Of a DNA stretch of 64,000 nucleotides, positions 1-64,000 are shown one piece after another; the first letter of the stretch is position 1, and each line of letters opens with the position of its first letter. The notes beneath the pieces are model-generated. The model worked only from the letters and a program-made list of their open reading frames with translations, ran no database searches and was not told where the DNA came from. Source of the stretch: Archangium gephyra (GTDB taxonomy: Bacteria > Myxococcota > Myxococcia > Myxococcales > Myxococcaceae); contig NZ_CP011509.1 in NCBI RefSeq assembly GCF_001027285.1, positions 1,682,501 through 1,746,500 on the forward strand. Reading direction: 5' to 3'. Made by a program: the position numbers and the translations under genes.

Positions 1-67
1 CCATTTTGTGAGAGTGTTGTGCGCAGAACTCTCCAATCTCTTGGAATCCCGGGGAACCCGCACGGAC

Positions 68-1396
68 ATGGCGCAGCCGCACGAAGGAGCCCCCCTGGAG
101 GAGCCGGGGGAAAGGCCACGCAGTGAGGACCTGGTGCTCCGGGACGAGCAGCGGTTTCTCTATGCGCTGGCGCTCTCGTGTCTGCCGTTCTGGCTGGTGG
201 ACTCGTTGTCGGTGGGGAGGCCGGCGTGGGACACGCTGGCGCTGCGGCTGGGGTGGGCGGGGCTGACGGGGGCGATGGGCTGGGGGCTGCGGTGGGTGGA
301 GCGGCCCGCGCGCCGCCGGGCCGTGCGGACGCTGGCGGGGGTGGTGGTGCCCAACCTCTTCCTGGGGCTGGTGGTGTACCGGCTGGGGGGGACGGGCAGT
401 CCGCTCTTCAGTTGGATCTTCGTGATGCCGCTGATGACGCTCACGGTGCAGCGGGGCGAGCTGTGGCAGGGGGTGCTGAGCACGCTGTTGCCGCTGGTGT
501 CCGCGGGGACGTTGATGGGGCTGGAGGGGATGGCGCCGCGGGCGATGGTGACGCGGTTGTTGCTGTTGGTGGGGGCGGGGGCGGTGGGGATGCAGATGAG
601 CTTCTTCTACGGGCGGCTGCGGCAGGCGCGGGTGCGGGCGGAGCATGAGCAGCGGGCGGTGCAGGAGGCGCTGGAGGCATCGCAGGCGCGGGCGCTGCAG
701 GCCGAGCGGCTGGCGCAGGTGGGGCGGCTGGCGGCGGGTGTGGCGCACGAGGTGAAGAACCCGCTGGCGTATGTGCAGGCCAACCTGCGCTTCCTGCTGG
801 AGGAGTGGCGGCAGCCGACGACGGGTGCGGATGACACCGAGTACACCGAGGCCCTGCAGGAGACGATGCAGGGGGTGGAGCGCATCCATCAAATCGTGAA
901 GGACCTCACGGCGCTGTCGCGGGCGGAGGAGACGGTGGCGGGGGTGGGGCGGTGCGAGCTGGTGCCGGTGGTGGACGCGAGCGTGCGGCTGGCATCGGTG
1001 CGGCTGAAGTCGCTGGTGCGGCTGGCGGTGGAGGTGCCACCGGAGGCGGTGGCGAAGGCGGAGCCGAGGCGATTGGGGCAGGTGTTGCTGAACCTGCTGT
1101 TGAACGCGGCGGACGCCATCGAGGACGCGAAGGTGCAGGACGGGCGGGTGGCGGTGCGCGCGGAGGTGGTGGGGCAGTGGGTGCGCGTGGTGGTGGAGGA
1201 CAACGGGCCGGGAATCACGGCGGAGAACCTGCCGCGGCTCTTCACGACGTTCTTCACGACGAAGGACCCGGGGAAGGGGACGGGGCTGGGGCTGGCCCTG
1301 TCGCGCCAGTACGTGGAGGCCTTCGGAGGGACGCTGCGCGCGGAGAACCGCCCGGAGGGCGGCGCGCGCTTCATCGTGGAACTGCCGGTGGCGTGA
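68..1396 (+). CDS. Orphan membrane-bound sensor histidine kinase
   Basis: A two-component sensor kinase that autophosphorylates on histidine and passes the phosphate to an unidentified response regulator. The first ~190 of 442 residues form a multi-helix hydrophobic sensor with no periplasmic domain I can name. A short coiled segment follows, then an H-box (VAHEVKNPL, His near residue 227), an N-box (LLNLLLNAADAI), a G1 box (VEDNGPGI) and a G2 box (GTGLGLALSR). The NtrB/ZraS-like H-box suggests a partner with a receiver domain, but none is adjacent, so it is an orphan here. I chose the ATG at 68 (MAQPHEGA); an in-frame GTG at 8 would add 20 non-conserved-looking residues. Kinase identity is secure; the signal sensed is unknown. 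Confidence 0.9.
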   Translation: MAQPHEGAPLEEPGERPRSEDLVLRDEQRFLYALALSCLPFWLVDSLSVGRPAWDTLALRLGWAGLTGAMGWGLRWVERPARRRAVRTLAGVVVPNLFLGLVVYRLGGTGSPLFSWIFVMPLMTLTVQRGELWQGVLSTLLPLVSAGTLMGLEGMAPRAMVTRLLLLVGAGAVGMQMSFFYGRLRQARVRAEHEQRAVQEALEASQARALQAERLAQVGRLAAGVAHEVKNPLAYVQANLRFLLEEWRQPTTGADDTEYTEALQETMQGVERIHQIVKDLTALSRAEETVAGVGRCELVPVVDASVRLASVRLKSLVRLAVEVPPEAVAKAEPRRLGQVLLNLLLNAADAIEDAKVQDGRVAVRAEVVGQWVRVVVEDNGPGITAENLPRLFTTFFTTKDPGKGTGLGLALSRQYVEAFGGTLRAENRPEGGARFIVELPVA

Positions 1397-1400
1397 GCGG

Positions 1401-1554
1401 ATATCCCCTCTCCCTTCGGGAGAGGGTCGGGGTGAGGGTTTCCGAGCCCGTTCTTCAACCCGTGGCCCCCAGTGTGGACAGAGGGTTCAACCCGGGATGC
1501 GTGGCACCCTCACCCCGTCCCTCTCCCGGGGGGCGAGGGGATATGACCGCGGTG
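1401..1554. repeat. Palindromic MITE-like element, copy A
   Basis: A roughly 150-base element with terminal inverted repeats ATATCCCCTC (1401-1410) and GAGGGGATAT (1535-1544). Each ~35-base arm is itself palindromic (CCCTCTCCCTTCGGGAGAGGG on the left) and the two arms are inverted copies of one another, so the whole can fold into a double hairpin. The centre (CCCGTTCTTCAACCC and ACAGAGGGTTCAACCC) is shared with copy B at 5101-5251. It begins five bases after a stop codon and lies between convergent genes, so it could act as a bidirectional terminator or 3' stabiliser. Similarity to copy B continues a few bases past the inverted repeat (GACCGCGGTG). Confidence 0.8.
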
Positions 1555-1566
1555 AAGTCGTCAGCT

Positions 1567-1884
1567 TCAGACGGCGGGACCGGGCTGCGCCGGCGGGGGG
1601 GTGGGCGGCTGCTGCATCCGCTTCTGCTTCTTCGAGCGCGACACCACGAAGACGATGCCCAGGATGAGGAAGGTGCCCGCTCCAATGAGCGTGCCGTACA
1701 CCTGGTAGCGCAGCAGCGACGCGGTGATGCCCTGGATGACCTTGGGCAGGTCGCACACCGTCTGCGCCCCCAGCGGCGCCGTGTTGTACCACTCGAGGAA
1801 ACTGGGGCCGACATACGAGGCCGTTGCCAGCCCCAGGAAGGCTCCCAGGAGGATGAAGGTGAGCAGCGTCTTCAGTGTGGCCAT
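1567..1884 (-). CDS. Small two-helix membrane protein, unknown function
   Basis: A 105-residue protein starting MATLKTLLTFILLG. It has an N-terminal hydrophobic helix, a ~45-residue middle with WYNTAPLGAQTVCDLP, a second helix (IGAGTFLILGIVFVV), a basic SRSKKQKR stretch and a Pro-rich tail. The positive-inside rule puts the tail in the cytoplasm. I do not recognise a family. The longer reading from 1929 adds 15 residues without hydrophobic character, so I prefer the ATG at 1884. It converges with the histidine kinase across repeat copy A and diverges from the small membrane gene at 1983. Confidence 0.65.
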   Translation of the reverse strand: MATLKTLLTFILLGAFLGLATASYVGPSFLEWYNTAPLGAQTVCDLPKVIQGITASLLRYQVYGTLIGAGTFLILGIVFVVSRSKKQKRMQQPPTPPPAQPGPAV

Positions 1885-1982
1885 CGTCCGGGCACCTCGG
1901 TGAGGAGACGTGGGAGCGTGCTTTAGCACGCAATCCGCGCACGGGGGCCACCACCCGCCACCGGCCGTGCTATCTGAGGGCC

Positions 1983-2267
1983 GTGCCGCTCCTTCCGCTC
2001 GCCGCCTTGTTCGGGGTCATCACGCTCGTCTGCGCCGCCTTCCTGCTCGTCCACGCGTTCCGCCGCAGCCTGGGGACGGGGATGATGGTGCTCCTGGTGC
2101 CCTGCTACGTGCTCGTGTACGCCTTCAGCCAGTTCGAGCACCCGCGCAAGAACCTCATCCTCGCCGGCTTCTTCGGCAGCAGCGTGCTCGCCGCCGTCTT
2201 CCTCGGCCTGGGCGCTCATGCGTTAGAGCAGGTGCTGGTGCGCCCGCCCCCGCCTCCCATCTTCTGA
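1983..2267 (+). CDS. Small three-helix membrane protein
   Basis: A 94-residue hydrophobic protein read from a GTG (VPLLPLAALFG). Three predicted helices cover nearly the whole length, with HAFRRSLGTG and FEHPRKN as connecting loops and a Pro-rich C-terminus. It ends four bases before the GTG of the next gene, so the two are almost certainly co-transcribed. I assign no function. An alternative longer start at 1875 would overlap the divergent gene and add a basic, non-membrane leader, so I reject it. Confidence 0.65.
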   Translation: MPLLPLAALFGVITLVCAAFLLVHAFRRSLGTGMMVLLVPCYVLVYAFSQFEHPRKNLILAGFFGSSVLAAVFLGLGAHALEQVLVRPPPPPIF

Positions 2268-2271
2268 GCCG

Positions 2272-2811
2272 GTGCGAGGCGAGCCCGTGGCCTTCGCGCC
2301 AGACCCGCCCGCCTTCACCAGCCCCCGCTGCCCCACGCACCAGCGGGCCGCGGTCGCCACCTGTGTCCGCTGTGGCACCTTCCTGTGTGGCGAGTGCACC
2401 GAGCTGCTCGGTGAGTCCGCCTACTGCGCCTCCTGCAGCACCTTCGTCCGCGAGCACGGCGCCGCCTCCCTGGCGCTCAAGCTGACCCTCGGCCTGGGCA
2501 TCGTCGCCCTCCTCACCGTGCCGCTCGCCATGCTCCTGCCGATGAACGTGGTGGTCGACATGGGCCGGGCCACCCTCGTCGTTCCCCTCCTGCGGCGGCT
2601 GCCCGTGCTCAATGGCATCGCCGCGGGGCTCGGCTTCTGGCTGTCGTCCCGCGAGCTGCGCCGCCTGGAGCGCGTGGACTTCGCCTCCCCCGCGCGCTCG
2701 TGGGCCCGGTGGACGCGGGGCCTGTCCTGGCTCAACCTCGCCTGCGTCCTGCTCCAGGTCTTCCTCGTGCTCCGGCTCGTGCTGCGACTCTTCGCCGCCA
2801 GCCAGCACTGA
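2272..2811 (+). CDS. B-box-like zinc-finger membrane protein
   Basis: A 179-residue protein. Residues ~20-60 hold a compact metal-binding module with the order CPTH, CVRCGTFLCGEC, CASC and EH, like the B-box-type zinc finger often found at the N-terminus of bacterial membrane proteins. Two or three hydrophobic helices follow (LTLGLGIVALLTVPLAML and, near the C-terminus, LNLACVLLQVFLVLRLVL). The zinc module probably faces the cytoplasm and mediates protein contacts; the actual role is unknown. It starts with GTG four bases after the preceding stop, forming a two-gene unit. A convergent queE gene follows 18 bases after its stop. Confidence 0.75.
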   Translation: MRGEPVAFAPDPPAFTSPRCPTHQRAAVATCVRCGTFLCGECTELLGESAYCASCSTFVREHGAASLALKLTLGLGIVALLTVPLAMLLPMNVVVDMGRATLVVPLLRRLPVLNGIAAGLGFWLSSRELRRLERVDFASPARSWARWTRGLSWLNLACVLLQVFLVLRLVLRLFAASQH

Positions 2812-2829
2812 GGCACTCCCGGCCCGGAC

Positions 2830-3522
2830 TCAGACGCCGCGCTCGTTCGGTTCCCAGATGTACTTGTGCATCTGGAGCTGGAAGCGCACCGGCAGCCGGT
2901 CCGCGATGATCCACTCGGCCAGCTCCTTCGTCGTCAGCTTGCCGAAGATGGTGGAGAAGAGCAGCCCGTACGGCTTCTCCAGCAGCCGGTGCTCGGCGAT
3001 GAGCTTCTTGGACCACTCGTAGTCCTCGCGGCTGCCGATGACGAACTTGAGCTCGTCGTTGGCGTTCATCGACGTGAGGTTCCGGTAGTCGTTCCGGTCG
3101 CACTCGCCCGAGGACGGCGTCTTCATGTCCACGATTTTATGCACCGCCGGAGGCACCAGCCGCACGTCGATGGCGCCGCTCGTCTCCAGCAGCACGATGA
3201 GGCCGGCGGCCAGCAGCTCCTCCATGAGCGGGTACACGCCGGGCTGCAGCAGGGGCTCGCCGCCCGTCACCTCCACCCGGGGCGAGCCGAGCTCCTTCAC
3301 CCTGGCCACCACCTCCGGAATCTTCATGCGCGTGCCGCCGTGGAAGGCGAACTCGCTGTCGCAGTAGGTGCAGCGCAGGTGGCAGCCGGTGAGCCGCACG
3401 AAGGAGCACAGCAGCCCCGCGTGCGAGGACTCGCCCTGCACCGAGAGGTAGAACTCCTTGACCACCACCGAGTCAGCGGTGGGAACACGACGGGGCTCGA
3501 TGTGGGGACGCGCGACGGGCAT
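2830..3522 (-). CDS. queE: 7-carboxy-7-deazaguanine synthase (radical SAM)
   Basis: Converts 6-carboxytetrahydropterin to 7-carboxy-7-deazaguanine in the queuosine (preQ0) pathway, using S-adenosylmethionine and an iron-sulfur cluster. The 230-residue length is typical. The cluster motif CHLRCTYC (Cys47, Cys51, Cys54) is the CxxxCxxC form that binds the 4Fe-4S centre, and VEVTGGEPLL (residues ~83-92) is the SAM-binding GGEP loop. The N-terminal EFYLSVQGESSHAG and C-terminal FQLQMHKYIWEP regions match the family. No queC, queD or queF lies nearby, so the pathway genes must be scattered. Transcribed in the same direction as nudC, 146 bases downstream of it. Confidence 0.95.
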   Translation of the reverse strand: MPVARPHIEPRRVPTADSVVVKEFYLSVQGESSHAGLLCSFVRLTGCHLRCTYCDSEFAFHGGTRMKIPEVVARVKELGSPRVEVTGGEPLLQPGVYPLMEELLAAGLIVLLETSGAIDVRLVPPAVHKIVDMKTPSSGECDRNDYRNLTSMNANDELKFVIGSREDYEWSKKLIAEHRLLEKPYGLLFSTIFGKLTTKELAEWIIADRLPVRFQLQMHKYIWEPNERGV

Positions 3523-3668
3523 GGGGGATCCGGGGGAGCTCGCTTCAATCCCACCCGGGCGGTGGATGCAAGTTTGGAATCCCCCTGCGCCTCAACCGCC
3601 CAACATCCCTGGGGAATTTCCAGGTGCCCGCCCGCCCTCGTGGCGAGCGAGCCCGCGGAGCCTGGGCC

Positions 3669-4502
3669 TCAGGCCGGGGTGCTCCGGGCCTTCACCTGGG
3701 CGATGAAGGTGTCGATGAGCTGCCGGGCGATGCTCATGCGCGGAGGGAGCTGCGGGAGGGTATCGGGGGTGAACCAACCGGCCTCGGCGATCTCCTGGCC
3801 GTCCACCTGGATTTCTCCCCCGGCGTACTCGGCGGTGAAGCCGAGCATGAGCGAGCGGCCGAAGGGCCACGGCTGGCTGCCGAAGTAGCGGAGGTTCTTC
3901 AGCTCCACGCCCACCTCCTCCTTCACCTCGCGCACCACTGTCTCCTCGAGCGACTCGCCGACGTCGACGAAGCCAGCCAGGGTGCTGAAGAAGGCGCCGG
4001 GGAAGTTGGCGTTGCGCGCGAGCAGCATGGAGTCCCCCCGGGTGATGAGCACGATGACGGCGGGGGAGATGCGCGGGTAGTAGGGCGTGCGGCAGGCGGG
4101 GCAGCGGCGCGAGCGCTCGCCGGGGACGAGCACCGTGGGCTGGCCATCGCGTCCGCAGAAGCGGTGGGTGGCGTCCCACTCGGCGATGGCGAGCGCCCGG
4201 CCGGCGACGCCGAAGAGCGACTCGTCGAGGCGGTTGAAGAGGCCGCGGGCGGGGACGAGCTTCATGCCCTCGGGAGGCGAGATGTCCTTGGGGAAGGAGG
4301 CGGCATAGCAGTCCACGTCCCCGAGGGTGCCGAGGAAGTGTGCCCCCGTGGCGAGCTCGGGGAGCTCGGCGCAGGTGGGGATGCGCACGGTGGTGTCGCG
4401 CTCGGCGACGAGCAGCTCCAGGCCGTGCGCGGCGAAGAGCAGGGCGCTGTCACGCGGACGCGCGGGGACTTCATGTCCGGGGATGAATCGGGGAGGGCTC
4501 AC
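3669..4502 (-). CDS. nudC: NADH pyrophosphatase (Nudix)
   Basis: Hydrolyses NAD(H) to NMN(H) and AMP; in other bacteria the family also removes NAD caps from RNA. The 277-residue reading from the GTG at 4502 gives an N-terminal domain, a zinc-ribbon region, a Nudix box (GFVDVGESLEETVVREVKEE) and, just after it, the family-diagnostic SQPWPFG motif. The zinc ribbon is incomplete: the second pair is present (CPAC), but the first reads FCGRDG where the E. coli enzyme has FCGYCG, so one ligand is Asp. A longer start at 4622 would add 40 low-complexity residues and cross into the divergent promoter region. Divergent from the cupin lipoprotein gene. Confidence 0.9.
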   Translation of the reverse strand: MSPPRFIPGHEVPARPRDSALLFAAHGLELLVAERDTTVRIPTCAELPELATGAHFLGTLGDVDCYAASFPKDISPPEGMKLVPARGLFNRLDESLFGVAGRALAIAEWDATHRFCGRDGQPTVLVPGERSRRCPACRTPYYPRISPAVIVLITRGDSMLLARNANFPGAFFSTLAGFVDVGESLEETVVREVKEEVGVELKNLRYFGSQPWPFGRSLMLGFTAEYAGGEIQVDGQEIAEAGWFTPDTLPQLPPRMSIARQLIDTFIAQVKARSTPA

Positions 4503-4648
4503 GTGCGGCACCTTAGCGGGAGCCGGTGCGCGGGGGCAGGGACTCGTGCCCGGGGGAGTCGCCTCCTGGAAGTCCGTGGTGGGTGGGAGACACCGCCGCG
4601 GTGACACGGGGATGCGGGTCACCGCCAGCCAGTGCTAGGAACGGAGGG

Positions 4649-5098
4649 ATGATGCGCACTTCGCTCCTGATGGCTGTGCTGTGTGTCTCCGCTGGCTGTG
4701 CCCGCGTCCCCACCGTGCCCGTCCGCTACGTGGTGAGCAGCGCCGAGGCCCCCACCTTCCGCATCTCCCAGGGCCAGGGGACGGCCATCCTGCTCGTCAA
4801 CGAGGAGACCGGGGCCCGTGCGGCCTCGATGGGAGTGCTGGAGCTTCAAGGGGGTGCCGGAGTGGCCCCCCACATCCACGCGGACAGCGTGGAGATGCTC
4901 TACGTGGAGCAGGGGGAGGCGGTGATGGCCATCGAGGGGCAGATGATGCCCGTGAAGCAGGGCGATGCCGTCTACATCCCCGCGGGGGTTCGTCACTCGG
5001 CGGCCATTCCCGATAATGTTCCGAGCTTCCGGGCCGTGCAGGTGTACGTGGGCCCCGGCCCCGAGGCGCGCTTCCGTCAGGGTGAGCCCGTGAAGTAA
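4649..5098 (+). CDS. Cupin-fold lipoprotein
   Basis: A 149-residue secreted lipoprotein (lipobox VSAGC near residue 17) carrying one cupin domain. Cupin motif 1 appears as PHIHADSVEMLYVEQGEA, with both histidines and the glutamate, and motif 2 as GDAVYIPAGVRHSAAI with its histidine, so a metal site is likely intact. The substrate is unknown; small single-domain cupins range from sugar binding to dioxygenase or isomerase activity. Two ATG codons (4649 and 4652) follow an ACGGAGG ribosome site. The gene is monocistronic and is followed three bases after its stop by repeat copy B. Confidence 0.8.
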   Translation: MMRTSLLMAVLCVSAGCARVPTVPVRYVVSSAEAPTFRISQGQGTAILLVNEETGARAASMGVLELQGGAGVAPHIHADSVEMLYVEQGEAVMAIEGQMMPVKQGDAVYIPAGVRHSAAIPDNVPSFRAVQVYVGPGPEARFRQGEPVK

Positions 5099-5100
5099 CG

Positions 5101-5251
5101 CTCCCTCTCCCCTCGGGAGAGGGCTGGGGTGAGGGTGCCTGAACCCGTTCTTCAACCCGTGGTCCCCAGTGGAGACAGAGGGTTCAACCCGGGGCCCGTG
5201 GCACCCTCACCCCGTCCCTCTCCCGGAGGGCGAGGGGAAATTGACGCGGTG
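5101..5251. repeat. Palindromic MITE-like element, copy B
   Basis: Second full copy of the element at 1401-1554. It has the same palindromic left arm (CCCTCTCCCCTCGGGAGAGGG), the same centre (GAACCCGTTCTTCAACCCG, ACAGAGGGTTCAACCC) and the same right arm (CACCCTCACCCCGTCCCTC), ending near GACGCGGTG. It starts two bases after the cupin gene's stop codon and, like copy A, lies between convergent genes. The left terminal ATAT of copy A is not conserved here. Confidence 0.8.
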
Positions 5252-5278
5252 TCAGCGCCTGTTCCCAGGGACGTACCG

Positions 5279-7081
5279 TCAGTGCGCGGCAGCCGCGGGC
5301 TCGCGGAACTGCCGGTGGTACAGCTCCGCGTACAGGCCGTTGCGTGCCATCAGCTCCTCGTGCGTGCCGCGCTCCGTGATGCGCCCGGCGTCGATGACCA
5401 GGATGAGGTCCGCGCTCCGGATGGTGCTGAGCCGGTGCGCGATGACCACGCTCGTCCTTCCCGCCAGCAGCGTGGAGAGCGCACGCTGGATGAGGGCCTC
5501 CGTCCGCGTGTCGATGTTCGCGGTCGCCTCGTCGAGGATGAGCACGCGCGGCTCGGCGATGACCGCCCGGGCGAACGCCAGCAACTGCCGCTGCCCCTGG
5601 CTCAGCGTGGCGCCTCCCTCCCCGAGCACCGAGTCATAACCCTTGGGCAGTGCGGCGATGAACTCGTGCGCATGCACCGCGCGCGCGGCCTGCTCTATCT
5701 CCTCGCGGCTCGCGCCCGGCCGGCCGTAGCCGATGTTCTCCGCGATGGTGCCGGAGAACAGGAAGGGCTCCTGAATCACCGTCGCCATCTGCCGCCGCAG
5801 GCTCGCCCGCTTCACGCGCTTGACGTCCTCCCCATCCAGCCGCACCACCCCCTCCGTGGTGTCGTAGAAGCGCGGAATGAGGTTGGCCACCGTCGTCTTC
5901 CCCGCGCCCGTGCGGCCCACCAGCGCCACCGTCTGTCCGGGGGCCACCTCGAAGCTCACGTCCTGGAGCACCGGGTGCGCGGTGTCGTAGGCGAAGGACA
6001 CCTTCTCGAACGTGATGCGCCCCTGGGCTTGCCCCAGCTCCAGCGCGTCCGGGGCATCCGCGGGCTCACATGCCTCGTCCAGGATGGAATAGATGCGCTC
6101 CGCGCCCGCGAGCGCCGACTGCATCAGCGTGTACGTCGAGGCCGCGAGCTGCACCGGCCGGAAGAACTGCTGCGCGTAGATGAGGAACGCCGCCAGCAGG
6201 CCCACGGTCAACTGTCCCTGGAGCACCAGATGGCCGCCGTATCCAATGACGAGCGCCGTGGACAGCGTGGCGAGCACGTCGATGGCCGGGGAGAACGCGG
6301 AGGTGATGCCCACCGCGGCCACGTTGGCGTCGCGGTTGGCGGCGTTGCGGCCCCGGAAGCGGCGGATGTTCTCGTCCGTGCGGTTGAACGCCTGCGCCTG
6401 CCGGACGCCCACCAGCTCCTCCTGCAGCTCCGCCGTCACGCTGCCCACCGTCTGCCGCGTCTTGCGGTAGGCCTTCCGGGCCCGGGCGGCGAAGAACCAC
6501 GTGGTGAGCAGCATCGCTGGAATGAGCGTGAAGCACGCCAGTGCCAGGCGGACGTTGAGCGCCAGCATCGCCACCAGCACGCCCACCAGCCCCAGCATCG
6601 CGCCCAGCAGCTGCGTCAGCCCCTGCGAGAAGAACTGGTTGAGCGTGTCCACGTCACTGAGCAGCCGGCTCATCAAATCCCCGATGGGCCGCTTGTCGAA
6701 GTACGAGAGCGGCAGCGCCTGGAGCTGCTCGAAGAGCCGGGTGCGCATCGAGGAGAGCACCTGCTGGCTGGCTGTCCCCACGCGCCACGTCTGCGCCCGC
6801 GAGGCCACCGCTCCCGCGAGGTACACGGCGAACAGCAGCAGCATGGTGCGCAGCAGGCTCTCCGCGCTCCCGCTCCCGATGTCGTGATCGATGGCCCGGC
6901 TCACCAGGTACGGTCCGATGGCCTGTGCCAGCGCGCTCACGAGGACCAGACCCAGTGCCACCAGCAGCGTGTCACGGTGGGGCCGCAGCTCCGTCACCAG
7001 CCGGCGAGCCACCGCGCCACGGTTGGCCGCGCGCTGGACCTCCAGCTCCGCCATCGACTCGAGACTTCCGGGCCTCCTCAT
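5279..7081 (-). CDS. ABC exporter subunit with intact catalytic Glu (BmrD/TM288-like)
   Basis: A 600-residue half-transporter: a six-helix exporter domain (~residues 30-330) fused to a nucleotide-binding domain with Walker A GRTGAGKTT (389-397), signature LSQGQ (493-497) and Walker B VLILDEAT with the catalytic Glu at 518. The LSQGQ signature with an intact Glu is typical of the second subunit of heterodimeric exporters such as BmrD/YheH or TM288. Its ATG overlaps the stop of the partner gene by four bases, implying translational coupling and a 1:1 complex. The pump probably exports a hydrophobic drug, lipid or peptide; the substrate cannot be read from sequence. Another start (MAELEVQ) lies at 7054. 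Confidence 0.9.
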   Translation of the reverse strand: MRRPGSLESMAELEVQRAANRGAVARRLVTELRPHRDTLLVALGLVLVSALAQAIGPYLVSRAIDHDIGSGSAESLLRTMLLLFAVYLAGAVASRAQTWRVGTASQQVLSSMRTRLFEQLQALPLSYFDKRPIGDLMSRLLSDVDTLNQFFSQGLTQLLGAMLGLVGVLVAMLALNVRLALACFTLIPAMLLTTWFFAARARKAYRKTRQTVGSVTAELQEELVGVRQAQAFNRTDENIRRFRGRNAANRDANVAAVGITSAFSPAIDVLATLSTALVIGYGGHLVLQGQLTVGLLAAFLIYAQQFFRPVQLAASTYTLMQSALAGAERIYSILDEACEPADAPDALELGQAQGRITFEKVSFAYDTAHPVLQDVSFEVAPGQTVALVGRTGAGKTTVANLIPRFYDTTEGVVRLDGEDVKRVKRASLRRQMATVIQEPFLFSGTIAENIGYGRPGASREEIEQAARAVHAHEFIAALPKGYDSVLGEGGATLSQGQRQLLAFARAVIAEPRVLILDEATANIDTRTEALIQRALSTLLAGRTSVVIAHRLSTIRSADLILVIDAGRITERGTHEELMARNGLYAELYHRQFREPAAAAH

Positions 7082-8865
7082 GCCGCCTCCGGGGTGCTCG
7101 CCTGCAGCTGCGAGCCGAGGATCTCGTTGTAGAGCGCGCTCGAGGCGAGCAGCTGCTCATGGGTTCCCTGCGCCACCACCCGTCCCTCGTCCAACACCAG
7201 GATGAGGTCCGCGTCACGCACCGTGCTGATGCGCTGGGCGATGACGAGCGCCGTGCGGTGCGTGCCTCGCATCAGCCGGTCGAGCGCGTCCTGGATGGCG
7301 GCCTCCGTTCCGGCGTCCACCGCCGAGGTGCTGTCATCGAGGATGAGCAGGCGCGGATCCGTGAGCAGGGCCCGGGCGATCGCCAACCGCTGGCGCTGGC
7401 CTCCCGACAGCCCCACGCCCCTCTCGCCCACCACCGTGTCGTAGCCCTGTGGCAGTCCGGCGATGAACTCCGCCGCCTGCGCCGCCTCGGCCGCCGCGTG
7501 AATCTGCTCCTGCGTGGCTTCCGGGCGGCCGTAGGCGATGTTCTCGCGCACCGTCCCCGAGAAGAGCAGGGCGTCCTGCAGCACCACGCCTATCTGCGAG
7601 CGCAGGCTGGAGAGCGTCACCTCGCGCACGTCGTGCCCGTCCAGCAGCACCGCGCCTCCCGTTACGTCGTAGAAGCGGGGAATGAGGTTGATGATCGTGC
7701 TCTTCCCCGAGCCCGTCGTCCCCAGGATGGCCACGAGCTGTCCCGGTTCGGCCACGAAGCTCACCCCCTGGAGGATCTCCCGCTCGCTGCCCGCGTAGCG
7801 GAAGCGCACGTCGCGCAGCTCCACCCGTCCCTGGAGCGGCGGCAGTGTCCGGGCTCCCGGCTTGTCGGCCACCTCCACCTGGGTGTCGAGCAGCTCGAAC
7901 ACGCGCAGCGCGGAGGCCCCGGCGCGGGAGATCTGCGCCGCGATGAAGCCCAGCGTCATGAGCGGCATGAGCAGGAAGCCCAGGTAGCTGTTGAACGCGA
8001 GCAGCTCCCCGAGCGTCAGCTGTTGGCGGAAGATCAGCAGGCCTCCAACACCCACCACCACGAGCGTGCCGAGGTTGGCGAAGAAGCCCACGAACGGGAA
8101 GTTGGTGGAGATGGCCTCGATGATTCCCAGGTTGTGGCCGAGCAGCTCGTCGTTGATCTTCCGGTAGCGGGCGGCCTCGCGCTCCTCGCCGGAGAAGGCG
8201 CGCACCACGCGGATGCCGCGCAGATCCTCCTGGAGCACCGTGTTGAGCCGGCCCAGCGCGGCCTGCACCCGGCCGAACAGCGGGCCCATCCTCCCCACGA
8301 AGTTGCGCAGCAACCAGAGGATGGGCGCGATGGACGTCAGCGCCACCACCGCGAGCACCGGGTTGATGCTGAGCAGCAGCACCGCGCAGCCCACCAGCAT
8401 GGCGCACGAGGCGGCGAGCTGCACCACGCCGGAGCCGACGAAGCTGCGCACCTGCTCGACGTCGTTGGTGAGCCGGGTGAGGAGCTGGCCGGTCTGCGCC
8501 TGGTCGTAGTAGCTGAAGCTCAGCCGCTGGATGCGCGCGAAGAGCGCATCCCTCAAGTCGAAGGCGACGCCCTGGGAGACACGCTCGGCCAGGTAGCCCT
8601 GGAGGAAGTTGAAGAGTCCCCGCCCCAGGGCGATGGCCACCAGGCCTCCCACGGCCTGGAACACCAGGGTGCTGTCGCTCCGGGCGATGCCGCCGTCGAT
8701 GGCCAGCCGCACCATCTGGGGCGCCGCGAGGTTGGCGGCGGACACGAGCAGCAGCGCCACCAGCGCGCCCGCCGTCTCCAGCTTGTACCGGCCCAGATAC
8801 CCGAGCGCCCGCCCGATGGCCTTCCCGCTGCCCGGGGGCGCCTGCGGTCTTCGTCCGTGTTCCAT
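7078..8865 (-). CDS. ABC exporter subunit with degenerate ATP site (BmrC/TM287-like)
   Basis: A 595-residue half-transporter, first gene of the pair. The six-helix domain spans ~residues 25-330. The ATPase domain shows Walker A GTTGSGKST (382-390), a canonical LSGGQ signature (486-490) and Walker B LLILDDSTSAVD, where Asp511 replaces the catalytic glutamate. This Asp is the mark of the subunit that builds the degenerate, non-hydrolysing site in heterodimeric exporters of the BmrCD/TM287-288 class. Paired with the LSQGQ of the neighbour, it predicts one active and one silent ATP site. The gene diverges from the metallopeptidase at 8967, about 100 bases away. Confidence 0.9.
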   Translation of the reverse strand: MEHGRRPQAPPGSGKAIGRALGYLGRYKLETAGALVALLLVSAANLAAPQMVRLAIDGGIARSDSTLVFQAVGGLVAIALGRGLFNFLQGYLAERVSQGVAFDLRDALFARIQRLSFSYYDQAQTGQLLTRLTNDVEQVRSFVGSGVVQLAASCAMLVGCAVLLLSINPVLAVVALTSIAPILWLLRNFVGRMGPLFGRVQAALGRLNTVLQEDLRGIRVVRAFSGEEREAARYRKINDELLGHNLGIIEAISTNFPFVGFFANLGTLVVVGVGGLLIFRQQLTLGELLAFNSYLGFLLMPLMTLGFIAAQISRAGASALRVFELLDTQVEVADKPGARTLPPLQGRVELRDVRFRYAGSEREILQGVSFVAEPGQLVAILGTTGSGKSTIINLIPRFYDVTGGAVLLDGHDVREVTLSSLRSQIGVVLQDALLFSGTVRENIAYGRPEATQEQIHAAAEAAQAAEFIAGLPQGYDTVVGERGVGLSGGQRQRLAIARALLTDPRLLILDDSTSAVDAGTEAAIQDALDRLMRGTHRTALVIAQRISTVRDADLILVLDEGRVVAQGTHEQLLASSALYNEILGSQLQASTPEAA

Positions 8866-8966
8866 GTCCGGGCAGACGTAGCGGAGTGAGCCCCGGGCCG
8901 CAATGTCCTCGCGGAGAAGTGAGGGAGTGCTTGACGCTGCACGAGGGGAACGCTCGGATGCGCCCC

Positions 8967-10625
8967 ATGACCGAGCTGCTCACCCGCGCCGAAGCGTCGA
9001 ACTACAAGGAAACCTCACGTCACGCCGATGTGCTCGCTTTCGTCGACGAGCTGTGCCGACGGACGAAGCTCGTGAAGCGTGTCGACTTCGGCCAGAGCGG
9101 CGAGGGCCAGCCGCTGGCCGCGCTCATCGTCAGCGATCGCAACTGCTTCACCCCCGAGCTCGCCCGCAGGCAGAAGAAGCTCGTGGTGATGATCGAGGCC
9201 AACATCCACGCCGGTGAGGTCGAGGGCAAGGAGGCCGTCCTCGCGCTCGCTCGGGATTTGACGCTCACCAAGCTGGGCCAGAAGCTGCTCGACAGGCTCT
9301 GCCTCGTGCTGATTCCGAACTTCAACCCCGATGGCAACGACCGCATCAGCCCCAACAACCGCAAGCTGGACCTGAAGACCCTCGAGGGCCAGGTGAACCC
9401 CGAGGGCGGCGTGGGCATGCGCTACACGGGCGAGGGCTGGAACCTCAACCGCGACAGCATGAAGCAGGAGGCGCCCGAGACGCGCAACCTCGCGAAGTTC
9501 TATCAGTCCTGGTGGCCCGATGTGTTCATCGACTGCCACACCACCGACGGCAGCATCCACGCCTTCGACCTCACCTATGACACGTCGCACTCGAACGAGC
9601 CGCTCTTCTCCGAGCTGCGCGAGTTCAACCGGGAGATGCTCGAGCGGGTGTCCAAGGCCGTGAAGACGCGCCATGGCTTCGACAGCTTCTGGTACGGCAA
9701 CTACAAGGAGGAGGGCAATCCCGTCTCCGGCTGGCACACCTACCCCGCGCTCCCGCGCTTCGGCAGCCACTACCGCGGCCTGCTCGGCCGCATCGACGTG
9801 CTGCTCGAGACCTACAGCTACATCGACTTCCCGCGCCGCTGCGCGGTGATGCGGGCCTGGTTGCTCGAGCTCATCCGCGACGCCGCCAAGAACGCCACCG
9901 CCTACCGCGCCATGACCCAGGCCGAGGAGGAGCGCATCATCTCACGCGGTGAGTCGCCCGATGTGCGGGCGCTCGTGGGCATCAACTACGGCGTGGCCAC
10001 GCGCGACGACAAGGGCGCGCTCGTGTTCGAGTACCCCGCCTACGCGAAGCCCGACGACGTGGCCCACATCCTCGCCTTCGACGAGGCCAGCATCACCGCG
10101 CGCCGCTACCCCGGCAAGCGCCGCCGGGCGTACCTGACGCCGCACCACCGCACGTTCGTGCCCACGCAGGCGGTGAGCACCCCGGCCGCGTACCTCGCGC
10201 CGGCCGAGCTCGCCTCGCGCCTCGAGGGCCATGGCATCCGCTTCGAGCGCCTCGACGCCCCGCGGCGCTTCACCGTGGACAGCTACCGCGTGGCCCGCCG
10301 CGAGGAGACGTTCAGCCCGGATGTGGCCACCAACGTCCCGCCTCCCGGCCAGTCCGAGGTGCCGCTCAGCCAGAAGCCCAAGCCCGTGCGCTTCGAGACC
10401 GTGCTCACCGTGGCTCCCGAGCGCACCACGCGCGAGTTCCCCGCGGGCACCCTGCTCGTGCCCACCGCCCAGCGCACCGGCACCCTCGCGGTGTACCTGC
10501 TCGAGCCGCACTCCGACGACGGCTTCTGCCGCTGGCAGTTCCTCGACGGCCTCATCCAGGTGGGTGAGCTCTATCCGGTCCACCGCGTGGTGGACTCGGC
10601 CCACGCGCCCAAGAAGGCGGAGTGA
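8967..10625 (+). CDS. M14-family zinc carboxypeptidase-like protein
   Basis: A 552-residue zinc metallopeptidase of the carboxypeptidase A clan. The metal ligands are visible as HAGEVEGKE (HxxE, His81 and Glu84) and DCHTTDG (His191), with PNFNPDGNDR and WNLNRD between them supplying substrate-binding Asn/Arg, and LLETYSY further on holding the likely catalytic glutamate. There is no signal peptide with the MTELLTR start, so it should be cytosolic; the in-frame ATG at 8958 gives only three more residues. The last ~200 residues form a separate region of unknown role. Substrates are probably peptides or amidated small molecules. It is not obviously in an operon. Confidence 0.85.
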   Translation: MTELLTRAEASNYKETSRHADVLAFVDELCRRTKLVKRVDFGQSGEGQPLAALIVSDRNCFTPELARRQKKLVVMIEANIHAGEVEGKEAVLALARDLTLTKLGQKLLDRLCLVLIPNFNPDGNDRISPNNRKLDLKTLEGQVNPEGGVGMRYTGEGWNLNRDSMKQEAPETRNLAKFYQSWWPDVFIDCHTTDGSIHAFDLTYDTSHSNEPLFSELREFNREMLERVSKAVKTRHGFDSFWYGNYKEEGNPVSGWHTYPALPRFGSHYRGLLGRIDVLLETYSYIDFPRRCAVMRAWLLELIRDAAKNATAYRAMTQAEEERIISRGESPDVRALVGINYGVATRDDKGALVFEYPAYAKPDDVAHILAFDEASITARRYPGKRRRAYLTPHHRTFVPTQAVSTPAAYLAPAELASRLEGHGIRFERLDAPRRFTVDSYRVARREETFSPDVATNVPPPGQSEVPLSQKPKPVRFETVLTVAPERTTREFPAGTLLVPTAQRTGTLAVYLLEPHSDDGFCRWQFLDGLIQVGELYPVHRVVDSAHAPKKAE

Positions 10626-10635
10626 CGCACCGCGC

Positions 10636-11028
10636 CTACTTCCCGGGTTTGTGAGGGGGCAGCTCCTCCGGCAGCGGTATCCGGACGAGCTTCAGCCCCT
10701 TCGCCCCGTGGTCGATGACGGTGAAGCCCTGGCCCGCCACCCGCAAGAGCTGGCCATCCTTCGCGGCTCCGCTCGCGAGCCATGCCTCCGCCTCCGCTCG
10801 CGAGGCGAAAGAGTGGGCGATCTGGATTCCCTCGCGTGCGGGGGTCGTGATTTTTCGAAAAAATTCGCGAAACTCTTCGAGTTTCTTGAGGTCATCCCGC
10901 ACGAAGAGCAGCGCGGCCGCGCAGACCCGGAGTGCCGCGTCCTCGGGTGTCCCCTCGGGGTGCTGCTTGCTCAAGGACTCCACGGTGCGGAGCACGGCAT
11001 CGGCATCGAAGTTCTTGTCGTAGTTCAT
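10636..11028 (-). CDS. Small cytosolic protein, possible immunity partner
   Basis: A 130-residue soluble protein (MNYDKNFDADAVLRTVESL), helical and charged in its first half, with a C-terminal part (SFASRAEAEAWLAS, GQLLRVAGQGFTVIDHG) that could form a small alpha/beta fold. No signal peptide. It begins 17 bases after the stop of the lipoprotein gene at 11046-11537 and is surely co-transcribed with it. In SitA-type loci a small cytosolic immunity gene follows the lipoprotein toxin, so an immunity role is a reasonable guess from position alone; I do not recognise the family. The open frame continues upstream to 11361 but overlaps the lipoprotein gene. Confidence 0.7.
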   Translation of the reverse strand: MNYDKNFDADAVLRTVESLSKQHPEGTPEDAALRVCAAALLFVRDDLKKLEEFREFFRKITTPAREGIQIAHSFASRAEAEAWLASGAAKDGQLLRVAGQGFTVIDHGAKGLKLVRIPLPEELPPHKPGK

Positions 11029-11045
11029 CGCGAGTCCGTAAGCGT

Positions 11046-11537
11046 CTAGAGAGCAAGGGGAGCGAGGATGAGCGCGCCGCTTCCGCCCGTGGCGAGGATG
11101 AAAGCGGCGCCCGCGACGACGACGACGGTTCCGAGCGCGACCTCGGACTTGTGGGCCCGAATCCAGTCGCGCGCCTTGTCGAAGCTGGAGAACTCGAGCG
11201 GCGGACGCTTCTTCGCCCGCTCCGCGTCTTCCTTCTCCTTCTCCTCGACGCACTGCATGTACTGCTTGCGGCACTCCCGCGTGCAGTGCTCGTAGTACCA
11301 CTCGTTGTGCTCGACATGCGGGTAGGGCTGCTTCGCGGACTCCCAGCACCGGGTGAAGCACTGGTTCAACTCGTCGTCGCAGTCGAACCCGGCTCCCCCC
11401 GTCCCGAGCGCACCGCCGACTCCGCTGGCGTCCTCATCAATGAGGTAGGTCCGGGTGCTCAGGTCCCGCGACGGCCGTGCATGGCCGCAACCGGCACACA
11501 CCACCAGCGCGGCGCTCAGCAACGCCAGCAGCTTCAT
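11046..11537 (-). CDS. Cys-rich lipoprotein resembling a payload-less SitA-type carrier
   Basis: A 163-residue lipoprotein with lipobox VVCAGC. After a Gly-rich spacer comes a Cys/Trp/His-rich segment (CDDELNQCFTRCW, HNEWYYEHCTRECRKQYMQC), then a charged helix, FSSFDKARDWIRAHKSEV, and a C-terminal glycine-rich hydrophobic helix ending in GGSGALILAPLAL. This layout matches what I recall as the conserved N-terminal carrier of some myxobacterial SitA lipoprotein toxins, which would continue after the LAPLAL segment into a variable toxic domain. Here the protein stops exactly there. It may be a truncated toxin, a decoy, or an unrelated lipoprotein family. I preferred the ATG at 11537 because it places the charged n-region directly before the signal helix. 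Confidence 0.7.
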   Translation of the reverse strand: MKLLALLSAALVVCAGCGHARPSRDLSTRTYLIDEDASGVGGALGTGGAGFDCDDELNQCFTRCWESAKQPYPHVEHNEWYYEHCTRECRKQYMQCVEEKEKEDAERAKKRPPLEFSSFDKARDWIRAHKSEVALGTVVVVAGAAFILATGGSGALILAPLAL

Positions 11538-11890
<353 letters not shown>

Positions 11891-14197
11891 ATGGACTCTC
11901 CGCCGATGAACGACACCCCCCCGTTTCCCCGCCTCCTCGGACGCTACGAGCTCGTGCACCTGCTCGGGCAGGGCGGCATGGGCGAGGTCTATCTCGCCAA
12001 GATTTCGGGCGCGGCCGGCTTCGAGAAGCCCTGCATCGTCAAGACGATCCTCCCCGCGCTCCTCAAGGACGTGCAGTTCCTGGATCGCTTCCACCACGAG
12101 GCCAAGGTGCTCGTGCACCTCGTCCACTCGTCCATCGCGCAGGTCTACGACATGGGCGAGGCCGAGGGCACCTACTACATGGCCCTCGAGTACGTGGCCG
12201 GCGTGGACCTGTCCTTCCTCCAGGACCAGGCGCGCAACGAGGGCCAGCAGATCCCCGTCCCCGTGGCGCTCTACCTCGGCCAGCGCATCGCCGAGGGGCT
12301 CGGCTATGCCCACCGCAAGACGGGCCCGGACGGCTCGCCACTGGGCATCGTCCACCGCGACGTCTCGCCCCACAACGTGATGCTGTCCTACGAGGGCGAG
12401 GTCAAGGTCATCGACTTCGGCCTCGCCAAGAGCGCCGCGCGCAGCAAGTACACGCTGCCGTCCACCGTCATGGGCAAGCTGGGCTACATGTCCCCGGAGC
12501 AGGTGCGCGCCGAGGCCGTGGACCACCGCAGCGACATCTACTCCTGTGGCGTGGTGGTGTGGGAGCTGCTCGCGGGCCGCCCCCTCATCCGCCATGGCAC
12601 GGTGGGCGAGATGATGGCCGCCATGTCCAACCCCCGCGTGCCCGCGCTGCACGAGGTGCGTCCAGACGTGGACCCCGCCCTCGACGCGGTGGTGCGCCGC
12701 GCGCTGGCGCCCTCGCCCGAGGACCGCTACGCCCGCTCCGACGACTTCGCCCGCGCCCTCAACGAGCAGCTGCTGCGCTCCGGCTCCTCCCTCGGTGCCG
12801 AGGAGGTGGGCGACTTCGTCCGCACGCTCTGCCCGCAGGCCTTCGCCGCACAGCGCCAGCTCATCTCCCGTGTCTCCTCCAGCCCCGGAGTGCGCCGCAC
12901 GCCCCTGCCCGGCGGCTCCCTGGTGCCCATGAATGCCGACGCGCCCGTGAACACCGGGCGCCTCTCCCCGCTGCCCCTGCAGCCGCCCTTCGCCACTCCC
13001 GCCACCGGCTACGAGCCCACCATGGTGCGCTCGCCCAGCACCACCGCGACTCCCGCGGTCGGCGGCGTGCCCGCCCCCGTGCCGGCCGAGACGCTCCAAC
13101 TGGAGAAGAGCTCCCACGGGCCCGGCCGGAAGGGGTGGACGGCGGCGATCGCACTCGGGGCCCTCGGGCTGATTGGCGCCACCGCGGGCGTCACCGCGTT
13201 CCTGATGAACCAGCCGCCCGAGCACCCGCCTCGGCCGGCGTGGGCCGCCGAGGGACCGGGGCATGATGGGCCTCCGCGGCCGCCTCCCCCGGGCATGGGG
13301 CCTCCCCCTCACGAGCTGCACCCCCCGCCTCCCGGCATGGGGCCTCCGCATGAAGAGGGCCGTCCCATGCCCGGTGGTCCCCAGGCCGTGGCCGAGGCGC
13401 CCCAGACTCCCGACGCGGTCGAGGCCCTCGAGCCGCCAGAGGACGCGGGCGCGCCCACCGAGCCCGAGGTGGAGGCTGAAGCGGAAGCTGATGCTGATGC
13501 GGAGGCCGAGGCGGCGCAGCCCGCGAAGCCCAAGCCGTCCGAGTCACACGCTCGCCCGCAGAAGTTCGTCCCGGCGGAGCACGTGGCGTTGCTGAGGAAG
13601 TCGAATCGCGATGACTACTTCCGCGTCGACCGTGGGCGGCTCGCGGGGCTCTCCATGGGAATGGTCCTCCAGGTGGTCGCCGCGCCGGTGAAGGACGGCA
13701 AGGCGCGGCTGCTGGGCGAAGCGAAGGTGCTGGATGTGAGGCCGGGGCGCTCGACGCTGAGCGCCGACGCGCGTGTGCGCAACGCGGGCAGGGTGGAGCT
13801 CTACGTCGTGCTCCCCAGGGGCACCAGCGCGGGCGCCAGGTCCGAAGCCTCCGAGTCCGAGCCCCAGGCCGGCACCGCCACGCCGCCCGCGGAGGTGGCC
13901 CCCGCGCCGACGCCCGCGGAGCCCCGGCGGTTGAACGGCCGCATCCGTCTCACGGGCATCCCCCCCTTCAACCAGAAGATCGAGCTCACCAGCACCGACA
14001 CCGTCCTCTGGAGCGGCTGCATCCTCGTCGCCAATGGACGGGACATGTACAAGCTCGGCGGTATGGCTCCCGGTGGCGTGCGGGAGATCCCCGTGAACGA
14101 GTTCAAGAAGGGCGGCCGGGACGTGCCCTTCGTGGGCAAGGGCCGGTTGGGTCTCTTCTGCGTCGAGGGGACCAAGGAGTTCCCCGCGAAGCTGTGA
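11891..14197 (+). CDS. Membrane-anchored Ser/Thr protein kinase (PknB-like)
   Basis: A 768-residue eukaryotic-type kinase. The kinase domain (~residues 18-300) has the glycine loop GQGGMGEVY (26-34), the VK lysine (Lys51), HRDVSPHN (155-162; the usual LKPEN is replaced by VSPHN, as in many myxobacterial kinases) and DFG (175-177), with activation-loop threonines and SPE. A linker, one transmembrane helix (~415-438) and Pro-Gly-His- then Glu/Ala-rich low-complexity stretches follow. The outer part has a ~90-residue region (YFRVDRGRLAGLSMGMVLQV) that looks like a small beta domain, and ends in a second beta-like segment rich in Gly/Lys. Downstream targets are unknown. The ATG at 11906 is an alternative start. 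Confidence 0.9.
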   Translation: MDSPPMNDTPPFPRLLGRYELVHLLGQGGMGEVYLAKISGAAGFEKPCIVKTILPALLKDVQFLDRFHHEAKVLVHLVHSSIAQVYDMGEAEGTYYMALEYVAGVDLSFLQDQARNEGQQIPVPVALYLGQRIAEGLGYAHRKTGPDGSPLGIVHRDVSPHNVMLSYEGEVKVIDFGLAKSAARSKYTLPSTVMGKLGYMSPEQVRAEAVDHRSDIYSCGVVVWELLAGRPLIRHGTVGEMMAAMSNPRVPALHEVRPDVDPALDAVVRRALAPSPEDRYARSDDFARALNEQLLRSGSSLGAEEVGDFVRTLCPQAFAAQRQLISRVSSSPGVRRTPLPGGSLVPMNADAPVNTGRLSPLPLQPPFATPATGYEPTMVRSPSTTATPAVGGVPAPVPAETLQLEKSSHGPGRKGWTAAIALGALGLIGATAGVTAFLMNQPPEHPPRPAWAAEGPGHDGPPRPPPPGMGPPPHELHPPPPGMGPPHEEGRPMPGGPQAVAEAPQTPDAVEALEPPEDAGAPTEPEVEAEAEADADAEAEAAQPAKPKPSESHARPQKFVPAEHVALLRKSNRDDYFRVDRGRLAGLSMGMVLQVVAAPVKDGKARLLGEAKVLDVRPGRSTLSADARVRNAGRVELYVVLPRGTSAGARSEASESEPQAGTATPPAEVAPAPTPAEPRRLNGRIRLTGIPPFNQKIELTSTDTVLWSGCILVANGRDMYKLGGMAPGGVREIPVNEFKKGGRDVPFVGKGRLGLFCVEGTKEFPAKL

Positions 14198-14200
14198 GGC

Positions 14201-17071
14201 TCAGAAGCTGCCGGAGAGCTGCAGCGTGAAGGTGCGGCCGTACTGGGGCACGGGCGCGGCGGCGCGCTCGGTGCCGAGCGGCAGGGCGTAGCGGGTGTCG
14301 AGCAGGTTCTGCACGCCGGCGAAGTAGCGCAGGCGCTGGAACTCGCCGGACAGGCCCACGCCCAGCAGCAGGGCCTCGCCGTGCTCCACCCCATCCTCCT
14401 TCGTGCCGCCCCGGGCGCTCTGGTAGGTGGCCTGGGTGGCCAGGCGCAGGTCCCCGGTGCCCAGGGGCAGCAGCAACCGTCCGGACGCCAGGTGCGCGGG
14501 GGCGGAGGCCACCACCTCCTCCGAGGCATTCTGGAGGGTGACGAAGGAGTAGGTCAGGTCCACCATCAGGTTGCGGCCCGGCTGCCAGTGCAGACCGGCC
14601 TCGGCGCCCCAGGCGAGCGTCTCGCCGGGCCGGTTGCTGAAGACGAGGCACTCCATGGTCCCGCTCGGGCTGCCGCACCGGGGCGGTCCTGGCTGCGACT
14701 CCAGCACCACAAGGTTGGAGATGCGATTGTGGTAGCCGGCCACGGTCAGACGCAGCTCGTCCGTCAGGTTGTGCGCGTGCTCGAGCTCCAGGGTGGTGAT
14801 GGTCTCCGGCTCCAGCGCACCGGCGGCCGCCTGGGTGACGCCGCCGTCGTTGTAGTCGAGCTCGTAGGCGTTGGGCGCGCGGAAGGCGCGGCCGGCCACC
14901 AGCTTGGTGAGGCCCTTGTCGTAGGGGTGGGCGATGAGGGCCAGCCGGGGGGTGAGGGGCGTCGCGTCCAGGTCGAGGTACTTGTCCAGACGCAGCCCCG
15001 CCGAGAGCGTCAGCCGCGGGTGCAGGCGCCACTCGTCCATCAGGTAGGTGGAGAGCAGCACGCGGCTGCGGCTGATCAGCAGGGGGTTGGCGTTGGCGGG
15101 ACCGAAGCTCTCCTGCTCCACGCGCAGCTGGCTCTGTCCCTCCAGTCCCACGGTGAGGCGGTGGGTGTCGGAGAGGTGGATGAGGAAGCGGGCCTCGGCG
15201 GAGAGCCAGTCTGCACGGCCGGCGTCGGTGTCCCGCCGCAGGCTGTTGTCCGGCTGCCTGTACATCCAATAACCCCGATAGCGGCTGGCGTCATAGGAGC
15301 CGCGCAGCGACAGACTCACCCGTTCGCCCAGGGACTTCTCGTAGCGCGCCTCGACGAAGCCGCGCAGATCCTCCACCTGGGTCCCCTCGACGCCCAGCAC
15401 CGTGCCGTAGGGGCCGGAGGGAATCTGCTTCTGCCGGCCGTGGAACTGCGCCTGCAAGGACAGCGCGCCGAGGCGGGCCCGCACCGAGGCGGTGGCCGCG
15501 CGCTCCCCGTCCAACCCCTGCACCAGCGGCAGGCCCCCACCCAGCGCGGTCAGCTCCGCGCCCCGCGTGTTCACCCCCGCCACGGACAGCAGCGCCGAGT
15601 CGCGCCCGTTGTCCCACGCCGCCGTGCCGTGCAGCCGCGTGGTGCCCAGCGCCTCCACCGCCGCCGTGGCCTCCACCGTGCGATCCAGGCCCAGCGACTC
15701 GCGCGGCACCACGTTGATGACGGCGAAGAAGGCGCCCGTACCGTAGAGCGCGCTGCCCGGGCCGCGCACCACCTCGATCCGGTCCACCTCCTCGAGGTCC
15801 ACCGACAAGTCCCGTGCCGAGTAGCCCTGACCGGCCCACACGTCGTTGACGGAGTGGCCGTCCCAGAGGATGAGGACGCGGGTGTTGAAGTCTCCCGGGG
15901 GCGCGAAGCCGCGCACGCCCAGGTACGTGTAGGAGCGGTCGTTGGAGACGAAGAAGCCGCGCACGGCGGCCAGTGCCTCGGCCACCGTGGTGTAGCCGAA
16001 GGCGCGCAGCTCCTCCTGGGAGAGGACGGTGGTGGAGGCGGGGGCCTCGTCCACCGAGAGCAGGCTCTTGGAGGCGGCGCGCACCGGCGGCGGCTCGTAG
16101 CGCAGGTCCGCGTGGAATTTCGTGTCCTGGTCGGCCACCACCGTCACCAGCTGGCGCACGGTGCGCACGTCCGGGCTCTCCACCTCCAGGGTGTGCTCGC
16201 CCTCGGGCAGCGTCACGACGGTGGGGGTGAAGCCCGTGGAGTGGCCGTCCACGCGCACCGAGGCGTTGTCCCGGTTGGCGGTGATGATGATGCGGCCGGT
16301 GGGCTTCTCCTGCGGGCGCAGCGACACCTGCAGGGGGATGCGTCCATCCGCAGGCACGTCCACCAGCATCTGCGCCGGAGCGTGGCCGGGGGCCTTCACG
16401 TGCAGCACGTGCCGGCCGGGCGTGAGGCTCAGCGTCCCGGGGACACGCCCCACCACGGGGCCCTCCGTGGACTCGTGCACCTCCGCGCCCTCGGGAGTGC
16501 CGGTGAGCTCCACCGTGCCGGTGATGAGCTCCAGCTTGAACTCCTGCGCGGCGGAGCGGCCTCGCGCCACGTAGACGGTCTCCTCCGCGCGGCGGTAGCC
16601 CTCCTTGCGCACCATCACCTTGTGGCGCCCGGGCGGCAGCGCGAGCGTCTGCGGCGAGAGCCCGCGGATGCCCAGGTCCTCCCGGTCCACGAGCACCTCG
16701 GCCCCCGGCGGCTCCGTGGTGACGCGCACCAGGGCCACCTTGGGACGCAGCCGCTCCAGCGCGCGGCGCACCTCGGCCTCGTCCGAGTTGCTCAGCCGCT
16801 CCTGGGCCAGGTCGTTGTAGTAGCGGTAGGCCTCGTTGTAGCGGGTGAGCGCCTCGTAGCAGCGGGCGATGTTGAAGAGGACGTTGCGGTTGGGCACCAG
16901 CCGGTAGCTGGTGAAGTAGGAGCGCAGTGCCTCGACGTAGTGGCCCTGGGCGTACGCCTCATTGCCCACCTCGAAGGCCACGTCCGCTTCATCCGCGGTG
17001 TTGTTGGCCCGCGCGGCCGTGGGCAGGAGCAGCAGCGACAGGAGGAGGGAAGTGAGGCGGAGCACACGCAT
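14201..17071 (-). CDS. TonB-dependent receptor with TPR and three PEGA domains
   Basis: A 956-residue outer-membrane protein. After a signal peptide (to ~residue 22) comes a TPR-like helical region (25-110, EALRSYFTSYRLVPNRNVLFNIARC), then three PEGA repeats (about 115-170, 185-240, 258-313), a TonB plug (338-457, with TVLSQEELRAFGYTTVAEAL and EVVRGPGSALYGTGAFFAVI), and a 22-strand-type barrel to the C-terminal LQLSGSF. TPR and PEGA modules before a plug are unusual and would sit in the periplasm, perhaps contacting peptidoglycan or a partner. The ligand is unknown. It stops only three bases from the convergent kinase stop. Upstream 85 bases lies the co-directional HIT gene. Confidence 0.9.
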   Translation of the reverse strand: MRVLRLTSLLLSLLLLPTAARANNTADEADVAFEVGNEAYAQGHYVEALRSYFTSYRLVPNRNVLFNIARCYEALTRYNEAYRYYNDLAQERLSNSDEAEVRRALERLRPKVALVRVTTEPPGAEVLVDREDLGIRGLSPQTLALPPGRHKVMVRKEGYRRAEETVYVARGRSAAQEFKLELITGTVELTGTPEGAEVHESTEGPVVGRVPGTLSLTPGRHVLHVKAPGHAPAQMLVDVPADGRIPLQVSLRPQEKPTGRIIITANRDNASVRVDGHSTGFTPTVVTLPEGEHTLEVESPDVRTVRQLVTVVADQDTKFHADLRYEPPPVRAASKSLLSVDEAPASTTVLSQEELRAFGYTTVAEALAAVRGFFVSNDRSYTYLGVRGFAPPGDFNTRVLILWDGHSVNDVWAGQGYSARDLSVDLEEVDRIEVVRGPGSALYGTGAFFAVINVVPRESLGLDRTVEATAAVEALGTTRLHGTAAWDNGRDSALLSVAGVNTRGAELTALGGGLPLVQGLDGERAATASVRARLGALSLQAQFHGRQKQIPSGPYGTVLGVEGTQVEDLRGFVEARYEKSLGERVSLSLRGSYDASRYRGYWMYRQPDNSLRRDTDAGRADWLSAEARFLIHLSDTHRLTVGLEGQSQLRVEQESFGPANANPLLISRSRVLLSTYLMDEWRLHPRLTLSAGLRLDKYLDLDATPLTPRLALIAHPYDKGLTKLVAGRAFRAPNAYELDYNDGGVTQAAAGALEPETITTLELEHAHNLTDELRLTVAGYHNRISNLVVLESQPGPPRCGSPSGTMECLVFSNRPGETLAWGAEAGLHWQPGRNLMVDLTYSFVTLQNASEEVVASAPAHLASGRLLLPLGTGDLRLATQATYQSARGGTKEDGVEHGEALLLGVGLSGEFQRLRYFAGVQNLLDTRYALPLGTERAAAPVPQYGRTFTLQLSGSF

Positions 17072-17156
17072 GGCGGCCGCATTCTTCCACGTCAGCGCCC
17101 CAGGTCCACCCGTGCGCCTCCAGGAGGGCAGGCGGGCGGACATCTCTCCCGACAGC

Positions 17157-17606
17157 TCATCCCGCCAAGGCCGCCGCCAGGGCCCGGGCCGTCGCCTCCA
17201 GCTCGGCCTCCGGGCGCAGGTCTCCGGGCGTCCCCTCGAAGGCTCCCCGCCCCCACAGCCGCTGGGGCGTGTCCCGGTAGCGCGGCACCAGGTGCAGGTG
17301 GAAATGGCGCAGCACGTCACCGATGGCGAAGGCGTAGGCATGCTCCGCGCCGAGCACCTCGCGCTGGGCCCTCATCACCCGCGCGGCGAAGGGGCCCAGC
17401 TCCCGCGCCGCCTCGTCGTCCAGGTCGTACAGCGCGCGCGCGTGCCGCACGCTGGTGAGCACCACCCAGCCGGGCAGGGGACTGGGCGAGGCCACGCCAT
17501 GCAGCACCAGCCCCGCCGAGCGGGCGAGCACTCCTCCCACGGGCCGGGTGCTTCCCCCCACGATGGCGCAGCCCAGGCACGGCGCATTCACATCCACGTC
17601 GCTCAT
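17157..17606 (-). CDS. HIT-family nucleotide hydrolase/transferase
   Basis: A 149-residue histidine-triad protein (MSDVDVNAPCLGC). The catalytic triad motif is HFHLHLVPR near residue 112, with the central His acting as nucleophile on nucleotide phosphoramidates or dinucleotides. An N-terminal CLGC pair may bind zinc, as in many HIT proteins. Cytosolic, no signal peptide. The start at 17606 follows a plausible intergenic region; the open frame extends to 17765 but overlaps the divergent lipoprotein promoter. Its substrate is not predictable; adenosine phosphoramidate or Ap4A are common for the family. It precedes the TonB receptor gene and may share its transcript, though function gives no link. 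Confidence 0.85.
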   Translation of the reverse strand: MSDVDVNAPCLGCAIVGGSTRPVGGVLARSAGLVLHGVASPSPLPGWVVLTSVRHARALYDLDDEAARELGPFAARVMRAQREVLGAEHAYAFAIGDVLRHFHLHLVPRYRDTPQRLWGRGAFEGTPGDLRPEAELEATARALAAALAG

Positions 17607-17778
17607 GGCGCCCACGCTACCACCCGGCCCTCGCGGAAATGTCCGCCCCCGTTGCACCCTACCCGCTGCGTCCGAGGCAAGGGGCCAACTGTGCCCTTCT
17701 TGACGCAGCGGGCCCGGTCGGAGACTGTCTTGCCGCCGCCCTTCGTGGGCTGAAACTCCAAGCATTCAAGGTGGGAAG

Positions 17779-19422
17779 ATGAAGAAGCATTGGGCAATCG
17801 TGCTGCCGCTCCTGGTCGTCGGATGCACGCCGGAGGACAAGGATGGAGATGGCATCGCCGACGGGGTGCGCGATCCGGACTCCGTGACGGTGGTGGTCCC
17901 GGCCACCCCCCAGGGGACGGTCTCCGGCCAGGTGCTCAACACCCGGATGGAGCCGCTCGCCGACGCCAAGGTGAAGCTCACCATCGGCAGCGCCACGGCG
18001 GAGAAGCCCTTCGAGACGACGACGGACGCCTCGGGCAACTTCCTCCTCACCCACGTGCCGGCCGGCTCCGAGGTGCTGGTGACCGTCAGCAAGGAGGGCC
18101 ACGCCACGCTGCGCGCCAGCGCCCTGGTGCCCTCCCACGCGGGCAACATCCCCATCAACAACGGCAACGCCAACATCGGCGCCATCGCCCTCGCCGAGAC
18201 GAAGAGCAGCGTGAGCTTCTCGCTCGTCACGCCCTCGGGCTACCCCGCCCGCGGCGCCAAGGCGTACGTCGAGGCCGTCCCCGCTGGCACCATCGCCTTC
18301 AACGGCGGCACGGCCTCGGCCGTCAGCTCGGTGGTGGTCACCGCCGAGGCGGATGCCCTGGGGGTCGTCACCTTCCCCAACGTGCCCTCCCCCGCGGAGC
18401 TCGCGCGCATTGGCGGCGTGGGTGAGGCCGCCGGTGGCTACCGCGTCTGGGTGGATCCGGTGGACTACAACAACGACGGCATCTTCGACGCGGGCGGCTA
18501 TGCGCAGAAGATCGACGCCGCGACGCTGGTGGTGAGCGGCGGCTCGCAGATGCTGCGGCTGCCCGCCCCGCGCAACGACTCCGGCGGCACGGGAGCCACG
18601 GGCTTCCAGCTCGTGGCCACCAACGTCCCCAGCCTCAACTACGTGAAGCTGGCGGATGGGGATGCCGCCAGGCCCGCCATGGAGCTGCAGAAGAAGCCCC
18701 TGCGCAACCTGGTCCGGCCCGGCGAGCCCATCTACCTGGGCTTCAGCCAGCCCGTGGCCCGCGAGTCGCTGCTGGCGCTCGTGGCGGACGAGTACGGCCG
18801 CGAGAAGTACGACGTCATCGTCACGGCGAGCGCCGCCGGGGACATCTACACGCTCATGCCCCCCGCCTCCATCCGCGAGGGCGTGGAGTACAACATCATC
18901 CTGCGCGCCACCTCGGCGTATGACGGCACCGTGCGCACCTGGAAGGGCTACTTCATCAGCGGGGACCCCAGGACTCCCCGGCCGCTGCAGCTCGCCACCG
19001 CCGTCTACAAGGATGGGGGCACCGGCACCGTCGGCACCCTGGACCCGGGCGAGTGCATCATCCTCAGCTTCAACCAGGCCGTGCTGCCCTCGGCCACGCT
19101 GCTCGACGCCGTCGTCACCACGGGCGAGGCCAGCCCGCCGTCCTTCAAGGCGGCGCCCGCCGCTCCGCCCTCCACCAACCCCTGCTTCACCGCGGAGTCG
19201 CCGACGAAGTACCCCATCGACTCCACGAACTTCAACGAGACCACCACCCGCTTCGTCTTCACCTACAGCGGCGCGGCGATCAACCTCACCACCTTCACCG
19301 TCAAGGTGAAGGCGGATTTCACGAGGTTCCAGTCCTCGGACCTGTCCACGTATTACGAGTCCGCCTGGGGCACGCCCGTGTCCTCGGGCACCAGTCTCGA
19401 GGCGCCGCTGGGCAAGCTGTAG
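17779..19422 (+). CDS. Lipoprotein with carboxypeptidase-regulatory-like domain
   Basis: A 547-residue secreted lipoprotein (MKKHWAIVLPLLVVGC). Directly after the lipid cysteine is an acidic calcium-like loop (EDKDGDGIADGV). A carboxypeptidase-regulatory/CNA-B-like beta sandwich follows (~residues 47-115, GTVSGQVLNTRMEPLADAKV, FLLTHVPAGSEV), and a second Asp-rich segment near DYNNDGIFDAGG. The C-terminal half contains two Ig-like regions, one with the phrase FSQPVARESLLALVADEYGR typical of Big_5-type bacterial Ig domains. It is probably a surface adhesin or structural lipoprotein. Cysteines near the C-terminus (ECIILSF, NPCFTAE) could pair. Ribosome site GTGGGAAG precedes the ATG. No enzyme motif seen. 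Confidence 0.8.
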   Translation: MKKHWAIVLPLLVVGCTPEDKDGDGIADGVRDPDSVTVVVPATPQGTVSGQVLNTRMEPLADAKVKLTIGSATAEKPFETTTDASGNFLLTHVPAGSEVLVTVSKEGHATLRASALVPSHAGNIPINNGNANIGAIALAETKSSVSFSLVTPSGYPARGAKAYVEAVPAGTIAFNGGTASAVSSVVVTAEADALGVVTFPNVPSPAELARIGGVGEAAGGYRVWVDPVDYNNDGIFDAGGYAQKIDAATLVVSGGSQMLRLPAPRNDSGGTGATGFQLVATNVPSLNYVKLADGDAARPAMELQKKPLRNLVRPGEPIYLGFSQPVARESLLALVADEYGREKYDVIVTASAAGDIYTLMPPASIREGVEYNIILRATSAYDGTVRTWKGYFISGDPRTPRPLQLATAVYKDGGTGTVGTLDPGECIILSFNQAVLPSATLLDAVVTTGEASPPSFKAAPAAPPSTNPCFTAESPTKYPIDSTNFNETTTRFVFTYSGAAINLTTFTVKVKADFTRFQSSDLSTYYESAWGTPVSSGTSLEAPLGKL

Positions 19423-19647
19423 CGGGCTGTAGTCCGGCCCCGAGTGCTGGTGGGCGGTGGAGGGCAGGCGTCCAGGCGGCACTGCGCGGCCTGGATACGC
19501 CAAGTCACCATCGCTGTGAGTGAAGTGTCCGGGCCACGACAGGATTTGTGGCCCGGATGCGCTTGGACCCTGGCGGTCACGAGCGCATCCGCGGGGCCGT
19601 ACATAGCATGGTGCGGCGTTCCCACCTTGTACGAGGGGCCCCGTGTC

Positions 19648-20115
19648 ATGACCTTACCGCTCACGCAAACCCTCGAAAACAGGCTGCATGACGGCGGCGA
19701 GCCGTCCGAGGCGGCCAACACGGTCGAGCGCCGGCGCGTGCTCGTGGTCGACGACTTCGACGATGCCCGCGAGATGTACGCGGAGTACCTGGAGTTTGTC
19801 GGCTTTCAGGTAGAAGTGGCCCGCAATGGGGTCGAGGCGGTGGAGAAGGCCCAGGGTGTCCTACCGGACATCATCCTGATGGACCTGTCGCTGCCGGTGA
19901 TGGATGGCTGGGAGGCCACGCGCCGGTTGAAGCAGGACCAGCGCACCCGGGACATTCCGGTGATGGCGCTCAGCGGCCACGTGCTGGCGGGCAACGCGGA
20001 GCAGGCCCGGCAGGCCGGGGCGGACGAGTTCGTGGCCAAGCCCTGCCTGCCGCAGGACCTGGAAGACCGCATCCGCCGGATGCTCAAGCCCAGCAAGTCG
20101 AAGAGCAGCCCCTAG
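19648..20115 (+). CDS. Single-domain response regulator
   Basis: A 155-residue receiver protein with no output domain. The fold markers are present: VLVVDDFDD (acidic pocket), MDLSLPVMDGWEA with the phosphoacceptor Asp, a Ser switch in MALSGH and the invariant Lys in FVAKPC. A ~28-residue N-terminal tail and a basic C-terminal tail (LKPSKSKSS) flank it. Such stand-alone receivers relay phosphate or bind a partner. It stops 21 bases before the GTG of the kinase/nSTAND/FGE gene, so the two are probably an operon, giving a possible link between His-Asp and Ser/Thr signalling. The ATG at 19648 was chosen; the frame is open further upstream. Confidence 0.9.
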   Translation: MTLPLTQTLENRLHDGGEPSEAANTVERRRVLVVDDFDDAREMYAEYLEFVGFQVEVARNGVEAVEKAQGVLPDIILMDLSLPVMDGWEATRRLKQDQRTRDIPVMALSGHVLAGNAEQARQAGADEFVAKPCLPQDLEDRIRRMLKPSKSKSSP

Positions 20116-20136
20116 CGCACAGGGACGAACGAGCCC

Positions 20137-23100
20137 GTGGGCCCTCCGCCTGCAATCCGGTCCAGCGTCGACGGGTGGACTCCACCCGAGGCGTTCGACG
20201 AGTACCGCCTGGTGCGCCTCATCGGTCATGGCGCGACGGGACGCGTGTACCTCGCGCACGACACCCTGCTCGACAGGCCGGTGGCGGTGAAGTTCGTGCG
20301 CGCGCTGGGCTCCGGCGCGCTCGCGCGTTTCCTCGTGGAGGCCCGGGCCGCGGCGCGTGTCCAGCACCCCCACGTCGTCACCCTCTACCGGGTGGGGCAG
20401 CTGGAGAACCACCCCTACCTCATCTCCGAGTTCATCCGCGGCACCTCGCTGGACCGGCTGCCCCGGCCCATGCCGTGGGAGCGCGTGCTGGCGCTCGGCA
20501 GGGACCTGGCGCGGGGGCTGGGGGCCGCGCACCGGCGTGGCGTGCTGCACCGCGACATCAAACCCGCCAACGCCCTGCTCACCGAGACGGGTGAGGTGAA
20601 GCTACTGGACTTCGGGCTGGCCAAGCTGCTGGACGCGGACGCTCCCCGCGACGAGGACTCGCCGCCCGACGTGCTCCCGGGCCCTCCGCCCTCCCTGCCC
20701 GAGCTGGACGCGGACAGCGTGGCGGGCTCGCTCGACGGGGTGGATCTGCCGTCGCTGCCCGCGGGCATGCTGGTGGGCACGCCCTATTACATGTCCCCGG
20801 AGGCCTGGGCCGGGGAGGAGCTCACCGCGCGCAGCGACGTGTACTCGCTGGGGCTGGTGCTCTACGAGCTGTGCGCCGGCCGCGGCCCCTTCCGGCACGT
20901 GCCCCTCAAGGAGCTCTCCCATGCGGTGCGCACCCAGGACGCGCGGCCGCTGGCCGAGGCCGTGCCGGGCGTGGACCCGGACTTCGCGGCCGTGGTGGAC
21001 CGGTGCCTGCGCCGCGCGCCCGAGGAGCGCTTCGCCTCCGCCGTGCCGCTGCTGGATGCGCTGGAGCTGCTCTCCCGCGACGAGTGGGCGGGCGCCGTGC
21101 CCGAGGGCAATCCCTACCGCGGCCTGCAGGCCTTCGAGGCCGAGCACCGGGCCCTCTTCTTCGGCCGGCAGCGGGAGCAGCGCGAGGTGATGAACCGGCT
21201 CCGGGCCGAGCCCTTCGTGCTCGTCGCCGGGGACTCGGGCGTGGGCAAGTCCTCGCTGTGTCTGGCCGGCGTGCTACCCCGGGTGACCGATGGGGCGCTG
21301 GAGGACGGGCGGCGCTGGCGCGGGGTGCGGCTGATTCCGGGACGGCGTCCCGCGGCCGCGCTCGCCGCCGCGTTGGCTCCCGTGCTGGGCGCCGACGAGG
21401 AGGGACTGGTGGCCTCCCTGCGCTCGGACCCCACGGGGCTGGCGCGCCGGCTGCGGGCCTCGCTCGGCGCGGAGCAGGGGCTCGCCCTCTACGTGGACCA
21501 GCTGGAGGAGCTGGTGACGCTGGCGGGGGAAGCGGAGGCCGCGCAGGCGGGGCTCGCGCTCGGGGGACTGGCCGAGGGCGTGTCCGGCGTGCGCCTGCTG
21601 GCCACCTGCCGCAGTGACTTCCTCACCCGCCTCACGGCGGTGCCGGGCCTGGGCGCGCTGGTGCCCGGGGCCCTGTACCTGCTGCGGGCGCTCGGCCCGG
21701 AGGAGATTCGCGAGGCGGTGGTGGGCCCGGCGCGGGTGACGGACGTGCGCTTCGAGTCCGAGGCCCTGGTGGATGCGCTGGTGGCCTCGGCCGCCGGGGG
21801 CGGGCTGCCGCTGCTGCAGTTCGCGCTCGCCGAGCTGTGGGAGGCGCGCGACGTGGACGCGGGCCTCATCACCCAGGCCGCGCTGGACGGGCTGGGGGGC
21901 GTGGCGGGCGCGCTGGCCATGCACGCGGACGCGGCCATGGCGCGCCTGCTGCCGGATCAACGCACGGCCGCGCGCGGCGTGCTGCTGCGCCTCATCACCC
22001 CGGAGGGCACCCGGGCGCGCAAGACGGGCCAGGAGCTGGTGGGTGATGACCCCCACCACCGCGCGGTGCTGGAGGCGCTGGTGCGCGCGCGCCTGCTGCT
22101 GGCGCGGGAGGTGGATGGCGGCACTTCCTATGAGGTGGCCCACGAGGCGCTGCTGACGGGGTGGGGCACCCTGGCGCGCTGGCTGGCCGAGGCCGCCGAG
22201 CTGCGCGAGGTGCAGGCCCGGCTGGAGGCGGACTCCGCCCACTGGGAGCGCGTGGGCCATGTGCGGGACATGCTCTGGAGCTCCCGGCAGCTGGCCGAGG
22301 CCGCCCCGCTCGACCGGGAGCAGCTCACCCGCCGCGAGCTGGCCTTCCTGGAGGCCTCGCGCCGCACCGTGGTGCGCAGCCGCCGCATGCGCCGGGCGCT
22401 CGCCGTGGGCTTCGTCCTGTCGCTGGGGCTCGTCTACGCGGGGCTGCGGATGCACGAGGCCGCGGTGCGCGACCGGGCCGTGCGCGGCTGGCTGACGGAG
22501 GCCGCCACCGCCATGCACGAGGTGCAGCGCGAGCGCACGGCCTTCTCCACCGCGCGCGAGGAGGCGCTGGGCCACTACGACGCCGGCCGCAAGGAGCAGG
22601 GCGACGCGGCCTGGGCGCGCACCACGCTCGCGGAGGCCGTGCTGCACCGGCGCCTCGACGAGGCGGGGGACCACCTGGAGCACGCGCTGGTGTTGGACCC
22701 CATGCGCGAGGACGTCCGCGCCGCCCTGGCCGACTTCCTCCTCGAGCGGGCCCTCCACGCCGAGCAGGCGCTGGAGACCAGTGAGCTGACGGCACTGCTG
22801 CAGCGGCTGCGGCTGTATGACACGACGGGCGAGCGCTGGCGGCGCTGGACGTCTCCCGCGCTCGTCACCCTGGAGCTGCCCGTCCCCGGCGCGGTGCTGG
22901 AGCTGCGGCCCGCGTCCCGGGACGTGGAGGGCCGGGAGACGATTGGCGAGCCGGTGCCGATGCCGCCGGGGCCCTGGGTGGACGTGGCGGTGCCACCGGG
23001 CGACTGGCGGCTGACGGTGCGTGCCCCGGGTTTCGAGCCCGCGCTCGTCCCGCTGCGCCTGGCGCGAGGGGAGCGCCGGCGCCTGGCCCCGCCGCTGTTG

Positions 23101-23949
23101 CGCCAGGGACAGGTGCCCCTGGGCTTCGTCTACGTCCCGCCGGGGCGCGTGCTCTTCGGCAGCGCGGCGGATGCGAGCGTGCGCGGCTTCTTCAACGCCG
23201 TGCCGCTGCACGCCAAGGAGACGGCGGGCTTCCTCATCGCCCGCCAGGAGACGACGTACACGGAGTGGCTGACCTACCTGGAGTCGCTGCCCGCGGCCGA
23301 GCGCGTGCGCCGCCAGCCGCGCACGAGCACCACCTACCACGGCATGCTCCGGCTGGCGCGGGAGCATGGCACCTGGACGCTGCGCTTCCAGCCCGGCGGC
23401 GTGCCCTACACCGTGCGGGTGGGCGAGCGGCTGCGCTACGCGAAGCGGGACCGGCGGGTGGAGCAGGACTGGACGCGCTTCCCCGTCACCGGCATCTCCT
23501 TCGAGGACGCGGAGGCCTACGCGGCCTGGCTGGACAAGACGGGCCGCGTGCCAGGGGCCCGGCTGTGCACGGAGCTGGAGTGGGAGCGCGCCGCGCGGGG
23601 CGAGGACGGCCGCGAGTTCCCCCACGGTGACGCGCTCGCCCCGGACGACGCCAACGTGGACCTCACCTACGGCAAGGAGCCCGGGGGCTTCGGCCCCGAC
23701 GAGGTGGGCGCGCACCCGGCCTCCCGCAGCCCCTTCGGCGTGGACGACCTGGCCGGCAACGCGTGGGAGTGGACGCGCTCGTCGCTGGAGCCCGGCAACG
23801 TGGTGGCGCGTGGAGGGGCCTATTACTTCGCCGCCGCCTCGGCGCGCCTGGCCAACCGCGAGATGCCCGAGCGCACCCTGCGCAACATCACCGTGGGCAT
23901 CCGCCTGTGCGCCGACCTGCCCTCCGGGGAGGCCTCCCCTCGGAAGTAG
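20137..23949 (+). CDS. Ser/Thr kinase - nSTAND1 NTPase - FGE-fold fusion protein
   Basis: A 1270-residue three-module protein with a GTG start. Module one is a Ser/Thr kinase (residues ~23-315; GHGATGRVY, Lys52, HRDIKPAN 138-145, DFG 158-160, TPYYMSPEAW), with a ~45-residue acidic/proline insert in the activation region. Module two begins with NPYRGLQAFEAEHRALFFGR (325-344) and a P-loop GDSGVGKSS (365-373), the hallmark of novel STAND NTPases, up to ~750. A single membrane helix follows (~751-772). Module three (~990-1260) is a formylglycine-generating-enzyme/sulfatase-modifying fold (RLCTELEWERAARG, GNAWEWT), but the active-site cysteine segment before the C-terminus reads YYFAAASARL with no Cys, so it is probably a binding domain. 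It is a likely signal receptor. Confidence 0.9.
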   Translation: MGPPPAIRSSVDGWTPPEAFDEYRLVRLIGHGATGRVYLAHDTLLDRPVAVKFVRALGSGALARFLVEARAAARVQHPHVVTLYRVGQLENHPYLISEFIRGTSLDRLPRPMPWERVLALGRDLARGLGAAHRRGVLHRDIKPANALLTETGEVKLLDFGLAKLLDADAPRDEDSPPDVLPGPPPSLPELDADSVAGSLDGVDLPSLPAGMLVGTPYYMSPEAWAGEELTARSDVYSLGLVLYELCAGRGPFRHVPLKELSHAVRTQDARPLAEAVPGVDPDFAAVVDRCLRRAPEERFASAVPLLDALELLSRDEWAGAVPEGNPYRGLQAFEAEHRALFFGRQREQREVMNRLRAEPFVLVAGDSGVGKSSLCLAGVLPRVTDGALEDGRRWRGVRLIPGRRPAAALAAALAPVLGADEEGLVASLRSDPTGLARRLRASLGAEQGLALYVDQLEELVTLAGEAEAAQAGLALGGLAEGVSGVRLLATCRSDFLTRLTAVPGLGALVPGALYLLRALGPEEIREAVVGPARVTDVRFESEALVDALVASAAGGGLPLLQFALAELWEARDVDAGLITQAALDGLGGVAGALAMHADAAMARLLPDQRTAARGVLLRLITPEGTRARKTGQELVGDDPHHRAVLEALVRARLLLAREVDGGTSYEVAHEALLTGWGTLARWLAEAAELREVQARLEADSAHWERVGHVRDMLWSSRQLAEAAPLDREQLTRRELAFLEASRRTVVRSRRMRRALAVGFVLSLGLVYAGLRMHEAAVRDRAVRGWLTEAATAMHEVQRERTAFSTAREEALGHYDAGRKEQGDAAWARTTLAEAVLHRRLDEAGDHLEHALVLDPMREDVRAALADFLLERALHAEQALETSELTALLQRLRLYDTTGERWRRWTSPALVTLELPVPGAVLELRPASRDVEGRETIGEPVPMPPGPWVDVAVPPGDWRLTVRAPGFEPALVPLRLARGERRRLAPPLLRQGQVPLGFVYVPPGRVLFGSAADASVRGFFNAVPLHAKETAGFLIARQETTYTEWLTYLESLPAAERVRRQPRTSTTYHGMLRLAREHGTWTLRFQPGGVPYTVRVGERLRYAKRDRRVEQDWTRFPVTGISFEDAEAYAAWLDKTGRVPGARLCTELEWERAARGEDGREFPHGDALAPDDANVDLTYGKEPGGFGPDEVGAHPASRSPFGVDDLAGNAWEWTRSSLEPGNVVARGGAYYFAAASARLANREMPERTLRNITVGIRLCADLPSGEASPRK

Positions 23950-24084
23950 CCTCACGGCGCTTGCCGCCAGTGATGGCTCCTGGACGGTGCAAGTGGCTGT
24001 AGGCGACATGTGTGGCTTGCCGTGCGGAAGACCACTGCACACCGTCCGCGCGTGCCGGGGACGGTGTTTCAGAGGGGTGGGGCC

Positions 24085-25110
24085 ATGCGTGCAAGCAAGT
24101 GGTGCCGGATCGTGGTGGCGGCCGTGGGCGTGGTGGGGTGTGGAGGCGAGGCGCCGGTGCGGCCGGAAGCCCCCCTCGGAGAGGCCGGTTCCTCGCTGAG
24201 CGCACGCAATGGCGCCAACCTCAATGGCGCCAACCTCAATGGTTCGGACTTGAATGGCTCGGACCTCAACGGCTCGGACCTCAACGGCCAGACCCTCTCG
24301 GGAATGCTGGTGTCGGTGGACTTCGAGGGCGCGTGGTTCGAGAACGGGCAGCAGTCCTTCTGGCCGGGCCAGACGTCCACGTGGAACCCGGCGAGCCTCG
24401 AGGAGGTGTGGCTGGAGGGCTCGACCTTCCACGGCTGGTATGACGGGCGCCACCTCTTCGGACAGGACTTCGTGCAGGCGCACTTCCTGGGCAACCTGGG
24501 GAACGGGAGCCAGGTGGAGCTGCGCGTGGACGCGGCGACCCAGGGCGAAGGCGCGAACGCGGACGTGTGGCGCTACCTGGTGTCGTATCACTCGCCGGTG
24601 GACGGCCAGTGGCGTCCCATCTGCCTCGACGCGAGCGGACAGCCGGCGGCGGCCATCGCCGTGGGAGGCTACTGGGACTACCGGCAGGGGATGCCGGGCG
24701 TGGGCGGCAGGAAGTACGAGGACCCGCGCCTCTTCACCTTCGCGTGCGAGGGCGCGGCGATCGCGAAGTGCATCCGCTTCGGTTACAAGCCGTGGGCGAG
24801 CGTCGGGGGCGTGAGCCTGGCGGCGCACCACCAGGCGTGCACGCGCCTCATCCGCGCGGACTACTGCGGCGATGGCACCTCGCACACCGTGAACGGGCAG
24901 TGGGTGAACGTCTACGACGCGGTGGGCGTGCAGCAGGACACGGAGACGTGGGGCACGGAGGCGGAGTGGGGCACCGACGGGGCGCTCTGCTTCACGGACC
25001 ACAACCGGGCCCATGCGCCGGTGTCGTGCCCGGACGCTCCCAAGAAGACGCAGTGCGGCACGGCGGAGGCCTTCTCCTCCGGCACGCTGCTGCAGAGCGA
25101 GACGCCGTAG
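24085..25110 (+). CDS. ADYC-domain lipoprotein with pentapeptide-like repeats
   Basis: A 341-residue secreted lipoprotein (lipobox VGVVGC). Residues ~43-72 are a run of five-residue units of the form (A/S)(N/D)LNG encoded by a 15-base tandem repeat. The rest matches the ADYC-domain family, named for the IRADYCGDG motif present here (nt ~24859), with conserved FACEGAAIAKC and WGTEAEWG segments and several paired cysteines. The family is common in myxobacteria and has no known biochemical function. The next gene encodes another lipoprotein with an almost identical signal region (GVVGVVGCG), 70 bases downstream, suggesting a two-gene unit. Confidence 0.85.
   Translation: MRASKWCRIVVAAVGVVGCGGEAPVRPEAPLGEAGSSLSARNGANLNGANLNGSDLNGSDLNGSDLNGQTLSGMLVSVDFEGAWFENGQQSFWPGQTSTWNPASLEEVWLEGSTFHGWYDGRHLFGQDFVQAHFLGNLGNGSQVELRVDAATQGEGANADVWRYLVSYHSPVDGQWRPICLDASGQPAAAIAVGGYWDYRQGMPGVGGRKYEDPRLFTFACEGAAIAKCIRFGYKPWASVGGVSLAAHHQACTRLIRADYCGDGTSHTVNGQWVNVYDAVGVQQDTETWGTEAEWGTDGALCFTDHNRAHAPVSCPDAPKKTQCGTAEAFSSGTLLQSETP
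24211..24300 (+). repeat. 15-base tandem repeat in lipoprotein gene
   Basis: Five consecutive 15-base units (GGCGCCAACCTCAAT twice, then GGTTCGGACTTGAAT, then GGCTCGGACCTCAAC twice) plus a degenerate sixth (GGCCAGACCCTCTCG). They encode a GANLN/GSDLN ladder. The repeat keeps the reading frame in any copy number, so length can vary without breaking the gene. Confidence 0.85.
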
Positions 25111-25114
25111 CGCT

Positions 25115-25148
25115 CCACGCTCGCCCGCCCGCGCTTCGGCTAGCGTGG
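25115..25148 (+). terminator. Possible weak hairpin after the ADYC gene
   Basis: A 7-base inverted repeat CCACGCT (25115-25121) and AGCGTGG (25142-25148) with a 20-base GC-rich loop, directly after the ADYC lipoprotein stop. There is no T-run, so it may attenuate rather than terminate, or be without function. Confidence 0.3.
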
Positions 25149-25180
25149 CCTCCCTCGAGGTGACTGGGAGGTCACGCACG

Positions 25181-26602
25181 ATGCGCATCCGTCCTTGGCT
25201 GTCGATGGTGGGCGTGGTGGGGGTGGTGGGTTGTGGTTCCCCGGAAGTGGAGCAGGCCCCCGCGCCCCACGAGGTGCGCGGCGGGGCCGCGGCGCTGGTG
25301 CAGCAGGGCACGGTGCAGCTCAACCTCCTCTACGTGCACGGGGTGAAGGGCTGTGCGGAGCACCGGCAGAACGCGGAGGGCTCGCTCAATGAGCTGCAGG
25401 CGGCCGTGGACGCCGCGCTTCCCAGCTATATCGCCGAGTACCAGGCCAGCCACCCGGGCGTGACGGTGGTGGCGCGCTCGGCGCACGCCAACCTCTACAC
25501 GGCACCGGCCTCGTCCTACGCCCCGTCGGACTCGACGGGCCCGCTGAACATGGACGACTGGGAGGTGGGAGACCCGGGCTGCACCACCACGAAGCAGGGG
25601 GACCCCTGCACCACCGCGTACGAGTGGCGCTACCGGCTGGCGCAGGAGCTCAACCGGCGCTTCCCGGCGGGGGCGAAGAACATCGTGCTGGTGGCCCACA
25701 GCTCGGGCGCGCGGGCGGCCTTCGAGGTGGCGGCGAACGTGGGGCCTGGCGGCGTGGGCACGCAGAACTGGGGCGTGCAGGGCCGCATCGCCGGTGTGGT
25801 GTCGGTGCAGGGCATGGTCGATTCGCTGGGGACGAGCAAGTACAACGTGGTGGGCACGACGAGCTTCGTCACCGCGTGCAAGTACGGAGACCCCATCGTG
25901 GGCTTCGGAGACTCGTGCGCGCTGGGCAACGGGTGGTGCGAGTACGCGGGAGACGTCACCGCCTTCCCGGCGGCGGACTGGGTGGTGCGCAACAAGCGGG
26001 CGTTGATGCTCAACTCGTGGGCGAACTGCTCGCCGTCGTTGTGGACGGGCTACAGCGATGGTCCCCTGCCATTCGATGCCCAGGGCAGCGGGCTGGCGGT
26101 GGGCACGGGGATGACGCCCGCGGCGGGACAGACGTGGCGGCCCTCGCACGGGGTGAAGTACGGCTCCTTCTGCCACAGCGCCATCGTGGACCCGGGCATC
26201 AGCGGACACGCCCAGGCGGTGGCCGCGGCGAGAGACCGCATGCTGGAGTGGCTCTTCCGGAGCTCGCCGCGGGTGTCGGAGACGGGCTCGCTCACCACGT
26301 CGACGTCGATTGCCTATGGGACCTCGACGTCCACGTACGGCATCGGTGCCGCGTGCCCGGCGGGAGAGACGGACGAGGGCCTGGAAGTGGTGGGCGTGTG
26401 CAAGCACCCGGGGTACTTCGACGGGGATGACCACGCGATCGCCGCGGGCGAGCTCACCCTGACGAACGGGGCGGCATGCACGGGTGCGTTCAAATGGACA
26501 CAGAAGCACGACAGCTCCAACAAGCACGCGGCGACGTTCTGGTGGAAGACGCGCTCACTCCCCGTGGACACGAGCCTGCTGGCCACACTGCCCGCGAACT
26601 GA
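25181..26602 (+). CDS. Secreted alpha/beta-hydrolase-like lipoprotein
   Basis: A 473-residue lipoprotein (lipobox GVVGC). The first ~330 residues look like an alpha/beta hydrolase: LNLLYVHGVKGC is the oxyanion-hole strand, and IVLVAHSSGARAAFE is the nucleophile elbow with Ser in an HSSG context instead of the usual GxSxG. A late GVKYGSFCHSAIVDPG may carry the catalytic His. Many cysteines suggest a disulfide-stabilised secreted form. The last ~130 residues are a Thr/Ser-rich segment then a small domain ending near WWKTRSLPVD. Substrate unknown; lipase or esterase activity is a guess. Likely co-transcribed with the ADYC gene, whose signal peptide it resembles. Confidence 0.75.
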   Translation: MRIRPWLSMVGVVGVVGCGSPEVEQAPAPHEVRGGAAALVQQGTVQLNLLYVHGVKGCAEHRQNAEGSLNELQAAVDAALPSYIAEYQASHPGVTVVARSAHANLYTAPASSYAPSDSTGPLNMDDWEVGDPGCTTTKQGDPCTTAYEWRYRLAQELNRRFPAGAKNIVLVAHSSGARAAFEVAANVGPGGVGTQNWGVQGRIAGVVSVQGMVDSLGTSKYNVVGTTSFVTACKYGDPIVGFGDSCALGNGWCEYAGDVTAFPAADWVVRNKRALMLNSWANCSPSLWTGYSDGPLPFDAQGSGLAVGTGMTPAAGQTWRPSHGVKYGSFCHSAIVDPGISGHAQAVAAARDRMLEWLFRSSPRVSETGSLTTSTSIAYGTSTSTYGIGAACPAGETDEGLEVVGVCKHPGYFDGDDHAIAAGELTLTNGAACTGAFKWTQKHDSSNKHAATFWWKTRSLPVDTSLLATLPAN

Positions 26603-26642
26603 AGGACTTTCCGACGGAAGTTTTCGCGTGTCACCGTCGTAT

Positions 26643-26672
26643 TTCCCCACGTTCGACTCCGCACGTGGGGAA
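26643..26672. terminator. Inverted repeat after the hydrolase gene
   Basis: TTCCCCACGT (26643-26652) and ACGTGGGGAA (26663-26672) form a perfect 10-base stem with a 10-base loop, 40 bases after the hydrolase stop and 67 bases before the OmpA-like start. There is no clear T-run. It may be a terminator-like hairpin or an operator. Confidence 0.5.
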
Positions 26673-26678
26673 CATGCG

Positions 26679-26696
26679 CCCTCTCGCGCGAGAGGG
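26679..26696. promoter_or_regulatory. 18-base perfect palindrome upstream of the OmpA-like gene
   Basis: CCCTCTCGCGCGAGAGGG is a perfect palindrome 42 bases upstream of the OmpA-like lipoprotein ATG. Its position and symmetry fit an operator for a dimeric regulator. Its ends (CCCTCTC/GAGAGGG) also resemble the arms of the palindromic element found elsewhere, so it could instead be a relic of that family. Confidence 0.4.
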
Positions 26697-26738
26697 CTCG
26701 GAGGTATAAGAGCGCTCCTTCAAGCCAAGGAGCCTCGA

Positions 26739-27635
26739 ATGCGCATGCGTTGGTGTGTCGTCCTGCTGGTTCCGCTGCTCGGGTGCGTCTCGCAGAAGGC
26801 GTTCGATTCGAAGTCGGCGGAGGCGCTCAACCTCAAGCAGCAGTACGACGAGCAACAGGAGCAGATGAAGGCCCTGGAGCAGAAGCTCGGCGAGACCCGG
26901 GCCGCGGCCGAGAAGGCGCAGAAGGAGAACGCGGAGCTGGAGTCCTCGCTCGCGAACAGTGACGCGGAGCGCCGCGCGCTGCGCAAGCGCGTGGACGAGC
27001 TGGCGGAGCTCAACAAGGAGCTGTCCCGGAACACCGAGAAGCTCGAGGCGGCCAAGGAGGCGCTCGAGAAGAAGTCCAGCGAGTACGAGAGCCTCGCCAA
27101 GAGCCTCAAGGATGAGATCAAGACCGGGAAGATCGAGCTGTCCGAGCTGAAGGGCCGGATGGTGGTGAAGATGAAGGACAAGATTCTCTTCTCCTCCGGC
27201 AGCACGAAGCTCAACAAGGAGGGCCAGGAGGCGCTGGAGAAAGTGGCGCAGGCGCTCAAGGACGTGCAGGGGAAGATCATCCGGGTGGAGGGCCACACGG
27301 ACAACGTGCCGTTGCCGGCGGATTCGAAGACGGAGTTCGATTCCAACTGGGAGCTGTCCACCACGCGCGCGCTCGTCGTCGTGAAGCTGCTGCAGGAGCA
27401 GGGGGTGCCGCCCACGATGCTCTCCGCGCTGGGCTATGGCGAGTACCAGCCCATCGCCTCCAACCAGACGGCGGATGGACGGAGCCTGAACCGGCGCATC
27501 GAGATCGTCCTCGCTCCGGCCGAGCAGGCCCCGTCCGCGGTGGTGGCCGCCTCGGTGAAGAAGGCGCCGGCGCCGGCGCCGGCTCCCGCGGTGAAGCCGG
27601 CCTCCGGCACCAAGCCCGCCGCGAAGAAGAAGTAG
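26739..27635 (+). CDS. OmpA/Pal-type peptidoglycan-binding lipoprotein with coiled coil
   Basis: A 298-residue lipoprotein (lipobox VPLLGC). A long charged coiled coil (~residues 20-140, Gln/Glu/Lys-rich heptads) leads to an OmpA C-terminal domain with FSSGSTKLNKEGQEAL, the VEGHTDNVPLP motif and LNRRIEIVLAP, which bind diaminopimelate in peptidoglycan. A Pro-Ala and Lys-rich tail (KKAPAPAPAPAVKP, PAAKKK) ends the protein. It probably tethers the outer membrane to the wall. Ribosome site AAGGAG lies six bases before the ATG at 26739. The AAG-rich tail sequence continues past the stop codon as degenerate repeats. Confidence 0.9.
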   Translation: MRMRWCVVLLVPLLGCVSQKAFDSKSAEALNLKQQYDEQQEQMKALEQKLGETRAAAEKAQKENAELESSLANSDAERRALRKRVDELAELNKELSRNTEKLEAAKEALEKKSSEYESLAKSLKDEIKTGKIELSELKGRMVVKMKDKILFSSGSTKLNKEGQEALEKVAQALKDVQGKIIRVEGHTDNVPLPADSKTEFDSNWELSTTRALVVVKLLQEQGVPPTMLSALGYGEYQPIASNQTADGRSLNRRIEIVLAPAEQAPSAVVAASVKKAPAPAPAPAVKPASGTKPAAKKK

Positions 27636-27690
27636 CGGCGAAGAAGAAGTCGCGGCGCCGAAGAAGAAAGAGCGGCGCCGCGGACAGAAC
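27636..27690 (+). repeat. Degenerate continuation of the Lys-tail repeat beyond the stop
   Basis: After the stop, GCGAAGAAGAAG-like units recur (GGCGAAGAAGAAGTCGCGG, GCCGAAGAAGAAAGAGCGG), mirroring the coding 3' end CCGCGAAGAAGAAGTAG. The TAG replaces what would be one more codon in a repeating pattern, so the C-terminal tail has probably expanded or shrunk by slippage. Confidence 0.6.
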
Positions 27691-27708
27691 ACGGAGAACG
27701 CGGACACA

Positions 27709-27830
27709 TCCCCTCTCCCTTCGGGAGAGGGACGGGGTGAGGGTATCCGGACCCCGGGTTCTGGAGACGAGAGGGTCCCGGGTATAACCCCGATACCCTC
27801 ACCCCCACCCTCTCCCGAGGGGAGAGGGAG
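27709..27830. repeat. Palindromic element, copy C
   Basis: A related copy of the elements at 1401 and 5101. The left arm is TCCCCTCTCCCTTCGGGAG followed by GGACGGGGTGAGGGT, and the right arm is ACCCTCACCCCCACCCTC then TCCCGAGGGGAGAGGG. The centre differs (GGGTTCTGGAGACGAGAGGG). It lies in the gap between the OmpA-like and TonB-like genes and ends 13 bases before the latter's ATG, so it may affect its translation or transcription. Confidence 0.75.
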
Positions 27831-27843
27831 ATCTGAACCCGAG

Positions 27844-29871
27844 ATGCGTCCGACGCCCTGTGTCCTGCTTGCGCTCCTCGTGGGCTCCGCTTCCCGGGCG
27901 GAGCAGGTGCCCACGGAGAGCGCGGCCCCGCTCACCTTCGAGTCCTCCGAGCTGAAGGACCTCGCGGGCACGTGGGGCGAGCCCTTCCGTGCGCTCATGG
28001 TGATGCCTGGGGTGAGCCACGTCGTCTCCGGCGCGAGCCTGCCCGTGGTGCGCGGCGCGGCTCCCTCGTCCACGGGCTTCTACCTGGACGGCGTGCGCGT
28101 GCCGCAACTCCAGCACCTGTGGGTTGGCCCCTCCACGGTGCACCCCGCGCTCGTCTCCGGGCTCGACTTCCACCGAGGACCCGCTCCCGCGCGTTTCGGC
28201 CGGGAGCTCGGTGGCACCGTGAACGCGCGGCTCCTCCCGCCGAGCACCGGCGCCGTGCACGCGCTGGGCTCCATCGATCTCTTCAACGTGGGCGTGCTCA
28301 CCCAGGTGCCCATCGCGTCCACGGGCACGGAGCTCACCCTCGCCGGCCGCTTCGCCTACAGCCCGTGGATCGCCGCGGCGGTCATCAACGGTACGCGCGG
28401 CACGCCGGGCCCGGACCTGGTGCTCGGGCTCTTCGACTACCAGGCGCGTGTCACCCAGTCCGTGGGCCAGGGCTCGCTGCGCCTGTTCGCCCTGGGGAGC
28501 TCGGATGACGCGGGCCTGAGCGGACCGGGGGATGTGGTGCGGTTGGGCACGGCCTTCCACCGCGTGGAGCTCCGCTTCACGCACCCGCTGGGCGTGGGCG
28601 AGGCCGAGGCCGCCATCACCTGGGGCCAGGACACGCTGGGGGCCACCGGGGGAGGCTCCGCCTCACGTGTCACCGTGGGGCTCTCCGAGCGCACGCTCGG
28701 GGCGCGGATGGCGTGGCGGGCCGGGCTGTCGCCAGAACTCGCGGTGGAGGCGGGCGCGGACGTGGAGCGCCGGAGCGCCGAGGCGACGCAGTCCACCACC
28801 TTCCGCCCCGGCGAGGCCGATGACCCCAGCCGGCCCACCGTCACCACGGGAGGACCTCAGGCCCTCGCGCGGGCCACGCTCGCGGGAGCGTACGCGCAGG
28901 CCACCTGGACGCGAGGCATGTGGCGGCTCACCCCGGGCCTGCGCGTGGACGGCTACCTGCTGGCACCCGAGCTGAACCAGGTGGTGGCCGAGCCCCGGTT
29001 GCACGCGAGGGTGGTGCTCTCGGAGACGGTGGCGCTGCGCCTGGGGGCGGGCCTCCAGCATCAGGCGCCGAACCACCTGCTCGACGTGCCGGGCGTGCGG
29101 ACGGCGGCGCTGCGGTTGGGACTACAGCGGTCGCTCCAGGTGGAGGCGGGCGCGGACGTGCGAGGGCCCGCGGGCTTCACCTTCGGTGCGGACGTGTTCG
29201 TCCACCCGCTGCTGCGCACGGTGGAACTGGACGTGCTGTCCTTCGACATGCTCGCGGACGACCCGGTGGCGCGAGGGCGGGAGCGCGCGGCGGAGGGCCA
29301 CGGCTACGGCGTGGAGCTGCTGGCCCGGAGGCCGCTGTCGGAGCGCTGGTCGTTGCTCGCCTCGTACACCTTTCAACGGCGCACGTTGAACACGCGCGTG
29401 GAGCGGCGGGACGGAGCGGGCCAGGGGGTGGGGACGGAGGTGATTCCCCTGGCCTCGGCACTCGAGCAGCAGCACGTGCTCAACGCGGCCGTCACCGTGA
29501 AGCTGCCGTGGGGCCTCACGGTGGGGACCACGTTGCACTACAACACCGGTGCACCCGAGGCGGGCGGCCTGCTCTTCTCATACACGCAGCGCGAGGGGGT
29601 GGATCCGGTGAGGGGCACGGCGCGTTGGGTACCGGTGGACCGGGACGAGGTGACGCGCCTGCCCGGCTACTTCCGGGTGGACGGCCGGGTGTCCAAGACA
29701 GGCACCTGGGGACCGCTTGCGCTGGAGGCCTGGCTGGACGTCTTCAACCTCTCGCTGACGCGGGAGACATTTCGTTACAGCTACGGGACGGAGAGGGGCC
29801 GCTTGGTACGCAAGCCGTTCGGTCTGCCCCCCGTGACGCTTCCCTCACTGGGCCTCCAGGCGCGCTACTGA
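27844..29871 (+). CDS. TonB-dependent-receptor-like outer-membrane barrel
   Basis: A 675-residue secreted protein with a short signal peptide (MRPTPCVLLALLVGSASRA). A plug-like region occupies ~residues 30-135 (MVMPGVSHVVSGASLPVVRG, FYLDGVRVPQ, GLDFHRGPAPARFGRELGGT), equivalent to the plug motifs of TonB receptors and PEGA-less relatives. The remainder alternates short hydrophobic strands to the C-terminal LPSLGLQARY, as expected for a barrel. No clear TonB box is visible, so energy coupling is uncertain. Ligand unknown. It begins just after repeat copy C, which separates it from the OmpA-like gene. Confidence 0.85.
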   Translation: MRPTPCVLLALLVGSASRAEQVPTESAAPLTFESSELKDLAGTWGEPFRALMVMPGVSHVVSGASLPVVRGAAPSSTGFYLDGVRVPQLQHLWVGPSTVHPALVSGLDFHRGPAPARFGRELGGTVNARLLPPSTGAVHALGSIDLFNVGVLTQVPIASTGTELTLAGRFAYSPWIAAAVINGTRGTPGPDLVLGLFDYQARVTQSVGQGSLRLFALGSSDDAGLSGPGDVVRLGTAFHRVELRFTHPLGVGEAEAAITWGQDTLGATGGGSASRVTVGLSERTLGARMAWRAGLSPELAVEAGADVERRSAEATQSTTFRPGEADDPSRPTVTTGGPQALARATLAGAYAQATWTRGMWRLTPGLRVDGYLLAPELNQVVAEPRLHARVVLSETVALRLGAGLQHQAPNHLLDVPGVRTAALRLGLQRSLQVEAGADVRGPAGFTFGADVFVHPLLRTVELDVLSFDMLADDPVARGRERAAEGHGYGVELLARRPLSERWSLLASYTFQRRTLNTRVERRDGAGQGVGTEVIPLASALEQQHVLNAAVTVKLPWGLTVGTTLHYNTGAPEAGGLLFSYTQREGVDPVRGTARWVPVDRDEVTRLPGYFRVDGRVSKTGTWGPLALEAWLDVFNLSLTRETFRYSYGTERGRLVRKPFGLPPVTLPSLGLQARY

Positions 29872-29950
29872 TGGCATCTCCGACTCACCTGGCTCCAAAT
29901 GCGTGGAGTATCCTCCGGACCCTCAGGGCTGTTCGAAGCGGGGGCACTGA

Positions 29951-31051
29951 ATGGTGAGAGTAGACGCCATGGGGATGAGCTCGAGTCTTGGCCCCGTGGT
30001 GACTGCCGCTGCTGCCTTCCGAGCCGGCATCGTCCGGCCAAGGACTTCGGTGGATGTCGCCACCTTCGCTCCTGGTGACAGGGAGCCCCAGCCTGTCACC
30101 GTCTACGAGTTGCCAGGAGCGACCCTGGGCTTCTCGGGAGTCGGCCGGCTCGTCGCCGTTGCCATGGACGCCCTCGAGGATCTCGCGACGTACGTCCCTC
30201 TGCGGACGCTCGGACACGAGGCGGGAGTCTTCCTTGCTGTGCCCGACTTCTCGAATGGCATGGAATCGCAAGAGGCCGCAACGGCCGCCGGGCGGTTGGG
30301 GCACCAGGTGATGGGGCGGGCATTGGACGGGCTCGGACTGTCCTGGCCCGAGGACCGGTGGCGCTTCTTCACGGGAGGCTCCGCTGGCTTCGCGCTCGCA
30401 CTCAAGGCCGCACTCCGTGAGATGGAGCGCGGTGCCCTGGAAACGTGCATCGTGGGCGGGCTCGACTCGCTGGTGCATCCGGAGCACCTTCGATACTTGT
30501 TGGGCGAGCGTCGGCTCAAGACGGCGAACAACCCGGTTGGGCTGCTCCCCGGTGAAGCGGGTGCTTTGCTGGTGCTCCGCTCGCGCCAGCCAGTCAAGAA
30601 GTCCGAGGTGACTCCAGCCATCGAGTTCACCGCCGTCCATGTCGCGCACGAGCCCAACTTCCTGGGGACCGGTCGCCAGCCAGATGGCAGGGTGCTCTCC
30701 TCCTGTGTTCAGGCCGTGCTTGGGGCGTCTTCCTCCAAGGGCCGCGAAGTTCTCCTCGTGTCCGATATCAATGGGGAGGAACGGCGCGCCTGGGAATGGG
30801 GGAATGCATTGGTGCGCTTGAAGGCGAGTGGTGCCTTGCACGGAGAAGAGCCGGTTTGGGTTCCAGCGACGGGCTTCGGGGATGTGGGGGCCGCAGGGGG
30901 GGCGGTGGGGGCTTGTCTCGCGGTCCGTGCCTTCCAACGTGGCTATGCGCCGGCTCGTCGGAGCGTTGTGGTCTCGCAAGCGGACTCGGGAGAACGCGCT
31001 GCGTTCGCGCTGGTGGTTTGTGACAGCCCAGGACGAGGAGGTCGAAAATGA
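29951..31051 (+). CDS. Ketosynthase-like (thiolase-fold) protein of a toxin cassette
   Basis: A 366-residue protein with a beta-ketoacyl-synthase fold. The helix that normally carries the active-site cysteine reads FFTGGSAGFALALKAA, with Ser/Gly where enzymes have TACSSS, and LLPGEAGALLVL matches the usual GEGAGALVL. Without the nucleophile it cannot be an ordinary synthase. Thiolase-like proteins of this kind occur beside DUF2169, DUF4150 and effector genes in type VI secretion cassettes, where an accessory or chaperone role is suspected. Its TGA overlaps the toxin ATG by four bases (ATGA), supporting coupling. The 366-residue length is slightly short of a full ketosynthase. Confidence 0.8.
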   Translation: MVRVDAMGMSSSLGPVVTAAAAFRAGIVRPRTSVDVATFAPGDREPQPVTVYELPGATLGFSGVGRLVAVAMDALEDLATYVPLRTLGHEAGVFLAVPDFSNGMESQEAATAAGRLGHQVMGRALDGLGLSWPEDRWRFFTGGSAGFALALKAALREMERGALETCIVGGLDSLVHPEHLRYLLGERRLKTANNPVGLLPGEAGALLVLRSRQPVKKSEVTPAIEFTAVHVAHEPNFLGTGRQPDGRVLSSCVQAVLGASSSKGREVLLVSDINGEERRAWEWGNALVRLKASGALHGEEPVWVPATGFGDVGAAGGAVGACLAVRAFQRGYAPARRSVVVSQADSGERAAFALVVCDSPGRGGRK

Positions 31052-31944
31052 CGGGCACGTTCAAGACCCTCATGCAGGGCTCCTTCGAGCTATACGGACA
31101 TGCCGTTGCCGATGGCCGGCCCAACATTCGTGACTTCGGCCCCACGCCTGCCAGTTCGGGCGCGATGAAGCGCAATGTCGCGCGCAAGCAACAGGTGAAG
31201 GACACGAAGGAGCGGCGTAAGGCGAAGGAGAACGGTGCACAAGAGCCCGCGGGCCCACATGCCAACTCCCTGGATGAATACCGGGCCATCCTCAGCAAGG
31301 GCACTTTCTACGCCCGCAGCGCCGCGAAATACATCCGCGCCAACCATGCTTCCGAATACAACGCCTTCCCGCACCTGGGGCCTGTGGCCTTTCGTGCGGA
31401 GGTCACGGCCCAGGCGGGCTTCTCCCAACCGTCCAACTTCAATCCTGAATTCAGCGGTCAGCAGCAGCCCTACCGATGGCAGGCCCATCACCTCATTCCG
31501 GGTGAGGCCTTCTACACGGAGGACTCCAACGGCGTACCCATCTTCGACAAGCCGGACAACTTCAAAATCCTGCTGCAGACGCCCTACGACATCGACCACG
31601 GGCACAACCTGATCATCCTGCCGAGCGAAGCCTGGGCCGTTCCCGTGCACGCGCTGCTTCAGCATCCCAACAACCACAACAACTACACGATGGATGTCAT
31701 GCAAGGGTTGAAGCGTATCGACTCGGGAATCGATACCCTTCGTGGTCAGGGCAAGCCCCATGAGGCCATTGTTGCCAACGTGTTCCAGGAGTTGAAGGAC
31801 CTGGAGACCGAGCTCTGGGAGATTCTTCTTGAGGAATCACGAGCAGCTATTCGCGGTGCCGCCGAGGGGCATCGTTACGACGGACCCTGGTGCCGCTGGA
31901 AGACTCAGGGGGGCAGGGAGTACATCTGGCCGGCGCTCTGGTAG
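31048..31944 (+). CDS. AHH-motif nuclease toxin (probable type VI effector)
   Basis: A 298-residue predicted nuclease toxin. The C-terminal half carries the AHH signature WQAHHLIPGEAF (Ala146-His147-His148), followed by DHGHNLIILPS (183-193) and HALLQHPNNHNNY (201-213), the His/Asn-rich metal and catalytic sites of the HNH/AHH fold. The N-terminal ~140 residues have a very basic stretch (KRNVARKQQVKDTKERRKAK) and no signal peptide or known trafficking domain. So it is probably loaded as cargo, fitting the adjacent DUF2169/DUF4150 genes. It is translated from an overlap with the ketosynthase-like gene, and an Imm11-like gene follows 18 bases later. Confidence 0.85.
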   Translation: MTGTFKTLMQGSFELYGHAVADGRPNIRDFGPTPASSGAMKRNVARKQQVKDTKERRKAKENGAQEPAGPHANSLDEYRAILSKGTFYARSAAKYIRANHASEYNAFPHLGPVAFRAEVTAQAGFSQPSNFNPEFSGQQQPYRWQAHHLIPGEAFYTEDSNGVPIFDKPDNFKILLQTPYDIDHGHNLIILPSEAWAVPVHALLQHPNNHNNYTMDVMQGLKRIDSGIDTLRGQGKPHEAIVANVFQELKDLETELWEILLEESRAAIRGAAEGHRYDGPWCRWKTQGGREYIWPALW

Positions 31945-31962
31945 CGCGGAGAGGAGGGATGA

Positions 31963-32544
31963 ATGAGCTTCTGGATATTGGGTGACCGTAACGACGGAGC
32001 CGTGCTCGATGCCTACCCGAGGAATGGCCCGGAAGGCTGGCGTTACCTGGAGTCCCATCGTCTTTCTCCCGAGTTTCCCACCGACGCAGCCATGGGTTTC
32101 TCGCCCAGCTTCCCGGACCGGCGAAAGGTCTATGATTTTGTCTCTAGCATCCTGGATATCCGCATTGTCTCGGAGAAGGTCCGGCGCATTGTCCTTGAGT
32201 TGGCGCCCGATGATGTGGAGTTCTTGCCTGTCACCTTGGTGGATCACCAGCGTGAGGTAGTCTCGCGCGAGCACTACATCATGAACGTGCTTGCCCGGCG
32301 GGAGGTCATTGACCTTGAGCGTTCGGATGTCCGGATGGGCTCCATTCTCAAGACAGAGATCGGTCGGGTGCGGAAGCTGGTGCTCAAGGAGAATCTGGAG
32401 CTGGGGGGGCCGAAGGTCTTCCGTCCCATGCATCTGCGCGTGAACACCATGATCGACGAGACCGTTTACGCGGCCCTGGCGGGGGCTGGCCTCACGGGGT
32501 GCAGTTTCTTTCCAGCCAATGGCTGGAACGGCAAGGTCACCTGA
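31963..32544 (+). CDS. Imm11-like immunity protein
   Basis: A 193-residue cytosolic protein directly downstream of the AHH toxin. It resembles the Imm11 (DUF1629) family of polymorphic-toxin immunity proteins: an N-terminal FWILGDRND segment, a central ILDIRIVSEKVRRIVLEL region where the partner-binding strands are expected, and FLPVTLVDHQREVVSREHYIMNV followed by RSDV. Imm11 proteins are repeatedly found after AHH-type nucleases. Third-position bases are less GC-biased here than in the flanking genes, consistent with acquired DNA, though I did not calculate it. A second Imm11-like protein occurs at 51635-52207. Confidence 0.75.
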   Translation: MSFWILGDRNDGAVLDAYPRNGPEGWRYLESHRLSPEFPTDAAMGFSPSFPDRRKVYDFVSSILDIRIVSEKVRRIVLELAPDDVEFLPVTLVDHQREVVSREHYIMNVLARREVIDLERSDVRMGSILKTEIGRVRKLVLKENLELGGPKVFRPMHLRVNTMIDETVYAALAGAGLTGCSFFPANGWNGKVT

Positions 32545-32592
32545 TCACGGACCTTGTTGATTACCGGCGGAGCAGCAGGAGGCCGCACCGGG

Positions 32593-33402
32593 GTGAGCAT
32601 GGAAATTGATTTCGCACTACTCCGTGAGAACGCAGGAGCGGCGGCGCCGGTCCTCATCGCGCACATCGATCCGGAGGGCGAGCGCGATTCCCTGGTGGAG
32701 CACATGCGCGAACTGTGCCGCTGCTTCGTCAACATCGCGGCCGCCACGCTCCTGCTGGAGGGCCGCTCCCAACCGTTCTTCCTCAATCTCTGCCGGGCGG
32801 CGGAGAACTGGCGCCGCCTCCTCGTCCACCTCGAGCGGAGGAAGCTGAAGCCGCCGCCTGCGTCCTGGGGGCTCACCCCACTGTCGGGTGTGATCGCGGC
32901 GGGTCATTGGAGCCTCGCGACGGAAGTAGCCGATCGGCTGTCCGTGCAATGGCAGAAAGAGGAGGAGTACGCAGTGGAGTTCGCCTGGGCCTCTTCGTTG
33001 GGGGCACTGGTGCTGCATGCTCAGCGCGGTGTGGACCCCAGCCCTCAGCTGGACAACCTGGGCCGCACTGCTCGAGAGAATTGCTGGCCCGCGCTCGCGC
33101 AGGCATTGGTGGAGGCGGATTCGCCCGCCTTCACGTCCGCGTTTTCAGACGCCCTGGCGGTGCATGAGGCCCGTACCGAGGCCCGGGCACGCAGCTTCAC
33201 CACACGCGAGGACCACTTCGCTGCGCATCGTTATTTGTGGTTCGAAGGGCTGGCCCTACTTCAACTGGCCCGGAAACGCGGGCTCGACATTCCGAATGTG
33301 CGCTACCGCTACTGCCCCCCTCTGGCCCAGGTGCCGATGACGGAGCGCTATCTGGGTGACTGGGTCGCCCCCATTGGCGAGGCCATGGCCACCCGGGGCT
33401 GA
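32593..33402 (+). CDS. Imm49-like immunity protein
   Basis: A 269-residue cytosolic, mostly helical protein. The layout (EHMRELCRCFVNIAAATLLLEG, FFLNLCRAAENWRRLLVHLE, then FTTREDHFAAHRYLWFEGLALLQLARKRGLDI) resembles the Imm49 immunity family found in toxin loci. A GTG at 32593 and an ATG at 32599 (MEIDFALL) are both possible starts. As the second immunity gene after one visible toxin, it may protect against a sibling toxin no longer present, or against another domain of the same system. Converges with the DUF4150 gene 13 bases away. Family assignment is moderate; location supports an immunity role. Confidence 0.65.
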   Translation: MSMEIDFALLRENAGAAAPVLIAHIDPEGERDSLVEHMRELCRCFVNIAAATLLLEGRSQPFFLNLCRAAENWRRLLVHLERRKLKPPPASWGLTPLSGVIAAGHWSLATEVADRLSVQWQKEEEYAVEFAWASSLGALVLHAQRGVDPSPQLDNLGRTARENCWPALAQALVEADSPAFTSAFSDALAVHEARTEARARSFTTREDHFAAHRYLWFEGLALLQLARKRGLDIPNVRYRYCPPLAQVPMTERYLGDWVAPIGEAMATRG

Positions 33403-33415
33403 CAACGCGGAGCCG

Positions 33416-33880
33416 CTACAGCTTCTCCTCGCAGACGAGGCACTCGGGGTCCTCATCATCACCTTCCGAGGCGACGACGGGTCCCTGGATGACCGGGAAG
33501 GGCGGCGTGTTCTTGTCGTTGTGCAGCATCAGGTCCATGGCACGTGCCACGTTCTTGCCCTCGAACTTCACGTCGAAGGAGTAGTTGACGAACTCGGCCT
33601 TGCCCTTCGTCTTGCTGGAGGCCACACCGCCGCCCGCGGTCCCCGCCTCGTCGCCCGTGCTGGTGCTGAAGTTCGAGTCCTTCACGCACACCGGGTTGCC
33701 CTTCACCGACACATTCTTCGTGCCCTTGGCCGTGTCCGAGGACTGCGCGACATTGGGGTAGGGGATGGGCACGGGCCCTCCCGGGCTGGGCGTCTTGCAC
33801 ACGTCCGGGAAGGCCGAGGTGACGCCGCTACTGTCCTTGGTCACCACGGACATCTTGTTGACACCGACATTGACGGGCAT
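33416..33880 (-). CDS. PAAR-like DUF4150 spike-tip protein
   Basis: A 154-residue small protein (MPVNVGVNKMSVVTKDSSGV). It matches the DUF4150 PAAR-like family, whose members cap the VgrG spike of type VI secretion systems and may carry effectors: the CKTPSPGGPVPIPYPNVAQS, KNVSVKGNPVCVKDSNFSTS and TGDEAGTAGGGV blocks are the typical Pro/Gly-rich beta repeats. A short acidic tail (EGDDEDPECLVCEEKL) ends it. It stands alone as a domain, so the effector would be a separate cargo. It lies 80 bases downstream of, and is co-directional with, the DUF2169 gene on the minus strand, convergent with the toxin genes. Confidence 0.85.
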   Translation of the reverse strand: MPVNVGVNKMSVVTKDSSGVTSAFPDVCKTPSPGGPVPIPYPNVAQSSDTAKGTKNVSVKGNPVCVKDSNFSTSTGDEAGTAGGGVASSKTKGKAEFVNYSFDVKFEGKNVARAMDLMLHNDKNTPPFPVIQGPVVASEGDDEDPECLVCEEKL

Positions 33881-33960
33881 GGCTGCTCCTCGCGCGAGGC
33901 CTCAGTCTATCGCGTCGGCGGTCCATGCCGCCAACCGGCCCCTCGTGGAGCCAGGGCAGG

Positions 33961-34998
33961 TCAGTCCGCCTTCGGACGGGACACGCCCTCCGCCGTGACA
34001 CGGATGCCGCGCACGTCGTGGAGCCCCTCGTCCAGCAGCACGTGTCCCCGCCACAGCAGCAAGACCTGGTGTGCCTCCGTGTCGAGGATGACGGTGTCCA
34101 GGTGCATGTCGGGCGTCACGTCCTCGGCGCTCGCGCGCTCCACGGTGACGGTGGGGGCTCTCTGCCCGGGGAGCCGGAAGGTGAGCGAGCCCCTCGGCGA
34201 GACGTTGCTGAGGAGAACGGGTTCGTTCCCCTTCAGGTACCCGGGAGCAACGAGGCCCGGGGGGGCGGCATTGAAGAAGCGACGGTCGAAGTCCTTGGGC
34301 AGCAGCGGCTTGCGCGTCTTGTCCCAGGCCTCGTCGTAGGTGCCCGCGTACGCCGCGCGCGGCTGCCAGTGGGGCGAGGTGAAGCCGAAGCCCGTCGGTG
34401 GCACCTTCTGGCCGAACTCCCGCAGTGGATGTTCCGGGTCCTCCAGGTTGGGCAGTCGCAGCGCTTCCTCGAAGTGATGAGGGCTCACCCGGAAGCCGGT
34501 TCCCACGGGGTTGCGCGGCTCGAAGGAATGCTTCTTCGGATCCGGATCGCTCCGGTCCCAACCCCCGAAGGCCCGCTCCCAGGTGAGGGGCATGCGCTCG
34601 AAGGGCAGTGGCTTCGTCATGGCGACGCGGCCCATGCTCCGGAACCACGTGCGCTCTCCCACCACGCGGACGCTCTTCTTCAGCGGGCCTACCTGCATTG
34701 CCACCGTTGTCTCGGTGGTGCTCCTGGGCGCGTACGCATTGCCGATGAGCACCACGTCCGTGGCTGGCTTGATGAAGGCACACTCGGGCTCGTATTTGTC
34801 GCTGGACTCGCCCGGCTTGCCCCAGGACTCTCCGCCCCACTTCACCGGCACCTGCTCGGGAGCGAGCTCCAGCTTCGTGTCTCCGATGGAATAGGTGGCC
34901 TTCACCAACAGGAGGAGAAGCGGTCGCCCTTCTTCGTCCGCGAGGCCCATGAACTCGAAGACAAACGGCGTTTCGTTTTCGATGCTGGGGTGGCCCAT
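33961..34998 (-). CDS. DUF2169-family effector adaptor
   Basis: A 345-residue cytosolic protein (MGHPSIENETPFVFEFMGL). It matches DUF2169: VKATYSIGDTKLELAPEQVP near the start, then VLIGNAYAPRS, FERMPLTWERAFGGWD, EPRNPVGTGF and ENPE-like LPNLEDPEHP. Proteins of this family act as adaptors or chaperones that load effectors onto PAAR/VgrG in type VI secretion. The gene is on the minus strand, upstream of the DUF4150 gene and convergent with the toxin genes. The start at 34998 gives the usual N-terminus; a frame open to 35130 adds 44 non-family residues. No core type VI genes (VgrG, Hcp, TssB/C) lie in the window. Confidence 0.85.
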   Translation of the reverse strand: MGHPSIENETPFVFEFMGLADEEGRPLLLLLVKATYSIGDTKLELAPEQVPVKWGGESWGKPGESSDKYEPECAFIKPATDVVLIGNAYAPRSTTETTVAMQVGPLKKSVRVVGERTWFRSMGRVAMTKPLPFERMPLTWERAFGGWDRSDPDPKKHSFEPRNPVGTGFRVSPHHFEEALRLPNLEDPEHPLREFGQKVPPTGFGFTSPHWQPRAAYAGTYDEAWDKTRKPLLPKDFDRRFFNAAPPGLVAPGYLKGNEPVLLSNVSPRGSLTFRLPGQRAPTVTVERASAEDVTPDMHLDTVILDTEAHQVLLLWRGHVLLDEGLHDVRGIRVTAEGVSRPKAD

Positions 34999-35150
34999 AG
35001 GTGTGCAGGGAGCTCGCTGTAGCAGTGCCGCTGTCCCAGGAGCAGGCGTCCTGCCAGGGCCTGGGCTGGTACCCCGATGGTACGTCACAAACCCCTTCCT
35101 TGCCCTCTCTCCCGGTGGGGAACCCACCACTCACGAGAGAGGCGACACGC

Positions 35151-37127
35151 ATGACTCCGGGCAACGACGGCACGAGCCACGGCCCTGCTTCGTGGCGGCA
35201 GCGCATCGGCTCCGGCACCTCGACCGCGGTTCGATTCCTTCTCGGCTACTCGCGCTCCAGGGCCTTTCTGGTGTCGAACCAGACCGACCGCCGTCTGAAG
35301 ATCCGTCGTCCTGACAACACGGTCCTCATCCTCTCGCCACTCGAGAGCGCCAGGCGGGTGTCCGCTCGGGATGTCGAGGCATTCGACCTCCAGAGCCTGG
35401 TGCAGCGGGGAACCCTCTCCCTTCAGCCCGAGCCGAGCCCCTGGGTGCACCGGCTGGCCTTCCTCCAATCGCTCACGGGCAAGCTGTCCCTGCTGTCCTT
35501 CCTGACAGCGGCCTATTTCTTCCTCATCGACCTCTTCGAGGGACGCCGTGCCCGCATGTACCTGCTCATCGCGTTGGGGCTCTTGAGCGCCTCGCTCGTG
35601 GCGATGCTGCTGGTGGCCCGGCTGGGGAGCCACATGGGCGTGAGGCCTTCCTTCAGGCTCTGGGTCCGGGGGAAGGTCTACCCGGTCCTGCTCCTGCTCA
35701 TCGGGGTCGGCATTCCAAGCCTCGTCATCCTCGCGTCGGAAGGTTTCATCGGCGATCTCCGCAAGGTGCTGGAGTCCGTGACGGAGTGGGTGAGGACCGG
35801 GGGCCAGGTGCTCCCCGAAGTGAGCTCCCAGGACCGGCTCCTCGTCGCCGGCCGCTTCCTCCAGTTGCTCTTCGTCAGCCTGCTCTCGCTGCTGCCCGCG
35901 GTGCTCTTCTTCGCCTTCGACCGGCAGCACCAGAGCACGCTCCGGGAGCGGTTCGTCGCCCACATCTTCCGGTTCGATTCAGCGGTCAAGACACGGCAGG
36001 ACGTCCAGGCGCGCTACGGCAAGCAGATGGACGAGGCGTACGGCACCGAGGGCCGGGATGGCGCCATCCGCATCCTTCCCACGCGGCGCTCGCCGCTGCT
36101 CATCGCCACGCTGGTGCTGGCGCTCGGCTGGACGCTCACCATGTTGAACGGGGCGCCGCCGGCCGATGGAGATTCACCGGTGGACTTCCTGGGGTTCTTC
36201 CAGCCCCTGCAGTCCACGCTCCCCTTCGGCTTCCTCGGGGCGTATGCCTATGCGTTGACCACCACCTTCCGCAGCTATGCCCGGAGGGATCTCCAGCCGA
36301 AGGTCTACAGCCACATCACCACCCGCGTCTTCACGGTCATGGTCCTGGCCTGGGTGCTCGAGGAGAGCTGGTTGATCGTCCCGGGCTCCCAGGTGGACCA
36401 GCCGGCCCTGGCGCCCGCGCTGCACACGCTCGCCTTCTTGACGGGCATCATCCCCGAGACGGGGCTGGTCTTCATCGGCGAGGTCCTGCGCACCACCTTG
36501 CGGAGGATGAAGCGGTCCGCGAAGGAGCCGGGTCTCCAGCTCGTCGATCCCCACGAGCCCCTCACGAGCCTGGAGGGAATCGACATCTATGACCGGGCCC
36601 GTCTGCAGGACGAGGGCGTGACGAACGTCCAGGCCCTGGCGCGCCATGACGTGGTCGAGCTGATGCTCCAGACGCGTGTCCCGGCGCCGCGGCTGCTGGA
36701 CTGGGTGGACCAGGCCATCCTCCACCTGCACTGCAACGTGGGCGGGCAGAGCGACGGCGGGCCCGATTCGTTGCTCCCGACCCTGCGCCGCTACGGCATC
36801 CGCACGGTGACGGATCTGCTGGAGGCCAGTGAGAAGGCCGAGAAGCGCGGGGAGCACGACAAACTCCTCGAGCTGCTGTCCGGCCCGGCGTCCAACGGGA
36901 GCATTCCCCGGCTGCGCGTCGTGCTCGATGCCATCCGGGACGAGGAATGGGTGGAGAACCTCCGCTGCTGGCACAAGACGCAGGCCGTCCGGGAGGAGCT
37001 GGTGGACGTCCTGGCGCCACCGTGGGAGCCGCGGCCCGAGCCTCGCGAGTCCACCTCCCGTGCCCCCCTCCCGGGCGCCCTCGGGCACAGACTCGGCGAC
37101 GGAACGGGTGCGCCGACTGTTGCGTGA
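35151..37127 (+). CDS. Polytopic membrane protein with helical-hairpin C-terminus, unknown
   Basis: A 658-residue protein starting MTPGNDGTSHG after a GAGAGAGG ribosome site. Roughly eight hydrophobic helices lie between residues ~120 and 500 in two groups (two plus two, then four), with a ~65-residue soluble loop containing RQDVQARYGKQMDEAYG. The C-terminal third is cytosolic: LEGIDIYDRARLQDEGVTNVQALARHDVVELML resembles helix-hairpin/SAM-like helical modules, then a Leu-rich repeat-like LLPTLRRYGIRTVTDLLEA. I know no family. It diverges from the DUF2169 gene by 152 bases, so it may belong to the same island or simply border it. Confidence 0.75.
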   Translation: MTPGNDGTSHGPASWRQRIGSGTSTAVRFLLGYSRSRAFLVSNQTDRRLKIRRPDNTVLILSPLESARRVSARDVEAFDLQSLVQRGTLSLQPEPSPWVHRLAFLQSLTGKLSLLSFLTAAYFFLIDLFEGRRARMYLLIALGLLSASLVAMLLVARLGSHMGVRPSFRLWVRGKVYPVLLLLIGVGIPSLVILASEGFIGDLRKVLESVTEWVRTGGQVLPEVSSQDRLLVAGRFLQLLFVSLLSLLPAVLFFAFDRQHQSTLRERFVAHIFRFDSAVKTRQDVQARYGKQMDEAYGTEGRDGAIRILPTRRSPLLIATLVLALGWTLTMLNGAPPADGDSPVDFLGFFQPLQSTLPFGFLGAYAYALTTTFRSYARRDLQPKVYSHITTRVFTVMVLAWVLEESWLIVPGSQVDQPALAPALHTLAFLTGIIPETGLVFIGEVLRTTLRRMKRSAKEPGLQLVDPHEPLTSLEGIDIYDRARLQDEGVTNVQALARHDVVELMLQTRVPAPRLLDWVDQAILHLHCNVGGQSDGGPDSLLPTLRRYGIRTVTDLLEASEKAEKRGEHDKLLELLSGPASNGSIPRLRVVLDAIRDEEWVENLRCWHKTQAVREELVDVLAPPWEPRPEPRESTSRAPLPGALGHRLGDGTGAPTVA

Positions 37128-37178
37128 GGGCACGGGAGGGCATATCCGGGAACTCCCAGCAGCAGCGGAGGTTCCCGG

Positions 37179-38708
37179 ATGGAGCGCGCGGACACGGTGG
37201 TGGGCCTCATCGAGCACGGTCGCGAGGGTGACCTCGCCATTGGAGCCCCGGGGCGGCCCGGGTTGACGCATGGAGGCCTGCGCGAGCTCGCCCGGCACAC
37301 CGTCACGGCGTTGAACGGCATGGGGCTGGGGCGCGAGGACCGGGTGGCCCTGGTGTTGCCCAACGGGCCCGAGATGGCGGTGGCCTTCGTCACCTTCGCT
37401 TGCGGCACCACCACCGCGCCGCTCAACCCGTCCTACCGGGCGGAGGAGTTCGACTTCTACCTTTCCGACCTGAAGGCCCGGGCGCTCGTCCTGCTCGAGG
37501 GCATGGAGAGCCCGGCCCGCGCCGTGGCGGCCGCGCGAGGCATCCCTGTCATCGAGCTGGTCCCCGACGCGAACGGGCCCGCGGGCCGCTTCACGTTGAA
37601 GCCGGAGCGGCCGCTTTCTGGCACGCCGGCGCGGGCGGGGTTCGCCGAGGCGGGGGACGTGGCGCTCGTGCTCCACACCTCGGGGACGACGGCACGGCCG
37701 AAGATCGTCCCCCTGAGCCAGGCCAACGTCACGGCTTCCGCAGGCCACATCGGACAGACGCTGGCGCTGGGGCGCGAGGATGTCTGTCTCAACATCATGC
37801 CGCTGTTCCACATCCACGGGCTCATCGCGGCGGTGCTGGCGAGCCTGGCGGCGGGCGGCGCGGTGGTGTGCACGCCGGGCTTCAACGCGCTCAAGTTCTT
37901 CGGCTGGTTCGAGGAGGTGCGGCCGAGCTGGTACACGGCGGTGCCCACCATGCACCAGGCGATCCTCGGCCGCGCCAGCCGCAACACCGGGGTCATCCAG
38001 GCCGGGCGGTTGCGCTTCATCCGCTCGTCCTCGGCGTCGCTGCCGCCGCAGGTGATGGAAGAACTGGAGCAGGTGTTCGGCGTGCCGGTCCTCGAGAGCT
38101 ACGGCATGACAGAGGCGTCGCACCAGATGGCGTCGAATCCGCTGCCGCCGCGGCCGCGCCACGCGGGCTCGGTGGGCATCGCCGCGGGGCCGGAGGTCGC
38201 CATCATGGACGAGGCCGGAAACCTGCTGCCGCCGGGGGCGCTCGGAGAGGTGGTCATCCGGGGCCGCAACGTCACGGCCGGCTACGAGAACAACCCCGAG
38301 GCCAACGCGAAGGCTTTCACGCGGGGCTGGTTCCGCACGGGAGACCAGGGAGTGCTCGACGAGGCGGGCTACCTGCGGCTCACCGGCCGGCTCAAGGAGA
38401 TCATCAACCGGGGAGGCGAGAAGATCAGCCCGCTCGAGGTGGACACGGTGTTGATGGACCACCCGGCGGTGCAGCAGGTGGTGACGTTCGCCATGCCGCA
38501 CCCGAAGCTGGGCGAGGAGGTCGCCGCCGCCGTGGTGCTGCGCGAGGGCGCGAGCGCAGGTGAGCGGGAGCTCCAGGACTTCGCCTCCGCGCGTCTGGCC
38601 GACTTCAAGGTGCCGAGGAAGATCGTCTTCCTCCCGGAGATTCCCAAGGGGGCGACGGGCAAGCTGCAGCGCATCGGGCTGGCCGAGCGGTTGGGGCTCA
38701 CGCCGTGA
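37179..38708 (+). CDS. AMP-forming acyl-CoA synthetase (ANL superfamily)
   Basis: A 509-residue adenylate-forming ligase that activates a carboxylate with ATP and then CoA. Signature blocks: P-loop LHTSGTTARPKIVPLSQ, LESYGMTEAS, GWFRTGDQG, LTGRLKEIINRGGEKISP, and the C-terminal Lys-containing PKGATGKLQR. The layout resembles short- or medium-chain ligases such as oxalate-CoA ligase (Pcs60) and FadD3-type enzymes. Substrate is not determined. The GTG of the next gene overlaps its stop by four bases, so it forms a two-gene operon with a ketopantoate-reductase-like protein. Length is close to normal for the family. Confidence 0.85.
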   Translation: MERADTVVGLIEHGREGDLAIGAPGRPGLTHGGLRELARHTVTALNGMGLGREDRVALVLPNGPEMAVAFVTFACGTTTAPLNPSYRAEEFDFYLSDLKARALVLLEGMESPARAVAAARGIPVIELVPDANGPAGRFTLKPERPLSGTPARAGFAEAGDVALVLHTSGTTARPKIVPLSQANVTASAGHIGQTLALGREDVCLNIMPLFHIHGLIAAVLASLAAGGAVVCTPGFNALKFFGWFEEVRPSWYTAVPTMHQAILGRASRNTGVIQAGRLRFIRSSSASLPPQVMEELEQVFGVPVLESYGMTEASHQMASNPLPPRPRHAGSVGIAAGPEVAIMDEAGNLLPPGALGEVVIRGRNVTAGYENNPEANAKAFTRGWFRTGDQGVLDEAGYLRLTGRLKEIINRGGEKISPLEVDTVLMDHPAVQQVVTFAMPHPKLGEEVAAAVVLREGASAGERELQDFASARLADFKVPRKIVFLPEIPKGATGKLQRIGLAERLGLTP

Positions 38709-39694
38709 AGATCGCCATCTTCGGAGCGGGAGCGATTGGCGGGTTCCTCGGCGTCCGGCTGCTTCAGGCGGGCGCGGACGTCACCTTCATCGCGCGGGGA
38801 GCGCATCTCGCGGCGATGCGGGAGAAGGGCGTCACGCTGCGCAGCGGCGGTGAGAGCGTCACCGTCCGGCCGCTGTGCACGGACGACCCGGCCACGGCGG
38901 GGCCGCAGGACTACGTGATCATCACGCTGAAGGCCCACTCGCTGCCATCGGCGGCGGCACAGATGGTTCCGCTGCTGGGGCCCCAGACGGCGATTGTCAC
39001 GGGCATCAACGGCGTGCCGTACTGGTACTTCCACGGGCTCGAGGGGCCCTACCGGGACCGGCCGGTGGAGAGCGTGGACCCGGGAGGGAAGCTCTGGGAG
39101 ACGCTGCACCCGTCGCGAGCGATTGGCGCGGTGCTCTACCCGGCGGCCGAGGTGGTGGAGCCCGGCGTCATCGAGCACACCTATGGGGATCGCATCACGC
39201 TGGGCGAGCCCGATGGAAGCAAGATCCCGCGTGTCGAGGCGCTGTCGAAGCTGTTGATTCGAGCGGGACTGAAGGCGCCGGTGCGGCCGCGCATCCGGGA
39301 CGAGCTGTGGGTGAAGCTCTGGGGCAACCTGGCCTTCAATCCGCTCTCGGCGCTGACGGGGGCGACGTTGGATACGCTGGCGACCCGGGGAGACCTGCGG
39401 GCGGTGGCGCGGAGCATGATGGTCGAGGCCCAGGCGGTCGCCGAGGCCCTCGGGGTGCGCTTTCCCATCGACGTGGACAAGCGCATCCAGGGCGCGGCGG
39501 AGGTGGGCGCGCACAAGACGTCGATGCTGCAGGACCTGGAGCGTGGCCGGCCGATGGAGATCGACGCGCTGCTGGGGGCGGTGGTGGAGCTCGGCCAGCT
39601 CGTGGGCAAGCCGATGCCCGCGTGTGAGCTGGTGCTGACGCTGGTGCGCGAGCGCGCGCGGCAGGCGGGGTGCTATCCGGCCGCGAGCCCGTAG
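38705..39694 (+). CDS. 2-dehydropantoate 2-reductase-like oxidoreductase
   Basis: A 329-residue NAD(P)H oxidoreductase of the ketopantoate reductase family. N-terminal Rossmann loop AIFGAGAIGGFLG (residues ~4-16), RGAHLAAM for NADP recognition, and a C-terminal helical domain with the family motifs KLWGNLAFNPLSALTG and a Lys near VKLWGN that is catalytic in PanE. The C-terminal domain includes KTSMLQDLERGRPMEID, a close match to the KxSMxxDxxxgrxtEid pattern of PanE. It starts with GTG overlapping the ligase stop by four bases. Whether it makes pantoate or reduces a related keto-acid is unclear, since no panB or panC is nearby. Confidence 0.85.
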   Translation: MKIAIFGAGAIGGFLGVRLLQAGADVTFIARGAHLAAMREKGVTLRSGGESVTVRPLCTDDPATAGPQDYVIITLKAHSLPSAAAQMVPLLGPQTAIVTGINGVPYWYFHGLEGPYRDRPVESVDPGGKLWETLHPSRAIGAVLYPAAEVVEPGVIEHTYGDRITLGEPDGSKIPRVEALSKLLIRAGLKAPVRPRIRDELWVKLWGNLAFNPLSALTGATLDTLATRGDLRAVARSMMVEAQAVAEALGVRFPIDVDKRIQGAAEVGAHKTSMLQDLERGRPMEIDALLGAVVELGQLVGKPMPACELVLTLVRERARQAGCYPAASP

Positions 39695-39806
39695 GGCAGT
39701 GGACCAGGCCCTGGCTCGTTGCCGCCTCACCCCTCACGCTCCGCATGCGCATGATGAGGGGAGAGCGGGCACGTTGGATTCATCTGTGCCCCTCGGAGTG
39801 TCGGCC

Positions 39807-41072
39807 ATGCAGGACCATATCGTGCTCGTCCCCGGCTTCGGCGGATTCCATGCGCTCGGTTCGCTGCGCTACTACCATGGCGTGACCCAGGCGCTCGGGT
39901 TCACCCCCCTCGTCTTGCACTACTTCCCCAACCTCCCCACGGCGAGCGTTCAATCGCGGGCCCGGCAGCTGCGGCGGTGGCTCGGCGAGCTGCAGGAGCG
40001 GGGGGTGATCGGACGCAAGGACGACATCCATCTCGTGGGCCACTCGACGGGCGGACTCGACGTCCGGCAGCTCCTCATGAATTACCGGAATGATGAAGAC
40101 ACGCACGGGGCCAGCGAGGACGTGCTCGGGCAGATCCGCACCGTGCAATTCATCTCCACACCCCAGCATGGGACGAACCTGGCCCACCGCTTGAGAGGCC
40201 TCCGGATTCCCTCACGCGTCGCCCGGTTGCTGCCGCGCATGCTCTTCGAGACGACCCGTGCCCTCCGGGAAGTGGGCGTGAGTTTCCTCGGCCGGCGCCT
40301 CCGGCGCATGTTCCCTCCCAACAAGGGCTCGCCCGACTGGCTCGATGCCGCCATCCAGACGATGGTGGGCTTTGACTCCTCGAAGGATCCACTCGAACGG
40401 GCGCTCGCACGGGCCTCGTACTTCGAGACGCTCCGCTGGCTGCTCGACATCTCCACCGACATCGCCGCCCTCTCCGACCTGGATCCCGTGTGGACCCCGG
40501 GCTCGCCCGTGAGCCCGGCCCACCGGACGACAACGGACAGGGAACAGGACTTCTTCAAGCGGCGGGACATCCAGTGCGGCTCCATCGTGACCGTCGCGAA
40601 GCGCCCGGTGGCGGCGGCGGAGGTGGCACAAGGATTGTTCAAGCTCGTGTATGCGATGAATGCACGCCGCCCCTGTCGGGAACTGGGGCAAGCCCAATCC
40701 ATCCCATGGTTGCTGGAGCCGGAGCGGGAGGCGCGAAGGCTGACACCGTCGGACAACGACGGCATCGTCAACAGCGTCTCCATGGTGTGGCCGGATGCGG
40801 AATCCAGCTTCGTGGTGGAGGCGGACCACGCGGACGTCATCGGCCATTTCCGCTATGCCGAGCCGCCCCCGCATGTGACTCAGCGCTTCTACCAGTACGA
40901 TCTGCTGTGCTCGGGTTCGGACTTCGGTCCGGACGAGTTCGAGGCACTGTGGCGGAAGATCGCCGCCTTCACGCAGCACCGGACGTACCGCACGGGCCGC
41001 CCTCTCCCCTTCGAGCGAGACATCCACGGGCCCGACGTGTCATTGGACGAAGGCATGGGCGCGGAGCCGTGA
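39807..41072 (+). CDS. Lipase-like alpha/beta hydrolase
   Basis: A 421-residue serine hydrolase. IVLVPGFGGFHALG is the oxyanion loop, LVGHSTGGLDVRQ carries the nucleophile Ser in a GHSTG elbow, SDNDGIVNSVSMVWPD supplies the acid, and VVEADHADVIGHF the catalytic His. The order and spacing match triacylglycerol lipase-type folds, with a large helical insertion (residues ~130-240) as a possible lid. No signal peptide with the MQDHIV start; a longer frame (to 39699) adds basic residues without a signal either. Substrate could be a neutral lipid or an ester in storage bodies, which is speculation. Independent transcription unit. Confidence 0.85.
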   Translation: MQDHIVLVPGFGGFHALGSLRYYHGVTQALGFTPLVLHYFPNLPTASVQSRARQLRRWLGELQERGVIGRKDDIHLVGHSTGGLDVRQLLMNYRNDEDTHGASEDVLGQIRTVQFISTPQHGTNLAHRLRGLRIPSRVARLLPRMLFETTRALREVGVSFLGRRLRRMFPPNKGSPDWLDAAIQTMVGFDSSKDPLERALARASYFETLRWLLDISTDIAALSDLDPVWTPGSPVSPAHRTTTDREQDFFKRRDIQCGSIVTVAKRPVAAAEVAQGLFKLVYAMNARRPCRELGQAQSIPWLLEPEREARRLTPSDNDGIVNSVSMVWPDAESSFVVEADHADVIGHFRYAEPPPHVTQRFYQYDLLCSGSDFGPDEFEALWRKIAAFTQHRTYRTGRPLPFERDIHGPDVSLDEGMGAEP

Positions 41073-41073
41073 T

Positions 41074-42606
41074 TCAGCCGTTCCGGCGCCTCCGGAGCGC
41101 CGCCACGGCCAGTGCCAGCACGCCCACGCTCCAGCCCGGTGCCGAGCCGCATCCACAGGCCTCCGGCTCCATCACCTCGGGCACCGGTCCTGGAATCCCT
41201 CGCATGTCCGCGGTGCGTGCCATCCACAGGTGGCTCGTCACGGTGCGCGGGTGGCCGTTGATCCACACCTCCACGCGGAAACGGTCCTCACCGTGCTCGG
41301 GCGCGGTGACGTCCTGCTCCACCACGAAGTCCTCCGAGGTCACCTCCACGAGCGGCAATCGCACACCGTTGTGGACGAAGCGCACCTGATGGCCCCGAGC
41401 CCCGGTGACGCGGGCGCTCAGCCGGGCACTCGGGGCGAGCACGGTGTCCCCGGTGGGCGCCACGCTGCTCGTCAGGTCCACCATGGGATCCTCCGGGCCC
41501 TGGAGCTTCACCACGGTCCGGCTGTTCCGGATGCCCTCCAGCAGCGCGGCCACGCTCAACTCCCGCGCGTACACCAGTGTGGTGGGGTTGCCGATGGCGC
41601 TCTGGGTGAAGTCCAGGTCCACCCCGGCGCGATGGTCATCGCTGCCACCGAGCGCCGCGGTGTGGTGCCCCTGTGAGAGCAGCCAGTCCCAGTAGCCGAG
41701 CGCGCCCTCGGAGAAGAAGCGCCCCAGCTTCTCCCAGCCGCCGTTGGCCACCTCGATGGCGTCCACGCCGCCCGGGGGCACGGTGAGCTGCCACGCGCAG
41801 CCGATGCACAGGTCTCCCACGTCGTAGACGGGGTGGTTGATGGAGAAGAGCGCGCCCTGACCGCGGAAGGCGTCGATGGCCTCCTTCAGGGTGATGCCCT
41901 CGTTCACGCGCGGCGGCACATAGCCGGTGGCGCCAATGGCGTTCGCGTGGCCCGCATAGGTGGTGTACTCGATGCCCGGCACCAGCAGCAGCTCCGGGTG
42001 ACGTGACTGGGCCTCCACGAGGAAGTCGAGCGTGGACGTGGTGTTGTGCTCGGTGAGGACGGCGAAGTCGAGCCCCTGGCTCCGCGCGAAGCGGGCGAGC
42101 TCCTCCAGTGGGGCCCTCGCATCACCGCTCTCGCGCGAGTGGACGTGGAAGTCGCCCGCGTACCAGCGCGGTTGCGCGGAGAGTGCGCCAGCGGGGTGGT
42201 AGGGCTGGCGCTCGGGCTGGGGCGCGAGCGTGGCCGCCGTGCGCAGGTGCACCTCGATGCGGTAGCGCGCGGGCGTCTTGCGGATCTTCGCCTTGCCCAC
42301 CGTCACCTTCCACGTCCCCGGACGGAGGGGCCCGGCGAGGTACGAGCGTGACGCGGCCCGCTCGCCCACGACAGCGGGCTCCTCGTTGCCACCGCCGTAG
42401 CCGCGGAAGCCGTCCGGAGCCTCCAGCCCCCAGTCGAGGATGTTCTCGCTGGCGAGGTCGTCATGGCGGACCTCCAGCTCCACGGTTCCCGGAGGCACCT
42501 CGAAGGGGACATCGAAGAAGCCGCCGTCGGCGGGCACCTCTCCTTCCAGCACCAGCGGGCTGGCGGCGAGGGCGGACGTACAAGCGAGGAGGCAGGCGAG
42601 GAGCAC
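41074..42606 (-). CDS. CehA/McbA-like PHP metallohydrolase with MYXO-CTERM tail
   Basis: A 510-residue secreted metallohydrolase. Signal peptide (CLLACTSALAA), a beta-sandwich pre-domain (FEVPPGTVELEVRHDDL), then a PHP domain with GDFHVHSRESGDA, VLTEHNTTSTL, PGIEYTTYAGHANAIG, SINHPVYDVG and GSDDHRAGVD holding the metal-binding His/Asp/Glu. After a second beta domain, the C-terminus EACGCGSAPG, then a hydrophobic helix and RRRRNG, is a MYXO-CTERM-type sorting signal, which directs surface anchoring in myxobacteria. Substrate may be a phosphoester or carbamate ester. The start is uncertain: no ATG lies near, so I used the GTG at 42606; a TTG 27 bases upstream is possible. Confidence 0.85.
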   Translation of the reverse strand: MLLACLLACTSALAASPLVLEGEVPADGGFFDVPFEVPPGTVELEVRHDDLASENILDWGLEAPDGFRGYGGGNEEPAVVGERAASRSYLAGPLRPGTWKVTVGKAKIRKTPARYRIEVHLRTAATLAPQPERQPYHPAGALSAQPRWYAGDFHVHSRESGDARAPLEELARFARSQGLDFAVLTEHNTTSTLDFLVEAQSRHPELLLVPGIEYTTYAGHANAIGATGYVPPRVNEGITLKEAIDAFRGQGALFSINHPVYDVGDLCIGCAWQLTVPPGGVDAIEVANGGWEKLGRFFSEGALGYWDWLLSQGHHTAALGGSDDHRAGVDLDFTQSAIGNPTTLVYARELSVAALLEGIRNSRTVVKLQGPEDPMVDLTSSVAPTGDTVLAPSARLSARVTGARGHQVRFVHNGVRLPLVEVTSEDFVVEQDVTAPEHGEDRFRVEVWINGHPRTVTSHLWMARTADMRGIPGPVPEVMEPEACGCGSAPGWSVGVLALAVAALRRRRNG

Positions 42607-42822
42607 GGGGGCGCAGCCTAGTCCATCCAACCGTGCGGCCGTCCGGGTGCCGCTCCGGGCAACCCTGGCCCGCGGGGCCTTGCACGCCTCGCCGGGCGGA
42701 CCGGTGACTCCAGGCAGGCAGCCGTCGGAGTTCGGCAGGAGGGGCCAACCCGGGTGCGACACGGGATGCAGCCGGGCCCACGTGTGCACATCTCTACGCG
42801 GCGTGTCAGGAGGTGGATAGGC

Positions 42823-44022
42823 GTGAGCATGAGCACGGGACGCCGGGGCGCGGCGTGGAGGGTCCTCGTCTTGCTGGGCCTGGGGGTGCTCTCGGGCTGC
42901 AATCGCGAGAGCTCGCAGGCGCAGCAGCCCCAGGAGAAAGCACCGGTGGTGCTCGGGCCGGACGACGTGGTGCGGGTGGAGCCTCGGGAACTGGAGAGTG
43001 GGCCCGTCCTCTCCGGCACGCTCCAGGCCCGCCGCGCCGCCACCATGCGCGCCGAGGTCCAGGGCGCCGTCATGGAGATGGTCGTCGAGCAGGGCCAGAA
43101 GGTGAAGAAGGGCCAGCTGCTCGCGCGCATCGAGGACGCCTCGTCGCAGGACCAGTTGATCGCCGCGCGCACCGCGGTGCGGGTGGCGCGCAATGGCCTC
43201 CGGGTGGCCCGGTCCGAGGAGGAGCGCAACCGCAAGCTGGCCAGCGCGGGCGTCATCACCCGCCGGGACCTGGAGCGCGCGGAGCTCTCGCGCTACCAGG
43301 CCCAGGCGCAGCTCTCCGAGGCCGAGGCCCGGCTCGCGCTCGCGCGCCAGCAGGTGGGCCGCACCCGCCTCCGCGCTCCCTTCGCCGGCGTGGTGAGCGA
43401 GCGCCACGCCAGCGCGGGTGACATCGTCCAGCCGGGCACGGCGCTCTACACCGTCATCGATCCCACGAGCCTGCGGCTGGAGGCCTCCGTGCCGGCCGCG
43501 CAGCTCAACACGCTCAAGCCCGGTGTCGAGGTGGACTTCAGCGTGGCCGGCTATGGGGACCGTTCCTTCGAGGGCCGTATCGAGCAGATCAACCCCGCGG
43601 TGGACCCGGGGACGGGCCAGGTGCGCATCTACGTCACCCTGCCCAACACCGAGCAGGCACTGCTCACGGGGCTCTCCGCCGAGGGCCGGGTGGCGGCGCT
43701 GCGGCGCGAGGTGCCCGCCGTGCCCGTGTCGGCGGTGGACGTGCGCGCGGATCCTCCCACGGCGCTGCGTGTGAAGGACGGCCGTGTGGAGCGCGTGCAG
43801 GTGACGCTCGGCATGACGGACGAGCTGGAGCGGCTGGTGGAGCTGCGCTCCGGCGTGCAACCCGGAGACGTGTTGCTGCGGGCCTCGTCGGGTGACCTCG
43901 CGGAGGGCACCCCCGTGGAGGTGCGGCTGCCCGAGCGCCCCCAGGAGTCCGGGCCGGGCGTGGGCGGTGCGGGTGCTCCGCCGCCGGCCGGGTCCCCGCC
44001 CCAGCAGCCCATGCCCCGCTGA
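42823..44022 (+). CDS. RND efflux periplasmic adaptor lipoprotein
   Basis: A 399-residue membrane-fusion protein (MdtA/AcrA type). Lipobox VLSGC near residue 28, a split barrel/lipoyl hairpin (VQGAVMEMVVEQGQKVKKGQ, VGRTRLRAPFAGVVSERHAS), a coiled-coil hairpin between, and a beta-barrel domain (PAVDPGTGQVRIYVTLPN). It links the inner-membrane RND pump to an outer-membrane channel. The GTG at 42823 sits eight bases after AGGAGG and is preferred over the ATG at 42829. It ends 25 bases before the pump gene. Gly/Pro-rich C-terminal tail is dispensable-looking. No outer-membrane TolC-like gene is in the cluster. Confidence 0.9.
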   Translation: MSMSTGRRGAAWRVLVLLGLGVLSGCNRESSQAQQPQEKAPVVLGPDDVVRVEPRELESGPVLSGTLQARRAATMRAEVQGAVMEMVVEQGQKVKKGQLLARIEDASSQDQLIAARTAVRVARNGLRVARSEEERNRKLASAGVITRRDLERAELSRYQAQAQLSEAEARLALARQQVGRTRLRAPFAGVVSERHASAGDIVQPGTALYTVIDPTSLRLEASVPAAQLNTLKPGVEVDFSVAGYGDRSFEGRIEQINPAVDPGTGQVRIYVTLPNTEQALLTGLSAEGRVAALRREVPAVPVSAVDVRADPPTALRVKDGRVERVQVTLGMTDELERLVELRSGVQPGDVLLRASSGDLAEGTPVEVRLPERPQESGPGVGGAGAPPPAGSPPQQPMPR

Positions 44023-44047
44023 GCCTCGCTGAAGGGAGAGCCTTTCC

Positions 44048-47000
44048 GTGTTCATCTCCAACTTCGCCATCAAGAAGCCCATCGTCACCATCACCGCCAT
44101 GCTGGCGCTGGTGGTGTTCGGCCTGGTGGCGCTGGTGTCGCTGCAGACGGACGAGTTCCCGGACGTCCAGCAGCCCATCATCAACGTCACCATCGTCTAC
44201 CCGGGCGCCTCCCCGGAGGTGGTCGAGCGCGAGCTGGTGGAGCCCATCGAGGACGCGCTCTTCGCCATCAGCGGGGTGGATGCCGCGCAGTCCACCTCCA
44301 GCGCCATCGACGGCCTCGCCCAGTTCACCATCTTCTTCGACTTCGAGAAGGACCTGCAGCAGGCCTCGCAGGACGTGCGCGACGCCATCTCCAGCAAGCG
44401 CAATGACCTGCCCCTGGAGATGGAGGAGCCCGTCCTCACGCGGTTCGATCCCTCGGACATGCCCATCGTCTCGCTGGCCATCACCTCGGACAAGCTGCCG
44501 GCCACGGCGCTCACCCGGTTGGTGGACCCGGGCATCGTGGGCGAGCTGCGCTCCATCCCCGGCGTGGCCCAGGCCACGGTGGTGGGTGGCATCGAGCGGG
44601 AGATGTCCGTCTTCGTCCGTCCGGAGGCCCTGCAGGCCGCGGGGCTGAGCATCTCGCAGGTGGTGCAGGCGCTGCAGTCGCAGAACCTCGCCGCGCCGGT
44701 GGGCCGGCTGGACGGGCCGCTGGAGGAGACGACCATCCGCCTCAAGGGCCGGCTGGAGACGCCCGAGGACTTCGCGCGCGTCGTCATCGCCGAGCGCGGG
44801 GGCCAGCCCATCCGGCTCGGCCAGGTGGCCAACGTGGTGGATGGCACCGAGGATCCGCGCACCCTGGCGCTCTTCAACGACCGCGAGGCGGTGGGCATCG
44901 ACATCCTCAAGGCCAAGGGCTACAGCACCACCCAGGTGGCCGATGCCGTGCGCGAGCGCATCCAGGCCCTCCAGTCCACGCTGCCCCCGGGCGTGAAGAT
45001 GGAGCTCGTCCGCGACTCGGGTGTGCAGGTGGACAACGCGGTGGAGAACGTGCAGTCCGCGCTCGTGGAGGGCGCGCTGCTCACCGTGCTGGTGGTGTTC
45101 CTCTTCCTCAACTCGTGGCGCTCCACCGTCATCACCGGCCTGGCGCTTCCCGTGAGTGTGCTGGCGTCCTTCATCAGTGTGTGGGCGTTCGGCTTCACGC
45201 TCAACACCATGTCGCTGCTCGGCCTCACGCTGGCCATCGGCATCCTCATCGACGACGCCATCGTGGTGCGCGAGAACATCGTCCGCCACATCGAGATGGG
45301 GAAGGACCACTACACGGCCTCGCGCGAGGGCACGAGCGAGATTGGCCTCGCGGTGGCGGCCACGACGTTCTCCATCGTGGCGGTGTTCGTCCCGGTGGCC
45401 TTCATGTACGGGGTGGCGGGCCAGTGGTTCAAGCCCTTCGCCCTCACCATCGCGTGCTCCGTGCTGGTGTCGCTCTTCGTGAGCTTCTCCCTGGACCCGA
45501 TGCTCTCCGCGTACTGGCCGGACCCGGCGGTGGAGAAGGGGGCGCACAAGGGGCCCATCTCCCGGGTGCTCTCGCGCTTCAACCACTGGTTCGACAGGCA
45601 GGCGGACCGCTACAAGGGCGTCATCGCCTGGGCGCTGGACCACCGGCTGGCCATGGTGCTGGTGGCGGTGGGCTCGCTGGTGGGAGCGTTGGCGCTGCAG
45701 GGCCTCTTTGGCGGCGCGGGCTTCGTCCCGACGAGCGACCGGGCCGAGGTGGAGATGCTGGTGGAGACGCCCGCGGGCTCCAGCCTGGAGTACACGAAGC
45801 GCAAGGTGGACGAGGTGACACGCATCGCGCGGAGCCACGGCGAGGTGCGCTACACCTTCACCACCATCGGCACGCCGCTGCCGCTGCGCTCGCCGGGCGT
45901 GGACCAGGCCCTGGTGTACGTGAGGCTGACGCCCAAGCACGAGCGCGGGGTGAGCCAGGAGGAGCTCGGCGTCACGCTGCGCCAGGAGATGTCGCGCGTG
46001 GCCGGGGCGAACGTCTCCGTCTTCACCAGTGGCTTTGGCGGGGCCTTCAAGTCCATCCAGCTGGAGCTGCGTGGGCCGGACGCGCGGGAGCTGACGCGGT
46101 TGGCCGAGCAACTGCGCCGCGAGGTGGAGCAGGTGCCGGGCGCGGTGGACGTGGGCCTGTCCACGCGGGGGGAGAAGCCCGAGGTGGAGGTGGAGGTGGA
46201 CCGCGCCATGGCGGGCCGGCTGAACGTGACGGTGGCCCAGGTGGCGCAGTCGATGCGCGCGGCCTTCGCGGGGGTGGACTCGGGGGATTGGGTGGACCCG
46301 TCGGGCGAGACGCGGGACGTGATGGTGCGCGTGGTGCCCGAGGCCCGTGTGCGCCCGGGTGACCTGGGGCAGCTGCCCCTGGTGGCGGGCGCGACGCCGG
46401 GCGGGACTCCAGCCCTGGTGCCCCTGGGCCAGGTGGCCCGCATCCGCGAGACGGTGGGGCCCGCTCAAATCAACCACCTCAACCGCGAGAAGGTCATCAA
46501 CATCCAGGCCAACGTGCAGGGCCGCTCGCTATCGGAGGTGATGACGGACATCCGGGCGCGGCTGGACCAGGTACGGCTGCCGCCGGGCTATGTCCTGGGC
46601 GAGGGCGGCGAGGCGAGGGACCAGGCCGAGGTGTTTGGCCGTGTCTTCCTCGCGCTCGGGGTGGCGGTGCTGTTGATGTACCTCATCCTGGTCATCCAGT
46701 TCGGCTCGTTCCTGGATCCCCTGGCCATCCTCATCTCGCTGCCGCTGTCACTCATCGGCGTGGTGCTGGCGCTGCTGGTGACGGGGGACACGCTCAACAT
46801 CATGAGCCTCATCGGCGTCATCCTGCTGATGGGCATCGTGGCCAAGAACGCCATCCTGCTCATCGACTTCGCCAAGTGGGCCCACTCGCGGGGCCTGTCC
46901 ATGCGCGACGCCCTCATCGAGGCGGGGCGCATCCGCCTGCGGCCCATCATGATGACGACGCTGGCCATCATCGCGGGCATGGTGCCGGTGGCGCTGGGCG

Positions 47001-47212
47001 CGGGCGAGGGAGGTGACTTCCGCGCGCCGCTGGGACGGGCCGTCATTGGCGGTGTCATCACTTCCACCTTGTTGACACTGCTGGTGATTCCAACGGTGTA
47101 CGAGATTCTCCACGACGCTCGCACGTGGATGTTGGGTAGGCTCAAGCGAGACAAGGGACCTGGAGGCCGCGAGCCGGTGCACGGTCCACCCCAGACACGC
47201 CCGGGAACTTGA
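44048..47212 (+). CDS. RND-family multidrug efflux pump (AcrB/MdtB-like)
   Basis: A 1054-residue inner-membrane proton antiporter, GTG start. The N-terminal [20 protein letters not shown] helix, two large periplasmic loops, and twelve helices are as in AcrB. The proton-relay Asp pair is visible in helix 4 as [13 protein letters not shown], with a Lys in helix 10 ([15 protein letters not shown]). Conserved GTIP-like blocks ([17 protein letters not shown]) and the PTVYE C-terminal helix are present. The sequence is nearer the heavy drug-pump (MexB/MdtB) set than the cation-pump CusA set. It follows the adaptor and precedes a histidine kinase by 13 bases, so all three are likely one operon. Confidence 0.92.
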
Positions 47213-47225
47213 GGAAGGTCCGAGG

Positions 47226-48947
47226 TTGGCCCAGGTAACGCTCCATACGCGGCTGTGCCGGAACCTGCGAAGGCTCGCCGTCATCCAGGGGAGCGTCGTG
47301 CTCGTGGTGGGCCTGCTGGTCTTCATCGCCTGGCTGGCCGACCTCGAGTCGCTCAAGGGACTGCGGCCGGGCCTGCCCACGATGAAGGCCAACACGGCCC
47401 TGGGCTTCATCCTCTCCGGCGCCACCCTGGTGCTGGTGGGCCTTCCCAATGAGCACGCCCTCGTGCGGCGGGGCGCGCAGGTGGGCGCGGGGCTCGTCAT
47501 CCTCCTCGGTGGCCTGACGTTCGCCCAGTACCTCTTCGACGTGGACCTCGGTCTCGATCAACTCCTCGTGGAGGACCCCCGGCGGGGCGTGGAGCTCGGC
47601 TACCCGGGGCGCATGGCTCCCAACACGGCCGTCTGCTTCCTCCTGCTCGGGGGGGCGCTCTTCTCCCTCGAGGTGAAGACGCGGCTCGTCGGCTGGCCCT
47701 CTCAGTACCTGGCCTCGCTCGCGGCGATCATCACGCTGGTGGGCTTCGTGGGCTACCTCTATGGCCAGCAGGAGTTCCCCGGTCTCAGCCGCTACGCGCA
47801 GATGGCCTTGCACACCACGGTGTGCTTCCTGCTGAGCGCCTCGGGCGTCTTCCTGGCCCGTCCGGATCGCGGCTTCATGGGCGTGGTCACCCACTCGGGT
47901 CTGGGGGGGGTGCTCTCGCGCTGGCTGCTGCCACCGGCGTTCGTCCTGCCCATCCTCCTGGGCTCACTGGCGCTCCTGGGCTTCCGGGCCGGGGCCTACG
48001 CGCTGCCCTTCGCGCTGGCGCTCATCGCCGTGGGCAACGTCATTGCCTTCGCCGCGCTGGTGTGGGGCGCCGCCTTCGCGCTGGACCGGGTGGAGGCCCG
48101 GCGCCTGCGTGTCGAGGAGGAGCGGGTGCGGCTCGAGGCCCGGGAGCAGGCCGCACGCGCCGAGGCCGCCGCCCAGCATCGCGAGCGCTCGCGGGCCGAG
48201 GCCGCCGAGCGGGAAGCCCAGCGCGCCGTCCGCACCCGCGAGGACGTGCTGGCCGTGGTGAGCCATGACCTGAAGAACCCGCTGGGCTCCATCGCGCTGA
48301 GCACCCAGTTGATGCGGCGGCTGCTTCCCCCGGGCGAGGAGGGCGAGCGGCTGCGCAAACACACCCACACCATCGAGCGCTCGGTGGAGCGGATGGACCG
48401 GCTCATCAAGGATCTGCTCGACATGGCCAGCCTCCAGGCCGGCCAGCTGAAGCTGGACCTGGGGCGCTACGCGGTGGATGACCTGGTGCGCGATGGCCTG
48501 GTGCTGCTCGAGCCGCTGGCCATCGAGAAGCGGGTGGAGCTGCGCACGCGCCTGCCGCTGGAGCGCTGCCAGGTGGAGTGCGACCGGGACCGGTTCTTCC
48601 AGGTGCTGTCCAACCTGGTGGGCAATGCCCTGAAGTTCACCCCCGAGGAGGGGACGGTGACGGTGGAGGTGGTGCCCGGGGAGGGCTTCATGCGCTTCTC
48701 CGTGAGGGACACCGGCCCGGGCATCCCCGCCGAGGCGCTGCCCCACCTCTTCGAGCCCTTCTGGCAGGTAGAAGGCACGGGAAAGAAGGGCACGGGGTTG
48801 GGCCTCACCATCAGCCGGGGCCTCGTCCTGGCCCACGGGGGCTCCCTGGAGGTGGAGAGCGAGCAGGGGCAGGGCAGCACCTTCTCCTTCACCCTGCGCC
48901 GGCCCCCGCCCCGGGTGGAGCGGGCCCCCGAGCCTCCCGTGCACTGA
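47226..48947 (+). CDS. Membrane histidine kinase downstream of an RND pump
   Basis: A 573-residue kinase with a TTG start after AGGAAGG. Eight or so helices (residues ~15-290) form a sensor with a recurrent motif (MKANTALGFILSG, MAPNTAVCFLLLG, ALHTTVCFLLSA), then a Glu/Arg/Ala-rich coiled coil (290-345), an H-box (VVSHDLKNPLGSI), an N-box (LSNLVGNALKFTP), G1 (VRDTGPGIP) and G2 (GTGLGLTIS). It is a soluble-domain-lacking sensor. It begins 13 bases after the pump stop, so it may sense the compounds the pump exports or its membrane state. No response regulator gene is adjacent. Confidence 0.9.
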   Translation: MAQVTLHTRLCRNLRRLAVIQGSVVLVVGLLVFIAWLADLESLKGLRPGLPTMKANTALGFILSGATLVLVGLPNEHALVRRGAQVGAGLVILLGGLTFAQYLFDVDLGLDQLLVEDPRRGVELGYPGRMAPNTAVCFLLLGGALFSLEVKTRLVGWPSQYLASLAAIITLVGFVGYLYGQQEFPGLSRYAQMALHTTVCFLLSASGVFLARPDRGFMGVVTHSGLGGVLSRWLLPPAFVLPILLGSLALLGFRAGAYALPFALALIAVGNVIAFAALVWGAAFALDRVEARRLRVEEERVRLEAREQAARAEAAAQHRERSRAEAAEREAQRAVRTREDVLAVVSHDLKNPLGSIALSTQLMRRLLPPGEEGERLRKHTHTIERSVERMDRLIKDLLDMASLQAGQLKLDLGRYAVDDLVRDGLVLLEPLAIEKRVELRTRLPLERCQVECDRDRFFQVLSNLVGNALKFTPEEGTVTVEVVPGEGFMRFSVRDTGPGIPAEALPHLFEPFWQVEGTGKKGTGLGLTISRGLVLAHGGSLEVESEQGQGSTFSFTLRRPPPRVERAPEPPVH

Positions 48948-49052
48948 GCAGGCGGGCGAGCGTCCTTATCGAACCCTCCCGGAGGGTGTGCCAGACTGCG
49001 CCCCGCACTTCGCGCGGATGCGGAGGGCGAAGCCATTTCGGGGGTACTGCTC

Positions 49053-50195
49053 ATGACGGACGTGCACTGGACGAACGAGTTGCTGGATTCCATGCGCGAG
49101 GTGTGTGATCCGCCGGCGGACGAGGCGGTGCGGAGCCTCTTCTCGCAGGGGCTGGTGGAGTCCGCCAATGAGCTGATGAAGCAGCTGGTGGCGCACGAGG
49201 TGGTGACGGCGGAGCAGTTGCCGGTGCCGCTGCGGGGCTACTTCGAGCAGAGCGCGAAGCTGCCCTCGTGGGCGGACAAGGAGCTCATCCGCGAGGGGCA
49301 GGCGGTGTTCAGCCGGTGTGGCTCGTTGTCGGTGGTGGCGCTGGTGTGTGCGTCGCTGCCCACGTGTTACGCGGGGGCCGAGGGCGTGCAGGTGCTGCAC
49401 CTGACGGCGCGGCTGCAGACGGACACCAAGCGGCGCATCATCGAGACGGCGCAGATGGTGGTGGACGTGATGTCACCGGGAGGCCTGGAGCCGGATGGCT
49501 GGGGCCTGCGGGACGCGCAGAAGGTGCGGCTGATGCACGCGGCGGTGCGCCACCTCATCCGCCAGAGTGGCCGGTGGAAGCCGGAATGGGGCCAGCCCAT
49601 CAACCAGGAGGACATGGCGGGCACGCTGGTGACGTTCTCGGTGGTGACGATTCGCGCGCTGGCGAAGCTGGGCTACACGCTCGAGCCGCGCGAGGAGCAG
49701 GCCTACTACCATGCGTGGCGGGTGGTGGGGTACGTGATGGGGGTGGATGAGCGCCTGTTGCCGGAGACGTACGAGGAGGGCTGCCGTCTGGCGGACGCCA
49801 TCTTCGCGCGGGTGTTCCGCTCCTGCGAGCAGGGGAAGGTGATGACGCAGGCGCTCATCGAGCAGGTCGAGCACATCATTCCCGGCAACATCTTCGATGG
49901 GCTGTGCAGCACGCTCATCCGCCATCTGATCAGTGACGAGACGGCGGATCTGATCGCCGTGCCGCCGGCGGACTGGACGCGCGCGCTGATCAAGCCGCTG
50001 CAGCTGCTGGGGTGGGTGATGGACGAGGGCGACGAGGCGAACGTGGTGAACGCGAAGCTCAGCGAGCTGTTCGGGCGCAAGCTGCTGGAGGGCATCGTCT
50101 GGGTGAGCCGTGGCCACGACCGCCCGCCCTTCCGCATCCCCGAGACGCTGCGCGAGTCGTGGAACGTGCGCAGCCGCGAGCAGCAGCTGGCCTGA
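49053..50195 (+). CDS. MpaB-like oxygenase-family protein (DUF2236)
   Basis: A 380-residue soluble protein of the DUF2236/MpaB family, related to the rubber-degrading latex-clearing protein and to fungal MpaB. Family features: YFEQSAKLPSWADKELI, GSLSVVALVCASLPTCYAG, LMHAAVRHLIRQ with the basic and His residues near the heme in relatives, and EEQAYYHAWRVVGYVMGV. Members often bind heme and oxidise unsaturated lipids or isoprenoids. The catalytic residues cannot be certified from sequence alone. It precedes the SitA-like toxin gene by 68 bases, with no evident functional tie. Confidence 0.85.
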   Translation: MTDVHWTNELLDSMREVCDPPADEAVRSLFSQGLVESANELMKQLVAHEVVTAEQLPVPLRGYFEQSAKLPSWADKELIREGQAVFSRCGSLSVVALVCASLPTCYAGAEGVQVLHLTARLQTDTKRRIIETAQMVVDVMSPGGLEPDGWGLRDAQKVRLMHAAVRHLIRQSGRWKPEWGQPINQEDMAGTLVTFSVVTIRALAKLGYTLEPREEQAYYHAWRVVGYVMGVDERLLPETYEEGCRLADAIFARVFRSCEQGKVMTQALIEQVEHIIPGNIFDGLCSTLIRHLISDETADLIAVPPADWTRALIKPLQLLGWVMDEGDEANVVNAKLSELFGRKLLEGIVWVSRGHDRPPFRIPETLRESWNVRSREQQLA

Positions 50196-50263
50196 CGCAA
50201 ATGACTCTGCGTCGAGCCGCGCTTCACGTCTGACCCGCGCGGCTCGTGGGGGGAGGTGCCACG

Positions 50264-51622
50264 TTGTCCACCCGTCGTGCGGGCCCGTGTCCGGAGGCCA
50301 GGAGACACCGCCTGTGGTGGGGCGCGCTGGCCCTGGCCGTGCTCGTCTTCCAATCGGCGTGCGCCACGGGAAGTCCTCGGGGCGGTACGCGGGTGGGCCA
50401 CCGTTTTCCATCGCGGACACAGCCAGCGGCGCTGAAGCAATTCGTCACGCTCACGCCGCGCACGGACTTCGCCTCTGTCGAAGTGCCTCAAGCGGAGTTC
50501 CAGGTGGCCTTCACCCGGCTGTTGCTCCAGGTGCCGTTGCGGTTGGAGGCGCGTCCTTCGCAACCGCTGGGTGGGCGTTTCAGGCGGGCTTCCTGGCAGT
50601 CCACCGGTGGGCAGGGGGCGGACGTCGAGCGGGGTTACGCGGGCTACTGCGACAGGCGAGGCGCTCCGGGCGACTGTCACTCGCTGCTGGGAGGCGGCCC
50701 ACGTGACACGGTATTGAGTGAACGGGACAGGTTCACGTTGGGCCTCCTCCTCGCCCTGGGGCCGGCGATGGAGGGCGCCGCGGGGGTGCTCCAGGACTTC
50801 TCCACGCAGGCGATGACGGCGGTGTGCACCGGGCTCGGGCTGTACTTCTTCATGCTGCTGTTCCCGGACCCCACCGTCACCAAGGGGATCGGCGCGGTGA
50901 TGACGCTCTTTCTCTGGAGCTACCTGGGCACGGAGTTGTGGGGGCTGATTGCCGCCACGAGGCAACTCTGGGACGAGGTGAAGAGTGCCACCACGTTCCA
51001 CGAACTGCGCGAGGCGAGCGAGCGGTATGGCCGGGTGTTGGGGCCCAACACCATGCGCCTGCTCATCGTGCTGGCGACGTGGAAGGCAGGGGCGAAAGGA
51101 CGGGACGCGCTGACGGGGAGCGGCCTGCCCCGCTTCCCACAAGCCTCGCGGAATGCAGCGGTGGGAGGGCGCATCCAGTTGCCGGTGGCCGCGGCCGAAG
51201 CGGAGGCGGTGTCCGTGGCGGGAGGCCAGCTCACGCTGACACTGCCCTCGGGCTCGGCGGCCATCCTGGCCATGCAGAAGCAGGGGGCCGAGGACGCGGG
51301 TCAACTGCACCACATCGCCACCGTGGAGAACGAGAAGTCCGCCTTGCGTGGGGGTCCCTGGACACCGCGGCTCAAGAAGCTCTTCGAGAGGGCGGGCATG
51401 TCGATGGAGGACCCGGCCAACAAGGTTCATGTTCCGGGCCACCGGGGACCTCACCCCGAGGCGTACCACCGAGAGGTTTTCGAGACCTTGCGTGATGCGA
51501 CACGCAGCTGCACCAACCCGCCGCAGTGCCGGGCCGCGCTGACCAGGGCACTTGAAATACTCGCCGAGGAAATCAGGGCATCGGGTACCAGGCTCAACAA
51601 TCTGGTCACCCGGCGGGAATGA
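50264..51622 (+). CDS. SitA-like lipoprotein toxin with AHH nuclease domain
   Basis: A 452-residue predicted lipoprotein toxin. TTG start seven bases after a GGGAGGTG ribosome site; lipobox FQSAC (Cys33). The middle has a hydrophobic hairpin (ERDRFTLGLLLALGPAMEG, LGLYFFMLLFPDPTVTKGIG) then a helical linker. The C-terminal ~110 residues are an AHH-type nuclease: QLHHIATVENEKS (His349-His350), SMEDPANKVHVPGHRGPHPEAYH. This layout, a lipoprotein carrier fused to a nuclease, followed by an immunity gene, is what is known as SitA/SitI in Myxococcus, where the toxin passes between kin by TraA outer-membrane exchange. No sitB-like gene is obvious upstream. Confidence 0.8.
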   Translation: MSTRRAGPCPEARRHRLWWGALALAVLVFQSACATGSPRGGTRVGHRFPSRTQPAALKQFVTLTPRTDFASVEVPQAEFQVAFTRLLLQVPLRLEARPSQPLGGRFRRASWQSTGGQGADVERGYAGYCDRRGAPGDCHSLLGGGPRDTVLSERDRFTLGLLLALGPAMEGAAGVLQDFSTQAMTAVCTGLGLYFFMLLFPDPTVTKGIGAVMTLFLWSYLGTELWGLIAATRQLWDEVKSATTFHELREASERYGRVLGPNTMRLLIVLATWKAGAKGRDALTGSGLPRFPQASRNAAVGGRIQLPVAAAEAEAVSVAGGQLTLTLPSGSAAILAMQKQGAEDAGQLHHIATVENEKSALRGGPWTPRLKKLFERAGMSMEDPANKVHVPGHRGPHPEAYHREVFETLRDATRSCTNPPQCRAALTRALEILAEEIRASGTRLNNLVTRRE

Positions 51623-51634
51623 GGTGGTTATCGT

Positions 51635-52207
51635 ATGCCAATGCGGTACTTCAAACTGGCGGACGATGTGGACATCGCCGGGCGTTGGGAGCTGGGGACT
51701 CCGGTTGATTCAGCGGGGCAGCAACTCGGCTCCTGGGTGTTCCTGAACGGGGAGCCCGTCGAGGTCAAAGGCCCGCTTCATGTCCCAGTCTCGGAGCAGG
51801 GCACGCCCCTCGACTTCTCACTCGCCGATGTGGGGGCCATTCCCGTTGTTCATGAGAAGGTGGCCGATGTTCTGGCCAGGCTCGCGCACCAGGATGTACA
51901 GCTCATTCCCGTGAGGGTTGGCTCGCGACCGGAGCCGTACTTCCTCGTCAACGTCACCCGCCTGGTGAAGTGTATCGATGACCGGGCATCCGGCAGGGTT
52001 CGCTATTGGAGGCCGGAGGATGGTTTCCCGGAGCGGGTCGGTACCTACTTCTCCGTGTCTGGCATGCGCATTGACGCGACGAAGGTGGGGAGTGCCCGGA
52101 TGTTCCGCACCTGGGGATGGCATATCGCCCTGATTGTTTCCGAGAACATCAAGGCGGAATTGGAGCGGGTGGGAACGACGGGCCTCTGGTTCGAGGACGT
52201 GAGCTGA
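51635..52207 (+). CDS. Imm11-like immunity protein (SitI-type)
   Basis: A 190-residue cytosolic protein 12 bases downstream of the SitA-like toxin. It resembles Imm11/DUF1629: FKLADDVDIAGRWELG, VFLNGEPVEVKGPLHVPVSEQG, LDFSLADVGAIPVVHEKVADVLARL, VNVTRLVKCID, WGWHIALIVSENIKAELE. The Imm11-like protein at 31963-32544 shares the same overall plan (N-terminal FW/FK ILGD or LADD segment, a central VSEKV/VHEKV plus VRRIV/VADVL helix), although sequence identity looks low. It should neutralise the preceding AHH nuclease in the cytoplasm. It stops one base before the convergent kinase gene end. Confidence 0.8.
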   Translation: MPMRYFKLADDVDIAGRWELGTPVDSAGQQLGSWVFLNGEPVEVKGPLHVPVSEQGTPLDFSLADVGAIPVVHEKVADVLARLAHQDVQLIPVRVGSRPEPYFLVNVTRLVKCIDDRASGRVRYWRPEDGFPERVGTYFSVSGMRIDATKVGSARMFRTWGWHIALIVSENIKAELERVGTTGLWFEDVS

Positions 52208-52208
52208 T

Positions 52209-54434
<2,226 letters not shown>

Positions 54435-54602
54435 CAGGGACTCCAGGTCGAAGAAGACAATCTCCCGAGGGGGCTCGAAAGCTTCCAATGGAACGCGGAA
54501 ACGTCCATCCACATGCCCGGCCAGTGTTCACTGGTAGGAGCCGTGGACGAAGGGGTTCACGCCTCCGCCGCTATCTCCTAGGGTGGGCTTCTCCCCCGAC
54601 AG

Positions 54603-56576
<1,974 letters not shown>

Positions 56577-56585
56577 GGGGCGTGC

Positions 56586-57239
56586 TCAGTGCTGCACGTC
56601 CACCACGAGGCGGGTGGGCTCGCGCAGCTCCATCACCCGGTACTTGTGGGGGCTCTTCACGCCGAGCACCCAGGTGACCTCGCCCTCGAAGTCACACGTC
56701 ATCTCCAGCTCCTGGAGGACAGGCAGGGCGGGCTTGCGCTCGCGCTCGGCCACGGTGACCTGGGTGCCCTCGTGTGCCTGGGCGGGCTGGACGCGGACCT
56801 GCAGCCAGCCCTGGCCGGCGACCTCGGTGGGATCGCCCGAGCCGCACTTGATGACGGGCTTGTCGACGTACTCGATGTGGTAGCCGGGCAGCTGGTCGCC
56901 GTCGAACTGGAGCACGAGCCGGTCGAAGCCCTCGTTGCGGGCGGTGCGTGCCTCGCGCAGCGTCACGGGGGCGAAGCCGGAGCGCTTCACGTCCACGAGG
57001 CCGGCGGTCCACTCGCGGTTCTTGGGGTCCTCCTGCTGCGCGGCCTGCGAGCCCGGCGGGGTGGTGGTGGTCCCGGCATCGGTGTCCGTCACGGGGCCCG
57101 CATCGGGGGGCTGGGCGGCGGACGGGGTGGGCTCCGCGGCGGGAGGCGGGGTCGGGGGGGCCTCTTCCTTCTTGCAGGCCGCGGCGGTGAGGCAGGCGGC
57201 GAGTCCCAGCGTCGGCATCCAGCGTCCAAGCACCTTCAT
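56586..57239 (-). CDS. AMIN-like lipoprotein
   Basis: A 217-residue lipoprotein (MKVLGRWMPTLGLAACLTAAAC). A long Pro/Thr/Ala-rich linker (~residues 25-75) leads to an AMIN-like beta domain: FDRLVLQFDGDQLPGYHIEYVDKP, then EVTWVLGVKSPHKYRVMELREPTRLVVDV. AMIN domains bind peptidoglycan or septal partners; the AMIN-like group here is a wider family of periplasmic lipoproteins. The reading frame is open upstream to 57419, but only the ATG at 57239 gives a signal peptide and avoids overlap with the CHRD gene. It follows that gene by ~140 bases on the same strand. Confidence 0.8.
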   Translation of the reverse strand: MKVLGRWMPTLGLAACLTAAACKKEEAPPTPPPAAEPTPSAAQPPDAGPVTDTDAGTTTTPPGSQAAQQEDPKNREWTAGLVDVKRSGFAPVTLREARTARNEGFDRLVLQFDGDQLPGYHIEYVDKPVIKCGSGDPTEVAGQGWLQVRVQPAQAHEGTQVTVAERERKPALPVLQELEMTCDFEGEVTWVLGVKSPHKYRVMELREPTRLVVDVQH

Positions 57240-57378
57240 CAGCGTCTCCTGGCGGCCCAAGGGTCCGGGCCGGACGGCGCCCCATGTGGCACGAGCGGCG
57301 TCCGAGTGCCAGCACGATTGGCGGCGAGGAAGGGCGCGGGCGGAACCGGGGCGAGCCGGCTCCGCCCGGAGGGGGGCG

Positions 57379-57852
57379 TCAGTCCTCTTCGGTGGGGATG
57401 AACTGGCCGCGAATCTCACCGCCCGGGTTGTTGACGGTGTGGACGTTTATGTAGAGGAGCCCGTCCTTGAAGGCCTCCTGCTCGTCGTCGGAGAGGTCCT
57501 TGGTGCCGGTGTAGCTGCCATTGCGCTGATCGGTGGAGGTGATGGTGAGGTCGAGGATGGGGGGACCGCTCGTCCCCTGGGCGCCCTGGTGGACGTGGGC
57601 CGAGCTCCCGGTGCCGGTGGCCACCTGCAGGTTGCTCTGCAGGCCGCTGAAGGTGCCGGTGATGGTGAGCTTCTTCCCGTCGAGCGTGGCGGTGGCGATT
57701 CCCGTGGCGCTGGTCGTCACGGGGGTGGCCTCGTTGGCGCCCGAGAGCTGGGTGGTGGCCACATAGGACTTCGACCCGCAGCCGGCGAGCGCCAGCAGCC
57801 CGGCTCCCAGCACTCCCAGCATCATCCAGCGCTTCGTGTCACGTATGTGCAT
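57379..57852 (-). CDS. CHRD-domain lipoprotein
   Basis: A 157-residue lipoprotein (lipobox LLALAGC) with one CHRD (chordin-like) domain: TTQLSGANEATPVTTSATGIATATL, AHVHQGAQGTSGPPILDL and the closing LLYINVHTVNNPGGEIRGQF, which is the diagnostic CHRD motif. The domain occurs in periplasmic and surface proteins and is of unclear function, perhaps binding. A long intergenic region of ~280 bases lies upstream toward the aminotransferase. Start is the ATG at 57852 after GGAGAC. Confidence 0.9.
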   Translation of the reverse strand: MHIRDTKRWMMLGVLGAGLLALAGCGSKSYVATTQLSGANEATPVTTSATGIATATLDGKKLTITGTFSGLQSNLQVATGTGSSAHVHQGAQGTSGPPILDLTITSTDQRNGSYTGTKDLSDDEQEAFKDGLLYINVHTVNNPGGEIRGQFIPTEED

Positions 57853-58131
57853 TCGTGTCTCCTTCTATCCGTCAGGGCTCATGGGGGACCCGGGGTGGGT
57901 CTTGGAGCCCAGCGGCCGGCCAGTGTGTCTAGAGGACTTCCGCGTGACGATGGACCCGAGGGGAAGGCAAGTGCCCGGTATCGGGCAGTCCCTTGGTCTT
58001 GCAAGAAAGGTGGAGGGCCAGCAGTTGTCCCTTCAGGCAGCGCGGAAAATCCCACGGACCGCCTGGGAGGAGGCACCCACCCGCGTATATCGTGCGGCCG
58101 GACGCGTCTCCCCCCTTGGAGTGAAGCACCC
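57853..58131. other. Divergent intergenic region between CHRD and aminotransferase genes
   Basis: About 280 bases that must carry the promoters of both divergent genes. A small hairpin-capable site (TGCCCG 57972-57977, CGGGCA 57982-57987) lies near the middle, and CTTGCAAG follows shortly after. I see no gene and no clear sigma-factor boxes. Confidence 0.4.
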
Positions 58132-59424
58132 ATGGCTCTCGACCTCTCCCCCCTGCTTGGCGCTCGACGGGACGACACCGTTGGTACGATGGTGCGTGGC
58201 CTGATTGGCAGCGAAATCCTCCGCATCGCGGGGGAGATCCGCGAACTGGTGACCCAGGGGAAACAGGTGTGCAATCTCACCGTGGGGGACTTCAGCCCTC
58301 GCGAGTTCCCCATTCCCGCCTCGCTGGGTGACGCCATCAGCACGGCCTTGAAGGCGGGCGAGACGAACTATCCGCCCTCGGATGGTGTGCTGACGCTGCG
58401 GCAGGCGGTGATTCGCTTCTACGAGCGGGCGCTGGGCCTGAAGTATCCGCTGGAGAGCGTGCTCATCGCCGGAGGCGCGCGGCCGGTCATCTACGCCATC
58501 TTCCGGGCGGTGGTGGACGCGGGCGAGACGGTCATCTACCCGGTGCCCTCGTGGAACAACAACCACTACTCGTACATGGTGGGGGCCAAGGCCGTGGAGG
58601 TGGTGACGAGCCCCGAGCACGGCTTCATGCCCACGGTGGCTCAACTCGCGCCGCACCTGCCCGAGGCGCGGCTGCTCTGCCTGTGCAGCCCGCTCAACCC
58701 CACGGGCACGATGATCTCCGCCGAGGCGCTGCGGGACATCGGCCAGCGGGTGGTGGAGGAGAACCGCAAGCGCGAGACGCAGGGGCGCAAGCCGCTCATC
58801 GTGATGTACGACCAGATTTATTGGACGCTGACGTTCGGTCAGGCGAAGCACGTGACGCCGCTGGAGCTGGTGCCGGAGCTGGCGCCGTACACGGTGTTCG
58901 TGGATGGCATCTCGAAGGCGTTCGCGGCCACGGGGGTGCGCGTGGGCTGGGCGGTGGGGCCGCCGTCCATCATCTCGCGGATGAAGGACGTGCTGGGGCA
59001 CGTGGGAGCGTGGGCGCCCAAGGCCGAGCAGGTGGCGGTGGCGCGGTTCCTGGATGATGTGCCCGCGGTGGCGAGCTACCTGGAGACGATGAAGCGCCGG
59101 GTGGACGAGCGGCTGGTGGCGCTGCACCAGGGCTTCTCGGCGATGAAGGCGGCGGGTCTGCCGGTGCGCTCCATCGAGCCGCAGGGCGCCATCTACCTGT
59201 CGGTGCAGTTCGACCTGATGGGCAAGGCGGGGCTGAAGACGAATGACGACATCCGCAAGCTGCTGTTGGACAAGGCGGGCTTCGCGCTGGTGCCCTTCCA
59301 GGCCTTCGGGTTGAAGGCGGACACGGGCTGGTTCCGCCTGTCGGTGGGCGCCGTGTCGATGGAGGAGATCAAGGCGGCGCTGCCGAGGGTGGAAGCGGTG
59401 CTGCGCGAGGTGGTGGGCAAGTAG
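58132..59424 (+). CDS. Pyridoxal-phosphate class I/II aminotransferase
   Basis: A 430-residue PLP enzyme (MALDLSPLLG). Features: LTVGDFSPREFPIPASL, NYPPSDGVLTLRQAV, SPLNPTGTMI, VMYDQIYWTLTFG (cofactor Asp and Tyr), VDGISKAFAATGVRVGW with the Schiff-base Lys, and FRLSVGAVSMEEI at the carboxylate-binding Arg. It resembles aspartate/aromatic-type aminotransferases but with an unusual N-terminus (MVRGLIGSEILRIAGEIREL). Amino-acid specificity is undetermined. No biosynthetic cluster surrounds it. A long in-frame extension upstream is spurious. Confidence 0.9.
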   Translation: MALDLSPLLGARRDDTVGTMVRGLIGSEILRIAGEIRELVTQGKQVCNLTVGDFSPREFPIPASLGDAISTALKAGETNYPPSDGVLTLRQAVIRFYERALGLKYPLESVLIAGGARPVIYAIFRAVVDAGETVIYPVPSWNNNHYSYMVGAKAVEVVTSPEHGFMPTVAQLAPHLPEARLLCLCSPLNPTGTMISAEALRDIGQRVVEENRKRETQGRKPLIVMYDQIYWTLTFGQAKHVTPLELVPELAPYTVFVDGISKAFAATGVRVGWAVGPPSIISRMKDVLGHVGAWAPKAEQVAVARFLDDVPAVASYLETMKRRVDERLVALHQGFSAMKAAGLPVRSIEPQGAIYLSVQFDLMGKAGLKTNDDIRKLLLDKAGFALVPFQAFGLKADTGWFRLSVGAVSMEEIKAALPRVEAVLREVVGK

Positions 59425-59433
59425 AGGGACCAG

Positions 59434-59479
59434 CCCCTCCCTCTCCTCTCGGGAGAGGGCCGGGGTGAAGGTGCCGGGC
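59434..59479. repeat. Half copy of the palindromic element (copy D)
   Basis: The left arm only: CCCTCCCTCTCCTCTCGGGAG then AGGGCCGGGGTGAAGGTG, beginning ten bases after the aminotransferase stop. The right arm and centre of copies A and B are missing. It may serve as the transcription terminator of the aminotransferase gene. Confidence 0.6.
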
Positions 59480-59547
59480 CTCCGTCCGGGTGCCCCGTGC
59501 TGGCGTGCGTCGGAGACCTCGGGAATAGTGCCGGCGTGCCGCGGTTC

Positions 59548-60912
59548 ATGGCGGCACGCTCGGAGGGCGGCCAGGCCCTCGCGAGTGTCCCCGAGACGGC
59601 ACCAGCACCCATGCTCAAGAAATTCGTGAACGTGAAGGACGAGGAGGTGGGCTCGGTCCTGCTCTCCTTCATCTACTTCTTCACGCTGATGTGCGGCTAC
59701 GCCATCCTCAAGCCGCTGCGGGACGAGATGGCGACGGCGGGGGGCGTGAAGAACGTGGCGTGGGTCTTCACCGCGACGTTCGGGGTGATGCTGGTGGCGG
59801 TGCCGGCGTTCTCGGCGCTGGTGTCACGCTGGCCGAGGCAGCGGGTCATCCCGCTCGTCTACCGCTTCTTCCTGGTCAACCTGCTGGGCTTCTTCGTGGT
59901 GCTGACGGTGGGCGGGGTGGCGCGGGAGCAGGTGGCGCGCGTCTTCTTCGTCTGGGTGAGCGTCTACAACCTCTTCGTCGTCTCCATCTTCTGGAGCTTC
60001 ATGGCGGACCTGTTCGTGAGCGAGCAGGGCCGGCGGCTCTTCGGCTTCATCGCCGCGGGGGGCACGGTGGGGATGTTGGTGGGGCCCTTCCTCGTCAAGC
60101 ACCTGGCCGAGCCGCTGGGGGCCACCAACCTGATGCTCCTCACCGCGGTGCTGCTGGAGGTGAGCGCCCAATGCGTGCGGCGGTTGTCGCACCGGGGCGT
60201 CATCGTGCGGCCCCGGGAAGCGGCCGCCGAGGCGCCCGTGGGCGGTGGCATCTTCGACGGCTTCCGGCTGCTGTTCTCCTCGCCGCTGCTGCTGGGGCTG
60301 GGGCTGCAGATCCTCCTCTACGCCGCCACCTCCACCTTCCTCTACAACCAGCAGGCCCACATCGTGGCCTCGGTGGCCTCCGGCACCGACGCGCGCACCG
60401 CGGCCTTCGCCAACATCGACTTCTGGGTGCAGGCGCTCACGCTCGTGCTGCAGATGGTGGTGGCGGGACGCCTCATGGCGCGCTTTGGCCTGGGGCTGGT
60501 GATGGCCGTGGCCCCGCTGGTCACCGCCATCGGCTCGCTCTGGCTGGCGGTGGTGCCCTCCATGCTGGTGCTCATCGCCTTCAAGTCGCTGCGGGGCGCC
60601 ACGCACTACTCCCTCGAGCGGCCCGCGCGCGAGGTCCTCTTCACCAGCGTGGACCGCGAGGCGAAGTACAAGTCCAAGGGCTTCATCGACACGGTGGTGT
60701 ACCGCGGCAGCGACTCGGTGAGCTCCTGGCTGTACACGGGCCTCGACAAGCTGGGCATGGGCACCTCGGCGCTGTCCCTGGCCACGATTCCGCTGGCGGG
60801 CCTGTGGCTCGCGGTGTCCCTGTGGCTTGCCCGGCTCGCCCGGCACCCGCGGCCCGCCGCTGCTCCCGCCGCGACGCCCGCGCTGGCGTCTCCCGTGGAC
60901 GCGGCGCGCTGA
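59548..60912 (+). CDS. Nucleotide-transporter-like (NTP/NDP exchange) MFS protein
   Basis: A 454-residue polytopic membrane protein. About twelve helices and the motif YAILKPLRDEM near residue 70 recall ATP/ADP translocase-type (TLC) exchangers, and LFGFIAAGGTVGMLVGP is a common MFS/TLC segment. Free-living bacteria such as myxobacteria carry members whose substrate is untested. HYSLERPAREVLFTSVDREAKYKSKGFIDTV is a conserved cytosolic loop. Start is uncertain: ATG at 59548 or 59611 (MLKKFVNVKDEE), neither with a strong ribosome site. Downstream lies the Tat-lipoprotein oxidoreductase gene. Confidence 0.75.
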   Translation: MAARSEGGQALASVPETAPAPMLKKFVNVKDEEVGSVLLSFIYFFTLMCGYAILKPLRDEMATAGGVKNVAWVFTATFGVMLVAVPAFSALVSRWPRQRVIPLVYRFFLVNLLGFFVVLTVGGVAREQVARVFFVWVSVYNLFVVSIFWSFMADLFVSEQGRRLFGFIAAGGTVGMLVGPFLVKHLAEPLGATNLMLLTAVLLEVSAQCVRRLSHRGVIVRPREAAAEAPVGGGIFDGFRLLFSSPLLLGLGLQILLYAATSTFLYNQQAHIVASVASGTDARTAAFANIDFWVQALTLVLQMVVAGRLMARFGLGLVMAVAPLVTAIGSLWLAVVPSMLVLIAFKSLRGATHYSLERPAREVLFTSVDREAKYKSKGFIDTVVYRGSDSVSSWLYTGLDKLGMGTSALSLATIPLAGLWLAVSLWLARLARHPRPAAAPAATPALASPVDAAR

Positions 60913-60972
60913 CCCGCGGCGTGCGACCCGGCACGACTTCATCCGTTTCATCCTGAAGAGGGGGTCATCCGC

Positions 60973-62148
60973 ATGAAGTGGTCTCGCAGAGGCGTATTGA
61001 AGGGAGCCGCCGCGCTCGGTTCGCTCTGGGCCGTGGGGTGTGCTTCCACCAGGCAGGAGGGGAAGCAGGGGAGTGAGGCGGCGAAGGCCTCCGCGCCCAA
61101 GGGCGGCGGCAAGCGCATCCTCATCCTCGGAGGCACGGGCTTCCTCGGGCCCCAGCTGGTGGAGGCGGCGCGCGCGCGTGGCCACACCGTCACCCTCTTC
61201 AACCGCGGCAAGACGCGGCCCCACCTCTTCCCGGACGTGGAGAAGCTGCAAGGAGACCGGGACCCCAGGAATGGCGAGGGGCTGAAGGCGCTCGAGGGCC
61301 GCACCTGGGACGCCGTCGTGGACACCTCCGGGTACGTGCCCCGCGTGGTGCGCGCCTCGGCGGAGCTGCTGGCGCCCAACGTGGGCCACTACGTCTTCAT
61401 CTCCACCATCTCCGTCTACAAGGAGCTGCCCCGGCCGGGCATGGACGAGGACTCGACGCTGGCCACCGTGGAAGATGCCGCCAACGAGAACGTCCGCGAG
61501 AACTATGGCGCCCTCAAGGCGCTCTGCGAGAAGGCGGTCGAGGCGGCCTTCCCCGGACGCACCACGAACATCCGCCCGGGCCTCATCGTGGGCCCGGATG
61601 ACCCCACCCAGCGCTTCACCTACTGGCCGGTGCGCGTGGCCCAGGGGGGCGAGGTGCTCGCTCCGGGCAGTGGCGCGGACCCGGCGCAGTTCATCGACGT
61701 GCGCGACCTGGCCGAGTGGACGATCCTCACCCTCGAGAACCGGGACGTGGGCACCTTCAACGCCACGGGCCCGGCCAGGCCGCTCACCATGAAGGAGCTG
61801 CTGGAGGCCTGCAAACAGGCCAGCCACAGCGACGCCACCTTCACCTGGGCCGACGCCGCCTTCCTGGAGAAGCACAACGTGCGGGCCTGGATGGACATGC
61901 CCGTGTGGGTGACGCCTGGAGGCGAGATGGCGGGCATGAGCGCCGTCAGCAACGCCCGGGCGGTGGCGCGGGGCCTGAAGTTCCGCCCGGCGGTGGACAC
62001 GGCGCGCGACACGCTCACCTGGTTCAACGGGCTGCCCCCGGAGCGTCAGGCGGAGCTGCGGAAGCGGGCCGGCCTCCCCCCGGAGCGTGAGCGCGAGGTG
62101 CTCGCCGCCTGGCACCAGCAGCAGTCCGGGGCGGCCCACGCCCCCTGA
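60973..62148 (+). CDS. Tat-exported lipoprotein of the NAD-epimerase/dehydratase family
   Basis: A 391-residue extended SDR enzyme with an export signal. The N-terminus MKWSRRGVLKGAAALGSLWA is a twin-arginine signal (SRRGVLK) that also ends in a lipobox (AVGC). The NAD-binding loop is LGGTGFLGPQL, and NYGALKALCE gives the YxxxK pair; PGLIVGPDDPTQRF follows as in the NAD-dependent epimerase/dehydratase family. A folded cofactor-bearing enzyme exported through Tat and lipid-anchored is unusual. The substrate could be a nucleotide sugar or reduced sugar. GAGGGGG precedes the ATG. An intact signal argues that it really is exported. Confidence 0.85.
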   Translation: MKWSRRGVLKGAAALGSLWAVGCASTRQEGKQGSEAAKASAPKGGGKRILILGGTGFLGPQLVEAARARGHTVTLFNRGKTRPHLFPDVEKLQGDRDPRNGEGLKALEGRTWDAVVDTSGYVPRVVRASAELLAPNVGHYVFISTISVYKELPRPGMDEDSTLATVEDAANENVRENYGALKALCEKAVEAAFPGRTTNIRPGLIVGPDDPTQRFTYWPVRVAQGGEVLAPGSGADPAQFIDVRDLAEWTILTLENRDVGTFNATGPARPLTMKELLEACKQASHSDATFTWADAAFLEKHNVRAWMDMPVWVTPGGEMAGMSAVSNARAVARGLKFRPAVDTARDTLTWFNGLPPERQAELRKRAGLPPEREREVLAAWHQQQSGAAHAP

Positions 62149-62163
62149 GGGCCGGGAGCGGGC

Positions 62164-62204
62164 AAAAAAACGGGGGATGCCCGGTGTGAACCCTGGCATC
62201 CCCC
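62164..62204 (-). terminator. Rho-independent terminator for the minus-strand gene
   Basis: On the minus strand GGGGGATGCC pairs with GGCATCCCCC (62172-62181 and 62195-62204) around a ~13-base loop, and the stem is followed by seven T (A7 at 62164-62170 on the plus strand). It lies about 80 bases after the stop at 62286 of the small minus-strand gene. On the plus strand the hairpin has no T-run, so it is directional. Confidence 0.85.
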
Positions 62205-62285
62205 CTCACTCCGGCCTCGACTGCGCTGCCCTCCCCCTCTGAAGGGCAGGCGTCGTCCGGCCGTCCACCTCGAGGTCCCGAGGTG

Positions 62286-62716
62286 CTACCAGCTGTAGAT
62301 GCCACCCACATCCACGCCCAGGTCGAGGTCGTGGCCGTAGGACGGCTCGAAGTCCCGCGCTCTGGCGAGCACGATGGGGGCCACCGCCAGCCGGGGTGAG
62401 AGTGGCCGGACCGCGGCGAGGCACGTCACCCCCGTGACCACCTCGCGCAGCCCGTCCGTCACCCCGGTCTCTGTCAGCACCACCAACTGGCTGCGCTTCG
62501 CCCCCGCGAAGGTCGCCAGCCGGGGTACCGTCAGCCGGTTGCCCCCATCGCGCTCGGACTGCCCGGCCGTCGGAGACAGCCGGACCAGAGCCTTCATCAC
62601 CGGCGCGTTCTGCTCCCCCCCACGTGCAGCACCACCCCCGCCTTGCCGTTGCCCCGCCGCATTCCGTGGACCTGATGACGCGTCGCCTTCATGCTGTTCT
62701 CCAGCTCGCGCTGCAT
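62286..62716 (-). pseudogene. Frameshifted small gene, or single-base assembly error
   Basis: Reading from the ATG at 62716 (after GGGGGGAG) gives MQRELENSMKATRHQVHGMR and continues to VVLHVGG at the homopolymer 62615-62621 (C7 on the plus strand). With seven bases the frame ends shortly after; with eight it joins EQNAPVMKALVRLSP and continues to a C-terminus DLGVDVGGIYSW at 62286, about 143 residues in total. A strong terminator follows, so a real gene is likely. Either the locus is a true frameshift pseudogene or the run lost a base in sequencing. I do not recognise the protein. Confidence 0.65.
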
Positions 62717-62986
62717 GGGCTCCCCCCCGTGTCACACCCGTGAGCGAGATCGGTGACAGGCCCGAATATGGCCAAGGTGGGCCTGGGAGTTTTCCTCGCG
62801 GACGCCAACTGGTTGCGTCAGGGCGCCAACCCGGGGGGGAAGCGCCTCGTGGGCATGCTGGAGGGCGATCAGCATCACCCCGCGTGCCTGCCTGCCCGCT
62901 CTCCGAGCCAACGGGCGTGCGCGCTGAACGGCCTTGCAGGTGGGTGGGGGCGGCGCGGTATGGAACGATGTAGGCCGCGATGAGGG

Positions 62987-64000
62987 ATGAACATGGGTGA
63001 CGGAGGAGGACGGGGCGTGCTGGCCGTGGTGGCGGAGAAGCCGGCCATGGCGCGCGACATCGCTCGGGCGCTGGGCGCTCGCGAGCAGGGCGACGGGTTT
63101 CTGCGCGGCAACGGCTACGTGGTGACGTGGGCCATTGGCCACCTGGTGGGGCTGGCGCAGCCGGACGAGATGCGGCCCGAGTGGAAGCGCTGGAATCGCG
63201 AGCTCTTGCCCATGCTGCCGGGAGACTGGCCGCTGGTGGTGCAGGACAAGACGGCGAGCCAGTTCAAGGTGGTGAAGCGGGTGATGAACGCGCCCGAGGT
63301 GGACACCGTGGTGTGCGCCACGGACGCCGGGCGCGAGGGTGAGCTCATCTTCCGCTACATCTACGAGGCGGCCGGGTGCCGCAAGCCGGTGAAGCGGCTG
63401 TGGGTGTCGTCGCTGACGGAGGGGGCCATCCGGGATGGCTTCCGCGCGTTGAAGCCGGGGCGCGAGTACGAGCCCCTGGCGGACGCGGCGAAGGGGCGGA
63501 GCCGGGCGGACTGGCTGGTGGGGATGAACCTGACGCGCCTGTACACGCTGGCGTGCGGCGGGGACATGCTCTCGGTGGGGCGGGTGCAGACGCCCACGCT
63601 GGCGATGGTGGTGGAGCGCGAGCTGGCCATCCGCGACTTCGTGCCCAAGGACTACCTGGAGATCGTGGCCACCTTCGGGCCGGAGGGCCCCGAGGGGCCG
63701 CGGGGCAGCTACCAGGGCACGTGGTTCCGTCCCGCGGAGCCGGGCAAGGAGAAGGAGTGGGACGCGCGCGAGGCCCGGCGCCTGTCCGCGGACGGCGAGG
63801 AGGCGGGGCGCATCGTCGAGCGGGTGAAGACGGGCCGCGCGGCGGTGGAGTCCGTCACCGCCGAGACGAAGCGGATGGCGCCGCCGCTGCTCTACGATTT
63901 GACGGAGCTGCAGCGCCACGCCAACCGGCTGTATGGCTACAGCGCCCAGCGGACGTTGGAGCTGGCGCAGGCGCTGTACGAGAAGCACAAGCTGCTGAGC
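62987..64000 (+). CDS. topB: DNA topoisomerase III, 5' part (cut by window end)
   Basis: The first ~336 codons of a type IA topoisomerase. The Toprim domain shows VVAEKPAMARDIARAL with the catalytic Glu, and ATDAGREGELIFRY with the DxD/E metal-binding residues. LSVGRVQTPTLAMVV and AETKRMAPPLLYDLTELQRHANRLYGYSAQRTL follow, the usual prelude to the catalytic tyrosine motif (YPRTDSRY). The window ends at KHKLLS, just before that tyrosine, so it is not visible. It decatenates DNA and relaxes supercoils. Two ATGs (62987 and 62993) are possible. The gene is incomplete only because the window ends. Confidence 0.9.
   Translation, partial: MNMGDGGGRGVLAVVAEKPAMARDIARALGAREQGDGFLRGNGYVVTWAIGHLVGLAQPDEMRPEWKRWNRELLPMLPGDWPLVVQDKTASQFKVVKRVMNAPEVDTVVCATDAGREGELIFRYIYEAAGCRKPVKRLWVSSLTEGAIRDGFRALKPGREYEPLADAAKGRSRADWLVGMNLTRLYTLACGGDMLSVGRVQTPTLAMVVERELAIRDFVPKDYLEIVATFGPEGPEGPRGSYQGTWFRPAEPGKEKEWDAREARRLSADGEEAGRIVERVKTGRAAVESVTAETKRMAPPLLYDLTELQRHANRLYGYSAQRTLELAQALYEKHKLLS

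Follow-up and report, generated by a model that had tools for sequence, protein, structure and literature searches.

Myxobacterial Ser/Thr kinases encoded together with two-component parts are familiar from EspA with PktA2 and PktB2, a resemblance to the cassette described below in which EspA is a hybrid histidine kinase whereas the cassette has a lone receiver, and to our knowledge the inputs of myxobacterial Ser/Thr kinases of such a kind are mostly unknown. PorK/GldK is a secretion structure that, unlike the cassette, is not known to include a kinase or an NTPase. Conflict systems typically show a patchy and fast-changing occurrence, and it is with such systems that the most similar proteins have been grouped. 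Kaur, Iyer, Burroughs and Aravind 2021 (eLife, PMC8195603), in the sections of that survey concerned with FGS domains, describe proteins of conflict systems in multicellular bacteria that carry N-terminal S/T/Y kinases, a central NTPase that can be of the nSTAND1 type, and an FGS domain. The corresponding sections of Kaur 2020 (PMC7159879) and Dore 2024 (PMC10907252) present FGS domains as binders of invaders that are often hypervariable. Chlamydial kinases with a C-terminal DUF323/NirV domain, which has the fold of the formylglycine-generating enzyme (FGE), were in print by 2005 (PMC1262709, in its account of these kinases), and the titles of PDB entries 9mzu and 9p6h place the FGE fold of PorK/GldK in complexes with the partner protein PorN. 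As summarized by Whitworth and Zwarycz 2020 (PMC7694542), nearly all two-component genes of the Myxococcaceae are core genes. The kinase-STAND-FGE architecture has thus already been described in outline (Kaur 2021, PMC8195603, same sections), and no title on this gene was found among the open-access titles listed on kinases with formylglycine, kinomes and crosstalk. Neither "ADYC domain" nor "PF20032", nor any link between a kinase and ADYC, was found in the open-access literature, and the association with an ADYC lipoprotein reported here is apparently new.

The window, by which we mean the whole stretch of 64,000 nucleotides that was analysed, covers positions 1682501-1746500 of the 12.49 Mb, single-contig genome of Archangium gephyra, and its features of interest are listed in Table 1. 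Pfam profile searches, hydropathy and coordinates bear out the layout proposed in an earlier, sequence-only reading of this DNA, namely a stand-alone receiver and, 21 nt beyond its stop, the GTG start (20137) of one protein that fuses a Ser/Thr kinase, an nSTAND1 NTPase, a membrane helix and an FGE fold. To this layout can now be added helical and PEGA-like segments that precede the FGE fold, and a conserved ADYC gene just downstream.

Table 1. Features of the receiver-kinase-ADYC locus and of a candidate partner gene elsewhere in the genome (positions are those of the window unless another locus is named)
Feature	Position	Strand	Support or remark
Carboxypeptidase-regulatory-like protein gene	17779..19422	+	Syntenic neighbour; control gene, outside the claimed mechanism
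Receiver gene, single-domain response regulator, 155 aa	19648..20115	+	Response_reg E = 2.1e-25 (Pfam)
Receptor-type kinase protein, 1270 aa	20137..23949	+	Kinase - nSTAND1 - TM - helical - PEGA-like - FGE-like
Ser/Thr kinase domain, residues 23-300	20203..21036	+	Pfam Pkinase 5.3e-41
nSTAND1 NTPase, residues 326-708	21112..22260	+	PF20703 1.6e-97; Walker A GDSGVGKSS, Walker B-like VDQLEE
Single transmembrane helix, residues 754-772	22396..22452	+	Hydropathy scan; positive side inside
Helical segment and PEGA-like beta domain, predicted extracytoplasmic, residues 776-985	22462..23091	+	AlphaFold2, mean pLDDT 94.2
FGE/C-type-lectin-like domain, residues 997-1257	23125..23907	+	PF03781 (FGE-sulfatase) 2.3e-31
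ADYC-domain (PF20032) lipoprotein gene, N-terminal pentapeptide-like repeats	24085..25110	+	Pfam ADYC 2.3e-57
HisKA/HATPase histidine kinase gene	L166:8552-10410 (G000:C1 about 3735551-3737409; ~3.735 Mb)		Receiver gene overlap 4 nt

The kinase protein, whose closest named matches are in Archangium violaceum (94%) and A. lansinium (90%), has all the marks of a Hanks-type kinase (the fold, the VAIK Lys, the catalytic RD/N and the DFG); among 49 aligned family members, the window protein counted, K52, N and DFG are retained in 49/49 and RD in 48, with CD in the remaining one. Its NTPase matches PF20703 with 328 bits (cut-off 27.1) over model positions 1-376 of 379 and is thereby an nSTAND1 domain, with the Walker A GKSS again retained in all 49. 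A transmembrane helix is seen in 11 of the 12 members that were scanned (the window protein among them), and the RSRRMRR directly before it predicts an N-in/C-out topology. For residues 776-1265, AlphaFold2 (38 alignment rows) returns a helical stalk, a small beta domain and an FGE fold at a mean pLDDT of 94.2. The label PEGA-like for the beta domain comes from a PEGA match in the relative L213 (E 9e-4, below the cut-off); the window protein itself has no PEGA match in Pfam at E <= 1.

That the C-terminal domain has the FGE fold is found alike with Pfam, a HMMER alignment, AlphaFold2 and Foldseek, the last giving a best E of 8.2e-15 against FGE-fold structures, with matches that include FGE, ToxD, PvdO, EgtB, PorK and a Treponema variable protein. 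The two catalytic, copper-binding cysteines of FGE are absent from the ectodomain. A HMMER alignment with human FGE (1y1e) puts the position of its first catalytic Cys in an F/Y-type column, where the window protein has F, and that of the second within a 3-residue stretch that is missing from the family profile; not one of the 48 aligned members that have the region carries a Cys at the first position, and L158 has one three residues before it. The loss of the catalytic cysteine, as claimed earlier, is thus confirmed, and the suggestion that the fold serves as a ligand-binding sensor gains support, since the fold is kept and the cysteines are lost: the degenerate FGE fold is likely a binding or sensor domain. 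With their motifs retained, the kinase and NTPase look active, and with the FGE cysteines lost, the ectodomain looks like a binding domain. The identity of the FGE domain to orthologues outside the genus is 63-79%, compared with 74-83% for the kinase domain.

With the FGS-STAND proteins of Kaur 2021 (PMC8195603) the cassette shares the order of effector or kinase, STAND and FGS/FGE fold, and the occurrence in multicellular bacteria; it differs from them, as far as the FGS sections of that paper describe them, in the membrane helix that is predicted to place the FGS fold outside, in its presence throughout eight genera, and in having a receiver and an ADYC lipoprotein as conserved neighbours. 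No match to an EAD adaptor was obtained in the kinase protein or in the scanned window neighbours with Pfam, which may not hold all EAD models. The DGR-diversified sensors treated in Dore 2024 (PMC10907252, passages on these sensors) likewise place an FGE-type C-type-lectin fold, the presumed sensor, after nSTAND1, whereas the cassette has a conserved FGE domain (dN/dS 0.30) and an intact kinase in place of EAD8; the hypervariable repeat of the diversified lectin sensors is lacking, the FGE domain being conserved across orthologues. The chlamydial kinases also join a kinase to a C-terminal FGE-fold domain, and nSTAND1, receiver and ADYC are not mentioned in their description (PMC1262709, same account). 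PorK/GldK, lipoproteins belonging to the type 9 secretion ring (PDB 9mzu, 9p6h), share the FGE fold, with Foldseek E of 1e-11 to 7e-11.

The ADYC gene begins 135 nt past the kinase gene, and a separate promoter is possible; a promoter/terminator scan near the kinase and ADYC genes found no pattern. Its product scores 194.4 bits against the ADYC profile (cut-off 27) and so belongs to PF20032, and a lipobox following a hydrophobic stretch is seen in 56 of 67 homologous loci, some species being counted twice. The lipobox, together with the predicted N-in topology of the kinase protein, would place ADYC and the FGE-like domain alike in the envelope. The AlphaFold2 model of ADYC (mean pLDDT 62) gave no Foldseek match at E <= 0.001, and with VIA-align 2 no row exceeded Z 3.0; the ADYC profile, run against the PDB, finds designed and natural pentapeptide-type repeat proteins, matched through the N-terminal part. 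It also finds ribosomal protein eS1, with E values no better than 0.08. PADLOC has no match for the ADYC protein.

The main reading that we draw from this locus, to which we would give a probability of roughly 0.55, is that it encodes a receptor-type Ser/Thr kinase cassette in which the FGE-like head binds the ADYC lipoprotein and the receiver is a later, second input. The FGE-like ectodomain would bind ADYC as a ligand, co-receptor or inhibitor; an envelope event would alter this contact, and the signal would cross the membrane, upon which the NTPase may switch or oligomerise, bringing kinase domains together for the phosphorylation of cytoplasmic targets. As for the receiver, which a single clade acquired about once, its Asp would be phosphorylated by a histidine kinase encoded elsewhere, and the receiver would either modulate the Ser/Thr kinase or be modulated by it.

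The tie between ADYC and such kinases extends well beyond the window. We took eight genomes of one or two contigs, with all of their 53 ADYC matches, and as a proxy for the receptor the 40 listed open frames of at least 1000 aa that contain an FGE domain (shorter frames being dropped, and kinase and nSTAND1 being checked in some of the 40). A long-frame FGE is found within 8 kb of at least 41 of the 53 ADYC genes, as against a mean of 0.44 and a maximum of 4 in 2000 random placements; the count is a lower bound because FGE frames under 1000 aa were dropped and the FGE matches were taken from the listed part only. Viewed from the other side, an ADYC gene is present by 37 of the 40 listed long FGE frames, and one of the three without is the paralogue in G047. 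The 12 remaining ADYC loci were all fetched. L213 proved to hold a full kinase-nSTAND1-FGE gene, which brings to 42/53 the ADYC genes no more than 8 kb from this family, and seven others (L202, L215-L218, L221, L223) adjoin one other Ser/Thr kinase family of about 1090-1150 aa, whose kinase domains at L215-L218, L221 and L223 are 71-87% identical to that of L202; the three of these seven that were scanned (L202, L215 and L216) have TPR matches, and FGE was not found in them. At L214 another kinase lies 1.6 kb upstream, at L219 a kinase match is 6 kb off, and at L220 and L222 there is no Ser/Thr kinase in the stretch of ~15 kb examined. Altogether 51/53 ADYC genes are within 8 kb of some Ser/Thr kinase, where ~20-25% would be predicted from the kinase density of the window genome, which has at least 150 kinase-domain matches. 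Left out of the 53 were 11 ADYC genes from nine draft genomes, of which four are by a long-frame FGE or a kinase-nSTAND1-FGE gene (G084, G006, G007, G147), three are at contig ends, and four have no Ser/Thr kinase match within the contig stretches examined. At L206 (G161) the neighbours of an ADYC gene are a receiver gene and the gene of an FHA-GAF-HisKA histidine kinase, rather than a Ser/Thr kinase gene.

Since ADYC also adjoins a kinase family whose three scanned members showed no FGE, adjacency by itself does not single out the FGE fold, and this bears on what we regard as the best-surviving, if rather unlikely, alternative, that several Ser/Thr kinases have ADYC as an exported output or as a protein on their substrate side, controlled together with them and not a partner of the ectodomain. 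The varying position of ADYC, which in some paralogues is upstream of or convergent with the kinase gene and elsewhere downstream, would also suit such a role. What speaks against it is that ADYC co-diverges with the FGE domain rather than with the kinase, the NTPase or the control protein. Over 26 orthologue loci the distances of ADYC correlate best with those of the FGE domain (r 0.90), followed by the receiver (0.87), nSTAND1 and the helical stalk (0.85 each), the kinase (0.79) and the PEGA-like domain (0.78); given receiver and kinase, the partial correlation (23 loci) is 0.63 for FGE compared with -0.14 for the control protein at 17779-19422, and at ten well-separated loci FGE (0.83) is the top correlate of ADYC in 10/10 jackknifes. 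As the pairs are not independent and the species few, such co-divergence is suggestive and does not amount to proof. In places the ADYC tree departs from the kinase tree, and we claim no congruence: the ADYC of L150, L082 and L087 are placed among the receiver-clade ADYC and their kinases are not. Receiver-clade ADYC are clustered on their tree (5 changes, shuffled mean 12.6) but do not form one clade, and two of the rows labelled "other" inside this cluster, L080 and L090, come from orthologues that lack upstream sequence, which is not so for L082, L087, L150 and L151; owing to long branches, the deep part of the ADYC tree is unsafe. The record L063 (BNCN01000008.1), titled Comamonas sp. KCTC 72670, sits within Myxococcus on both the kinase and ADYC trees and for that reason is probably mislabelled.

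A kinase-protein match at E <= 1e-100 is present in 92 of the 145 genomes of the order, and one of at least 66% identity in 64/64 genomes of eight genera (g1, g4-g8, g19, g20), these being the genera where the orthologue was found; the remaining 32 genomes of the family (18 genera) have weaker matches or none. The match is incomplete in three of the 64, namely in G071 and G121, where the contigs are short, and in G075, where it ends near residue 850. From its presence in all 64, the kinase gene belongs to the shared genome of these eight genera, and Myxococcus xanthus is among the carriers of the unit (L093). Comparison with two congeners gives the kinase protein a dN/dS of 0.22-0.25 and the receiver one of 0.10-0.14; relative to L061 dN/dS is 0.09 for the kinase, 0.10 for the receiver, 0.20 for nSTAND1, 0.30 for FGE, and 0.40 both for the stalk with the PEGA-like domain and for ADYC, so that the parts predicted to be exported evolve faster, without hypervariation.

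These figures weigh upon a second alternative, a STAND-type conflict system (anti-phage or cell-death) in which FGE would sense an invader, the NTPase would assemble and the kinase would be the effector. It has precedents in the proteins of Kaur 2021 (PMC8195603, FGS sections), where FGS, NTPase and S/T/Y kinase are combined and lone receivers occur in related systems, and in the nSTAND1 and FGE antigen sensors of Dore 2024 (PMC10907252, passages on these sensors), where some DGR targets are predicted to be periplasmic. Against these precedents stand the occurrence, which is the opposite of patchy (64/64 genomes of eight genera, with conserved neighbours), the conservation of the FGE domain under purifying selection, and the PADLOC matches listed for the kinase protein (25 of 32), which are kinase profiles. 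We consider a conflict role improbable here, and of the earlier proposal of a signalling or defence-like STAND system, the signalling module stands and the defence part is not supported. A PADLOC run over the receiver-kinase pair and ten window proteins gave kinase, ABC and OmpA/MotB-like matches and no system, which lends phage defence no support; with NCBIfam, nothing rose over a curated cut-off among the 25 of 96 receiver matches listed or among all 19 matches of the kinase protein.

In 29 of the 30 best orthologue loci examined the receiver is on the same strand, 21-141 nt upstream of the kinase gene, the exception (G109) having it 1,716 nt away, and in loci from named genomes, mostly of the same species, the receiver accompanies 26/26 orthologues that have upstream sequence (at 2,207 nt in L074). 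The sequence-only reading had named the absence of the pair from related genomes, or catalytic cysteines upon closer alignment, as grounds for giving it up, and neither was seen. Of the 30 best orthologue loci, 29 have enough room downstream of the kinase, and 26 of these carry ADYC there; the three without it (L037-L039) are all of genus g6 and retain the FGE domain. A congener of these, the G075 orthologue (L153:3893-6469), has no FGE part and no adjacent ADYC. Judged from the 64/64 presence and the dN/dS values, the receiver-kinase pair is not a chance arrangement. The trio of receiver, kinase and ADYC is also found at the 57% paralogue (L141, L154), where in the same genome a further receiver gene overlaps the kinase gene by 4 nt and an ADYC gene lies alongside, and at a relative in another family (L149), with 50-52% identity. 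That receiver and ADYC are neighbours through history only, the kinase acting alone, is quite improbable: gene order can survive without function in vertically inherited regions, and the upstream carboxypeptidase-regulatory-like gene is syntenic too, but the trio persists at the paralogue and in the other family, where that upstream gene has no match in the fetched stretches (L141, L154, L149), and 51/53 ADYC genes have a Ser/Thr kinase within 8 kb, against the predicted ~20-25%.

Returning to the cassette as a receptor-type kinase with two inputs, the tree of 49 kinase proteins puts the 33 receiver-bearing ones within a clade of 35 (SH-aLRT 100), with two changes of the receiver label against a shuffled mean of 13.6, which suggests that the receiver was gained about once and mostly kept thereafter; its retention agrees with the core status of two-component genes in the Myxococcaceae. 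ADYC is probably the wider and older partner of the kinase. The receiver has the fold, acidic pair, acceptor Asp, Thr/Ser and Lys of a response regulator, and no output domain. Among 51 distinct cassette receivers D36, D79 and K131 are invariant, D35 is present in 50 and S/T at 109 in all, and D79 is the predicted phospho-acceptor. No histidine kinase was found among the nine window neighbours and three further window proteins that were profile-scanned. The genome has 93 receiver matches, the best being the window receiver itself and the second the receiver of the 57% paralogue; the third-closest, 60% identical to the window receiver, overlaps the HisKA/HATPase kinase gene at 3.735 Mb (Table 1), and this pairing makes that kinase a candidate donor to the Asp. 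The link between His-Asp and Ser/Thr signalling that had been proposed is upheld to the extent that conserved gene order can suggest it.

In the window genome each of the four kinase-nSTAND1-FGE genes (one is frame-shifted) has an ADYC gene beside it, and the fifth and last ADYC gene adjoins another Ser/Thr kinase; per genome, ADYC genes number up to eleven. It is a tentative thought that ADYC and kinase-nSTAND1-FGE proteins form a paralogous ligand-receptor repertoire of the Myxococcota, each kinase reading its own ADYC on the same or a neighbouring cell; if true, social behaviour in these bacteria would involve an analogue of receptor kinases that have extracellular ligands of their own. The proposed two-input cassette would give ADYC, a domain family without an assigned role, its first testable context, suggest what the degenerate FGE fold of such receptor kinases may bind, and offer an example of how a His-Asp input may join a Ser/Thr receptor kinase once and then persist.

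A few other observations were made in passing. The frame-shifted paralogue (L143:7574-11496; G000:C1 9763573-9767495) is split in two frames inside nSTAND1, a pseudogene or a sequencing error being among the possibilities. Within the window, a further Ser/Thr kinase gene (768 aa) is at 11891-14197, ~5.5 kb 5' of the receiver, and an AHH-nuclease-like gene, possibly of a polymorphic toxin, is at 31048-31944 in a patch of lower GC (~64% GC, 30-34 kb). The two ends of the contig share 4131 identical bases, at 5.5-9.6 kb and 12.4755-12.4797 Mb (L006, L007; offset 12,470,002), so the record may give a circular genome whose ends overlap.
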